In this document: piece after piece, positions 1-44,147 of the stretch | Numbering within the stretch: the stretch's first letter is position 1 | Layout: each line of letters opens with the position of its first letter | From: an uncultured Gammaproteobacteria bacterium | Lineage (GTDB): Bacteria > Pseudomonadota > Gammaproteobacteria > Steroidobacterales > Woeseiaceae | Assembly: GCA_937899415.1 (NCBI GenBank) | Contig: CALBPI010000011.1 | Coordinates: forward strand, 1-44,147 | DNA: 44,147 nucleotides | Direction: 5' to 3' | Translations under genes and position numbers: made by a program | The notes under the pieces: model-generated | The model's database searches: none | Told to the model about the DNA's origin: nothing | What the model saw: the letters and a program-made list of their open reading frames with translations, nothing else

Positions 1-138
<138 letters not shown>

Positions 139-142
139 ACCT

Positions 143-3100
143 ATGACATCTCGGTCCGAGCGATTTGAAGAGCTCGAGCGGCTGCTTGAGCAGCGCATTG
201 TGTTCCTCGACGGCGCGATGGGCACGATGCTGCAGGGCTACGCCCTCGATGAGTCCGACTTTAGGGGCCAGCGCTTTGCGGACTGGTCGCACGACCTCAA
301 GGGCAACAACGACCTGCTGACGCTGACGCAGCCCGACATCGTGCGCGATGTACATCGCGCATTTCTCGAGGCGGGCGCCGACATCATCGAGACGAACACC
401 TTCAACTCGAACGCACCGTCTCAGGATGACTATGGCATGGGCGCGCTGGTGCCCGAGCTGAACCTGGCGGCCGCCCGTCTCGCGCGTGGGGTTGCCGATG
501 ACGTTGCCGGGGAAACTGGTGCGCCACGGTTTGTGGCGGGTGTGCTCGGCCCCACCAATCGCACGGCTTCTCTGTCCCCCGACGTCAACGACCCGGGCTT
601 CCGCAACATCGATTTTGCCACGCTCGTCGATACCTACACGGCGGCGGCGCGGTCGCTTGTGGAGGGCGGTGCCGACTTCCTCATGATCGAGACGGTGTTC
701 GACACGCTAAATGCCAAGGCTGCCGCATTCGCGATCGGTGCGCTGGGTCGCGAGCTGGGTGAACGGCTTCCGGTCATGGTATCGGGCACGATCACTGACG
801 CCTCGGGTCGCACACTGTCAGGCCAGACCACCGAGGCGTTCTGGAATGCGCTGCGCCACGCCCAGCCGTTCCTGTTCGGGCTCAATTGCGCATTGGGCGC
901 GGCCGAGATGCGGCCCTACGTGGCCGAGCTCGCACGCGTTGCCGATACGCGCGTCAGCGCCCACCCCAATGCGGGCTTGCCCAACGAGTTTGGCGAGTAC
1001 GACGAGACGCCCGAGCAGATGGCCGAGGTCATCGGTGAATTTGCGCGCGCCGGCTTGATCAATGTGGCGGGCGGTTGCTGTGGCACGACGCCAGAGCACA
1101 TCGCCGCAGTGCGTGCCGCCTGCGAACCCCACGCACCCCGTCGGGTCCCCGACCTGACTGTCGCCTGCCGCCTGGCCGGGCGCGAGCCGCTCAACATCTC
1201 GGCCGACGACCTGTTCGTGAATGTTGGTGAGCGTACGAACGTCACAGGCTCGGCCAGGTTTCGAAAGCTCATTGAGGCGGACGACTACGTGGGCGCCATC
1301 GAGGTGGCGCGACAACAGGTCGAGAACGGTGCGCAGATTGTCGATGTGAACATGGACGAAGGCATGCTCGATTCCGAGCGCGCCATGGTGACGTTCCTTA
1401 GTCTCATCGCCGCAGAGCCCGACATCGCGCGCGTACCTGTGATGATCGATTCCTCCAAATGGTCAGTCATCGAGGCGGGGCTCCAGTGTGTGCAGGGCAA
1501 GCCCGTCGTAAACTCGATCAGTCTCAAGGAAGGCGAGGCCGCATTCCTCGAGCAGGCGTCGCTCGCGCGCGCCTACGGGGCGGCCGTGATCGTGATGGCC
1601 TTCGACGAGCAGGGCCAGGCCGATACCGTGGCGCGCAAGGTCGAGATCTGCACGCGCGCCTACACGCTGCTTGTCGAGCAGGTCGGCTTTGCGCCCGAAG
1701 ACATCATTTTTGACCCCAATATCTTCGCGGTCGCGACGGGTATCGAAGCGCACGATGACTACGGCATTGCGTTCATCGAGGCGACGCGACAGATTCGCGA
1801 GACGCTGCCGCACGCGCTGGTCAGTGGCGGCGTCTCCAACGTGTCGTTCTCCTTCCGTGGCAACAACACGGTGCGCGAAGCGATTCACTCTGTGTTCCTC
1901 TACCACGCGATCCGCGCAGGCATGGGCCTGGGTATCGTCAACGCGGGCCAGCTCGCCATTTATGAAGACCTGCCCACGGAGCTGCGCGACGCTGTTGAGT
2001 CCGTCTTGCTCAACTCGGCACCGGGCGCCACAGAGCGCCTGCTCGACGTTGCCGAACGCTACCGTGGCGACGGCAGCGCGCGCGCGGCGGCGACGGATAC
2101 CGCCTGGCGCGACCTGCCGGTTGCCGAACGTCTGCGCCACGCACTCGTTAATGGTGTCGATGCGCACATCGTAGAAGACACAGAGGTGGCGCGACTTGAG
2201 GCCGAGCGGCCGCTGCACGTGATCGAGGGTGCGCTCATGGACGGCATGAATGTCGTTGGTGACCTGTTTGGCGAGGGCAAGATGTTCCTGCCGCAGGTCG
2301 TTAAGTCCGCGCGCGTCATGAAGAAAGCCGTCGCGCATCTCATCCCGTTTATCGAGGCCGAGAGTGACGGCGTGCGCCAGTCCAACGGCAAGATCGTGCT
2401 GGCCACGGTCAAGGGCGATGTGCACGACATCGGCAAGAACATCGTAGGCGTGGTGCTCCAGTGCAACAACTTCGAAGTGATTGACCTGGGCGTCATGGTG
2501 CCTGCGCAGGACATTCTCGACACAGCGCGGCGCGAGGGCGCCGACCTGATTGGTCTTTCGGGGCTCATTACGCCGTCACTCGATGAAATGGTGCACGTGG
2601 CCAGCGAGATGCAGCGGCTCGGCTTTGACCAGCCACTTCTGATTGGCGGGGCGACGACGTCACCCGCGCACACGTCCGTGAAGATCGATCCCGGCTACGC
2701 GGGCCCGGTTGTGTACGTCAAAGACGCCTCGCGCGCCGTGGGCGTTTCGCAGCGGCTCGTTGGTGATGCGCGCGACGACTACATCGACGACATCAAAGCA
2801 GAGTGTCAGCGACGCCGTGACAGCCACGCGGGCAATCGACGCAAGGCGCCCGCCTTGACGATCGAGGCCGCGCGGTCGCGCGCGCCGGACCTGGACTGGG
2901 CGGGTTACACACCACCGGTGCCAGCGGTTCGCGGCCTGAAGAGCGTCACCGATCTTGATGCCGAAACACTCGTCGATTACATCGACTGGATGCCGTTCTT
3001 CAACGCCTGGGAGTTCCACGGTAAATATCCGCAGATCCTCAATGATGACGTTGTCGGTGAGGCTGCTTCGGCACTGTTTGAAGATGCGCAAGCCATGCTT

Positions 3101-3859
3101 GCGCGCATCCTGGACGAAGACTGGCTGGAGATTCGCGCCGTGGTCGGTTTCTTCCCCGCGAATGGGCAGGGCGATGACGTCTGCATTTACAGCGACGAAT
3201 CACGCCAGACCCCTCGCACACGGCTGCACTTCCTGCGCCAGCAAAAACGGCTTCGTGAAGGTTTGCCGCAAGGCTGCCTTGCCGACTTCGTGGCGCCGGC
3301 AAGCTCGGGTCGCGAGGACTGGGTGGGCGCCTTCGCCGTGACAGCGGGGCTGAGTGTCGAAGCGCGCGCCCAGGCCTTTGAAGCCGAGCACGACGACTAC
3401 CAGGCGATTCTGCTCAAAGCACTCGCGGACCGATTCGCTGAGGCCGGCGCCGAATACCTGCACGAGCGCACGCGGCGCGAATGGTGGGGCTATGCACCCG
3501 ACGAATCACTCGACAACGACGCGCTGATCCGTGAGGACTACCGCGGCATCCGCCCCGCGCCCGGTTACCCGGCCTGTCCGGATCACACTGAGAAAGCCAC
3601 CCTGTTCGACTTGCTCGAGGTCGAGGCGCGTACGGGCATGTCACTGACCGAGAGCTTTGCCATGTCACCCGCGGCATCCGTGAGCGGCTGGTACTTCTCG
3701 CACCCCGAGTCGCGCTACTTCGCCGTGGGTCAGATTGACCTGGACCAGGTCACGGACTACGCCGCGCGAAAGGCGCTGCGCGTCGCCGAGGTTGAGCGCT
3801 GGCTTGCACCCAACCTCGGCTACACGCCCGGCGCCGGCAACCGGCGCAACGCAGCCTGA
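143..3859 (+). CDS. metH: Cobalamin-dependent methionine synthase (full length)
   Basis: This cytoplasmic enzyme transfers a methyl group from 5-methyl-THF to homocysteine through a cobalamin cofactor, making methionine and THF. At 1238 aa it has the full four-module length. The homocysteine-binding module covers about residues 10-330, with zinc ligands Cys249 (GLNCALG) and Cys312-Cys313 ([10 protein letters not shown]). The pterin-binding module covers about 360-620. The cobalamin module has a cap at about 650-740 and a B12-binding motif DVHDIGKN with axial ligand His761. The C-terminal AdoMet-binding reactivation domain covers about 900-1238. All key residues are present. It lies directly downstream of metF. 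The convergent MATE gene ends 4 bases after its stop, leaving no room for a separate terminator. Confidence 0.97.
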
Positions 3860-3863
3860 CGCG

Positions 3864-5288
3864 CTACACGGCTTGCTGCTGCCAGCGGCCCGCACGGAAT
3901 ACGAACCAGGCGAGCAGACTCAGGAGTCCGCTCGATATCGTGATGGCCCAGGCCACGCCGCCTTCCTCGAGTGCGGTTCCCCGCGCCAGCCAGGCGGCCA
4001 ACGGAATCTGCAACAGCCAGAAGCAGATCAGGTTGAGCCAGGTTGGCGTCATGGTGTCGCCGGCCCCGTTGAGTGCCTGCGTGAGAATCATGCCCACAGC
4101 GAACAGGGGCAGGCCCGCACCGATGATGCGCAGACACTCCGTCGCGATCTGCAAGACGGACGGATCGCTCGTGAAGGGCGCCAGCAGCACTCCGGGCGAG
4201 AACGCGAAGGCAATACCGACGCCCAGCATGAGCAGCACGTTGGCGCGCGTCGCAACCACGGCTGCGTAACGCGCCCGGTCGGGTTTGCGGGCCCCGAGGT
4301 TTTGCCCCACCAGCGTGGCCGTGGCATTACTTAGTCCCCAGGCGGGCAGGTAGACAAACTCCATGATGCGGATTGCGATCGTGAAGCCGGCCACCGCATT
4401 GGTGCCGAAGGTCGCGAGGATGCGAATGACGAGCAACCAGCTCGAGGTCACCACAAGGTATTGACCGATGCCGCCCGCCGAGATGCGCAACAGCTTGAGC
4501 ATCACGCCTGCATGCGGTGCGATGAGGCGGCGCCGCAAGCGAATGCGGCTGCGCGCGCCCGTCAGGTGCCAGAGCTGGTAGGCGATACCCGTCGAACGAC
4601 CGATGGTCGTCGCAATGGCAGCACCAGTGACGCCCAACTCGGGGAACGGCCCAAGCCCGAAAATCAGGCAGGGGTCGAGCACGAGATTGACGCCATTGGC
4701 AAGCCAGAGGCTGCGCATGGCAATGGCGGCATCGCCGGCGCCGCGAAACACGGCGTTGAGCAGGAAGATGTAGAAGATGCTCGCTGAGCCACCCAGCATC
4801 ACCGCCGTGTAGCGGTTACCCGTCTCTATAACCTCGCTGTCGGCGCCCATGAAGCCCAGCAGCTCGTGCGCGAACAGTGCACCCGGGATGCCGATGGCGG
4901 CCGCCATGAGGGCGGCCAGCCACAACGACTGGGTCGCAGCCAGCGCTGCGGCCGCGCGGCGTTTCTCGCCGATACGACGGGCCACGAGTGCCGTGGTCGC
5001 CGTCGAAAGACCGATCGCCAGCGCGTAGAGAATCGTGAGCATGGCCTCGGTGATGCCGACAACGGTAACGGCTGCCGCGCCGAGTCGCGCGACGTAGATC
5101 ATGTCGACAAGCGCGAACACGGCCTCCATCGACATCTCGAGCATCATGGGCACGGCAAGCAGCAGGAGCGCACGGCGGGTCGAGCCCGTCGTGTAGTCGC
5201 GTTCGACGTCGCGCAGGGATTCGCGCAACAGGCTGAACAGGTCGGCGACGCGTCGCGTCGCGGGTTGGTTGGCAGTCATGGTGTCCAT
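3864..5288 (-). CDS. MATE-family multidrug/cation efflux transporter
   Basis: This is a 474-aa very hydrophobic protein with about 12 predicted membrane helices in two similar halves, as in the MATE (NorM/DinF) superfamily. MATE proteins export cationic drugs or metabolites in exchange for Na+ or H+. Visible family features include the N-terminal stretch LAVPMMLEMSMEAVFALVDM and the later LGQNLGARKPDRA-like segment following helix 7-8. Substrate cannot be inferred. The gene follows the moeB-like gene on the same strand after a 305-base gap, so it may have its own promoter. A second in-frame ATG at 5279 is an equally possible start. It is convergent with metH. Confidence 0.9.
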   Translation of the reverse strand: MDTMTANQPATRRVADLFSLLRESLRDVERDYTTGSTRRALLLLAVPMMLEMSMEAVFALVDMIYVARLGAAAVTVVGITEAMLTILYALAIGLSTATTALVARRIGEKRRAAAALAATQSLWLAALMAAAIGIPGALFAHELLGFMGADSEVIETGNRYTAVMLGGSASIFYIFLLNAVFRGAGDAAIAMRSLWLANGVNLVLDPCLIFGLGPFPELGVTGAAIATTIGRSTGIAYQLWHLTGARSRIRLRRRLIAPHAGVMLKLLRISAGGIGQYLVVTSSWLLVIRILATFGTNAVAGFTIAIRIMEFVYLPAWGLSNATATLVGQNLGARKPDRARYAAVVATRANVLLMLGVGIAFAFSPGVLLAPFTSDPSVLQIATECLRIIGAGLPLFAVGMILTQALNGAGDTMTPTWLNLICFWLLQIPLAAWLARGTALEEGGVAWAITISSGLLSLLAWFVFRAGRWQQQAV

Positions 5289-5593
5289 TCCGTCGCGGGG
5301 CCCGAATCGGGGCCTCGCAGTAGCATTTGGGGGTCTCGGCGACGCTGAGTCGCAAGAGCGGGAGAACCGGCGCTTCGTGCGCGGCGGGTCTAGCCGGTGC
5401 TACGGAATCGATTGCCGTTGCCGCGGTGAGCGGCAACGCAAAGACCCGGCACCACGACACGCCGCGCGATGAGCGCGGTGCTGGCGTGGTTGTGATCGTA
5501 ATGATCCATGTTCCGGGTCCAGTGGTCGGCCGGGATGGCCGAGAGGTGACGCACAGTGCCGAACGCAGGCGTCGTTGTCAATGCGGTGTCGAG
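5289..5593. other. Intergenic region between moeB-like and MATE genes
   Basis: This is 305 bases without a recognisable gene. A minus-strand ORF of 63 codons (5390-5581) starts 12 bases after the moeB-like stop, but I see no family match and no convincing ribosome binding site. A perfect 8-bp inverted repeat with a 5-base loop lies at 5417-5437 (GTTGCCGC, then GCGGCAAC). It has no T-run on either strand, so it is not a standard terminator. A GC-rich inverted repeat (GGCCC/GGGCC, about 5300-5315) sits just upstream of the MATE start. The MATE promoter is presumably here. Confidence 0.4.
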
Positions 5594-6337
5594 TCAGCGC
5601 GCCGCGCAGACGGGGCAATCGCCATTCTTGCTGACCCCAAGCTGGCGCCACTCGCCCGTACTGCCGTCGTACAGGCTCAGGCGCGCGGGTGTGCCCGTAC
5701 CCGTCACCCTCTTGATAGCCTCAGTCGCCATGAGCGTGCCAATGGTGGCTGGAATCGGACCCAGTACGCCTGCGCCCTGGCAGTCGTCGAGTGCTTCGTC
5801 GTGGTCGGAATACATGCAGCGGTAGCAGGGCGCGTTCGCGTAGTCGGGGCCGAACACGGCCACCTGACCTTCCCAGCGCAGCGCGCTGCCCGACACGAGC
5901 GCTGTGCCCGTGTCGACGCAGGCCTTGTTAAGCGCAAACCGACTTGCGAAATTGTCGCTGCAGTCGAGCGCCACGTCGGCTGCGTGGACGGCAGCCTGCA
6001 GCGCCTCGCCCGCGAGTCGCTCGGCGCGCGGCTTGATGCTGATGCCCGGGTGTTGGGTGGCGAGCCGTGTAGCGGCGACGGCAACCTTGTCGCGACCGAT
6101 ATCGGCGGGCGTGTAGAGCGGCTGACGTGCCAGGTTGCTGGCGTCGACGCGGTCGAAGTCAACAAGCGTCAGGGTGCCCGCGCCCGCCGCAGCGAGCGCG
6201 GCGGCCGCAGCGCAGCCCGTTCCGCCCACGCCGATGATCAGGACGTGCGCGGCGCGCAGCCGACTCGTGGCGTCCTCGCCAAAGCTCGCCAGCGAGACGT
6301 GGCGGGCGTCGCGGTCGTCAGTCGGCGCGGCGCACAC
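5594..6337 (-). CDS. ThiF/MoeB/HesA-family adenylyltransferase (E1-like)
   Basis: E1-like enzymes adenylate the C-terminal Gly of small ubiquitin-like sulfur carriers (MoaD, ThiS) in molybdopterin or thiamine synthesis, or act on other small proteins. The 247-aa protein shows the nucleotide-binding loop GVGGTGC near residues 35-41, the [13 protein letters not shown] segment, and [21 protein letters not shown]. Two CxxC pairs (CYRC, and CPVC at the C-terminus) form the usual structural zinc site. No rhodanese domain is present, and no moaD or thiS is nearby, so MoeB versus ThiF versus another role is unresolved. The start overlaps the cyclophilin end by 20 bases, which suggests translational coupling. 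A moeB-like gene downstream of prmC is common in gammaproteobacteria. Confidence 0.9.
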
Positions 6338-6803
6338 TGATGATGTGGACGGGCTCTACGGGAACATCGCCATGCGGCCCGTGGTTGCCCGTCTGCACGC
6401 CGGCGATGGCGTCGACGACGTCCATGCCGTCGGTCACGCGACCGAATACGGCGTAGCCAAAGTCACGGCCGCCGTGGTTCAGAAAGCCGTTGTCGTTGAG
6501 GTTGATAAAGAACTGCGATGTGGCGCTGTCCACGACCTGCGTGCGGGCCATGGCCAGCGTGCCGCGCTCGTTGCCGAGTCCGTTGTCGGCTTCGTTCTTG
6601 ATGGGATCCCGAGTGGCCTTCTGCTGCATGTTCTCGTCCATGCCGCCGCCCTGGATCATGAAGTTCGGGATCACGCGGTGGAAGATCGTGCCGTCGAAGT
6701 AGTTGTCGTCGACGTAGGCGAGAAAGTTTTCGACCGAGATGGGCGCCTTGTCGGCGTCGAGCTCGACCGTAATCTCGCCCTTGTTGGTTTCGATGATGAC
6801 CAT
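6318..6803 (-). CDS. Cyclophilin-type peptidyl-prolyl cis-trans isomerase
   Basis: The 161-aa protein is a single cyclophilin domain without a signal peptide, so it is probably cytoplasmic, like PpiB. It catalyses cis-trans isomerisation of X-Pro bonds during folding. Visible motifs are [14 protein letters not shown], the MARTQ segment, SQFFINL and GYAVFGRV, covering the active-site Arg, Phe, Met, Gln and Phe positions. An open frame extends upstream, but the family N-terminus ([11 protein letters not shown]) starts at 6803. It sits between prmC and the moeB-like gene: 31 bases after prmC and overlapping the moeB-like gene by 20 bases. Confidence 0.94.
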
Positions 6804-6834
6804 GATGTGTCGTGCCTCTGCGTGGCGCCGCCAT

Positions 6835-7683
6835 TTAGTCCGGGCTCGAACCCGGCCACTGCGCCGTCGTGATGCGATCGTGCCCCGCGAGATCGGGGAT
6901 AGTGTCGACCGCCTGGAAATTCGCGGCGAGAAGGATACCGGACACGGCCGGCCCCTGCCTATGCCCGTGTTCGAGCAACAGGTGACCACCCGCGCGCAGA
7001 TTCGCGCCTGCCGTGGCCACGATGCGTCGAATGTCATCGAGCCCGTCGTCGCCGGCCGCCAGTGCGTCGCGCGGTTCGTGGCGTAATGTGGTGTCGAGCC
7101 CTGTAAAGCCGGCCTCCACGTAGGGCGGGTTGCTGGCGATGACGGCGAAACGCATGCCCGGCAGTGCGTCGAACCAATCGCCGTGCCGAAACCGGACGTT
7201 GCTGATACCCAGTCGCTTCGCATTGTCGCGCGCGACCGCGAGTGCAGCCTCGGACAGGTCTGTCGCGACGACCTGGGCTTGCGGGCGCTCGCTGGCGATG
7301 GCCAACGCCACCGCACCACTGCCCGTGCCGAGGTCGGCGACATCAATGGGTGTGTCCGGCGGGATGCGCGTGAGCGCCTGCTCGACAAGGTGCTCCGTTT
7401 CGGGGCGGGGCACGAGCGTGCCGGGCGTGACGGTCAATGTGAGCGTCCAGAACGCCTGCTCACCGGTCAGATAAGCCAGCGGCACGTGGTCACAACGCTG
7501 CTCGAGCCAGCTCTGGAGTGTGTCCCGGTCTGCGGGCGACAGCGCCGTGTCGCCGTGACTGCGCAGCCAGGCCCGCGACTGACCCAGGACGCCGGCCAAC
7601 AGCAATTCGGCGTCTAGTGCTGCGGTTTCGGTGGTATCAGCGAGCTTGCGCATGGCGTGGTCGCGCCATTCTGAAATGTTCAC
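6835..7683 (-). CDS. prmC: Peptide chain release factor N5-glutamine methyltransferase
   Basis: PrmC (HemK) methylates the Gln of the GGQ motif in release factors RF1 and RF2, using S-adenosylmethionine. The protein has an N-terminal helical RF-binding domain (about 1-75, [12 protein letters not shown]), a SAM-binding motif ([14 protein letters not shown]) and the catalytic NPPY motif. I chose the GTG start at 7683, giving 282 aa with the expected N-terminus; family members are near 280 aa. An ATG ten codons further in is the alternative. Its usual partner prfA is encoded 3.6 kb away on the same strand, separated by sulfur genes. The divergent cbs gene starts 75 bases upstream. Confidence 0.95.
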
Positions 7684-7758
7684 ACGGTGTCTCGGGTCGA
7701 CGTGTCGCGGCGCGCGGAAGTGCGGGTGTACACTACGCGCCGCTTGCCTGGAGAAGCC

Positions 7759-9120
7759 ATGGAAGTCTACACAAACGTCCTCGACATGGTCGGCAATACG
7801 CCGATGCTCGAGGTCACGCAGTTCGACACGGGTCCGTGCCGACTGTTTCTCAAACTCGAGCTCATGAACCCGGGTGGCTCCATCAAGGACCGCATTGGTG
7901 TGTCCATGATCGATGAAGCCGAGCGCCGTAGTGACATCAAGCCCGGCGACACGATCGTCGAAGCCACGGCCGGCAACACGGGCCTGGGTCTCGCGCTGGC
8001 GGCGGCAAGCAAGGGTTACCACCTGGTGCTCGTGCTGCCCGACAAGATGAGCCAGGAGAAGATCTTCAACCTGCGCGCCATGGGCGCGGAGGTCGTGCTC
8101 ACGCGATCCGATGTGGGCCGCGGACACCCCGAGTACTACCAGGACTTAGGCCGCAGTATCGCGAAAGAGCGCGATGCCTACTTCATCACCCAGTATGGCA
8201 ATCCCGACACCCCACTGGCCCACGAGCGCACGACGGCACCCGAGATCCTCGCGCAGCTCGACGGCGACGTGGGCGCCATCGTGCTCGGTGTCGGTTCCAG
8301 TGGCACCGTGAGCGGGATGACGAAGTACTTCCGCGAACACGCCCCCGATCTCAAGCTCGTCCTGGCGGACCCTGAGGGCTCTATTCTTGCCGACCACATC
8401 AACACCGGTGAGTACGGCGACTCGAGCTCCTGGCTCGTCGAAGGCATCGGCGAGGACTTCATTCCCGACATCGCCGACTTCTCGATGGTGCACAAGGCGT
8501 ACGCCGTCAGCGATGCTGACTCTTTCGAACACGCGCGTGCACTGTTGCGCAAAGAAGGTCTGCTCGCGGGCTCATCGACGGGCACGCTACTGGCCGCTGC
8601 GCTGCGCTACTGCCGCGAGCAGGACACACCGCAAAACGTGGTGGCGTTCGCCTGCGACACAGGCAACAAGTACCTGTCGAAGCTCTACAATGACTTCTGG
8701 ATGGAAGACCAGGGCTTCATCACGCGCGAGCCTTTCGGTGACCTTCGTGATCTCATCGGCCGCCTGCATGGTGAGCGCGCGACCATCACTGTCGGTCCGG
8801 GCGATGTCCTGACGACGGCGCACAACCGCTTGCGTAACGCCGGCGTGTCGCAGCTGCCCGTCATGGATGACGGCGAACTCGTGGGCGTCATTACTGAAGA
8901 CGACCTGATTCGCTACGCGTTCGGCAAGCCCGAGATGCTCTGCGACGAGGTCCGCGAAGCCATGCAGACCGCGTTCATTCGTCTTGAGCCCTCGGCCACG
9001 GTCAACAACCTCGTGGCGCTGCTGCAGGTGCAACCGTTCGCCGCGATTGCCGACGGCAAGCAGTTCTACGGCTTGATTACGCGGTCCGACGTCCTCAATT
9101 ACCTGCGTAAGCAGTTATGA
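7759..9120 (+). CDS. cbs: Cystathionine beta-synthase with C-terminal CBS-domain pair
   Basis: This PLP enzyme condenses serine (or an activated serine) with homocysteine to form cystathionine, the first step of reverse transsulfuration. The 453-aa protein has a fold-type-II catalytic core with PLP lysine Lys43 (NPGGSIKDR), the substrate loop TAGNTG and the phosphate-binding loop GVGSSGT. A pair of CBS (Bateman) domains follows at about 335-453, which often senses adenosyl compounds. The heme-binding N-terminus of animal enzymes is absent. The ATG at 7759 has a GGAG Shine-Dalgarno sequence 5-6 bases upstream; the open frame before it is not coding. The gamma-lyase-like gene follows after 27 bases, so the two form an operon. 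Confidence 0.94.
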   Translation: MEVYTNVLDMVGNTPMLEVTQFDTGPCRLFLKLELMNPGGSIKDRIGVSMIDEAERRSDIKPGDTIVEATAGNTGLGLALAAASKGYHLVLVLPDKMSQEKIFNLRAMGAEVVLTRSDVGRGHPEYYQDLGRSIAKERDAYFITQYGNPDTPLAHERTTAPEILAQLDGDVGAIVLGVGSSGTVSGMTKYFREHAPDLKLVLADPEGSILADHINTGEYGDSSSWLVEGIGEDFIPDIADFSMVHKAYAVSDADSFEHARALLRKEGLLAGSSTGTLLAAALRYCREQDTPQNVVAFACDTGNKYLSKLYNDFWMEDQGFITREPFGDLRDLIGRLHGERATITVGPGDVLTTAHNRLRNAGVSQLPVMDDGELVGVITEDDLIRYAFGKPEMLCDEVREAMQTAFIRLEPSATVNNLVALLQVQPFAAIADGKQFYGLITRSDVLNYLRKQL

Positions 9121-9147
9121 ACGGCGCGCAGGCGCCCTGGAGATCCC

Positions 9148-10305
9148 ATGTCCGGCAGTGACAAGAAGTGCTTCGCCACCCGCGTGATCCACGCAGGCCA
9201 GGCGCCCGATCCGACCACGGGCGCCATCATGCCGCCCATCTACGCCACCTCGACCTACGTGCAGTCGAGCCCCGGCGAACACACAGGCTTTGAATACTCG
9301 CGGTCGCAGAACCCGACCCGATTCGCCTTTGAGCGCTGCATTGCGGACCTCGAGACGGGCACGCATGGCTTCGCGTTTGCTTCGGGGCTGGCCGCTATCG
9401 GCACGATTCTCGAGCTGCTCGACACGGGCGACGAAGTGCTCGCCATGGACGATCTCTACGGAGGCACGGTGCGCCTGTTCTCGAAAGTACGCGAGCGTTC
9501 TGCAGGCCTGGGATTCGAGTTCGTTGACTTCACGGATCTCGCTGCCGTTGAGGCGGCGATTACGCCCAAGACGAAGATGCTCTGGGTCGAGACGCCCAGC
9601 AACCCGCTGCTCAAGCTCGTCGATATCGCGGCCGTGGCTGCGATCGCGCGCAAGCACAACCTGCTGCTCGTCGCCGACAACACCTTTGCGACGCCCTGGG
9701 CGCAGCGGCCGCTCGAAATGGGCGCGCACATCGTGATGCACTCCGTCACGAAGTTCCTGAACGGCCACTCGGACATGGTGGGCGGCGTGGCCGTCACCGA
9801 CGACGCCGAGCTCGCCGAAAAGCTTGGCTTCCTGCAGAACTCCGTGGGTGCGGTGCTGGGCCCCTTCGACAGCTTCCTGGCGTTGCGGGGTCTCAAGACG
9901 CTCAACGTACGCATGCGCCAGCACAACCAGAGCGCGCAGGCGATTGCGGAGTGGCTCGAGGGCCACAAGAAGGTCGCGCGCGTCACCTACCCCGGACTGC
10001 CGAGCCACCCGCAGTACGAGCTGTCGAAGCAACAGATGGCCGGACCGATCGGCATCATTACGATTTACATCGAGGGCGGTCTCGACGCAGCGCGCACGAT
10101 GCTGGAGCGATGTGAGGTGTTTGCGTTGGCGGAGAGCCTCGGCGGTGTCGAGAGTCTCATCGAGCACCCGGCGATCATGACGCACGCGTCCGTGCCCAAG
10201 GCACAGCGTGAGGCGATTGGCCTCGGTGACGACCTGATTCGCCTCTCGGTGGGCATTGAGGACACCGACGACCTGATCGCCGACCTCGCGCACGCGTTGG
10301 CTTAG
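9148..10305 (+). CDS. Cystathionine gamma-lyase / gamma-synthase family PLP enzyme
   Basis: The 385-aa protein belongs to the Cys/Met-metabolism PLP family. It shows YSRSQNPTR near the N-terminus, the FASGLAA loop, DNTFATP with the PLP-nitrogen-binding Asp, and the PLP lysine Lys202 in HSVTKFLNGH. Family members either cleave cystathionine to cysteine (gamma-lyase) or make it (gamma-synthase), and sequence alone separates them poorly. Location directly after cbs favours gamma-lyase, completing homocysteine-to-cysteine conversion. A GGAG ribosome site lies upstream in a context nearly identical to that of cbs. The gene ends 3 bases before the convergent cysteine synthase gene. Confidence 0.92.
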   Translation: MSGSDKKCFATRVIHAGQAPDPTTGAIMPPIYATSTYVQSSPGEHTGFEYSRSQNPTRFAFERCIADLETGTHGFAFASGLAAIGTILELLDTGDEVLAMDDLYGGTVRLFSKVRERSAGLGFEFVDFTDLAAVEAAITPKTKMLWVETPSNPLLKLVDIAAVAAIARKHNLLLVADNTFATPWAQRPLEMGAHIVMHSVTKFLNGHSDMVGGVAVTDDAELAEKLGFLQNSVGAVLGPFDSFLALRGLKTLNVRMRQHNQSAQAIAEWLEGHKKVARVTYPGLPSHPQYELSKQQMAGPIGIITIYIEGGLDAARTMLERCEVFALAESLGGVESLIEHPAIMTHASVPKAQREAIGLGDDLIRLSVGIEDTDDLIADLAHALA

Positions 10306-10308
10306 GGC

Positions 10309-11313
10309 CTAGAACTCAAGCCAGTCGGGCATCGAGAGGCCGCGTTCGGCCAGGTAGGCGCGATTGAACAGACGCGCGCTGTAACGCAGGCCGCCGTCGC
10401 AAAGAATGGTCACGATCGTATGGCCGGGCCCGAGCTCGCGCGCGAGCCTGATCGCACCCGCAACGTTAATGCCGCTCGAGCCACCGAGCACAAGGCCCTC
10501 GTCGCGAATCATGTCGTAGACGATGGGCAGGGCTTCGGTGTCGCGTGGCTGGCAACTGAAGTCCACACGCGTGTCGGCAAGATTGTCGGTGACGCGCGAG
10601 TTGCCAATGCCCTCGCTGATCGAGCTGCCCTCAATCTTGATTTCGCCTGACGCGAAGAAGTTGTGCAGGCCCGATCCGCCCGGGTCGGCCAGGCCGATGG
10701 TCACGTCGGCTTTGTGTGTGCGCAGGCCGCGCTCGACACCGGCCAGTGTGCCGCCCGTGCCCACGGCACAGATGAAGGCGTCGACCTGGCCGTCCGTCTG
10801 GCGCCAAATCTCTTCGGCCGTGGTTTGTTTGTGCGCGAGCCGGTTGTCCGTGTTGTCGAACTGGTTGGGCCAGAACGCGCTGCCGGGTGCCTCGGCGTTC
10901 ATCGCCTCGGCCACGCGCCGCGACTCGTGCACGAAGTGGCGTTCGTCGCGAAACGGCACCGCCGGAATCTGCCGGATCTCGGCACCGTAGGCGGCCAGCG
11001 TCTGCACCTTTTCGGCGCTCTGCGTGTTGGGCATGACGATCAGCGTGCGGCAGCCGACGGCGTTGCCAATCATCGCAAGCCCGATCCCTGTGTTGCCCGC
11101 AGTGCCCTCGACGATCGTGCCACCCGGCGCAAGTTCGCCGCGCGCCATCGCTTCGCGCACCATGCCGAGTGCCGCGCGGTCCTTGACCGAGCCGCCAGGG
11201 TTCATGAACTCGGCTTTGCCCAAAATCTCGCAGCCTGTCTCGTCGGAGTAGCGGTTCAGCCGAATCAGCGGCGTGTTGCCCACCGTATCGACGAGCTGGT
11301 GCGGCAGGCTCAT
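10309..11313 (-). CDS. cysK: Cysteine synthase family PLP enzyme
   Basis: This 334-aa fold-type-II PLP protein resembles O-acetylserine sulfhydrylase, which makes cysteine from O-acetylserine and sulfide. Lys44 in GGSVKDR is the PLP lysine, GTAGNTG is the substrate loop and GTGGT the phosphate-binding loop. The C-terminal extension [15 protein letters not shown] is characteristic of a subgroup usually annotated as cysteine synthase A. Relatives of this subgroup also include cysteine desulfhydrases, so sulfide release from cysteine is an alternative role. The start codon overlaps the prfA stop by 4 bases (ATGA), so it is translationally coupled to a translation-termination gene, which is an unusual pairing. 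Confidence 0.88.
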
Positions 11314-12401
11314 GCGTCCTCGGCCTCAAGCGCCGCCAGCCGGTCGGCCTGGTACTCCTGTGTGAGCGGCTCGATCACGGGGTTGAGGTCGCCCTCCATG
11401 ATCTCCGCAAGTTTATAGAGCGTCAGGTTGATGCGGTGGTCGGTCACGCGACCCTGCGGAAAGTTGTAGGTGCGAATGCGTTCGGATCGGTCGCCCGAGC
11501 CCACGAGCGAGCGCCGCTGCTCGGCTTGCTCGGAGGCCTGGGCGTCGCGCTCGGCATCAATGAGCCGTGCTTTGAGCAGCGACATGGCGCGCGCCCGATT
11601 CTTGTGTTGTGAGCGCTCGTCCTGGCATTCGACCACGGTACCTGTGGGCAAATGCGTGATGCGCACGGCCGAGTCTGTCTTGTTGACGTGCTGACCGCCC
11701 GCGCCCGAGGCGCGGTAGGTGTCGATGCGCAGGTCCGCCGTGTTGATTTCGATGTCTTCGACTTCGGCGACTTCGGGAAGTACTGCCACGGTGCAGGCTG
11801 ACGTGTGGATGCGCCCCTGGGACTCGGTTTCCGGCACGCGCTGCACGCGATGTGCGCCCGATTCAAATTTGAGCTTCGAGTAGGCACCGCGGCCGTCAAC
11901 GAGACTGATGACTTCCTTGTAACCGCCGTGCTCGCCTTCGCTGGCCGAGAGAACCTCCACGCGCCAGCCGCGCTGCTCCGCGTACTTCGCGTACATGCGA
12001 AACAGGTCGCCCGCGAAAATCGCGGCTTCGTCGCCGCCCGTACCGGCGCGGATCTCAAGGAACAGATTGCTGTCGTCGTTCGGGTCGGCCGGAATCAATG
12101 CGCGTTGCAGTTCGGCTTCCGCCGACGCAAGTGACGCCTCGAGGCGCGCGACCTCGTCGCTGCCCATCTGTCGCATGTCAGGGTCATCGTCCTGCGCGAG
12201 TGCCTGCGCTTCCTCGAGTTCGTCGCGTTCGCTCCGGAAACGGTCAAACGTCTGTACCACAGGCTCGAGCTTCGCGTACTCCATGGACAGGTCGCGGAAG
12301 CGGTTCTGGTCGCCAATCACCTCGGGGTCGGCGAGCAGCGCCGCGATCTCTTCGAATCGGTCGGCGAGCGCGGACAGCTTGTATTCAATGGACGCTTTCA
12401 C
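11310..12401 (-). CDS. prfA: Peptide chain release factor 1
   Basis: RF1 recognises UAA and UAG in the ribosomal A site and triggers release of the finished peptide. The 363-aa protein has the normal RF1 length and shows the codon-reading PxT tripeptide (PET in [10 protein letters not shown]) and the catalytic GGQ in [17 protein letters not shown]. The start is a GTG at 12401, 15 bases after the hemA stop. The hemA-prfA order is the usual gammaproteobacterial one. The enzyme that methylates its GGQ, PrmC, is encoded at 6835-7683 rather than directly downstream. Confidence 0.97.
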
Positions 12402-12416
12402 GGGTGCCCGCGCGGA

Positions 12417-13721
12417 CTAGCCGCGTGCGCCGATCCGGTCGGCGTCTTCGCTGTCGTCGTCGGCTGCTGGCTCGGGTTTGCCCAGGAAGAGCTGGCGGGC
12501 CACTTCGAGGAATTCGTCGTCGGACTCGGCCGCCGCTTCGCGCAGGCGCTCCGTTGGTTGGTGCAGGATGCGTTGCGTGAGCGTGTGCACCATCTGCTGC
12601 ATCACTTCGTCGACCGGGTGCCCGGCTGCGATGCGGCGACGTGCGGCTTCAAGTGCCTCGTCGCGCACGCGGATGACGGCGTCTCGGACACTGAGAATGG
12701 TGGGTGTCGCGACGCGCTGGCGCTCGCTTTTGTGGAATGCCTCTAGTTCATCAGAAATGATCTTGTCGGCCGCGATTGCCGCCTGGCGCCGCATTTCCTG
12801 GCCGTCCGTGATGACGTTGTTGAGGTCATCGATCGAGTAGAGGTAAACGCCTCTGACACGGCCGACGCCGGCCTCGATGTCGCGAGGCACGGCGATGTCG
12901 ACGGCAAATAATGGGCGGCTGCGCCGCGAGCGCAGCGCCTCTTTCACCATGTTTTCGGTAACGACGGCGTGCGGGCTGCCCGTTGAGCTGATGAGGATGT
13001 CGGCGTCGGGCAGTGCGCGCTCGATGCGGTCCAGCGGCAAGGCGAAGCCGTCGAAGGTCTCGGCCAGCGCCTGCGCACGGGCTTCACTGCGGTTTGCGAT
13101 GTAGATCTTGCCGATGCCGTGGCCGCGCAGGTGGCGCGCGACGAGCTCGATGGTTTCGCCCGCGCCGACGAGCAGTGCCGTGTGTTTCTCGAAGCCCGCG
13201 AACAGCTGTCGGGCCAGGCGCACGGCGGCGTAGGCCACCGACACGGGGCTCGCGCCGATGTCCGTGTTGGTGCGCACTTTCTTTGCGATCGAGAAGGCTT
13301 GCTCGAATACGCGGCCCAGGTGCGCGCCGCAAGCGCCATGTTCACGCGAGCGCCGGTAGGCTTCCTTGAGCTGACCCGTGATCTGGGTTTCGCCGAGCAC
13401 CATCGAGTCGAGCCCGCAGGCGACCCTGAACAAATGTTCGGCAGCATCCGTGCCCTGGCGGTCGAACAGGGCTTCGCGAAAGCCCGTGCCCGTGTGCTCG
13501 GATCTTTCGAGCAGATCGATGATGTCTTCGCGCGGCTCGGCCGAGCCCGCCCAGTAGATTTCCGTACGGTTGCACGTGGAGAGCACCACCGTCTCTGTGA
13601 TACCCGGCAATTCGCGCAGGTCGCGTAGCGTGTCGCCCAGACCCGATTCGGCAATGACGACTTGCTCGCGGACCTCCACCGGCGCCGTATTATGGTTTAT
13701 GCCGAGGATGTTGATCGTCAT
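12417..13721 (-). CDS. hemA: Glutamyl-tRNA reductase
   Basis: HemA reduces glutamyl-tRNA(Glu) to glutamate-1-semialdehyde with NADPH, the first committed step of C5-pathway heme synthesis. The 434-aa protein carries the catalytic Cys50 in LSTCNRTEIYW, the early GINHNTAP motif, an NADPH-binding region (LLVGAGETIELVARHL) near residue 185 and a C-terminal helical dimerisation domain. It is the first gene of a minus-strand run continuing to prfA and cysK. It is divergent from the TPR gene, with about 150 bases between the two starts, an arrangement widespread in gammaproteobacteria. Promoters are presumably in that gap, but I see no strong consensus pair. Confidence 0.97.
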   Translation of the reverse strand: MTINILGINHNTAPVEVREQVVIAESGLGDTLRDLRELPGITETVVLSTCNRTEIYWAGSAEPREDIIDLLERSEHTGTGFREALFDRQGTDAAEHLFRVACGLDSMVLGETQITGQLKEAYRRSREHGACGAHLGRVFEQAFSIAKKVRTNTDIGASPVSVAYAAVRLARQLFAGFEKHTALLVGAGETIELVARHLRGHGIGKIYIANRSEARAQALAETFDGFALPLDRIERALPDADILISSTGSPHAVVTENMVKEALRSRRSRPLFAVDIAVPRDIEAGVGRVRGVYLYSIDDLNNVITDGQEMRRQAAIAADKIISDELEAFHKSERQRVATPTILSVRDAVIRVRDEALEAARRRIAAGHPVDEVMQQMVHTLTQRILHQPTERLREAAAESDDEFLEVARQLFLGKPEPAADDDSEDADRIGARG

Positions 13722-13871
13722 CTGGGCGCGAACTTTTAAGTCCGGAATCTATCCGAAGGCTTATGATAGGCGAACTCGCCGCCATCTGCCTCAATCCGGG
13801 AGCAATCTTTGACCCATCTGTGTACAACTGCGCAACGCGCAGGCTCACGCGCAATCCAGGCACGCGCCATT

Positions 13872-15515
13872 ATGTTCGCTCTGGTGCTGGCCGCGGCCGC
13901 TCTGGCTTCGCCCGCCTGGGCCGACGAAGGCTATGGCGTCGTGCTGGCCGATGCCGAGCGCGCCATGACCGACGGTGACTTCGTCGCCGGCGTGAATCGT
14001 TACCTTGAGGCGGCGCGCGTCGGTGACAGTGTTGAGACGGCGCGCCAGGCGACACTGACCGCCTACCTGTTCGGCTTCGACAACGTGGCAGCCGAAGCCG
14101 CAGTACGCTGGGCCGAGCTCGATGTGACGCCTTGGCGGGCACAGGTTTACGGCGCCATGGCGGCGCTTCGTGCCGGTGATGTCGACGAGGCCGTGAAGGG
14201 TCTGCGCGGTGTGCTCGATGATGGGGCGGACACCGCGGTGGTCTGTGAGGTGCTCGAGGAGGGTCTGTCGCGCAACGTTCGCAACGAAGACGCCCACGCG
14301 GCGTTGAAACAGGTCGCGCGGCGCTTCGATGAGGCAGCCTGCCTTTCGGCGCTGGCCGCGGCCGCAGCACTCTCGCATGACGACTTTGATGATGCCGAGC
14401 GTCAGCTTGACCGTCTGCGCAAGCTGGACGCGTTCGACAACCAGGCGCGGCTGATCGCGATGGCGCGGCTCATCGCGCTCGAGGACGTCGATGCCGCGCT
14501 CAGTGATGACGAGCTGCGGCTCGATAATGACGCCACCGTGCAGGAACAGATTGAATACGCCTTCCTGCATGCGCGCGCCGAGCAGGATGAAACGGCACGC
14601 AATATGGTCGAGCTTCTGCGCAGCGAGTTCCCCGGCGATGCCGACGTGCTGGAAGCACTGGCCGTGCTGCAGCTGCAGGGTGGGGACCCGCAGGCCTCGC
14701 GTCGCAGCTTTCTGGAGCTGCTCGCGTCGGGCGAGAAGACGGCCGACGCGCTGTTCTACCTGGCGCGCTTCGCTGAGAGTGACCGCCGATTCGACCAGGC
14801 TCTGCGTATGTACTCGCAGGTCGACAGCGGCTCGCTCGCGGTCCCCGCACAGCAGCGCGCCGCAGCCTTGCTGCGAGAGAGCGATGGCGTGCCTGCGGCG
14901 ATCTCGCACATCGACGATTTCGTCGTCCGTCATCCGCGCTTTGGGCTCGACCTGCTGCCCGTGAAAGGGTCGCTCTACGCGCGCGGCGAGTTTTATGAAC
15001 AGGCGCTGGCGGCTTACGACACCTATGTCGAACTCAAGCCGCGCGCTGAGTTCGCCTGGCTGGCGCGAGCCGACGCGATTTTGCAGTCGGGCGAGCTCGA
15101 TGACGCCATCGCGGCATTCCGCGACGTCGTTGATCGCTTCCCGGATTCGCCCAACGCGCTCAACGCGCTGGGCTACACGCTGGCGGACCGGACGCGCAAG
15201 TTTCGCGAGGCCGAACGGCTTATCGACCGGGCACTGAAGATGGAGCCGGACAACGCGGCCATCATCGACAGCAAGGGCTGGGTGCTGTTCCGACGCGGCA
15301 AGCTCAAGCAGGCGCGCGAATACCTCGAGCGGGCCTGGGAAGACCTGCCGGACCCGGAAGTCGCTGCCCACCTCGGCGAGGTCCTCTGGCGCATGGGTGA
15401 AGAACAGGAAGCGCGAGACCTGCTTGAGGAAGCCTGGCAGCGCTTCCCGGGTGACAGCATTCTGCGCGACACCATCCGTCGCCTGCTCGACGACGGGCCG
15501 CTGACGCGGAGCTGA
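13872..15515 (+). CDS. Exported tetratricopeptide-repeat protein
   Basis: The protein (547 aa) begins with a short signal peptide (MFALVLAAAALASPAWA) and consists largely of helical TPR-like repeats. The clearest are in the C-terminal third: NALGYTLADRTRKFREAERL, then SKGWVLFRRGKLKQAREYL, then HLGEVLWRMGEEQEARDLL. TPR proteins are protein-binding scaffolds; no enzymatic motif is visible. A gene of this type commonly lies between hemA and lolB in gammaproteobacteria, pointing to an envelope role, perhaps linked to lipoprotein or outer-membrane assembly. The ATG at 13872 gives a clean signal peptide. A TTG at 13809 would add 21 residues. The lolB start follows the stop by one base. Confidence 0.87.
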   Translation: MFALVLAAAALASPAWADEGYGVVLADAERAMTDGDFVAGVNRYLEAARVGDSVETARQATLTAYLFGFDNVAAEAAVRWAELDVTPWRAQVYGAMAALRAGDVDEAVKGLRGVLDDGADTAVVCEVLEEGLSRNVRNEDAHAALKQVARRFDEAACLSALAAAAALSHDDFDDAERQLDRLRKLDAFDNQARLIAMARLIALEDVDAALSDDELRLDNDATVQEQIEYAFLHARAEQDETARNMVELLRSEFPGDADVLEALAVLQLQGGDPQASRRSFLELLASGEKTADALFYLARFAESDRRFDQALRMYSQVDSGSLAVPAQQRAAALLRESDGVPAAISHIDDFVVRHPRFGLDLLPVKGSLYARGEFYEQALAAYDTYVELKPRAEFAWLARADAILQSGELDDAIAAFRDVVDRFPDSPNALNALGYTLADRTRKFREAERLIDRALKMEPDNAAIIDSKGWVLFRRGKLKQAREYLERAWEDLPDPEVAAHLGEVLWRMGEEQEARDLLEEAWQRFPGDSILRDTIRRLLDDGPLTRS

Positions 15516-15516
15516 C

Positions 15517-16134
15517 ATGCGCCGGCGCGCCCTGGTCCTGCTTGTTGCGCTGCTTGCGGGCTGCGTCACCAGGGGTGTGCAGGAGCTGCCCGAGATTACC
15601 GACTGGCCCATGCGCCAGGATGTGCTTGGGGCGCTTGAGCAGTGGGAACTCGTCGGCCGCATTGGCATCCGAACGCCCGAGGACAGCTCCAGCGGCTCGC
15701 TGAGCTGGCGCCAGCGCGGCGTGGATTTCCGTGCCGAGATCGATGGCCCGCTGGGCATTGGTGGCGTGCAAATGGTGGGCGACCCCCGCCGCGTCACGCT
15801 CTCGGGCAGCAAGATCGACACCGTGACGGTGCCCGACCCCGAGCGCGAACTCTGGCGCCAGACGGGACTGCGCGTGCCGGTCGCGGGACTGCGCTACTGG
15901 CTGCTGGGCGTACCTCTGCCCGGTGAGTCTGCGGATATTGTGTTCGGCGAGGACGGCCTGCCCGTGAGCATGACGCAGTCGGGTTGGCGCATCGACTACA
16001 CGGAATACCGGCAATGGTCGCTCAACGCACTGCCACGCCGAATCAAGGCCGAATCGGGAGACACGCGCCTCACCATTGTGGTGCGTGACTGGCGAATTCC
16101 AGGCGCCGCCACGTCGACTCAAGCGCGAAATTGA
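15517..16134 (+). CDS. lolB: Outer-membrane lipoprotein receptor LolB
   Basis: LolB accepts lipoproteins from the periplasmic carrier LolA and inserts them into the outer membrane. The 205-aa precursor has a lipobox LLAGC with modifiable Cys16, and family segments near ALEQWELVGRIGI, SGSLSWRQRG, PLGIGG and LRYWLLGVPLPG. Length matches the family. It is tightly coupled to the TPR gene. The usual next gene, ispE, is missing: the lolB stop (16132-16134) overlaps the -35 element of the tRNA-Gln promoter. Confidence 0.9.
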   Translation: MRRRALVLLVALLAGCVTRGVQELPEITDWPMRQDVLGALEQWELVGRIGIRTPEDSSSGSLSWRQRGVDFRAEIDGPLGIGGVQMVGDPRRVTLSGSKIDTVTVPDPERELWRQTGLRVPVAGLRYWLLGVPLPGESADIVFGEDGLPVSMTQSGWRIDYTEYRQWSLNALPRRIKAESGDTRLTIVVRDWRIPGAATSTQARN

Positions 16135-16159
16135 CAGCCAGCAAGCGGCTGACCACAAT
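16131..16159 (+). promoter_or_regulatory. Predicted sigma-70 promoter of tRNA-Gln
   Basis: A perfect -35 TTGACA (16131-16136), a 17-base spacer and -10 CACAAT (16154-16159) precede the tRNA by about 80 bases. The -35 overlaps the lolB stop codon. The first 12 bases (TTGACAGCCAGC) and the end (GAC, one base, ACAAT) recur in the promoter of tRNA-Met at 19966. Confidence 0.7.
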
Positions 16160-16237
16160 CCCGTCTCGGGCCAGCGGCACCCACAGGCGACAAAACGATC
16201 GCCGGGGCCTCTGGTTGCAAGGACGTCGGTCACCAAC

Positions 16238-16312
16238 TGGGGTGTAGCCAAGCGGTAAGGCAACGGGTTTTGATCCCGTGATGCGCAGGTTCGAATCCTG
16301 CCACCCCAGCCA
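16238..16312 (+). tRNA. tRNA-Gln (anticodon TTG)
   Basis: The acceptor arms TGGGGTG and CACCCCA pair fully, with discriminator G and an encoded CCA (16310-16312). The anticodon loop TTTTGAT between ACGGG and CCCGT gives anticodon TTG. The T arm (GCAGG TTCGAAT CCTGC) is standard. Its position just before prs matches the gammaproteobacterial gene order. Confidence 0.97.
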
Positions 16313-16353
16313 CCGACGTTTCATGAAACTCGCACGCCGTTGGGGGGTTGTCG

Positions 16354-17307
16354 GTGGAAATAGCCAGTCTCGCGTTGTTCTCGGGCAACGCGCATCCCAA
16401 ACTCGCCGCCGATATTGCGCGCCATCTGCGCGTGCCGCTCGCCAAGGCCCATGTAGGCAAGTTCTCCGACGGTGAGACCACGGTCGAAATCCTTGAGAAC
16501 ATTCGTGGTCGCGAGACGTTCATCGTGCAGCCCACGTGCCCGCCCGCCAATGACCACCTCATGGAGTTGCTGGTCATGGTCGATGCCTGCCGACGCGCTT
16601 CGGCGTCGCGGATCACGGCGGTCATTCCCTACTACGGCTATGCGCGCCAGGATCGTCGCCCGCGCGCGTCGCGCGTGCCGATTACGGCCAAGCTCGTCGC
16701 CGAGCTCATCGCTGCGGCTGGCGTCGACCGCGTGCTGACCGTCGACCTGCATGCCGATCAGATCCAGGGTTTTTTCGATATTCCCGTGGACAACGTCTAC
16801 GCGAGCCCGATCCTGCTCGGTGATGTCTGGAAGAAGAAGTACCCCGAGATGGTGGTCGTGTCGCCTGATGTCGGCGGCGTGGTCCGCGCCCGAGCCCTGG
16901 CTAAGCGGCTCGACGACGCCGATCTCGCCATCATCGACAAACGCCGCCCGCGCGCCAACGTTTCCGAGGTGATGAACATCATCGGTGAGGTGTCGGGCAA
17001 GCAGTGTGTGCTTATCGACGACCTCGTCGATACGGCGGGCACGCTGTGCCAGGCTGCGGCTGCCCTGAAGGACCACGGCGCCCAGAGCGTGGCGGCCTAC
17101 ATTACGCACCCCGTGTTCTCAGGGCCCGCCGTTGAGCGGATCTCCAATTCCCAGCTTGACGAAATCGTCGTTACGGACACGATTCCGCTGAGTGAAGCTG
17201 CGGCTGCCTGCGGCCGCATTCGTCAGTTGTCGACGGCTGAGCTTTTGGCCGAAACGCTGCGGCGTATCTCTGACGAAGAGTCGGTCTCAAGCCTTTACGT
17301 CGATTAG
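16354..17307 (+). CDS. prs: Ribose-phosphate pyrophosphokinase (PRPP synthetase)
   Basis: Prs transfers pyrophosphate from ATP to ribose 5-phosphate, making PRPP for nucleotide, histidine, tryptophan and NAD synthesis. The protein has the N-terminal [11 protein letters not shown], the [12 protein letters not shown] flexible-loop segment, the metal-binding [12 protein letters not shown] and the PRPP-binding loop [13 protein letters not shown] chose GTG 16354 (317 aa; E. coli Prs is 315 aa) because a run of six G lies 6 bases upstream. The in-frame TTG at 16348 directly abuts that run and would leave no spacing. It lies just after tRNA-Gln. Confidence 0.96.
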
Positions 17308-17330
17308 GGGCCTTTGAAGCCCCCGAAACG

Positions 17331-17358
17331 CCCGAAATCCAGGTATTTCAGGGGTTTT
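17331..17358 (+). terminator. Possible weak terminator after prs
   Basis: CCCGAAAT and ATTTC-A-GGG can form a stem with one bulged base, followed by GTTTT. It lies 23 bases after the prs stop. The T-run is short, so attenuation or read-through into rplY is possible. Confidence 0.4.
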
Positions 17359-17370
17359 GACCGATTTCAC

Positions 17371-17400
17371 TTGCTGCGGGCCCGTCCGCTGGCGTATATT
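17371..17400 (+). promoter_or_regulatory. Predicted sigma-70 promoter of rplY
   Basis: TTGCTG (17371-17376), an 18-base spacer and TATATT (17395-17400) lie 94 bases before the rplY start and just after the weak terminator-like hairpin. rplY-pth-ychF are probably transcribed from here. Confidence 0.6.
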
Positions 17401-17493
17401 TCGCGCCCGCGACGCACATAGTGGCGGTCAGGCTGGTCGCAAGCCAGACTACCCGCGTCGCTCAACAACACCCCAACTCAACCGGAGACTGTC

Positions 17494-18168
17494 ATGGCTG
17501 ACAAGATCGATCTGGTTGCGGAACTCCGGGAAGACCAGGGCAAAGGTGCGAGCCGCCGCCTGCGTCGCGAAGGGAAAGTCCCCGCAATCCTCTATGGTGC
17601 CGGCCGTCCGCCGCGCGCTATCTCGCTGCAGCACAACAAGCTGATTCGTGCCCTTGAGGACGAATCGTTCTATTCGAGCGTGCTCAACATCAAGGTCGGT
17701 GACAAGAATCAGGAGACGATCCTCAAGGACGTCCAGCGTCACCCCGCCAAGCCGCAGATCCTGCACATCGACCTGCAGCGCATCGTCGCTGGCGAAGCGA
17801 TTCGCATGAGCGTGCCCGTTCACTTCCTGAATGAAGAGACGGCTGTAGGCGTCAAGACCCAGGGCGGCATCCTGAATAAGATGCTCAACGAAGTTGATGT
17901 GCAGTGCCTGCCCAAGGACCTGCCCGAGTACCTCGAAATTGACGTGGCCGAACTCGAAATCGGCGGCCTGCTCAACCTTTCGGACCTCAAGCTGCCCAAG
18001 GGCGTCGAGCTCATCGACCTCTCGCACGGTGAAGAGTCCGACAACAAGCCGCTCGTGCAGATCGTTAAGTCGCGTGCTGTCGTCGAAGAAGACGAGGAAG
18101 GCGCCCCCGAAGCCGGGGACGTGCCGACCGTCGGCGACGAAGCAGCCGACGACGCTGCCGAAGACTGA
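17494..18168 (+). CDS. rplY: 50S ribosomal protein L25, long Ctc-type
   Basis: L25 binds 5S rRNA in the large ribosomal subunit. The 224-aa protein is the long two-domain form. The N-terminal 5S-binding beta-barrel covers about 1-92 (GKGASRRLRREGKVPAILYG, then HPAKPQILHIDLQRI). The TL5/Ctc C-terminal domain covers about 97-185, followed by a strongly acidic low-complexity tail. The short E. coli protein lacks the second domain. A CGGAG ribosome site precedes the ATG. It is followed by pth after 42 bases, the usual order. Confidence 0.96.
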   Translation: MADKIDLVAELREDQGKGASRRLRREGKVPAILYGAGRPPRAISLQHNKLIRALEDESFYSSVLNIKVGDKNQETILKDVQRHPAKPQILHIDLQRIVAGEAIRMSVPVHFLNEETAVGVKTQGGILNKMLNEVDVQCLPKDLPEYLEIDVAELEIGGLLNLSDLKLPKGVELIDLSHGEESDNKPLVQIVKSRAVVEEDEEGAPEAGDVPTVGDEAADDAAED

Positions 18169-18210
18169 TAAGGGTGCCGGCGCGGTTTACGCCGCGCCGG
18201 CCACTCGATC

Positions 18211-18855
18211 ATGGGCGACACCATCCGTGTCATCGCCGGTCTCGGCAATCCGGGCGCGGAATACGCCGACACGCGGCACAACGCCGGGTTCTGGTTTGTC
18301 GACCGCCTCGCCGAGCGCCATGAGGCGCCGCTGAAGTACCAGCGCCGCCTCGATGCCGAGGTGGGTCGGATTCGCACGGGCGGTGAAGAGCTTTGGCTCA
18401 TCAAACCCATGAGCTTCATGAACCGTTCGGGCGGGCCGCTGCGTGCCACGCTGGATTACTACCGGCTCGACATCGAGGAAACTCTAGTCGCGCACGACGA
18501 GCTGGACCTGCCTGTCGGCACGCTGCGCCTCAAGAAGGCGGGTGGTCACGGTGGCCACAACGGCCTGCGGGACATCGTGAGCCACTGCGGGTCTGAGTTC
18601 TTCCGGCTGCGAATTGGTATCGGGCATCCCGGCCAGTCGGAGCGCGTCGTGGGTCACGTTTTGCGACGTGCGGGTTCTGGAGAGCAGGACAAGCTCGACG
18701 ACGCCATCGACCGCGCCATCAAGGCCCTGCCCAAAATGGTGCGCCGCGGGCCCGGTGTCGTCATGAACGAGATCAATCGCAAACCCAAGAAGCCCAAACC
18801 GCCCAAGCCGCCGGCCGAGTCCGAGGCGGGCGACGACAGCAACGAATCGGAGTAA
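18211..18855 (+). CDS. pth: Peptidyl-tRNA hydrolase
   Basis: Pth releases tRNA from peptidyl-tRNAs that drop off the ribosome. The catalytic His is His23 in DTRHNAGF. Other conserved parts are GLGNPG, KPMSFMNRSG, the AHDELDLPVG loop with its catalytic Asp, and GGHGGHNGLRDI. At 214 aa it is about 20 residues longer than typical. The extra part is a C-terminal tail rich in Lys and Pro and then in acidic residues (from about residue 188), probably disordered. ychF follows after 6 bases. Confidence 0.96.
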   Translation: MGDTIRVIAGLGNPGAEYADTRHNAGFWFVDRLAERHEAPLKYQRRLDAEVGRIRTGGEELWLIKPMSFMNRSGGPLRATLDYYRLDIEETLVAHDELDLPVGTLRLKKAGGHGGHNGLRDIVSHCGSEFFRLRIGIGHPGQSERVVGHVLRRAGSGEQDKLDDAIDRAIKALPKMVRRGPGVVMNEINRKPKKPKPPKPPAESEAGDDSNESE

Positions 18856-18861
18856 GCCCCC

Positions 18862-19953
18862 GTGGGAATCAAATGCGGCATCGTTGGTCTGCCCAACGTT
18901 GGCAAGTCCACGCTGTTTAATGCGTTGACCGCGGCCGAAATCCCGGCCGAGAACTACCCGTTCTGCACGATCGAGCCCAACGTGGGCGTCGTCACCGTAC
19001 CTGATCTGCGACTCGATGCGCTCTCGGGTATCGTCAATCCGGCCAAGGTCATTCCGACCACGATGGAGTTCGTCGATATCGCGGGTCTCGTGGCGGGCGC
19101 GTCGAAAGGCGAGGGCCTCGGTAACCAGTTCCTGGCCAACATCCGTGAGACGCACGCTATTGCGCACGTCGTGCGTTGCTTCGAGAACGACGACGTCACC
19201 CACGTCGCGGGCAAGGTCGACCCCGTCGATGACGCCGAGACAATCAACACGGAGCTGACGTTGGCCGACCTGGATCAGGTCGAGCGTGCACTGACGCGGG
19301 CAACCAAGATGGCCAAGGCCATGGACAAGGCGATCATGTATCGGCGCGACGTTTTGACGCGCGTGCGCGACTATCTCGCTGAAGGCAAGCCCCTGCGCAC
19401 ACTGGAACGCGACGACAACGAGCGCGCCGAGATTCGGGACCTGCAGCTCTTAACGGGCAAGCCCGTCATGTACATCGCCAACGTCAACGAGGACGGGTTC
19501 GAGAATAACCCCTACCTCGACAAGCTGGCGGCACTGGCAGAGGAAGAGGGCGCGAGTGTCGTGGCCGTGTGCGCGGCCATCGAGGCTGAGATCGCCGTGC
19601 TTGACGAGGAAGACCAGCAGGCCTTCCTCGATGACCTGGGCTTCAAGGAGCCGGGCCTCAATCGTGTGATCCGTGCGGGCTACCACCTGCTCGGGCTCAA
19701 CACCTATTTCACGGCTGGGCCGAAGGAAGTGCGGGCCTGGACGTTCCCGGCTGGCGCCACGGCGCCGCAGGCCGCGGGCGAGATCCACACAGACTTCGAA
19801 AAGGGCTTCATCCGCGCCGAGGTCGTCGGCTATGACGACTACATCGCCAATCAGGGCGAGCAGGGCGCCAAGGAGGCCGGCAAGCTGCGCCTCGAGGGTA
19901 AGGAGTACCTCGTCCAGGAAGGCGACGTCATGCACTTCCGATTCAACGTTTGA
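18862..19953 (+). CDS. ychF: Ribosome-binding ATPase YchF (Obg family)
   Basis: YchF is a universally conserved P-loop NTPase of the Obg family that prefers ATP and binds ribosomes; it is linked to stress responses. The 363-aa protein has P-loop GLPNVGKST, the G3 motif [10 protein letters not shown], and NVNE in place of the GTPase NKxD, which explains the ATP preference. It has a central coiled-coil region and a C-terminal TGS domain ending DVMHFRFNV. The start is GTG at 18862 with GGAG overlapping the pth stop region. The pth-ychF pair is conserved in many bacteria. Confidence 0.97.
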
Positions 19954-19965
19954 CACGCGGTTGGC

Positions 19966-19995
19966 TTGACAGCCAGCGATGCCCGCGACGACAAT
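19966..19995 (+). promoter_or_regulatory. Predicted sigma-70 promoter of tRNA-Met
   Basis: TTGACA (19966-19971), an 18-base spacer and GACAAT (19990-19995) lie about 50 bases before the tRNA. A GC-rich discriminator (CGCGGTCC) follows, as in stringently controlled stable-RNA promoters. The first 12 bases equal those of the tRNA-Gln promoter. Confidence 0.65.
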
Positions 19996-20044
19996 TCGCG
20001 GTCCCCGGATCCGGGGCGGCCCCCGCGGGCCACGAAAATCGAAT

Positions 20045-20121
20045 GGTGATGTAGCTCAGACGGTTAGAGCGACGGACTCATAACCCGTAGGTCGGTGGTT
20101 CAATTCCACCCATCACCACCA
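20045..20121 (+). tRNA. tRNA with CAT anticodon, probably elongator tRNA-Met
   Basis: Acceptor GGTGATG pairs with CATCACC (20111-20117), with discriminator A and encoded CCA. The anticodon loop CTCATAA gives CAT. The G1-C72 pair excludes the initiator tRNA, which has a mismatch there. CAT also occurs in tRNA-Ile2, where C34 is modified by TilS, but the location after ychF fits tRNA-Met. The closing anticodon-stem pair is A31-C39, a mismatch. Confidence 0.88.
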
Positions 20122-20130
20122 AATCCTTTG

Positions 20131-20157
20131 AAAATGCCCCCTCGTGGGGCATTTTTG
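20131..20157 (+). terminator. Strong rho-independent terminator
   Basis: AAAATGCCCC and GGGGCATTTT form a 10-bp stem with a 5-base loop and a run of five T. It lies 9 bases after the tRNA-Met gene and closes that transcript. Confidence 0.93.
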
Positions 20158-20193
20158 TTGGGCGACGATAACCCTTCATCTGCAGGGAGCCCC

Positions 20194-21090
20194 ATGATGC
20201 GAATACGACGGAGTCTGCTCAGAGGCCTTTTTGTTGTCTTTCTCATTACCGCTGGGTGCGTGACCCCGGTGCCTGCGCCGGAATCGTCGATCGAGGATGA
20301 CATTGTGTCCTTCGACCGGGTAGACGCCGTCGTCGCAACGCTCAACGAGACCTACGGTTCGGACGATGTGCTCATCGTGCTCGACATCGACAACACCATC
20401 CTCACGAGCAGCGTCGATCTGGGTGGTGACTTCTGGTACCAGTGGCAGCGCGGTCGACTGGGCGTGCAGCCCGAGTCCGACCAGAAAGTGGACTGCCTGT
20501 TCGAGGACGCTATCGGATTGCTCTACGAGCTCGGCCCGATGCAAATCACCGAAGCGTCGCTGCCCGACAAAATCCGTACCTGGCAGGACAGCGGTAACAC
20601 GGTATTTGCGCTCACCTCACGCTCGCCCAAGTACCGCGCCGCGACCGAACGGGAACTGATGCGCGCCGGCGTCGACCTGTCGCGTGCGGCGCTCTCGCCC
20701 GAAGACGGTGGCGTCCCGGTATACCGAGACATCACTGATCGCGAATGGAGCTACATGCAAGGCGTCATGATGACGACGGGCATGAACAAGGGGGCGATGC
20801 TTCGGATGCTGCTCGACCGCACCGGTCGGGAGTTCTCTGCAATTGTGTTCGTCGACGATACGCGCCGGCACGTGGACCATGTCTTTGCCGAGTTTAAAGG
20901 TTCGGATCGAACCGCCGTGCGCTTGTTTCATTTCACGCGCATCGAGGCGGCACGTGAGGAGACCCATGGTGCGGTGTTGACCGAGCAGCAGGCGGCCAAG
21001 ATGGCGGCTGATTGGCAACGCTTGAAGGCCGTTTTGAACGCGGTGTTTCCTGCGCGGGCGGCGACGGAAGATTGCCTCGGCACACCCTGA
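20194..21090 (+). CDS. DUF2608 HAD-like lipoprotein, putative phosphatase
   Basis: The 298-aa protein starts with a signal peptide and a lipobox-like TAGC (LITAGC). The body matches the DUF2608 group of the HAD superfamily. It has a DxD motif (Asp64 and Asp66 in VLDIDNTIL), the following LGGDFWYQWQ stretch typical of DUF2608, the motif II Thr in ALTSRS, and a late acidic motif FVDD (Asp221-Asp222). HAD enzymes with DxD usually hydrolyse phosphate esters; the natural substrate is unknown. An AGGGAG ribosome site supports ATG 20194, with a second ATG at 20197. It lies just after the tRNA-Met terminator. Confidence 0.82.
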   Translation: MMRIRRSLLRGLFVVFLITAGCVTPVPAPESSIEDDIVSFDRVDAVVATLNETYGSDDVLIVLDIDNTILTSSVDLGGDFWYQWQRGRLGVQPESDQKVDCLFEDAIGLLYELGPMQITEASLPDKIRTWQDSGNTVFALTSRSPKYRAATERELMRAGVDLSRAALSPEDGGVPVYRDITDREWSYMQGVMMTTGMNKGAMLRMLLDRTGREFSAIVFVDDTRRHVDHVFAEFKGSDRTAVRLFHFTRIEAAREETHGAVLTEQQAAKMAADWQRLKAVLNAVFPARAATEDCLGTP

Positions 21091-21152
21091 TCGATTTAAT
21101 ACGGTTACAACTCAATACATCGGCCTTAAGCACGCAAGGATTGCAGACACTC

Positions 21153-22235
21153 ATGGTGAATTTTGTATCGGGTAGGCGGCGACTATTGCCGGCGAGCGCG
21201 GCGCTGCTCTTGTCCTTTTGTGCCCTCGGTGCGCAGGCAGAGGACGCCGAAATTTTCGAGCGTTATGCAGCCTATGAGCAGGCAACACGCAGCGGTGATT
21301 ACGACGCCGCAGTAGCGCCCATAGCGACGGCACTTGAACGCGCCGAGGCGCTCTACGACGAGGACCATGAAACTGTCGCTTTGTTGTCTTACCACTACGG
21401 CCGCGCGCTGTTTCGCAAAGGACAGTGGCGTGATGCGTATCAAGCACTAGAGGTGGCGCGTGAGCGCTACGGCCAAGCGTTTGGTGAGGCGTCTTCGGAC
21501 ATGGTGACGGTCACGCTTGGTCTTGGTGATGCCGCGGATACATCGGGCGTGGCCAGGCGGCACTACGAGGAGGCCGCGCGCCTGTCCGAATCGGTGAACG
21601 GCGCAAGCAGCGTCGCCCACGCACGTGTGCTCCTCAAAGGCGGTGTCGGGCTGGTCGAGACCCATCGGGCTGACACTGATGCAGGCATGCTGGAGAAAGC
21701 GCGAGAGGTACTTGCGGCGACTGATGCGTCTTCGGTGTTGCGGGCCGAAGCGGCGATGCAACTTGGAAAGCTGCGCCTGATTCAGGGCCGTATCGACAGC
21801 GCAGAGGCCTTATCCCTCGAGACCATTTCGCTCGATGACTCGGCGCTCGTGGCGCCCGCTCACAGCTTGCTGGTCCGAATCTACGAGTCGCGCGGGGAGA
21901 GTGACGCGGCCACGCCGCACGCCTTGGCGGTTGGCCGGCTCAGCAGTGAGCGTGACGGTAATGAGGACTACCTACCGTTGTTTCGGATGGCGCCGATGTA
22001 TCCGATGAATGCACTGAGGGCCGGAAAAACTGGCTACGTTGACTTGATGTTTACTGTGGATGAGAACGGGTATCCACGAGACATAAAAGCGACGGCGGGG
22101 GAGGAACTTGCGACATTCCGGGCGGCAGCGACAAAGGCCGCGCGGGCCTTCAGGTACGCGCCGCGTTTCAGGGATGGCATTCCCGTAGCCACACAGGGCG
22201 TCGAAACACGGATTCGGTTTGAGATTGAGCGCTAG
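21153..22235 (+). CDS. Exported protein with C-terminal TonB domain
   Basis: The 360-aa protein has a cleavable-looking signal peptide (ending ALGAQA, about residue 28), a helical TPR-like middle (about 30-270) and a C-terminal TonB_C domain (about 278-360, YPMNALRAGKTGYVDLMFTVDENG). Classical TonB keeps an uncleaved N-terminal anchor and a Pro-rich linker, and both are missing here. It is therefore unlikely to be the energy transducer itself. Similar TonB_C fusions occur in periplasmic proteins of unclear function. The open frame extends upstream into the DUF2608 gene, but the signal peptide fixes the start at 21153. Confidence 0.75.
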   Translation: MVNFVSGRRRLLPASAALLLSFCALGAQAEDAEIFERYAAYEQATRSGDYDAAVAPIATALERAEALYDEDHETVALLSYHYGRALFRKGQWRDAYQALEVARERYGQAFGEASSDMVTVTLGLGDAADTSGVARRHYEEAARLSESVNGASSVAHARVLLKGGVGLVETHRADTDAGMLEKAREVLAATDASSVLRAEAAMQLGKLRLIQGRIDSAEALSLETISLDDSALVAPAHSLLVRIYESRGESDAATPHALAVGRLSSERDGNEDYLPLFRMAPMYPMNALRAGKTGYVDLMFTVDENGYPRDIKATAGEELATFRAAATKAARAFRYAPRFRDGIPVATQGVETRIRFEIER

Positions 22236-22308
22236 CGCGCTTGCTTAGGCAGCAATCACTAACCGTAAACGCGAGGCGAGTCGCTGCAGGCAGTTGACAA
22301 GCGCCGCG

Positions 22309-22728
22309 TCATCGCCGCCACAACAGCGCGAGCCCCGCCAGTGCGAGGGCCAACTCAAGTGCCGTTGCGCCCACGATCGTGGTAGGCGGAATGCCATCCA
22401 TCGCAATGCTTAACAGGCGGGCCATGCCGAACGAAGCGTAGATCAGAACCGAAAGCAACATTGCGGACCGGCGCAGACTGGCGCTGAAGACGGCAATCAG
22501 CGCGACCGCGCCGCTGACTGCGAGCATCCCGCCCGGCGCACCAATCTCGGAAAGCAGACTTGGGTTGTCACCCAGTGAGACGCCATTGCTTGCATGAATC
22601 GCGTGTGGTGCAAGCAGCAAGGTGGCACCGATGACGAGCAGCAACAGCCCGGACAACGACAAATAGGCCGTCGTTCTCCGATTGTTCATTGGATGCGTCA
22701 GTGATGATGTGTTGGTCATGGATCCCAT
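22309..22728 (-). CDS. DUF4345-like small membrane protein
   Basis: The 139-aa protein has four predicted membrane helices (about residues 22-42, 66-83, 87-103 and 115-137). The pattern GAPGGMLAVSGAVAL followed by GMARLLSIAMDG resembles DUF4345 proteins, whose function is unknown. Possible starts are 22728, 22719 and 22689; the longest is given. It is convergent with the TonB_C-domain gene (73-base gap) and divergent from the small lipoprotein gene (274-base gap with no other recognised gene). Confidence 0.7.
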   Translation of the reverse strand: MGSMTNTSSLTHPMNNRRTTAYLSLSGLLLLVIGATLLLAPHAIHASNGVSLGDNPSLLSEIGAPGGMLAVSGAVALIAVFSASLRRSAMLLSVLIYASFGMARLLSIAMDGIPPTTIVGATALELALALAGLALLWRR

Positions 22729-23002
22729 CTCTGGTTTTTGGGCTAACCAATAAGCTACTCACTCACTGGGGTTCCGTCTTGACCCACCGTGTCCGTGATT
22801 TGACATCTCATGCCATTCGATCGGAGTCGCTCGGCAATGTGATACGGCCACGGCCGCCTGCTGCAGTGTCAGACGAACGGTGGCGCAGGATTGCGGCAGA
22901 GGTCTTTCGCGTTTTGTGAACTGACCGCTGGCTAGCGACGCTATCGATGCGCCAAAGTGACGATGCGGTCAACGCGCCCGCCTACCGCCAGGAGCTCTGT
23001 TC

Positions 23003-23437
23003 ATGCCCAATCGTCGAGTCGTTGTGTTGCTGCCAGCCCTACTGGCGATCGCTGCCTGTTCGAGTGATTCGAGCGCCCCTTTGGAAGCGTGGGTCACGGC
23101 GCGCCAGTCGGAATTGCCGACGACGGCTGGCGCGTTCGAGTGGCGGGAACTCACCGTCTATGAGAATCAGGTGATCGCCACCTATGTCGCCGCCGATCAG
23201 GATGGGTCGCTTAGCGACGCGCAGGCATTTGAACAGGTCACAGCAGCCGTGTGTGGTGTCACCGATATCGACGCGGTCTGGCAGTCGCGATACGAACACT
23301 ATGTGTCGGTAACGTCATCCAGTGGCGAGACGCTAAAGACAATCCGAACCAAGTCATTCGACTGCTGTGTTCTTGAAGCCTCGGCACGTATGAGCCGCGA
23401 AGAGGCTCAGAACAGCTGCCCTTACGAGGAGTATTGA
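23003..23437 (+). CDS. Hypothetical lipoprotein
   Basis: I do not recognise this 144-aa protein. It has a lipoprotein signal (LLAIAAC, Cys19) and five further Cys, including an adjacent Cys-Cys pair in SFDCCVLEAS, so disulfides are likely. An AGGAG ribosome site lies 8 bases before the ATG, which supports expression. It is convergent with the aspartoacylase-like gene (17-base gap). No operon partner on its strand is apparent. Confidence 0.68.
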   Translation: MPNRRVVVLLPALLAIAACSSDSSAPLEAWVTARQSELPTTAGAFEWRELTVYENQVIATYVAADQDGSLSDAQAFEQVTAAVCGVTDIDAVWQSRYEHYVSVTSSSGETLKTIRTKSFDCCVLEASARMSREEAQNSCPYEEY

Positions 23438-23454
23438 GCTCGAGGTAGATCGGC

Positions 23455-24528
23455 TCACTCTTCAAGCGAGTCGACGGGCTGCGCGATGGTCATCACCGAA
23501 TCGCCCGCGCGCACCGGCGGCCCTGCGAGGCCGTAGATACCGTAGCCCGAGGCGGGTGCGGTTACAGTTTCGACGGTGACGCCTTGATAGTCCCGGATCT
23601 CGCCCAGGCGCTCACCAGCCTCAACCTTGCCGGCGCGCCGTGTGGGATACCACAAGCCTGAGTGTGTTACCGGGACCGATTGCGTACCGTCGAAGTACCG
23701 CGGCGTCACTGCGGCTTGAGATTCGGGGCCTTGTAACAGGCCCAGATACGTCAGTGCGCTGCGCATGCCGCTGACAATCAAATCAACGTGAACGTCGTCG
23801 CGGCTACCATTCTGGCCGGCTTCCACGAGCACGGTCGGCAGACCTTGTGCGACGGCCTGGCGATTGAGCGACCGGCGCTGATCCACCTGCTGCTGGGTAT
23901 TCATGCTGTAGCGCACGATGTTGGGAAAGCCCATCGATTGCGCGGTACCCAGCGCCTGCTCGTAGTCCGTGGCGAGCGGGCCGCCGTAGACGCCGACGAA
24001 AGCTTCAAGCCACTCGGCGCCATCGCCACCGTGGACATCAAATACGAAATCCGCGGCGGGAATGACAACGGTAGAGAGTACGTGCGCGATGCGCTCGGCT
24101 TGCGTGCCGTCCGATGACCCCGGAAACGAGCGGTTCAGGTTCTTGCGGTCGAACGGATTGACGTAGGGCGCGCGGTCCTCGTAGGCCGAGACGTGAGCAA
24201 CGCGCACGATGATAACCGTCCCGGAAAGCATCTCTGGCGTGATCTCGCGCGCGAGTCGATCGGCGGCCAGGATAGGCGGGAATTCGTAACCGTGAACGCC
24301 CGCGACCATAAGGACGGTGGGTCCGTCCCGTTCGCCGGCAATCACGGACAACGGGATGAACGTTGCCGGGTCTTCCTTGCCGGCAGGAACCTCAAGCTGC
24401 AAGTCTGCGCGTTCGCCACGCGCGACATTGACGTCCGCCAGCTGCACGGCGGGTTCCGCGCCGCCACACCCGCCGCACACCAAGAGGGCCATTGCGCCAA
24501 GCGCATTCTTCAGCCGTCGACCAAGCAT
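23455..24528 (-). CDS. Exported aspartoacylase/succinylglutamate desuccinylase-family hydrolase
   Basis: The family (M14-like AstE/ASPA) comprises zinc enzymes that hydrolyse amide bonds of N-acyl amino acids. The 357-aa protein shows zinc ligands His79 and Glu82 (GVHGYEF) and His166 (FDVHGGD), a substrate-binding-like segment DRKNLNRSFPG (about 127-137), and a candidate catalytic Glu236 in VLVEAGQNG. The C-terminus folds as the usual beta domain (about 275-350). An N-terminal signal with Cys18 and Cys21 suggests export, perhaps as a lipoprotein, although the lipobox is atypical. Most family members with known substrates are cytoplasmic. It is the last gene of a five-gene operon, 2 bases after the permease, with a GGAG ribosome site. 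Confidence 0.8.
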   Translation of the reverse strand: MLGRRLKNALGAMALLVCGGCGGAEPAVQLADVNVARGERADLQLEVPAGKEDPATFIPLSVIAGERDGPTVLMVAGVHGYEFPPILAADRLAREITPEMLSGTVIIVRVAHVSAYEDRAPYVNPFDRKNLNRSFPGSSDGTQAERIAHVLSTVVIPAADFVFDVHGGDGAEWLEAFVGVYGGPLATDYEQALGTAQSMGFPNIVRYSMNTQQQVDQRRSLNRQAVAQGLPTVLVEAGQNGSRDDVHVDLIVSGMRSALTYLGLLQGPESQAAVTPRYFDGTQSVPVTHSGLWYPTRRAGKVEAGERLGEIRDYQGVTVETVTAPASGYGIYGLAGPPVRAGDSVMTIAQPVDSLEE

Positions 24529-24530
24529 GG

Positions 24531-25772
24531 TTACTCCGAGCTTGAGAATTGCGGCAGGTCGTCGATGCGCGCCGGATCGAAAGCTGCGTCACCGAATAGC
24601 CCAGGATAATAGAATGCCCGCAATTCCGCGTGGAACGCCCTGACGCTCTCTTCGTAGTCGAGTACGGCCTCAACGTTGGTACCCGCGAGCTTCTGAAGCC
24701 ATCGCTCCAACAAGGCGGGCGGTGCGGCAATCGCGAACCACGCTGCGAGCTGATCTCGCCTGGCGCGCCCTTTCCGGTAGGCCGCCGACAGCGATTCGGT
24801 CGTCTGGTCGCCGACCTGCTGGAATGCGTAGTACCAACCCCAGTCGAAGCCGTCGCCCGTGTGGGTGTATCCCGTCCACTCGGGATGGCGCGCGACGAAC
24901 GGCGCCATGGTGTCAGCGACGGGCAGGTCCCAGGCATCGTTGACGGCCTCGCGCTGGGTCATGAGGATGTCGGCACCCGATGGCACCGACACTAAGCGAT
25001 CGATGATCACGCGGCCGCCGGCAGGCAACAGGGTGCCGAGCAGCACCCAAACGCCGATCAGGCTCGCGAGAATCACGGAGGCGGGATGTTGCCGGCTGCC
25101 CAGCCACAGGCAGACCACCGTCCAGAACAAAACGTAGGCGGTCACCATGGCGGTCGCACCCAGCAGTGACGCAGCGCTCGTACCGCTGACGACACCGCCC
25201 ACGAGCAATGGCCCTACTGCCGCAATGAGCACGCCGATGGCGCGCAGTAGCGAGCGAGTCCACCAGAGCCTGTTGTCGTTACCCGCTGAAGCCACGAGTA
25301 AATTGAAGCGCCCCGCCGTGCGCTCGCCGGCCTTGAGGTCATGCAACAGAAAAATGAGCACGAGCGGCAGCACGAACGCGGCGAAGAACGCGAAGTCGAA
25401 TCTGCCGATCAGGGCGAGCTCGGGATTGCCGGGATCGTGCTCGTAAATCTGACCCTCGAGCGCGAGCATGCGCAGCCGATGTTTCCACGATGACGCGTCG
25501 CGTTGCCCCATGGCGGCAAAGGCAAAATCCGAGGGTGGGTCGTAGGTAAGATGGAAGCTGTAGTAGGCGGCGCTCCCCCAATCACCCTGGGCGGAAAACT
25601 CGGACGTGCGGTCCGTGCTGTCGGCATCGACCAGGAATGCGATGCTCTGACGTTGCTGCGCGACCTCCGCCAGCCCCGACCAGACTGCGAAGCCCGAGAA
25701 GAGAAGCACCACAAGAACCCAGACGCGAAACGCGCGGTCGCGCAGCAGGAACCAGACTTCCGATTGGAGCAT
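24531..25772 (-). CDS. ABC-2 type permease, DUF3526 type (second)
   Basis: The 413-aa protein has an N-terminal helix, a large extracytoplasmic loop (about 40-140), then five or so membrane helices (about 150-290) and a second soluble loop. The layout and the FFAAFVLPLVLIFLLHDLKAGERTAGR segment match DUF3526-type ABC permeases, which usually occur as pairs with one ATPase. The start at ATG 25772 lies 11 bases after the upstream permease stop; the longer open frame overlaps that gene and is rejected. It is predicted to pair with the 25784-27220 product. Substrate and direction of transport are unknown. Confidence 0.84.
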   Translation of the reverse strand: MLQSEVWFLLRDRAFRVWVLVVLLFSGFAVWSGLAEVAQQRQSIAFLVDADSTDRTSEFSAQGDWGSAAYYSFHLTYDPPSDFAFAAMGQRDASSWKHRLRMLALEGQIYEHDPGNPELALIGRFDFAFFAAFVLPLVLIFLLHDLKAGERTAGRFNLLVASAGNDNRLWWTRSLLRAIGVLIAAVGPLLVGGVVSGTSAASLLGATAMVTAYVLFWTVVCLWLGSRQHPASVILASLIGVWVLLGTLLPAGGRVIIDRLVSVPSGADILMTQREAVNDAWDLPVADTMAPFVARHPEWTGYTHTGDGFDWGWYYAFQQVGDQTTESLSAAYRKGRARRDQLAAWFAIAAPPALLERWLQKLAGTNVEAVLDYEESVRAFHAELRAFYYPGLFGDAAFDPARIDDLPQFSSSE

Positions 25773-25783
25773 TGCGGATCCGC

Positions 25784-27220
25784 TCAAGGTTTCAGCCTCC
25801 CACCGGCCCAGGCCAACAGGAGGGTCAACACGGCGATCCAGGCTGCGAGCATCGCAATAGACCACTGGGCACCGGCCACCCGATCCGAAGCGCTGGCCGA
25901 TTCGTACTGAAACGAGTCGAGCACCTGCCAGTTGGAGGCGTCGATTCGCGCGCGCTCCCAGGAGGCTTCATCGCGATTGCGATTGATGTCGTCGGTGTAG
26001 GACAGCGCTTCGGCATGCGCGCGGTTCAGTCCCTGCACGAAGTTGATGCGAAGTGCTTCGGCCTGGCGAAGGAAGCGGTGGTAGTGGAACAGATCTGTTC
26101 CCGCCAGTGTTCGCGAGGCGACCGCGACTGCCAGCGTTGGTGTCAGCCAGCCGTGTGCGCTGACGCGGTCGGACTGGCGCATCTCAGCAGCCATGCGCCG
26201 GTCTGCGTAGACGTTCAGCGTCTCGGTCAGGTCGGCCTCAGCCTTCTGCGCGAGTACGCCGCGAATATTGATGTCGAGTTCTTCGATGCTGGCTGCGCCG
26301 TACTCCGCGAGCAGGCTGGCTTGCACGTCGTTGTAGACGGAATCATCGACATCATGTCCGTCGCCAAGATCTCGAATCTCGGTGAGCATCGTGAGCTCGG
26401 TCTCGATCTTCCCCGCCAGCGGCGCCGTTTGCGTGGTGGTGTTGACGGCGGCGGCGGGTAGCACGAGCGTCAGTGCGAGCCAGGCTGCAGCAAGAACCGC
26501 AATAGCCGTCGCGCGGTTTTCGGCCAGGGTGGAAACCAGTAGCGTCAGCGCGACCCAAATCAACAGGTAGACCAGATAGACACCAAGCAGAGATGCCGCT
26601 GCAAGCACACGCTCGCCGGCACTGAGTGCGATGACGCCACTGATGAGCACAGGCACAAGCAATAGTGTTACGAACAGTGCGAGTGCCAGCAGCTTGCCCG
26701 CCACGAGCCTGCGCCCCGTCAGACCCTGTGCGAGCAGCGCCGGCAGCGTACCTGCTTCCCGTTCCCGGACGATGGCGCCGTGGCCGAGCAGGATGACCAG
26801 CAGCGGCGCGAACAATTGGTACATCAAGGCAGGCGTCAGCCAGGACAAGCCGCCAAGATCTGCACTGCTCGCGGACGCCGAAAACGTTGCCGAGTTCTGG
26901 CGGTGGCCTTCGAGAAACAGCGTCTGCCCCGTGATCGCGTCGAGACCGGGGTCGAAGATTGCGAGCGGCATGGGCGCCCGGAAGACATAGTGGCCGTAAT
27001 GCACCATGCGATGCGGATGACGGTCGGGCTGATCGAGAAACGTCTCTTCCGAGACTTCCTGGTGGTGCTCTCGCTCATGCGCTTCGGCCTCAATGCGCAG
27101 GTTTGTGAGCGCACTGACACCGACAAGGATGACGACGAACAGCGCGACAACCGCGAGCGCCAGCTTCGAGCGCAGCCAGTACCGCCACTCATCGGTGGTG
27201 ATCGTCAGCGTGGCACTCAT
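25784..27220 (-). CDS. ABC-2 type permease, DUF3526 type (first), with His-rich loop
   Basis: The 478-aa protein has an N-terminal helix (about 20-40), a periplasmic loop (about 41-125), membrane helices at about 128-265, a second large loop and a C-terminal helix. HGAIVREREAGTL is typical of ABC-2 permeases of the ABC-transporter maturation/DUF3526 group. The first loop holds seven His within 30 residues (48, 52, 53, 68, 70, 74 and 77), including the RHPHRMVHYGH run, a plausible metal-binding site. The ATG overlaps the ATPase stop by 4 bases, so the two are translationally coupled. Confidence 0.85.
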   Translation of the reverse strand: MSATLTITTDEWRYWLRSKLALAVVALFVVILVGVSALTNLRIEAEAHEREHHQEVSEETFLDQPDRHPHRMVHYGHYVFRAPMPLAIFDPGLDAITGQTLFLEGHRQNSATFSASASSADLGGLSWLTPALMYQLFAPLLVILLGHGAIVREREAGTLPALLAQGLTGRRLVAGKLLALALFVTLLLVPVLISGVIALSAGERVLAAASLLGVYLVYLLIWVALTLLVSTLAENRATAIAVLAAAWLALTLVLPAAAVNTTTQTAPLAGKIETELTMLTEIRDLGDGHDVDDSVYNDVQASLLAEYGAASIEELDINIRGVLAQKAEADLTETLNVYADRRMAAEMRQSDRVSAHGWLTPTLAVAVASRTLAGTDLFHYHRFLRQAEALRINFVQGLNRAHAEALSYTDDINRNRDEASWERARIDASNWQVLDSFQYESASASDRVAGAQWSIAMLAAWIAVLTLLLAWAGGRLKP

Positions 27221-27957
27221 ACCGCGAGCTGGGTGTCGACAGTACGGCCCGAGAATGCGCGGTGGACGGTTTCGGTTTCGATCCGGCCGTCTGTGGGTGC
27301 AGAGAATTCACCCACGAGCTTGCCGCCGCGCAGCAATCCAATGCGGTCCGCAACTTGACATGCACCGTAGACATCGTGCGTCACCATGAGGATCGTCTTT
27401 CCGGTGTCGGCAAGGTCGCGGATAAGGTCGTGGAACTCGTCAATGGCGCTCGGGTCCAGCCCTGACGTCGGCTCGTCCAGCAGCAGGATATCCGTGTCCC
27501 TGAGAATGGCCAGTGCGATCGCCACCTTCTGCCGCATGCCTTTCGAATAGTCTTTGAGCCTGCGCGCCCGCGAAGCCGGCGCGAGCGACACGCGATCCAG
27601 AGCGGCTTCCAGCGCGGGCGAGTCTTCGGACCGGCCAGCAAGTTGAAGAAAGTAGCGCAGGTTCTCAAAGGCGTTCAGGTGCTCGTACAGCGACGCCGCC
27701 TCGGGGAGGTAGGCAATCGCAGCGCGTGCCGCTTTGTGATCGGCGCTGACGTCTTTACCGTTCACCAGCACACGGCCGCCAGCGGCCGGCAGAAAACCCA
27801 GGAAGCTCAGCAGCGTTGTGGACTTGCCCGCGCCGTTGCCGCCCAGCAGCGCATAGACCTCGCTGCTGCTGAGGCTGAACGAGATCCCGCTCAGGACTTC
27901 CTTGTCCGAGCGGTAAACCTGTAACGCGTCTGCTTCCAGTTTCACAGTGGTCGTCAC
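27217..27957 (-). CDS. ABC transporter ATP-binding protein
   Basis: The 246-aa ATPase has Walker A GGNGAGKST (39-47), a Q-loop region, the signature-like YSKGMRQK, Walker B ILLLDEPTSGLDP and the switch His in VTHD. It powers the two downstream DUF3526 permeases. The start is a GTG at 27957, 23 bases after the TonB-dependent receptor stop, so receptor and transporter are very likely one transcript. Its sequence class (single-domain, DrrA/NatA-like) is more common in exporters or membrane-remodelling systems than in solute importers, and no periplasmic binding protein is encoded nearby. Confidence 0.92.
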   Translation of the reverse strand: MTTTVKLEADALQVYRSDKEVLSGISFSLSSSEVYALLGGNGAGKSTTLLSFLGFLPAAGGRVLVNGKDVSADHKAARAAIAYLPEAASLYEHLNAFENLRYFLQLAGRSEDSPALEAALDRVSLAPASRARRLKDYSKGMRQKVAIALAILRDTDILLLDEPTSGLDPSAIDEFHDLIRDLADTGKTILMVTHDVYGACQVADRIGLLRGGKLVGEFSAPTDGRIETETVHRAFSGRTVDTQLAV

Positions 27958-27980
27958 GTCGCCGGTACTCGCAACCTGGC

Positions 27981-30077
27981 TTAGAAGCGGAAGTCCGCTG
28001 AGACACGGAAGAACTGCGGGATGCCGGGCTGCACCCAGACGTTTGCGAATGAGTTGGTGTAATACTCTTCGTCGAACAGGTTATTGACCTCTGCCCGCAA
28101 TCCCAGCGACTCCGAAACCTCATAGCTCGCGGCGATTCGTGCCGTCGTGTAGTCGGGCAGCCTGAAGGTCGGGTCACCGAATTCACCGCTGCGGTCGTCG
28201 ACATAGGTGATGCCACCGATGAGCGTGAGCGGTCGTCCAGCCAGTTCCATCTCCTGCGCCACTTGCACGCTCAGCTGATGCTCCGGAACGTTGAGGAGGT
28301 CCGAGCCGGCCGGAATGAAGGCAAACGAGATGAAGTCCGTGTAGTCGTTCTTCGTTTCGGCATCGACGTAAGCATAAGACAGCCACAGGCTCGTTTCGTC
28401 GGTGACGTTACCGACGAGATCAATCTCGATCCCCTGGCTGCCCGCTTCGCCAACGGCCGTCGGATTGAAGTCGGCGTCGAAGGTCGCGATGTTCGACTGT
28501 TCGAGATCGAAGAACGCAAATGTACCGACGAGCGCGCCGTCGTTAAGCGCGAACTTGACGCCCACCTCGGTCGATTCCGAGATGTTGGGGTCGAGCCCGT
28601 TCTGATCCGTTGCGCCGGACAGAGGCCGGAAGTTTTCGCCGTAGACCGCGTAGATCGACACCGTATCGGTCGCCTGGTAGACCACACCAAATTGCGGGCT
28701 CACGCGAGACTCCGAGTACTCGGAGGTCGAGCTCGACAGCCGGTTGTTGAGTGATTGCTCGTAGTCGTCAAAACGGGCGCCCACGCGGATGTCCAGCTTG
28801 TCGGTCAGGCTGATCTGATCCTGGATGTAGAAGCCCACCGATTCCTGCGTTTCAACACGATCGAGCTGCGGCGCCAGGACGAGGCCCGACGCCGGGGAGT
28901 TGCCATAGACCGGATTGAAGATATTGATGCTCTGATCCGTGGTTCGGTCGCGAAAGGCAACCTGATCGTTCTCGAACTCATCCGCGTCGAGGCCAATGAT
29001 GATGCGGTGCTGCAGGTTCCCCGTTTCGAAGCTGCCGCTCAGCTCTGCGCGGAAGACCTGGTAGGTCGCATCGTAGTCGCGGCTGCGGCTGAAGCGGCCA
29101 AAGTTTCCGGCCGCGTCCGGGGCACCGAAACCGTTTTCTGATGCCAGCCCGTCCAGTTCTGTCTCGCGGTAGTTGACGCCGACGAGCGCGCTCCAGTCTT
29201 CATTGAAATCGTGCTGGTACTCGATCTGATGGCCGAGCACGCCCGTTTCGATCGGGCCGTAGCTCGGTTCGCCGAGGAAGCGGCTCTCTGGAATCAGGCC
29301 CAGCTCGTCATCGATCGCGATCACGCCACGATCGAACGGCGTTTCCTGGTCGCTGTATTCCATTTCATAGATGAGCTGGCTCGTATCGCCGATACGCCAG
29401 GCAATCGAGGGGCTGAACAGCAGCTTTTCCGTTTCGATCGTGTCGCGGAAACTTTCGGCATCCTCGTAGGCGCCGACGATACGAATGGCGACCGTATCGG
29501 ACAGTGGCGTGGTGTAGTCGAAGTCGGCCCGGTACGTGCTGAAGCTGCCCGCAGAGACGGAAAGTTCACCTGCCGTCTCGAATGTCGGCCGTTTGGTGAC
29601 CAGGTTGACGGTACCGCCGGGCTCGCCGCGACCGTACAATGCGGCGCGCGGCCCTTTGAGGACTTCCACCGACTCAACCCCGGACAAATCCCGCGCACCA
29701 CCGAAGCCGCGTCCGGCGTTGAATCCGTTTACGAGGAAGTTGCTCGGCAGGTTCTCATCCCCGACAAAGCCACGAATAGCGAAGCTGTTCCAAAGGCCGC
29801 CGAAGTTGTTTTGCCGGGCCACAGATGCTGACAGGTCCAGCGCCTGGACGAGATCGACAGAGCCCGCGTCGCGCAGTGTCTGCGCGTCAATCTTGAGTTC
29901 GGCCTGAGGGATTTCGAAAGGCTCAAAATCGCCTTGGTACGCCTGTCGCGTACCGATGACGGTGATCTGATCGATCTCGGAGCCTTCGGAACCGTCTGAT
30001 TGGGCTGAAGCAACGTCAGACCAAAGTAGGGCCAAGGCTGCGCCGAGCAAGCAAGGCGCACAGGATTTGATGTTCAT
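27981..30077 (-). CDS. TonB-dependent outer-membrane receptor
   Basis: The 698-aa precursor has a signal peptide (to about residue 25, DVASA), a TonB-box-like DQITVIG, a plug domain (about 45-160, with LVQALDLSASV, RGFVGDE, VEVLKGPRAALYGRGEPGG) and a 22-strand-type barrel. It ends with Phe (VSADFRF), the outer-membrane insertion signal. The PGGTVNLVTKRP segment is characteristic of siderophore-type receptors. Ligand specificity cannot be read off. The ATG 30077 has a strong ribosome site (GGAGAG, 5-base spacing); the longer open frame is leader. It is the first gene of the operon and carries the palindromes described at 30120 and 30247 upstream. Confidence 0.92.
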   Translation of the reverse strand: MNIKSCAPCLLGAALALLWSDVASAQSDGSEGSEIDQITVIGTRQAYQGDFEPFEIPQAELKIDAQTLRDAGSVDLVQALDLSASVARQNNFGGLWNSFAIRGFVGDENLPSNFLVNGFNAGRGFGGARDLSGVESVEVLKGPRAALYGRGEPGGTVNLVTKRPTFETAGELSVSAGSFSTYRADFDYTTPLSDTVAIRIVGAYEDAESFRDTIETEKLLFSPSIAWRIGDTSQLIYEMEYSDQETPFDRGVIAIDDELGLIPESRFLGEPSYGPIETGVLGHQIEYQHDFNEDWSALVGVNYRETELDGLASENGFGAPDAAGNFGRFSRSRDYDATYQVFRAELSGSFETGNLQHRIIIGLDADEFENDQVAFRDRTTDQSINIFNPVYGNSPASGLVLAPQLDRVETQESVGFYIQDQISLTDKLDIRVGARFDDYEQSLNNRLSSSTSEYSESRVSPQFGVVYQATDTVSIYAVYGENFRPLSGATDQNGLDPNISESTEVGVKFALNDGALVGTFAFFDLEQSNIATFDADFNPTAVGEAGSQGIEIDLVGNVTDETSLWLSYAYVDAETKNDYTDFISFAFIPAGSDLLNVPEHQLSVQVAQEMELAGRPLTLIGGITYVDDRSGEFGDPTFRLPDYTTARIAASYEVSESLGLRAEVNNLFDEEYYTNSFANVWVQPGIPQFFRVSADFRF

Positions 30078-30119
30078 TGAAACTCTCCAAACGATTGAGA
30101 CACTCACGAAACGCCTGAG

Positions 30120-30146
30120 CCGCCTGATTGACGTCAATGCAGGCGG
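30120..30146. promoter_or_regulatory. Nested inverted repeat in receptor leader
   Basis: Arms CCGCCTG and CAGGCGG flank ATTGAC and GTCAAT, giving 13-base arms meeting at a perfect TTGACGTCAA centre, with one extra G in the right arm. It lies 43 bases upstream of the receptor ATG. It could be an operator for a dimeric regulator or an mRNA hairpin. It lacks a T-run, so it is not a terminator. Confidence 0.55.
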
Positions 30147-30246
30147 ATAGGCGTCCTGTCCTTGTTTTTTGCCGTTGGGTGAGTTGCAAAGATCGGCGTC
30201 ATCGCCGAATAGGGTCGGCGCGCAAAAATCCTGCTGCGGCTGCAAT

Positions 30247-30259
30247 GTTATATCATAAC
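30247..30259. promoter_or_regulatory. Zur-box-like palindrome overlapping extended -10 elements
   Basis: GTTATATCATAAC matches the known gammaproteobacterial Zur core GTTATA-N-TATAAC at all but one base. The minus strand reads TGTTATGAT (30260-30252), a near-perfect extended -10 element, which would drive the receptor operon with a leader of about 165 bases. The plus strand also has an extended -10-like TG-T-TATATC facing the methyltransferase gene at 30372. A bound repressor here would block both. The AT-rich palindrome stands out from its GC-rich surroundings, but overlapping -10 elements alone could also explain it. Confidence 0.5.
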
Positions 30260-30371
30260 AACGATGCCGCGGAGCAACTGAGCGCAAGCAGGGCGCGTGC
30301 GGCGCTGTGTCAGTCAGCTCTGCCAACTGATTTCGAGGTCCGAGCGCCCTCAATCAGCTAGGATGCGCGGC

Positions 30372-31739
30372 ATGCTCAATCCTGCCCTCATCGATCTGCT
30401 GGCCTGCCCGCGCGACGATTCGCCGCTGGTTACAGACGCCGAGCAGCTCAAAAGCAAAGGCGGTCAGGCTGTTTATCCGCTGCTTGGTGGCATCCCGTTC
30501 CTGTTCGCCGAACCTGGCGTAGCACTCGATGAATGGCGCGGTCGGTATCACGCCCGGCTGCAGCAGGTCGCGGAAGAGATCCGGCGCCTGCAGGAAACGC
30601 TCGCGCGCGACGACTTGCACGCGCTGACCCGCAAGCGGCTTGAAGACAGCGTGTCGGCGCTCACGGTGCATATCGATGAGCTCAAAACACTGCTTGAGCC
30701 GCTCGACGTCACGCACCTGACTGCTGACCACACGACCTATCTCGCGCTGCGTACGCGCTTGCCCGAAGACCAGGGGCTAGAGACCTACTACGCCAACCTG
30801 CACCGCGACTGGTGCTGGGGCGACGAAGAAAATGCACGCTCGTCGGAGCTCGTGCAGGCCGCGTTGGCGGGACACGACGTCGGCAAACTGCTCGTGCTGG
30901 GCGCGGGTGGCGGGCGACTGGCTTACGACCTGCATCAAGCCGCGTCGCCTGAACTGACCGTGGCGCTGGATCTCAGTCCGATCCTGTTACTGACGGCCAA
31001 GCACGTGGCGGCCGGCGAGACGGTGTCGCTTACGGAATTCCCGATTGCGCCGCGCGACATGGCCAGCGCCGCGGTGCCGCGCGAGCTCCGATCACCCGAG
31101 TCCGCGGCGCCTGGTTTCGAGCTCGTACTCGCCAACGCGCTACGCCCGCCGTTTAGACCTGGAAGCTTCAACACGCTGCTGACACCCTGGCTCGCCGACG
31201 TGATCGGCGCGTCGCTGGCAGATCAGGCCGCGCGCTGGAACCAGTTGCTGGCGCCCGGTGGGCAGTGGGTCTGGTTCGGGTCGCACGCGTATCGCGACGC
31301 CGATCCCGTGCAGTGTTTGAGCCTCGAAGAATCCGCCGCGATCATTGCGGATGCGGGCTTCTCCGAGCCCGAGATCACGGAAGCCGAGATTCCCTACATG
31401 GTGTCGCCTGCGAGCCGCCACGGCCGACGCGAGCGTGTTGTCGTCATGCGTATGACAAAAACCACAGATGTTGCCGCCCCCGCGCGGCATGTGGCGCTGC
31501 CCGACTGGCTTGTGAAAAGCGATCTGCCTGTGCCCAGTGCCGAGTACTTCCGCGTGCAGGCCGCGCAAACGCGCATCCACGCCTTCTTCATGGCGCTCGT
31601 CGACGGGCAACGCACGATCGGCGATATGGCCCGGCTCATGGAGGAGCAGCGCCTCATGCCCGCGGCCGAGGCCGAGGGCACGATCCGCAATTTCCTGATC
31701 CGCATGTACGAGGACAGCCGTGGCTATTCGACCTTCTGA
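30372..31739 (+). CDS. SAM-dependent methyltransferase with Trm112-like N-terminus
   Basis: The 455-aa protein begins with a Trm112/UPF0434-like domain (about 1-45: LLACPRDDSPL, then YPLLGGIPFLF), which keeps only one of the usual Cys. A helical stretch follows (about 50-100), then a class I methyltransferase domain (about 120-345). TYYANLHRDWCWG and LLVLGAGGGRLAYDLH resemble N2227-type (carnosine N-methyltransferase-like) enzymes. The last 90 residues (IHAFFMALVDGQRTIGDMARLM) look like a PqqD-like or winged-helix module. Substrate is unknown. ATG 30372 matches the family N-terminus; 30363 is an alternative. It is divergent from the receptor operon and shares its regulatory region. Confidence 0.75.
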   Translation: MLNPALIDLLACPRDDSPLVTDAEQLKSKGGQAVYPLLGGIPFLFAEPGVALDEWRGRYHARLQQVAEEIRRLQETLARDDLHALTRKRLEDSVSALTVHIDELKTLLEPLDVTHLTADHTTYLALRTRLPEDQGLETYYANLHRDWCWGDEENARSSELVQAALAGHDVGKLLVLGAGGGRLAYDLHQAASPELTVALDLSPILLLTAKHVAAGETVSLTEFPIAPRDMASAAVPRELRSPESAAPGFELVLANALRPPFRPGSFNTLLTPWLADVIGASLADQAARWNQLLAPGGQWVWFGSHAYRDADPVQCLSLEESAAIIADAGFSEPEITEAEIPYMVSPASRHGRRERVVVMRMTKTTDVAAPARHVALPDWLVKSDLPVPSAEYFRVQAAQTRIHAFFMALVDGQRTIGDMARLMEEQRLMPAAEAEGTIRNFLIRMYEDSRGYSTF

Positions 31740-31748
31740 CGCGGGCGC

Positions 31749-32171
31749 TTAGGCCGAGCGGCACCAGGCCAGCGATACGGCGCCTGCGTCATCGATGGTG
31801 ACGATTGCGTTCTGGCCAAACGCACGACCGAGCACGCGCGCATCCTCAACGTCGATCCCCAGCACGAGTACGCCGGGTTCGTCGGGCCATTCGCCTGACG
31901 GGTCGATGGCGACCGTGTCCCTGAGATCGAAGCCGCGCTCCTCGAGTCCTGCCCGCAGCGTGCGATCCGCAGCCGCATTGGCGTCGGCAGACTGGCGATC
32001 ACTGCCCGGGTTGTAGGCCGTGACGATGGCGGCCTGAGTGACCCCCGCCCAACGCAACAGCGCCGCGAGTGCGGCGCTGTTGCTGCCAATCGAAAGATCG
32101 ATGGGCGGGTCGGTCTGGACGCGATAGCGGGCGGCCCGGTAGGCAGCCTCCAGCGACCGGAAGTCCTTCAA
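31749..32171 (-). CDS. DUF3293 domain protein
   Basis: The 140-aa protein matches DUF3293 in its pattern AAYRAARYRV, then SAALAALLRWAG, AAIVTAYNPGS, SADANAAADRTLRAGL and GRAFGQNAIVTI. The family is of unknown function and has no catalytic motif I can recognise. The start is a TTG at 32171, 7 bases after the stop of the exported methyltransferase gene, so it is probably cotranscribed with that gene. It is convergent with the Trm112-like methyltransferase gene (9-base gap). Confidence 0.78.
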   Translation of the reverse strand: MKDFRSLEAAYRAARYRVQTDPPIDLSIGSNSAALAALLRWAGVTQAAIVTAYNPGSDRQSADANAAADRTLRAGLEERGFDLRDTVAIDPSGEWPDEPGVLVLGIDVEDARVLGRAFGQNAIVTIDDAGAVSLAWCRSA

Positions 32172-32178
32172 GTGGGCG

Positions 32179-33009
32179 TCAGACCGGCTTGCGGAACACG
32201 AGCGTCATGCGGTCGCTCTCGCCGATGGCGAGGTAGCGGTCCTTGTCCTTGTCGCCGTGGCGCAGCGTCGGCGGCAGGCTCCAGACGCCACCATCGTGGT
32301 CGGCCGTGTCCTTGGGGTTGGCGTTGATGTCGGCGTCCTTGACGAGCTCGAAGCCTTCGCTCTCAAACATGGCAATCACTTCTGACTGCTTCAGGTAGCC
32401 GTTGTGGCCGCGCGTGTAGTTGTAAGGCGCATCTTCGTCGGCGCGGTGCTGCACGAGGCCGACGATGCCGCCGGGTTTGAGCATGCTGTAGAAGTGGGCA
32501 ATCGTCTCATCGGTCATGTCCTTTCGTGCCAGGCCGTGGAAGCCGCGGAAGGTGACGACAGCATCGAGCTTGCCGGCCCAGTCGGAGGCTTCGTCGATTT
32601 CAACGGCAGCGACCTTCCCGGCATCAATGCCTGTCCACTCGGTAACGCGGCCTGGGAATGATTCGGGGAACGCCTTGAGGCGCGCTTTGCGTTCGTCGTC
32701 GACTGTCGCGTGGTAACGCTCGACGTCAGCACCGATGGCGACATAGGTCCCGCTGTCCGATACCAGAGGCGCCAGCACACGCGTGTACCAGCCGCCCCCT
32801 GGGCCATACTCGCCCACGGTCATGCCCGGCGTGAGACCGGAGAACTTCAGAGTCTCTGCCGGGTTACGAAATTCGTCGCGGGCGCGGTCGTCGGCGCGAT
32901 AGTCAGCGGCAAGAATGTCTGCCATGCCATCGCCTTCGTGGTGTCCCGCGTGGGCGGGGGCCGCGGCGACAAGGGCCAAGGCCACAGTGAGGGTGCCGAT
33001 TCGGATCAT
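32179..33009 (-). CDS. Exported methyltransferase-like protein (COG4798 type)
   Basis: The 276-aa protein has a clear signal peptide (ending AAPAHA, about residue 21) followed by a class I methyltransferase fold with motif I GEYGPGGGWYTRVLAPLV. Other conserved segments are ADDRARDEFRNPAETLKF and a C-terminal HDGGVWSLPPTL. Proteins of this type are called predicted methyltransferases, but S-adenosylmethionine is not normally available in the periplasm, so the true activity is open. A GGAG ribosome site supports ATG 33009. It is upstream of the DUF3293 gene on the same strand. Confidence 0.8.
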   Translation of the reverse strand: MIRIGTLTVALALVAAAPAHAGHHEGDGMADILAADYRADDRARDEFRNPAETLKFSGLTPGMTVGEYGPGGGWYTRVLAPLVSDSGTYVAIGADVERYHATVDDERKARLKAFPESFPGRVTEWTGIDAGKVAAVEIDEASDWAGKLDAVVTFRGFHGLARKDMTDETIAHFYSMLKPGGIVGLVQHRADEDAPYNYTRGHNGYLKQSEVIAMFESEGFELVKDADINANPKDTADHDGGVWSLPPTLRHGDKDKDRYLAIGESDRMTLVFRKPV

Positions 33010-33207
33010 GAGCGGTGCTCCAGAAAGCCAGAATTTTGGGTGAGCGAAGTCTAGCAAACCCGGGCCCCCATGGCGTTACGGCCCATATGCAGCGCCGAAA
33101 TCGGGTCTAGTTCCGGTTCCCGGGCGCAAAGCATGACTCACGTCTCAATACGGGCAGCCTGTCGATGACGCGTCGCCGCAAAACGACAATACTCGGCAGC
33201 CTGCATC

Positions 33208-34914
33208 TTGGGGCTAAAGTGCGTGGGAGACGCCACGACAGTAGAGCAGGGCGCCAACAGCGCGCCAAAACCGACTGTGCTGGTCATGACGGGCACGGGT
33301 CGGCTCTCTTCCGTTCTCGAACCGGGTGACGCCTGGGCGGCCGGTTCGGGCGGCCCCTCGGTTCGAGCATCAGACATGTGGCCGGGCGCCGGCGGCAAGG
33401 CCGTCGGGGCGCTGATCCGCCGCGCCATCAAGGCGCGCCGCAGCCAGGTGTCGCGCGTCGATCTCATGCCCCGCCTTCCGGATATGGAGTGTCTCTGCGT
33501 GCCTCAGGGCCGCGACGCCGCCTTGCTTGTCATCCGCGACTTGTCGGGTGGTGCCGCTGACCTCGAACGCATGCGTCGTCTGGCGTTTGAAGATCCGACC
33601 ACGGGTCTGCCCAACCGGCAGCAGTTCTTCGAAGACCTCGAAAAAGTGGTGGGCATCCAAGGCCTGCGGGAAGGTCGCTCGGCCGTTTTGTCCGTACACC
33701 TGGGCCGCATTGAGGACAACGTTCCGGGCCTGAGCTCGTTCCAGCAGGACGCGCTGTTGCGTGAGGTCGCCGCACGGCTGACCACGCAGGTGCGCGGCTC
33801 CAACTCGGACCTCGAGGATGACATGGAGCGCGTGACCGTTATCGGCCGCACCGACTACCGGCAGTTTTCCATGATCCTGCCCGACATCGAGGCGGGCACC
33901 GACGCCGAGTCCGTCGCCGAACGCATCGTGGGCGCGCTGGCGCAGGCAATTCCCGTTGGTGACCGTTCCGTCCTGGTTTCCCCGGCCATCGGTGTAGCGC
34001 TGTACCCCCAGGACGGTGAAGACGCGCAGACGCTGTTCGACAACGCGCTCGTCGCTATGGAAGCGGCGCGCAACGACAACGTGCCCGGCTACCAGATGCA
34101 TTCGGGGACGATGCGACTGCGGGCACTGCAGCGCCAGGATCTCGCGCTCGAGCTCAAGAGCGCACTCGACCGGGGTGCGTTCTCACTGAACTACCTACCC
34201 ATCGTGGATGCGGTGACCAGCAAGCCTGTGGCGATCGAAGCGCTCGTGCGCTGGCCCAGTGCCTTGCTCGGAGAGCGCTCGGTGTCGCGCCTCGTCAATA
34301 TCGCCGAGCGTACAGGGCTGATTGTTCCGATCGGCGAATGGGTATTGCATCAATCGCTGGCGCTGATCGCAGCAGCACGTACTGCGGGCAGCAACGCGAG
34401 GCTTGCCGTGAACATCTCCCCTCAGGAACTCTCGCGCCCGGACCTGCCCGATCGCGTCTTCGCCATCGCGCAAGAGTACGGCCTCGATTCCGATGTGCTT
34501 GAGTTCGAAATCACCGAGTCCACGCTGGCGCGCGATGCGGCCAATGGCTTCCCGCGCGTCAAGGCGCTGCGCGCGATTGGCGCTACCGTCGTGCTCGATG
34601 GGTTCGGCGCCGGCACCTCGTCTGTTGCGGCCCTGTCTCGGAGCCCCATTGACGGGCTCAAGATTGACCGTTCCATCGTGCGCGATGTCGTCACGAGCGA
34701 CGCGGCGGCGGCGGCCTGTTCGGCGGCGGCGGCCATGGGTAAGGAACTCGGCTTGCGACTCATCGCCGTGGGTATTGAGACGAGCGAGCAGGCTGCAGCG
34801 CTTGCGGGAATGGGTTGTGAGCAGCTGCAAGGCTTCCTGTTTTCGCGCCCCGTCGATTCGCACACAGTGCTTGAGCTGGGCCCGACCTCAGTCACGACAC
34901 AGGTGGCGGACTAG
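33208..34914 (+). CDS. GGDEF-EAL protein with both domains degenerate
   Basis: The 568-aa protein has a short uncharacterised N-terminus (about 1-120), a GGDEF domain (about 125-285) and an EAL domain (about 305-555). The GGDEF signature is replaced by DYRQF (216-220), so cyclase activity is very unlikely. In the EAL domain, Glu344-Ala-Leu, the Asn of VNIS, the Glu of EITES, the Lys of LKID and the Gln of LQGF remain. The metal-binding DD is DG (Asp464-Gly465), and the Glu of the AEGVE motif is Val521. Phosphodiesterase activity is therefore doubtful; it may be a cyclic-di-GMP or protein-binding regulator. The start (TTG 33208) is uncertain. It is 3 bases upstream of the next GGDEF-EAL gene. 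Confidence 0.85.
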   Translation: MGLKCVGDATTVEQGANSAPKPTVLVMTGTGRLSSVLEPGDAWAAGSGGPSVRASDMWPGAGGKAVGALIRRAIKARRSQVSRVDLMPRLPDMECLCVPQGRDAALLVIRDLSGGAADLERMRRLAFEDPTTGLPNRQQFFEDLEKVVGIQGLREGRSAVLSVHLGRIEDNVPGLSSFQQDALLREVAARLTTQVRGSNSDLEDDMERVTVIGRTDYRQFSMILPDIEAGTDAESVAERIVGALAQAIPVGDRSVLVSPAIGVALYPQDGEDAQTLFDNALVAMEAARNDNVPGYQMHSGTMRLRALQRQDLALELKSALDRGAFSLNYLPIVDAVTSKPVAIEALVRWPSALLGERSVSRLVNIAERTGLIVPIGEWVLHQSLALIAAARTAGSNARLAVNISPQELSRPDLPDRVFAIAQEYGLDSDVLEFEITESTLARDAANGFPRVKALRAIGATVVLDGFGAGTSSVAALSRSPIDGLKIDRSIVRDVVTSDAAAAACSAAAAMGKELGLRLIAVGIETSEQAAALAGMGCEQLQGFLFSRPVDSHTVLELGPTSVTTQVAD

Positions 34915-34917
34915 ACC

Positions 34918-36807
34918 ATGGCCGCAAGCGACACCTTCATCGACCGCCTTACGATGACCTCGATCGAATTCACGGGAGACTCGGCCGAGGAACGTGAGGC
35001 GATGCTCGAGGCGGCGGCACCCGCGCGTGTCATGCTGATCGTGCGCGATCGTGAGGCGCGGCACTGGGCGCCGCGCTGGTTCCGCAATGCGGGCCTCGAA
35101 GTGGTGTTGCCCGACGACCCGCGCCACGCCATAGCCGACGTGACCTCGGAGCAGCCCGACATCGTCGTCATCGATGCGGGCCTCAAGAACGCAAATGGCC
35201 AGCCTGTTTATGCCTCGCTCGCGGCTGATAACGCACCGCGCCCCATCGTATTTGCGTTGTGCAAAACACGACGGGAAACCCAGGCGGCGCTCAAGGCACG
35301 CAATATCGACGTGCTGCGCAAGCCCCACGACTGGGAAATGATCGCGCGTCGCGTGGCCCACACGGGCGACAAGATCGTGCTCCAGCGGCGGCTCGCATTC
35401 GCCGAAAAATCGTTGCGCGACGCACAGAAGTTTGCCGATGACGCGCGCATGCAGCTCAAGTCGCGCGACTCGTTTGAGCCCGTCACAGGTCTGCCCAACC
35501 GCGCCCGGTTCAAGGACGTCGCCAAGCGCAGCATGACCGCCGTCGAGCGCGACGACAACATGCTTGCGGTCGTCGTTGCGGGCTTTAGCCGGTTCCGGCT
35601 TGTGGTCGAAGCCATGGGCCAACAAGCAGCTGACCAAGTGCTGCTCGAGATTGGTGACAGCCTGTCGGCCTGCCTCAAGGAGGCCGCCGATACGCCTGTG
35701 CAGGCGCGCGGTCTGCGTACGTCCATGGTCGGCATCCTTGATCACGCGCGGTTCGGCATCATGCTGACCTGGTCGGGCGACGACGATGAGCTTGCGCGCT
35801 TCCAGCAACGCCTTATGCAAGCGCTGGCCCGACCGATTCAGGTCGGCGGTCAGACGGTCTACCTGTCCGCATGCCTCGGCATCGCGATGTACCCTGATGA
35901 CGCCGATAACGTCGACAGCCTGCTGCAACGTGCTGACAACGCCATGCGTGCCGCGCAGGGCCGTGGTGGTGGTGTGCGCTACCACTGCGCTGAAAGCGAC
36001 GCGGCGGCCGTACGCAAGCTTGAAATCGAGCACTTGCTGCACGAAGCGCTCGACGCCAACGAGCTGTCTCTGGCCTATCAGCCCGTGGTGGACATGCCGA
36101 GCGGCGACATCATCGCCGTCGAGGCGTTGCTGCGTTGGCACCGGCCCGACGGCACGAGTATCGCGCCCGATCAGTTCATCGGCATCGCTGAAGAATCTGG
36201 CCTGATCATCCGCGTGGGCGACTTTGTGCTTGACCAGGTCTGCCGCCAGTACAACCGCTGGCGCGTGGCCGGGCTCGACTGCCCCGTGCTCTGCATCAAT
36301 GTGGCGCGCGGCCAGATCACGGACCCCGAGTTTCCGGATCGCGTTGAGGCGATTCTCAAGGCGCACCAGGTGCCCGCGTCGATCATCGAGCTCGAGATCT
36401 CGGAACGTGGTGCCCTGCAGGGTGACTACGAAGTGATCAACCAGCTTGAACGGCTCAAGGCCATCGGCGTGCGGCTGTCCATCGATGACTTCGGCACGGG
36501 CGATTCGGCGATCAGCTACATTAAGGACCTGCCGGCCGACGTCATCAAGATCGATCGCGGCTACATTGCCGGCATGCTGGGTAACAGGAAGGACCTGGCT
36601 ATCACCTCGGCCATGGTCGCTCTGGGCCAGCGTCTCGATATGCTGGTCATCGCAGAGGGTGTCGAAACCGAGGCGCAGCGCGACGCGTTGATCGAGCTCG
36701 GCTGCCGGGCCTGTCAGGGCTTTTTCTACGCCCGTCCGACCACGCCGGCGGATTTCGCCGAGATGCTCGAATCGGGCCTCCCTGACCCCTCTGACGCGGA
36801 CGTTTAA
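34918..36807 (+). CDS. Receiver-like/GGDEF/EAL protein, predicted c-di-GMP phosphodiesterase
   Basis: The 629-aa protein has a receiver-like N-terminal domain (about 35-150, with Asp86 in VVIDAG and Lys135-Pro136), a short coiled coil and a degenerate GGDEF domain (DHARF at 275-279). Its EAL domain (about 365-615) looks intact: Glu402-Ala-Leu, Asn of INVA, Glu of EISE, Asp523-Asp524 (DDFGTG), Lys of VIKID, Glu580 (AEGVE) and Gln of CQGF. It probably hydrolyses cyclic-di-GMP to pGpG, with the dead GGDEF domain as an allosteric site. It follows the doubly degenerate protein after 3 bases, so the pair is cotranscribed and may form a complex. Confidence 0.9.
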   Translation: MAASDTFIDRLTMTSIEFTGDSAEEREAMLEAAAPARVMLIVRDREARHWAPRWFRNAGLEVVLPDDPRHAIADVTSEQPDIVVIDAGLKNANGQPVYASLAADNAPRPIVFALCKTRRETQAALKARNIDVLRKPHDWEMIARRVAHTGDKIVLQRRLAFAEKSLRDAQKFADDARMQLKSRDSFEPVTGLPNRARFKDVAKRSMTAVERDDNMLAVVVAGFSRFRLVVEAMGQQAADQVLLEIGDSLSACLKEAADTPVQARGLRTSMVGILDHARFGIMLTWSGDDDELARFQQRLMQALARPIQVGGQTVYLSACLGIAMYPDDADNVDSLLQRADNAMRAAQGRGGGVRYHCAESDAAAVRKLEIEHLLHEALDANELSLAYQPVVDMPSGDIIAVEALLRWHRPDGTSIAPDQFIGIAEESGLIIRVGDFVLDQVCRQYNRWRVAGLDCPVLCINVARGQITDPEFPDRVEAILKAHQVPASIIELEISERGALQGDYEVINQLERLKAIGVRLSIDDFGTGDSAISYIKDLPADVIKIDRGYIAGMLGNRKDLAITSAMVALGQRLDMLVIAEGVETEAQRDALIELGCRACQGFFYARPTTPADFAEMLESGLPDPSDADV

Positions 36808-36948
36808 CGACCACGTTATGAGAACGGCGTCACAGTTTTAGGTGGCGCGCCCCGGACCTCGTCAACGCCTCGAAGTCACTTCTCCTGCCTAATTGGCATA
36901 TAGCAATTGGGGCTGACCGGGATGGTCGGTACAACGGGAAGGGGATTC

Positions 36949-39900
36949 ATGAAGAGCACGAGACTATCTCTTGTCGGGATGTGTGTCGCGGGGCTACTAA
37001 TGGCCGCCAACGCGCTGCAGCCGGCGATGGCGAGTACGGCCAAGGCGGGCCTCTCGCACCCAATGTTGTTCCAGCACATCTCGAACGACCAAGGGCTCTC
37101 GCAAAGCAACGTCACGTCCATTCACCAGGATCGCGACGGCATGATGTGGTTCGGCACCGAGGACGGCCTGAACCGGTTTGATGGCTACACGTTTGAGCAG
37201 TTCAAGCGCGAACGCGGCAACCCGGACGCACTGCCCAACGATTTCATCTGGGATATCGTTGAAGACGCCAAGGGCGATCTCTGGCTTGCGACGAACGGCG
37301 GTGGCCTCGTACGCTACGACCGCGCCAACAACCGCTTCGTCAGCTTCCGCCACGACGCCAACGATCCCAGCAGCATTTCCGCCAACATCGTGCGCCGGCT
37401 TGCGTTCGATCCCCAGGGCAACCTCTGGGTGGCGACACGCGGTGGCGGCCTGGACCGCTTCGACACGACCAGCGAGACCTTCCGTCGCTACCGCCTGTCG
37501 GGTGACGCGCAGGCCGCAGATCAGCTCTTTGCCCTGCACGTCGACCGCGCTGGCCGCCTTTGGGTAGGTGGCGATCACGGTCTCACGCGCATCAACATCG
37601 AAACCGAACAGATGGTCTCTTACGCGCACAATGCGGAAGCGGCCGGCAGCCTGACACGCGGCAGCGTGCGGGCCATCCTCGAAGACCACCTGGGCAACCT
37701 CTGGGTCGGCACCTACGGCGGTGGCCTGAGCAAGCTTCCCGCGGGCGACGACCAGTTTGTCACGTTGCGCCATGACGCGGCAGAAGCCAACACGCTCACG
37801 GGCGACCGCATCCAGTCGCTCTTCGAGGACCAGTCACAGCGTATCTGGGTGGGCACGACGTCAGGTCTGAACCTGCTCAACCCCATCGACAACACGCTGG
37901 TGCGCTACACGAACATCCCGGCCGAAATAACCAGCCTGAGCGACAACAACATCACGACGATGTTTGAAGACCGCTCGGGCCTCATGTGGTTCGGCACCAA
38001 GACAAGTGGTATCAATACCTGGAACCCGCGCACCTGGGGCTTCGGCTTCGAACCCGCACACGAGATGACGGCCAGCGCCGAACGGGCACCGGTCGTCACG
38101 TCGTTTGTTGAAGACACTCGCGGTCGGCTTTGGGTCGGCACGTTTGGTGATGGCCTCAACGCACTCGATCGCGGCAACGACACGTTGACGCGTTACTTCA
38201 CGGGTGCAGATGGCGGCCAGGCAATCCCGGGCAACCACGTTATGAGCCTGCTGCGCGATCGCGAGGGTGCGGTCTGGGTCGGCACGCTGCGCAACGGCAT
38301 CACACGTATCGACGCCGATGCGCAGGTGATCGACTCGCTGCGCCACAACCCTGATGACGCCGGCAGCCTCGCGGCCAACGGCATCATGAGTCTTTATGAA
38401 GACCGCGCAGGCCGCGTCTGGGTCGGCACCTTTGGTGGCGGCGTCAGCCGCTACGACCGTCGCACGGGTCAGTTTACGAACTACGCCACGGGCGCCAGCG
38501 GCCTGGAAAGCAACCGCATCACGGCATTCGCCGAAGACCCGTCGGGTCGCATGTGGGTGGGCACCGATGCCGGTGGCTTGTCGCTCTACGACCCGGCCAC
38601 GGACAGCTTCCACACCTACCGCCATGATCCCGATGTTGTCGGCACGCTGGCTGATGATTCGGTCTACGACATCGCCGTTGACGCCGACGGCACCGTCTGG
38701 GTGGGCACGCGCGGTGGCGGTCTCGATCGCGTTATGGGCGAGACCCGCACGCTCGAAGCCATCACATTCGCGAACCTGTCCGAAGTGGACGGGCTCGGCA
38801 ATGACACGATCTACGGTGTTGAATTCGCGTCGGGCGGCTGGCTCTGGCTCAGCACGAACTACGGCATCACGCAGTACCACCCCGAGAGTGGCGAGATGCG
38901 CAAGCTGCACCGCCGCGACGGCCTGCAGGGTGAAGAGTTCAACTTCGGCGCGCATTATCGCAGCGAGTCGGGTGAGCTCTTCTTCGGTGGCACGAACGGC
39001 TACAACGCGTTCTTCCCCGAGCAGATCGCACGCAACAGCATCGCGCCCCTCATCGCGCTCACGGGCTTCTTCCACGGCAACGACCCCAAGAAGGAAAACG
39101 TACCGCTGGACGAGGACGGTAACGTCACGCTGGACTGGCGCAACAATGACGTCGGCTTTGAATTCGCCGCGCTCGATTTCACCTCGCCGCAGAACAACCT
39201 CTACCAGTTCAAGCTTGAAGGCTTCGACAAGGAGTGGATCGACCTCGGTAACCGCCGCCGTGTGACTTACACCGATCTCGCTGCGGGCCGCTACCTGCTG
39301 CGTGTCCGAGCCGCGAATGCCGACGGCGCCTGGAACGAGGCCGGCTTCACGGTACCGATCGCCGTGGCCGCCGCACCCTGGGCGACCTGGTGGGCCTACT
39401 TGGGTTACTTCCTGCTCGCGCTCAATATCGCGCTGGGCCTGTACTTCAGCCACCGCCGCCGCCTGGCACGTGAAGCTGCCTACAGCCGCCGGCTCGAGCA
39501 CGAAGTGCAGGCGCGCACCTCGAAGCTCGCGGACAACAACAAAGAGCTGCATGTCCTCAACAGGAAGCTGCAGGAGTCGAGCCTGAGCGACCCGCTTACG
39601 GGTCTGCGCAACCGCCGCTTCGTCTTCGAAGAAGTGTCGCGTGACCTCGAGGTCATCCAGCGCCGCTTCGAGAACGACCGTAACGGCGTCGACACCGAAG
39701 ACGCGGCTGACCTCGTGTTTATGATGATCGACCTGGATCACTTCAAGCCGATCAACGACACCTACGGCCACGCCGCGGGCGACAAGATGCTGCTCGAGCT
39801 GCGCGACCTGCTGCTCGACACCTGCCGTCGCTCGGACTTCGTCGTGCGCTGGGGTGGCGACGAGTTCGTTGTCATCGCCAAGCAGTCGCGCCCCGAGGAG

Positions 39901-40272
39901 GCCACAGCACTCGCCGAGCGGATTCGCTCGCGGATCGAGAGCCGCGCGTTCGACATCGGTGATGGCCAGACGGCGCGTACGACCTGCTCGGTCGGCTTCG
40001 TCGCCTACCCGATGTTCGAAGGTCAGGCTGAAGACGCCAACCTCGACAACGTGCTCAACATCGCTGATTCGCTCATGTACGAAGCGAAGAAGCAACGTAA
40101 CTCTTGGGTCGGCATGCTGGCCCCGGATGAGGCGGTGACGAGCGCCAACTTTGATCATGACTCGATCGAGTCCACCTCGATCCTGTTCCGCGCACGTCGT
40201 GCGCACAACCTGTCCAGGTATAACCCGGACGCAACACCTTCGCGGGCACCTCGCCTGCAGGTCGTTCGATAA
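36949..40272 (+). CDS. Propeller-sensor membrane diguanylate cyclase
   Basis: The 1107-aa protein has a signal peptide (to about 29) and a long periplasmic region of repeated two-component-regulator propeller blades (about 35-690; repeats of the type LWVGTxGGGLxRYD). A Y_Y_Y domain (about 715-795), one membrane helix (about 812-832) and a coiled coil follow. The C-terminal GGDEF domain (about 870-1030) has an intact GGDEF (969-973) and an inhibitory I-site RxxD (Arg960-Asp963). It should make cyclic-di-GMP in response to a periplasmic ligand, with feedback inhibition. A GGGGA ribosome site fixes ATG 36949; a TTG at 36907 is rejected because the signal peptide begins at the ATG. Confidence 0.93.
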   Translation: MKSTRLSLVGMCVAGLLMAANALQPAMASTAKAGLSHPMLFQHISNDQGLSQSNVTSIHQDRDGMMWFGTEDGLNRFDGYTFEQFKRERGNPDALPNDFIWDIVEDAKGDLWLATNGGGLVRYDRANNRFVSFRHDANDPSSISANIVRRLAFDPQGNLWVATRGGGLDRFDTTSETFRRYRLSGDAQAADQLFALHVDRAGRLWVGGDHGLTRINIETEQMVSYAHNAEAAGSLTRGSVRAILEDHLGNLWVGTYGGGLSKLPAGDDQFVTLRHDAAEANTLTGDRIQSLFEDQSQRIWVGTTSGLNLLNPIDNTLVRYTNIPAEITSLSDNNITTMFEDRSGLMWFGTKTSGINTWNPRTWGFGFEPAHEMTASAERAPVVTSFVEDTRGRLWVGTFGDGLNALDRGNDTLTRYFTGADGGQAIPGNHVMSLLRDREGAVWVGTLRNGITRIDADAQVIDSLRHNPDDAGSLAANGIMSLYEDRAGRVWVGTFGGGVSRYDRRTGQFTNYATGASGLESNRITAFAEDPSGRMWVGTDAGGLSLYDPATDSFHTYRHDPDVVGTLADDSVYDIAVDADGTVWVGTRGGGLDRVMGETRTLEAITFANLSEVDGLGNDTIYGVEFASGGWLWLSTNYGITQYHPESGEMRKLHRRDGLQGEEFNFGAHYRSESGELFFGGTNGYNAFFPEQIARNSIAPLIALTGFFHGNDPKKENVPLDEDGNVTLDWRNNDVGFEFAALDFTSPQNNLYQFKLEGFDKEWIDLGNRRRVTYTDLAAGRYLLRVRAANADGAWNEAGFTVPIAVAAAPWATWWAYLGYFLLALNIALGLYFSHRRRLAREAAYSRRLEHEVQARTSKLADNNKELHVLNRKLQESSLSDPLTGLRNRRFVFEEVSRDLEVIQRRFENDRNGVDTEDAADLVFMMIDLDHFKPINDTYGHAAGDKMLLELRDLLLDTCRRSDFVVRWGGDEFVVIAKQSRPEEATALAERIRSRIESRAFDIGDGQTARTTCSVGFVAYPMFEGQAEDANLDNVLNIADSLMYEAKKQRNSWVGMLAPDEAVTSANFDHDSIESTSILFRARRAHNLSRYNPDATPSRAPRLQVVR

Positions 40273-40284
40273 GGGGGCCGGGTC

Positions 40285-42300
40285 ATGGAGATTGCTAATC
40301 AAAAAACGCTCTTGGCACTCGGTGTAGCGATTGTGCTGGGAATCATCACCACAGTTTCCGCGCCGACGACAGAACGTTCGACGGTGACTGCTGGCCAGAC
40401 GGACGATTCGCGAGATGAGACCGTTCTGCCGATCGTGGCAAACGAATCGCATGGGAGATCGACGTCGCTGTCTATCAGCGTCGAGCACGACACGGTTGCG
40501 TACGTGTCAGCGCTCGAGCGTGAGCACGACGCTGCAGCAGCGTTGGTCGCCGAAAGGCTCGCGGCGGAGCGTTCATCGCGCGATAAACGTAGCGAGCACG
40601 CTGAGCGAGACGCTCAGGTCGACCCCACATCAAAGATGAGCGGTCGCCTGGCAGCACTCGCAGCCGCAGGTGGCAATACGCCAGTTGAGGTCGTCGTCAG
40701 CTACGCCGATCACCCGGAATTGTTCGATGACGCGCGCGTCGCCGAGCTTGGCGGTGAGATCCTGCGCAGCTACAACAATCTGGATGTGCGTGCCATTCGC
40801 CTGCCCGCCGGCAGCCTCAATGAGCTCGCGCTTGAAATCCGCGTTGATCGTCTGTCGCTCGACGCTCCGGTGAGGTCTGTATCCGAGTCCGCACGCATTG
40901 CCGCCAACGTGCCCGAGGGCGCGCAGGCCAATGCCGTCTGGGAAGGCGCAGGTGTCGGTGTTGCGATCATCGATTCAGGCGTTGCCACACACAGCGTGCT
41001 GGCGGATACCGCGGTGCAGTTCGACTTCACGAACGGCCAGAATCCTGTTCCGGTGGTGCTCAATGGCGTCGTTGTCGTGCCAAACAGCGTGCCGCGCGCC
41101 GATCAATTCGGTCACGGCACGCACGTTGCGGGCATTGTTGCGGGCGCTGGCACGGACAGCGCCGGCGAATTTCAAGGCACGTCGACGCAGGCCCCGCTGC
41201 TCGCGATGCAGGTACTCGATGAAAAGGGTGCGGGCAGCATGTCTGATGTCATGGCGGCACTCGACTGGCTCGTGAGTTACGGCCACTACTACAACATTCG
41301 CGTTGTGAACCTGTCTCTGGGCAAAACGGTCAGTGAGTCCAATGCCACCGACCCGCTCGTACTGGCTGCCGAAGCGCTTTGGGACTCCGGCGTTGTGGTC
41401 CTTGCCGCTGCTGGCAACGATGGCCACAACGGAAATTTCACGATCAACAGCCCCGGCAATTCGCGCAAGATCATTACCGTCGGCTCGCTTACGGACGGCG
41501 GTACGGGCAGCGACCTCAACGATGACTACGTCTCGACGTTCTCCTCGCGCGGTCCGACGGTCGGCGACCTGGTGCTTAAGCCTGATCTCGTGGCGCCCGG
41601 CAATAAGATCGTCGCAGCGATTCCCGGTGATTCCGTGCTGAAGAACCTGCTGCCGCAGCGCAATGGTGTCTGCAGCATGGCCACCTGCTCGGGCCTGTAC
41701 CTGGAACTCTCAGGCACGAGCATGGCAACCCCGATGGTCGCCGCAGCCGCAGCACGCATGCTGGCCAAGGACCCGACGTTGAGCCCCGACACGGTCAAGG
41801 CCCGCCTCATGCGCTCGGCGCGCAAGGTCGACGGGGAGCCGACGTCGTATGGCGCTGGTGTACTGGATGTGGAGGCCGCGTTGAATGAAACGGGATCTGT
41901 GCCAGGCCTCGCGCTCTCGCCCGTCATGATCCGCGATGAAGCCAGTAACGGCATCCTTGTGGAAGACACGGGCGGCCTGTGGGGCGACTCACAGTGGGCC
42001 GCCGGCTACCTGTACCACTCGGGTTTCAACTGGTCGCAGGCTGATAGTTCGACCACGGACAACGCGCTGAGCGGGATTTCGTCGACGGGCTTCCTCTGGT
42101 CCGACGAAGTGGGCGCCAACGGCTTCCTCTGGTCGGATGAAGGCGTCTGGGCCAACGGTTTCCTCTGGTCCGACGAGGGTACCGGCGAGAACGTCTGGGC
42201 CCGCGGTTTCCTCTGGTCCGATGAGGCCGGTGGTACGGGCGCACGCAGCCTGCTCGACACTGACTGGGAGTCTTACGGTTCGCTCTCCGACGATCCGTAA
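40285..42300 (+). CDS. Subtilisin-like S8 serine protease with C-terminal repeat
   Basis: The 671-aa protein has an N-terminal hydrophobic segment (about 8-26) that may be a signal peptide or anchor, a propeptide-like region (about 115-200) and an S8 catalytic domain (about 210-535). The triad is Asp230 (IIDSGV), His277 (GHGTHVAG) and Ser479 (GTSMATP). A Ser-rich, Trp-rich tail (about 560-671) carries four FLWSDE repeats. It is probably exported. It starts 12 bases after the diguanylate cyclase stop and ends at a strong terminator, so the two are probably cotranscribed, suggesting that cyclic-di-GMP signalling and surface proteolysis are linked. Confidence 0.92.
   Translation: MEIANQKTLLALGVAIVLGIITTVSAPTTERSTVTAGQTDDSRDETVLPIVANESHGRSTSLSISVEHDTVAYVSALEREHDAAAALVAERLAAERSSRDKRSEHAERDAQVDPTSKMSGRLAALAAAGGNTPVEVVVSYADHPELFDDARVAELGGEILRSYNNLDVRAIRLPAGSLNELALEIRVDRLSLDAPVRSVSESARIAANVPEGAQANAVWEGAGVGVAIIDSGVATHSVLADTAVQFDFTNGQNPVPVVLNGVVVVPNSVPRADQFGHGTHVAGIVAGAGTDSAGEFQGTSTQAPLLAMQVLDEKGAGSMSDVMAALDWLVSYGHYYNIRVVNLSLGKTVSESNATDPLVLAAEALWDSGVVVLAAAGNDGHNGNFTINSPGNSRKIITVGSLTDGGTGSDLNDDYVSTFSSRGPTVGDLVLKPDLVAPGNKIVAAIPGDSVLKNLLPQRNGVCSMATCSGLYLELSGTSMATPMVAAAAARMLAKDPTLSPDTVKARLMRSARKVDGEPTSYGAGVLDVEAALNETGSVPGLALSPVMIRDEASNGILVEDTGGLWGDSQWAAGYLYHSGFNWSQADSSTTDNALSGISSTGFLWSDEVGANGFLWSDEGVWANGFLWSDEGTGENVWARGFLWSDEAGGTGARSLLDTDWESYGSLSDDP
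42091..42225 (+). repeat. FLWSDE coding repeat in S8 protease tail
   Basis: Four near-identical copies encode FLWSDE at residues 603-608, 614-619, 626-631 and 642-647. They share the nucleotide core TTCCTCTGGTC and differ mostly at third codon positions. Spacers of 5, 6 and 10 residues contain Gly, Ala, Asn and Trp. The unequal spacers point to duplication followed by drift. Confidence 0.9.
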
Positions 42301-42319
42301 GCAGAGATAAGAAGAAACG

Positions 42320-42356
42320 AAAAGGCCCCGCAGGCGTATGCCCGCGGGGCCTTTTT
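42320..42356. terminator. Strong bidirectional rho-independent terminator
   Basis: AAAAGGCCCCGC and GCGGGGCCTTTT form a 12-bp stem with a 12-base loop. T-runs occur on both strands, so it can end the protease transcript (plus) and the ppa transcript (minus). Confidence 0.95.
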
Positions 42357-42374
42357 CATGGTGTCGCTTTGGGC

Positions 42375-43004
42375 TCAGTCGGCGGCGCGCTTGGCCTCGC
42401 CGAAGTGATCGGCATAGTCGGCGATGGACGCCTCGATAACCTTGAGCGCGTGATCGCGGCCGTAGGGCTCGACGCCTGTCACGGGCTGCGTCTGGCCCGG
42501 CTTCATCTTGTAGGTCAGAAAGTAGTGGCGGATCCGTTCAATCGTGATCGTCGGCAGGTCGTGGATGTCGCGAATGTGGCCGTGCACGAAATCGCCGTCG
42601 AGGATCGCGACGATTTTGTCATCCGCCTCGCCGCCGTCGACCATTTGCAGGCCGCCCACGACCCAGGCATTGAGTGTGATCTCCGCGCGGTTGATCGGGC
42701 GTTCACTGACGACGCAGATGTCGATCGGGTCGCCGTCGCCGCGCGTGGAGCGCGGGCTCAGGGCCGACACACGTTCGGCGCAGTAAGTCTGCGGAATAAA
42801 GCCATAAAGGCAGGGCATCTGTGCCGTCGTACGCTGCGGACGGTCGACATGGATAAAGCCCGTCGACTTATCGATCTCGTACTTCACGTGGTCGAACGGC
42901 GTCATCTCGACGAACACATTGACGTGCTCGGGGGCGTGTTCGCCTGGTGACAGACCATGCCACGGGTGCGGACGGTGAAATGCATAGCCAGCCTTTTCGG
43001 TCAC
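42375..43004 (-). CDS. ppa: Inorganic pyrophosphatase (family I)
   Basis: This cytoplasmic Mg-dependent enzyme hydrolyses pyrophosphate to phosphate. The 209-aa protein carries the family I signature GDGDPIDI, with Asp90, Asp92 and Asp95, the upstream YEIDKSTGFIHVDR, and YGFIPQTY. It is slightly longer than the approximately 175-aa E. coli enzyme. The GTG start at 43004 overlaps the stop of the upstream ATP sulfurylase-APS kinase gene by 4 bases (GTGA), so it is translationally coupled to an enzyme that produces pyrophosphate. This suggests that removal of pyrophosphate is organised to pull sulfate activation forward. Confidence 0.95.
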   Translation of the reverse strand: MTEKAGYAFHRPHPWHGLSPGEHAPEHVNVFVEMTPFDHVKYEIDKSTGFIHVDRPQRTTAQMPCLYGFIPQTYCAERVSALSPRSTRGDGDPIDICVVSERPINRAEITLNAWVVGGLQMVDGGEADDKIVAILDGDFVHGHIRDIHDLPTITIERIRHYFLTYKMKPGQTQPVTGVEPYGRDHALKVIEASIADYADHFGEAKRAAD

Positions 43005-44146
43005 TTGATATATCCCAGCTTTTCGCGCGTGATGAGCACGCGATGGGCCGCGAGGTCCGGCGTGAGCTTGGCCGTATCAATGGCGAGCTCAGGCGTCTCC
43101 GGCGCCTCGTAGGGGTCATCAATGCCCGTGAAGCCCTTGATGATACCCGCACGGGCTTTGGCATACAGGCCCTTGCGGTCGCGTGCCTCACAGACTTCGA
43201 TGGGCGTGGCCACATGGATTTCTATGAAGCCGCCCACGGGCGAGATGACCTCGCGCACTTGTTTACGCGTCTGGGCGTAGGGTGCGATGGGCGCACAAAT
43301 GGCGATGCCGCCGTTCTTCGTGATCTCGCTGGCCACGAAGCCGATGCGCTGGATGTTGAGGTCGCGGTGTTCCTTGGAAAAGCCGAGCTCGCTCGAGAGG
43401 TTCTTGCGCACGATGTCGCCGTCGAGCAGCGTCACGGGTCGTGAGCCGTCTTCGAGCAGCTTGGTCATGAGGGCGTTGGCCACCGTCGATTTGCCCGAGC
43501 CCGAGAGCCCCGTGAAGAACACGGTAAAGCCCTGCTTGTTCCTGGGCGGGTAGGCCAGGCGCAACTCCTCGACCACCTTGGGGTAGGAGAACCAGTCGGG
43601 GATGTCGAGACCCTCGGCGAGCCGGCGACGGAACTCCGTGCCCGACAGCGTGAGCACGGTGTCGGACGGGTCGGTCGCGTCAGCGGGCACGTACTCAGCC
43701 TTGTTCTCCACGTAGACCATCATCTTGAAGGGCACCATCGTGATGTCCATCTCGGCCTCGTGTTCGCGGTAGAGCTCCTGCGCGTCGTAGGGACCGTAGA
43801 ACGGGTTGCCGTCTTTATCGTTGCCTGGGCCGGCGTGGTCTCGGCCGACGATGAAGTGCGTGCAACCGTAGTTCTTGCGGATGAGCGCGTGCCAGATGGC
43901 CTCGCGTGGGCCGGCCATGCGCATGGCCAGATTGAGCAGGCTCAGCGTCGTGGTCTGGTCGGGGTATTGCTCGAGCACGTGCTCGTAGCAGCGCACGCGC
44001 GTGAAGTGGTCGATGTCGCCAGGCTTGGTCATGCCCACGACGGGCTGGATGAGCAGGTTGGCGTCGACCTCGGCCGCGGCGCGGAATGTGATTTCCTGGT
44101 GCGCGCGGTGCAGCGGGTTGCGGGTCTGGAAGGCCACGACTTTGCG
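43001..44146 (-). CDS. Bifunctional ATP sulfurylase/APS kinase (partial, 5' end outside)
   Basis: The visible part continues past the right edge; the GTG at 44137 is internal, since RKVVAFQTRNPLHRAH reads through it. The N-terminal part is a homo-oligomeric-type ATP sulfurylase (QTRNPLHRAH and GRDHAGPG active-site motifs), which makes adenosine 5'-phosphosulfate and pyrophosphate from ATP and sulfate. The last 170 or so residues are an APS kinase (P-loop GLSGSGKST, then DGDIVRKNLSSELGFS), which makes PAPS. This sulfurylase-then-kinase order is known from some bacteria and fungi and is the reverse of the animal fusion. The kinase P-loop is intact, so both activities are expected. It is coupled to ppa. 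Confidence 0.95.
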   Translation of the reverse strand, partial: RKVVAFQTRNPLHRAHQEITFRAAAEVDANLLIQPVVGMTKPGDIDHFTRVRCYEHVLEQYPDQTTTLSLLNLAMRMAGPREAIWHALIRKNYGCTHFIVGRDHAGPGNDKDGNPFYGPYDAQELYREHEAEMDITMVPFKMMVYVENKAEYVPADATDPSDTVLTLSGTEFRRRLAEGLDIPDWFSYPKVVEELRLAYPPRNKQGFTVFFTGLSGSGKSTVANALMTKLLEDGSRPVTLLDGDIVRKNLSSELGFSKEHRDLNIQRIGFVASEITKNGGIAICAPIAPYAQTRKQVREVISPVGGFIEIHVATPIEVCEARDRKGLYAKARAGIIKGFTGIDDPYEAPETPELAIDTAKLTPDLAAHRVLITREKLGYIK

Positions 44147-44147
44147 C

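Follow-up and report, generated by a model that had tools for sequence, protein, structure and literature searches.

Five adjacent genes of an uncultured gammaproteobacterium of the Woeseiaceae, located in a stretch of 44,147 nucleotides (the window), are interpreted here, with confidence a little above even, as an operon for zinc scavenging that is repressed by Zur and belongs to the ZnuK/ZnuGHI type, with the addition of a periplasmic hydrolase that would cut the imported ligand. Receptor, ATPase and both DUF3526 permeases most plausibly make up a zinc system of the ZnuK/ZnuGHI type, a kind that already has a name, and the hydrolase as the fifth gene is what is new in comparison with the known ZnuK/ZnuGHI set. 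An earlier sequence-only reading had found no match to any named uptake system, which was mistaken, as the genes fit the Zur-repressed znuK/znuGHI of Caulobacter crescentus as presented in the available part of its description (PMC4176598).

Organisation and conservation of the operon

The gene for the TonB-dependent receptor (27981..30077, 698 amino acids) is followed on the same, minus strand by those for the ABC ATPase (27217..27957, GTG start, 246 amino acids), permease 1 (25784..27220, 478 amino acids), permease 2 (24531..25772, 413 amino acids) and the hydrolase (23455..24528, 357 amino acids), with spacings of 23, -4, 11 and 2 bases from receptor to hydrolase. Re-reading of the open reading frames and comparison with Pfam confirmed the five genes of the sequence-only reading with their coordinates, gaps, single strand and tight packing. 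The receptor gene has an intergenic region of 294 bp in common with a divergent, methyltransferase-like neighbour, which begins at about 30372, and the operator palindrome described below lies inside this region. A scan for a sigma-70 promoter found none.

In a survey of 296 Sphingomonadales genomes, the receptor, the ATPase and the two DUF3526 permeases (the ZnuH-type set) were found in 35. The hydrolase is the last gene of the operon in 7 of these 35 sets, adjoins it in one, and is missing within 9 kb at 27 loci. The exact five-gene order is also present on a Hymenobacter plasmid (Bacteroidota), so that the hydrolase stands last in this order at 8 loci besides the window. The five genes are one closely packed unit, real and not due to chance, since the identical order is found at other loci; the sequence-only reading had staked itself on conservation of the neighbourhood in relatives, and the exact order is indeed conserved, in 7/296 genomes of Sphingomonadales as well as on the Bacteroidota plasmid.

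The putative Zur operator and the predicted zinc regulon

A putative operator for the zinc repressor Zur, reading TTGTTATGATATAACAT on the minus strand, is predicted at 30245..30261 and occupies the stretch 167-185 bp ahead of the receptor start codon; a control site upstream of the receptor had not been mentioned in the sequence-only reading. It matches TGTTATNNNATAACA exactly, no further match occurs in the window when up to 2 mismatches are allowed (expected number, 0.11), and its 17-bp core is identical to that of the Caulobacter znuK/znuG site in Table 1 of PMC4176598, where the znuK/znuG promoter fragment is reported to be shifted by Zur. With a weight matrix built from 4 published Caulobacter Zur sites the operator scores 26.0 bits, a value reached by 0/200 shuffles both within 300 and within 1200 bp upstream. 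In the source genome the box occurs at up to 1 mismatch in only 5 places (reversed control, 0). Two more boxes of this genome precede the gene for a ZnuD-like receptor and an operon coding for MerC, a DevA/LolD-like ATPase and a MacB-type permease. A FUR-family protein of the source genome is Zur-like: its score against the Zur model, 120 bits, lies well above the 38.5 bits of the model that comes next, but under the NCBIfam cut-off of 167 bits. The operon is very probably switched on under zinc shortage. Among the substrates considered earlier, a metallophore or an N-acyl amino acid or peptide, it is the metal or metallophore that is upheld, with zinc favoured over iron by the Zur-type operator and its regulon context.

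Relationship to known zinc systems

In C. crescentus, znuK (CC1517) and znuGHI (CC1518-1520) are repressed by Zur with zinc, and loss of znuK is reported to impair growth when zinc is scarce; the name ZnuGHI was introduced in 2014 for a putative zinc ABC system, with no mechanism given in the part of the source available (PMC4176598). As in the window, a gene for a TonB receptor lies there beside those for an ATPase and two permeases of the ABC-2 type, with a Zur site of the same 17-bp core. The Caulobacter receptor and ABC genes are separate units, the one site being printed on opposite strands, and Table 1 contains no hydrolase (PMC4176598), whereas in the window all five genes are on one strand and the hydrolase is last. 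The window's receptor comprises the Plug (PF07715) and TonB_dep_Rec_b-barrel (PF00593) domains, above the Pfam cut-off, and with 326.5 bits against TIGR01783 (cut-off 223.5) falls into the siderophore-receptor subfamily; by regulation and position it is best read as ZnuK-like, and the ATPase, permease 1 and permease 2 as ZnuG-like, ZnuH-like and ZnuI-like, respectively.

Pseudomonas aeruginosa likewise has additional Zur-regulated ABC systems, PA4063-4066 and PA2911-2914, and the TonB receptor of the second, PA2911, is considered to take up zinc in chelated form (PMC10393844). They differ from the operon in that PA2914 works with a binding protein, PA2913 (PMC10393844), and PA4063 has a ferredoxin-like fold (PMC8561739); the available text of PMC10393844 mentions neither DUF3526 nor an AstE/AspA hydrolase for the zinc ABC systems of this species.

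The ABC transporter

The ATPase carries ABC_tran (PF00005) above the Pfam cut-off, and its residues D161, E162 and H194 are kept in 17/17; the nearest solved structures are ABCA4 and other ABCA proteins, with NosF further down the list. Permease 1 comprises ABC2_membrane_2 (PF12679) and DUF3526 (PF12040), and permease 2 comprises DUF3526 (PF12040), all above the cut-off, while neither matches the ABC-3 family (PF00950). For permease 1, modelled as a single chain, the best structural match is NosY (7o12_E; Z 23.6 over 240 residues, 3.0 Å). In its periplasmic loop after TM1, H70, H74, E104 and H106 are invariant in 18/18 homologues and are putative metal ligands. The C-terminal sixth TM of permease 2 is absent in the window and at 10 Sphingomonadales zinc-type loci, and present at 6 other loci examined. 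A literature search by the name DUF3526 found nothing.

NosDFY is a copper ABC machine. The operon resembles it (7o12, 7o0y) in that permease 1 superposes on NosY and the ATPase matches NosF among others, and differs from it in its two distinct permeases, which have two large insertions on the periplasmic side, in its partners, namely a TonB receptor and a hydrolase, and in its Zur-type box; NosD and N2O-reductase families were found neither in the five operon proteins nor in 7 flanking proteins. The likeness of permease 1 to NosY and the siderophore-receptor score would suit copper or iron as the metal instead of zinc, as would another, distant DUF3526 pair adjoining CopC/CopD and a DUF2946 gene preceding the Eleftheria locus. 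Such a metal is nonetheless improbable, given the identity of the operator core with the Caulobacter Zur site, the location of the other source-genome boxes before ZnuD-like and MerC genes, and the response of Caulobacter znuK/znuGHI to zinc and Zur (PMC4176598).

The ABC part of the operon has the ABC-2 (type V) fold, and no binding protein is encoded with it. ABC-2 transporters are mostly exporters. An export of a zinc-binding molecule or of spent ligand, with zinc entering the cytoplasm otherwise, would agree with both features and with the fact that the second Zur-box operon of the source genome encodes another ABC system. Several findings make it rather unlikely: no ligand-biosynthesis gene was seen among the five operon proteins (Pfam) or 7 flanking proteins, ABC-3 (ZnuB, PF00950) has no match in the source genome (completeness 98.41%), and of 14 control genomes Caulobacter vibrioides is the only one with DUF3526 and the only one without ABC-3 at E<=1e-3 (at E<=1e-12, ABC-3 is found in 11/14).

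The same relation was sought in larger sets. In Sphingomonadales, ABC-3 occurs in 0/35 ZnuH-type genomes versus 35/261 others (p=0.021), the split having been made after the fact by setting aside 13 of the 48 DUF3526 genomes, in which permease 1 is <35% identical. With all DUF3526 genomes counted, the 296 genomes give 2/48 with and 33/248 without DUF3526 (p=0.087), 215 having neither; both figures come from Fisher tests on genome co-occurrence, which ignore relatedness. A hand-picked set of 40 genomes was suggestive, with ABC-3 (E<1e-20) in 1/19 of those that have DUF3526 and 9/21 of those that do not. Mutual exclusion of the ZnuH-type set and ABC-3 counts as weak support for the zinc reading, because p=0.021 was reached only after splitting.

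The hydrolase

The fifth protein, an M14-like zinc hydrolase, belongs to the AstE_AspA_cat family (PF24827; 80 bits, cut-off 25), which fits it, while the older AstE_AspA model, PF04952, has no match in the source genome. Residues H79, E82, H166, E236, N132 and R133 are invariant in 26/26 homologues; the first three we take to be the zinc ligands of an HxxE...H motif and E236 the catalytic glutamate. The AF2 model is closest to 3cdx and to DoeB (6twm), with TM 0.75-0.78 for most chains of the latter and 23-24% identity in the structural alignment. With DoeB/EutE, an N-acetyl-L-2,4-diaminobutyrate deacetylase, the hydrolase shares the fold and the zinc and catalytic residues, and it differs in its probable export and in its partners, which are those of metal uptake and not of ectoine breakdown; as a DoeB equivalog (TIGR02994) it was rejected, with 92 bits against a cut-off of 402.7. 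The export signal claimed earlier is borne out in part: the N-terminus is hydrophobic, with no textbook lipobox or signal peptide in the window's protein, and the N-termini of the hydrolases in homologous operons resemble ordinary signal peptides (judged by eye). Mainly because of these homologues, the hydrolase is probably exported. Literature on Zur together with aspartoacylase, judged by title, held nothing about zinc regulation.

The AstE/AspA fold binds zinc, and the ABC part is without a binding protein, so a hydrolase that is no longer an enzyme might replace the absent substrate-binding protein as a periplasmic zinc-binding protein. This is very unlikely, as E236 and N132/R133, which go beyond the zinc ligands, are invariant in 26/26, and receptor-ABC sets without a hydrolase nearby are common.

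Hydrolases without the operon (orphans) number 11 in the 296 genomes. Eight of them (L057, L061, L063-L068) group in one clade, in different gene surroundings and without a consistent box, and were not counted as zinc genes. L058, L059 and L060, together with the operon-adjacent L062, make up the other clade, in which three hydrolases, two of them standing alone, have a Zur-like box of their own; L059 has no significant box, and the contig of L060 starts 324 bp before the hydrolase match. Co-occurrence of the hydrolase outside the operon was discarded as support for zinc (2/12 versus 26/277 for the ZnuH-type set, p=0.33, likewise from a Fisher test that ignores relatedness); its apparent link to DUF3526 overall is 7/12, mostly with the other DUF3526 type (5/12).

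A zinc-starvation operon whose hydrolase trims some other periplasmic N-acyl amino acid or peptide, in nutrient salvage or from the cell wall, is a serious alternative, though one given clearly less than an even chance. The fold covers varied amidases (DoeB, the cyanophycin dipeptidase CphZ, aspartoacylase, carboxypeptidases), homologues exist without adjoining receptor and ABC genes, and 27/35 ZnuH-type loci have no hydrolase nearby; the exact order at 8 loci besides the window, with the hydrolase last after the receptor and ABC genes, argues against it.

Proposed mechanism

According to the favoured reading, zinc scavenging with cleavage of the ligand, Zur would leave its operator (30245-30261) when zinc is low, allowing expression of the five genes. 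The siderophore-type TonB receptor would carry zinc, bound in a small organic complex, into the periplasm, where the AstE/AspA-type hydrolase may cleave an amide bond of the ligand, lowering its affinity and freeing the zinc; we infer this cleavage from the fold, the intact active site, the likely export and the shared operon. The ATPase and the two DUF3526 permeases would assemble into an ABC machine resembling NosFY. Its periplasmic part could take the zinc via the His/Glu cluster of permease 1, and the machine might move the zinc, or power its hand-over, towards the cytoplasm. That this amounts to a zinc pathway not yet described, in which an amide-containing ligand is imported and destroyed by a dedicated periplasmic hydrolase and the zinc is taken by a machine of the NosY/ABCA type and not of the ABC-3 type, is proposed tentatively and is at present doubtful. 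If it is true, the presence of the five-gene set in Pseudomonadota and Bacteroidota implies a widespread natural zinc ligand not yet known. The recurrent hydrolase provides a handle on the cargo, as the substrate of the enzyme may be the zinc-carrying ligand, and the NosY-like fold with its invariant His/Glu cluster makes direct metal handling by ABC-2 machines testable.

Putative operator sites in related operons

The 1200 bp that precede the receptor gene were judged by a fixed rule, with 200 shuffles and a site counted at p<=0.05, according to which a Zur-like site is present in 31/34 Sphingomonadales sets with a receptor nearby. The rule gave a site at 11/11 loci studied first and at 22/25 Sphingomonadales ZnuH-type loci fetched afterwards; the ZnuH-type loci over 0.05 are L113 (0.055), L116 (0.080) and L122 (0.214). 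In other lineages (Bacteroidota, Acidobacteriota and betaproteobacterial loci) it gave a box in 0/5. Many orthologous operons carry variant boxes; one of the TGTAAC form, TGTAACNNNGTTACA, was rejected as a genome-wide regulon motif of Parasphingorhabdus marina DSM 22363, an environmental isolate that carries the same operon, because the reversed control occurs in more places (5 versus 3). At some loci (L006, L052, L056, L062) palindromes are located upstream of an extra ORF that precedes the receptor. The first genes of some ZnuH-type operons code for MerC or DUF1826, the latter being under Zur control in F. novicida according to the part of PMC5786701 available.

Operon layout and probable zinc control

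The operon occupies positions 30077 to 23455 of the minus strand and comprises genes for a TonB receptor, an ABC ATPase, DUF3526 permease 1, DUF3526 permease 2, and an AstE/AspA-type hydrolase; the tightly packed one-strand set described in the sequence-only reading was verified in both gene order and intergenic gaps (23, -4, 11, and 2 bases). Seven neighbouring proteins scanned for families (DUF4345, TPR/TonB_C, DUF2608, methyltransferase-like, and DUF3293, with one protein assigned to no family) showed no evident link to the operon. A putative Zur operator, TGTTATATCATAACA, lies at 30246-30260, inside the 294 bp that separate the receptor from the divergent methyltransferase-like gene; with two mismatches allowed, the window contains no other match (0.11 expected). 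The 17-base core on the minus strand, TTGTTATGATATAACAT, is identical in every letter to that of the Caulobacter crescentus znuK/znuG site printed in Table 1 of PMC4176598. Purified Zur is described there as shifting the znuK/znuG promoter fragment, and these genes as being repressed with zinc.

At up to one mismatch the box occurs in five places of the window's own genome (3.94 Mb), and the reversed pattern in none. The five are the operon itself; a ZnuD-like receptor (top NCBIfam model ZnuD, 284.5 bits, cut-off 950); a MerC gene, behind which come genes for a DevA/LolD-like ATPase and a MacB-type permease; and two loci, L003 and L004, at neither of which was a zinc gene recognised. The genome has two FUR-family genes; one of the proteins (L111), when scanned, gave Zur as its best model with 120 bits vs 38.5 for the next, the curated cut-off of 167 not being reached. 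The operon is very probably under zinc control.

The box at L002/L024 (contig C5, around 69942), upstream of the MerC-family, DevA/LolD-like ATPase, and MacB-type permease genes, is near-perfect, and these genes may make up another Zur-regulated ABC operon, similar in kind to PA4063-4066. The box at L003 (contig C51, around 5357) is strong (20.6 bits) and has a subtilase-like ORF on one side and, on the other, short ORFs which, by eye, look like an outer-membrane barrel broken up into two frames.

Zur-like boxes at related loci

DUF3526 is present in 48 of 296 Sphingomonadales genomes, and all 48 loci were compared, nine studied first and 39 added later. Loci with a permease 1 at least 35% identical to that of the window were called ZnuH-type (35/48), and those with at most 32% the other type (13/48); a receptor lies nearby at 34/35 and 4/13 of them, respectively, most loci of the other type (e.g., L137, L139, L140, and L146) having none nearby. 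Sites were sought by a fixed rule: a weight matrix built on four Caulobacter sites that have been published as repressed was applied to 1200 bp upstream of the receptor, with 200 dinucleotide shuffles per locus (smallest p 0.005). All 11 first-studied loci (the window, nine Sphingomonadales genomes, and a Novosphingobium plasmid) had a site at p<=0.05, nine of them at <=0.01 and L062 at 0.045. Among the later-added ZnuH-type loci with a receptor the figure was 22/25 (the misses being L113, 0.055, L116, 0.080, and L122, 0.214), which with the nine first-seen genomes gives 31/34 for Sphingomonadales; it was 1/4 for the other type with a receptor and 0/5 upstream of the receptor in other lineages (L007, L069, and L071-L073). 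L021 and L022 have no receptor.

A 300-bp test covered 34 regions, some windows being placed with knowledge of the palindromes. Sites were found at the orphan hydrolases of L058 (0.005) and L060 (0.005), at the hydrolase of L062 (0.010), and at own-genome L002, L003, and L005 (one each, 0.005); none was found at the orphan hydrolase of L059 (0.27), at L023 (0.18), or at L070 (0.55), and the other orphan-hydrolase clade gave 1/8 (L068, 0.040). The strict box (at most one mismatch) occurs four times in the 18 loci L051-L068 (331,517 bases), three times less than 200 bp upstream of a hydrolase gene.

Receptor and ABC transporter

The four-gene part (receptor, ATPase, and two permeases) is of a known kind, named in Caulobacter in 2014, and the receptor with the ABC machine probably serves zinc uptake as in ZnuK/ZnuGHI. 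The ABC-3 (ZnuB) permease occurs in 0/35 ZnuH-type genomes vs 35/261 others (p 0.021, split post hoc and relatedness uncorrected); without the type split, p is 0.087 for the 296 Sphingomonadales, likewise uncorrected for relatedness. In contrast to the genome's ZnuD-like receptor, the window receptor scores above the siderophore-receptor cut-off, a result suggestive of a small metal complex as the cargo.

The nearest PDB match of the ATPase is ABCA4, with NosF lower. By hydropathy, transmembrane (TM) helices of permease 1 start near 20, 128, 179, 199-211, 239, and 448-455, and therefore stretches of about 39-127 and 258-447 should be periplasmic, the orientation being inferred. The first contains H70, H74, E104, and H106, invariant in 18/18 homologues; the same residues are found in the permease of L021, a neighbour of CopC/CopD, so the His/Glu motif is not specific to zinc sets. 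The AF2 model (pLDDT 72.5, residues 68-70 of low confidence) matched NosY first both in Foldseek (TM to query 0.34, with no counterpart for the large insertions) and in VIA (Z 23.6, 3.0 A, 240 residues), followed in the latter by ABCA4 (Z 20.0). That the NosY-like machine handles zinc directly is a tentative proposal, somewhat short of even chances. The mechanism of the operon in outline is, as a whole, slightly favoured.

The distant DUF3526 permease pair of L021 (7623-12256) stands directly behind the CopC/CopD gene, and the family may thus include a copper branch. In the window, as in 10 Sphingomonadales zinc-type loci, permease 2 (24531-25772) has no sixth TM helix; the helix is present in 6/6 other loci, of which L021 and L022 are of the same class as the ten. 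The DUF3526 domain would be free-ended in the periplasm where the helix is missing.

The hydrolase as an optional component

The hydrolase belongs to PF24827, with H79, E82, H166, E236, N132, and R133 invariant in 26/26 aligned rows (27 extracted, partial L009 excluded). Its AF2 model (5 sequences; pLDDT 77.8, pTM 0.78) best matched 3cdx and DoeB (6twm), with CphZ further down; the protein scored below the cut-off of the DoeB equivalog.

A search for related loci returned five, of which L006 (Parasphingorhabdus marina, Sphingomonadales) keeps all five genes in order, with 67% identity of the ATPase and 47-53% of the other four proteins. At E<=1e-40 the hydrolase was found in 2/369 genomes of the window's own class (the own genome and one orphan) and in 19/296 Sphingomonadales; permease 1 at E<=1e-30 was found in 4/385 Alphaproteobacteria. 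The 19 genomes comprise seven with the exact order (L006 and L051-L056), one, L062, with a convergent hydrolase adjoining the receptor/ABC genes, and 11 orphans, as judged within the retrieved stretch. The exact order also occurs on the Hymenobacter volaticus plasmid NZ_CP095065 (26-42% identity), where the annotation divides permease 2 into two overlapping ORFs, perhaps owing to a frameshift; in L007 (an Acidobacteriota MAG) the ATPase gene is followed in a row by those for permeases 1 and 2, another TonB receptor, and the hydrolase. Hydrolase-free sets, within the retrieved stretch, are those of Eleftheria, Comamonas, Spirosoma, and Novosphingobium plasmids (L071-L074) and of G613 (L020), the last two being divergent as in Caulobacter. 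No hydrolase was found within 9 kb of the 39 later-added DUF3526 loci; since it is in the operon in seven of the 35 Sphingomonadales ZnuH-type sets, next door in one, and not nearby in 27, it is an optional part.

Any DUF3526 occurs in 14/19 hydrolase genomes vs 34/277 others (p 9e-9, relatedness uncorrected), mostly because of the operon itself: with the seven operons excluded, the ZnuH-type set is found in 2/12 vs 26/277 (p 0.33, no association). The other type is found in 5/12 vs 8/277 (p 5e-5, relatedness uncorrected); since the hydrolase in these five is from a clade without a zinc link, this may reflect shared ancestry or another system. The co-occurrence of the other type with this exported-hydrolase clade of unrelated context may be a second link between both families. 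Cleavage of the imported ligand by the hydrolase was rated lower because co-occurrence outside the operon failed, and we regard it as possible, though somewhat short of even chances. In the hydrolase tree the window groups with the seven operon copies and two Acidobacteriota, L058-L060 with L062 form a separate supported clade, and Hymenobacter another. No literature match was found, in the accessible parts of open-licence papers, for the five-gene form with the hydrolase, the NosY-like permease fold, or the His/Glu motif.

Genes adjoining the related sets

DUF1826 lies upstream of the L052 operon and MerC upstream of that of L056, and at L062 the hydrolase and a divergent DUF1826 gene have a common upstream region; the Francisella novicida DUF1826 protein FTN_1758 is regulated by Zur and zinc, according to PMC5786701. 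In G613 an ABC ATPase and a permease (L020, 14337-16429) follow the divergent receptor/ABC set; the permease resembles, by eye, the MacB-type permease that the window's genome has behind its MerC box, and the region is a possible zinc island. A small His/Cys-rich ORF, which the window lacks, lies upstream of the receptor at several loci (L006 3867-4172, L052 16121-16429, L069 2189-2491, L071 4390-4734, L072 4342-4692, and, by eye, L062); one of the five scanned against Pfam, that of L071, matched DUF2946.
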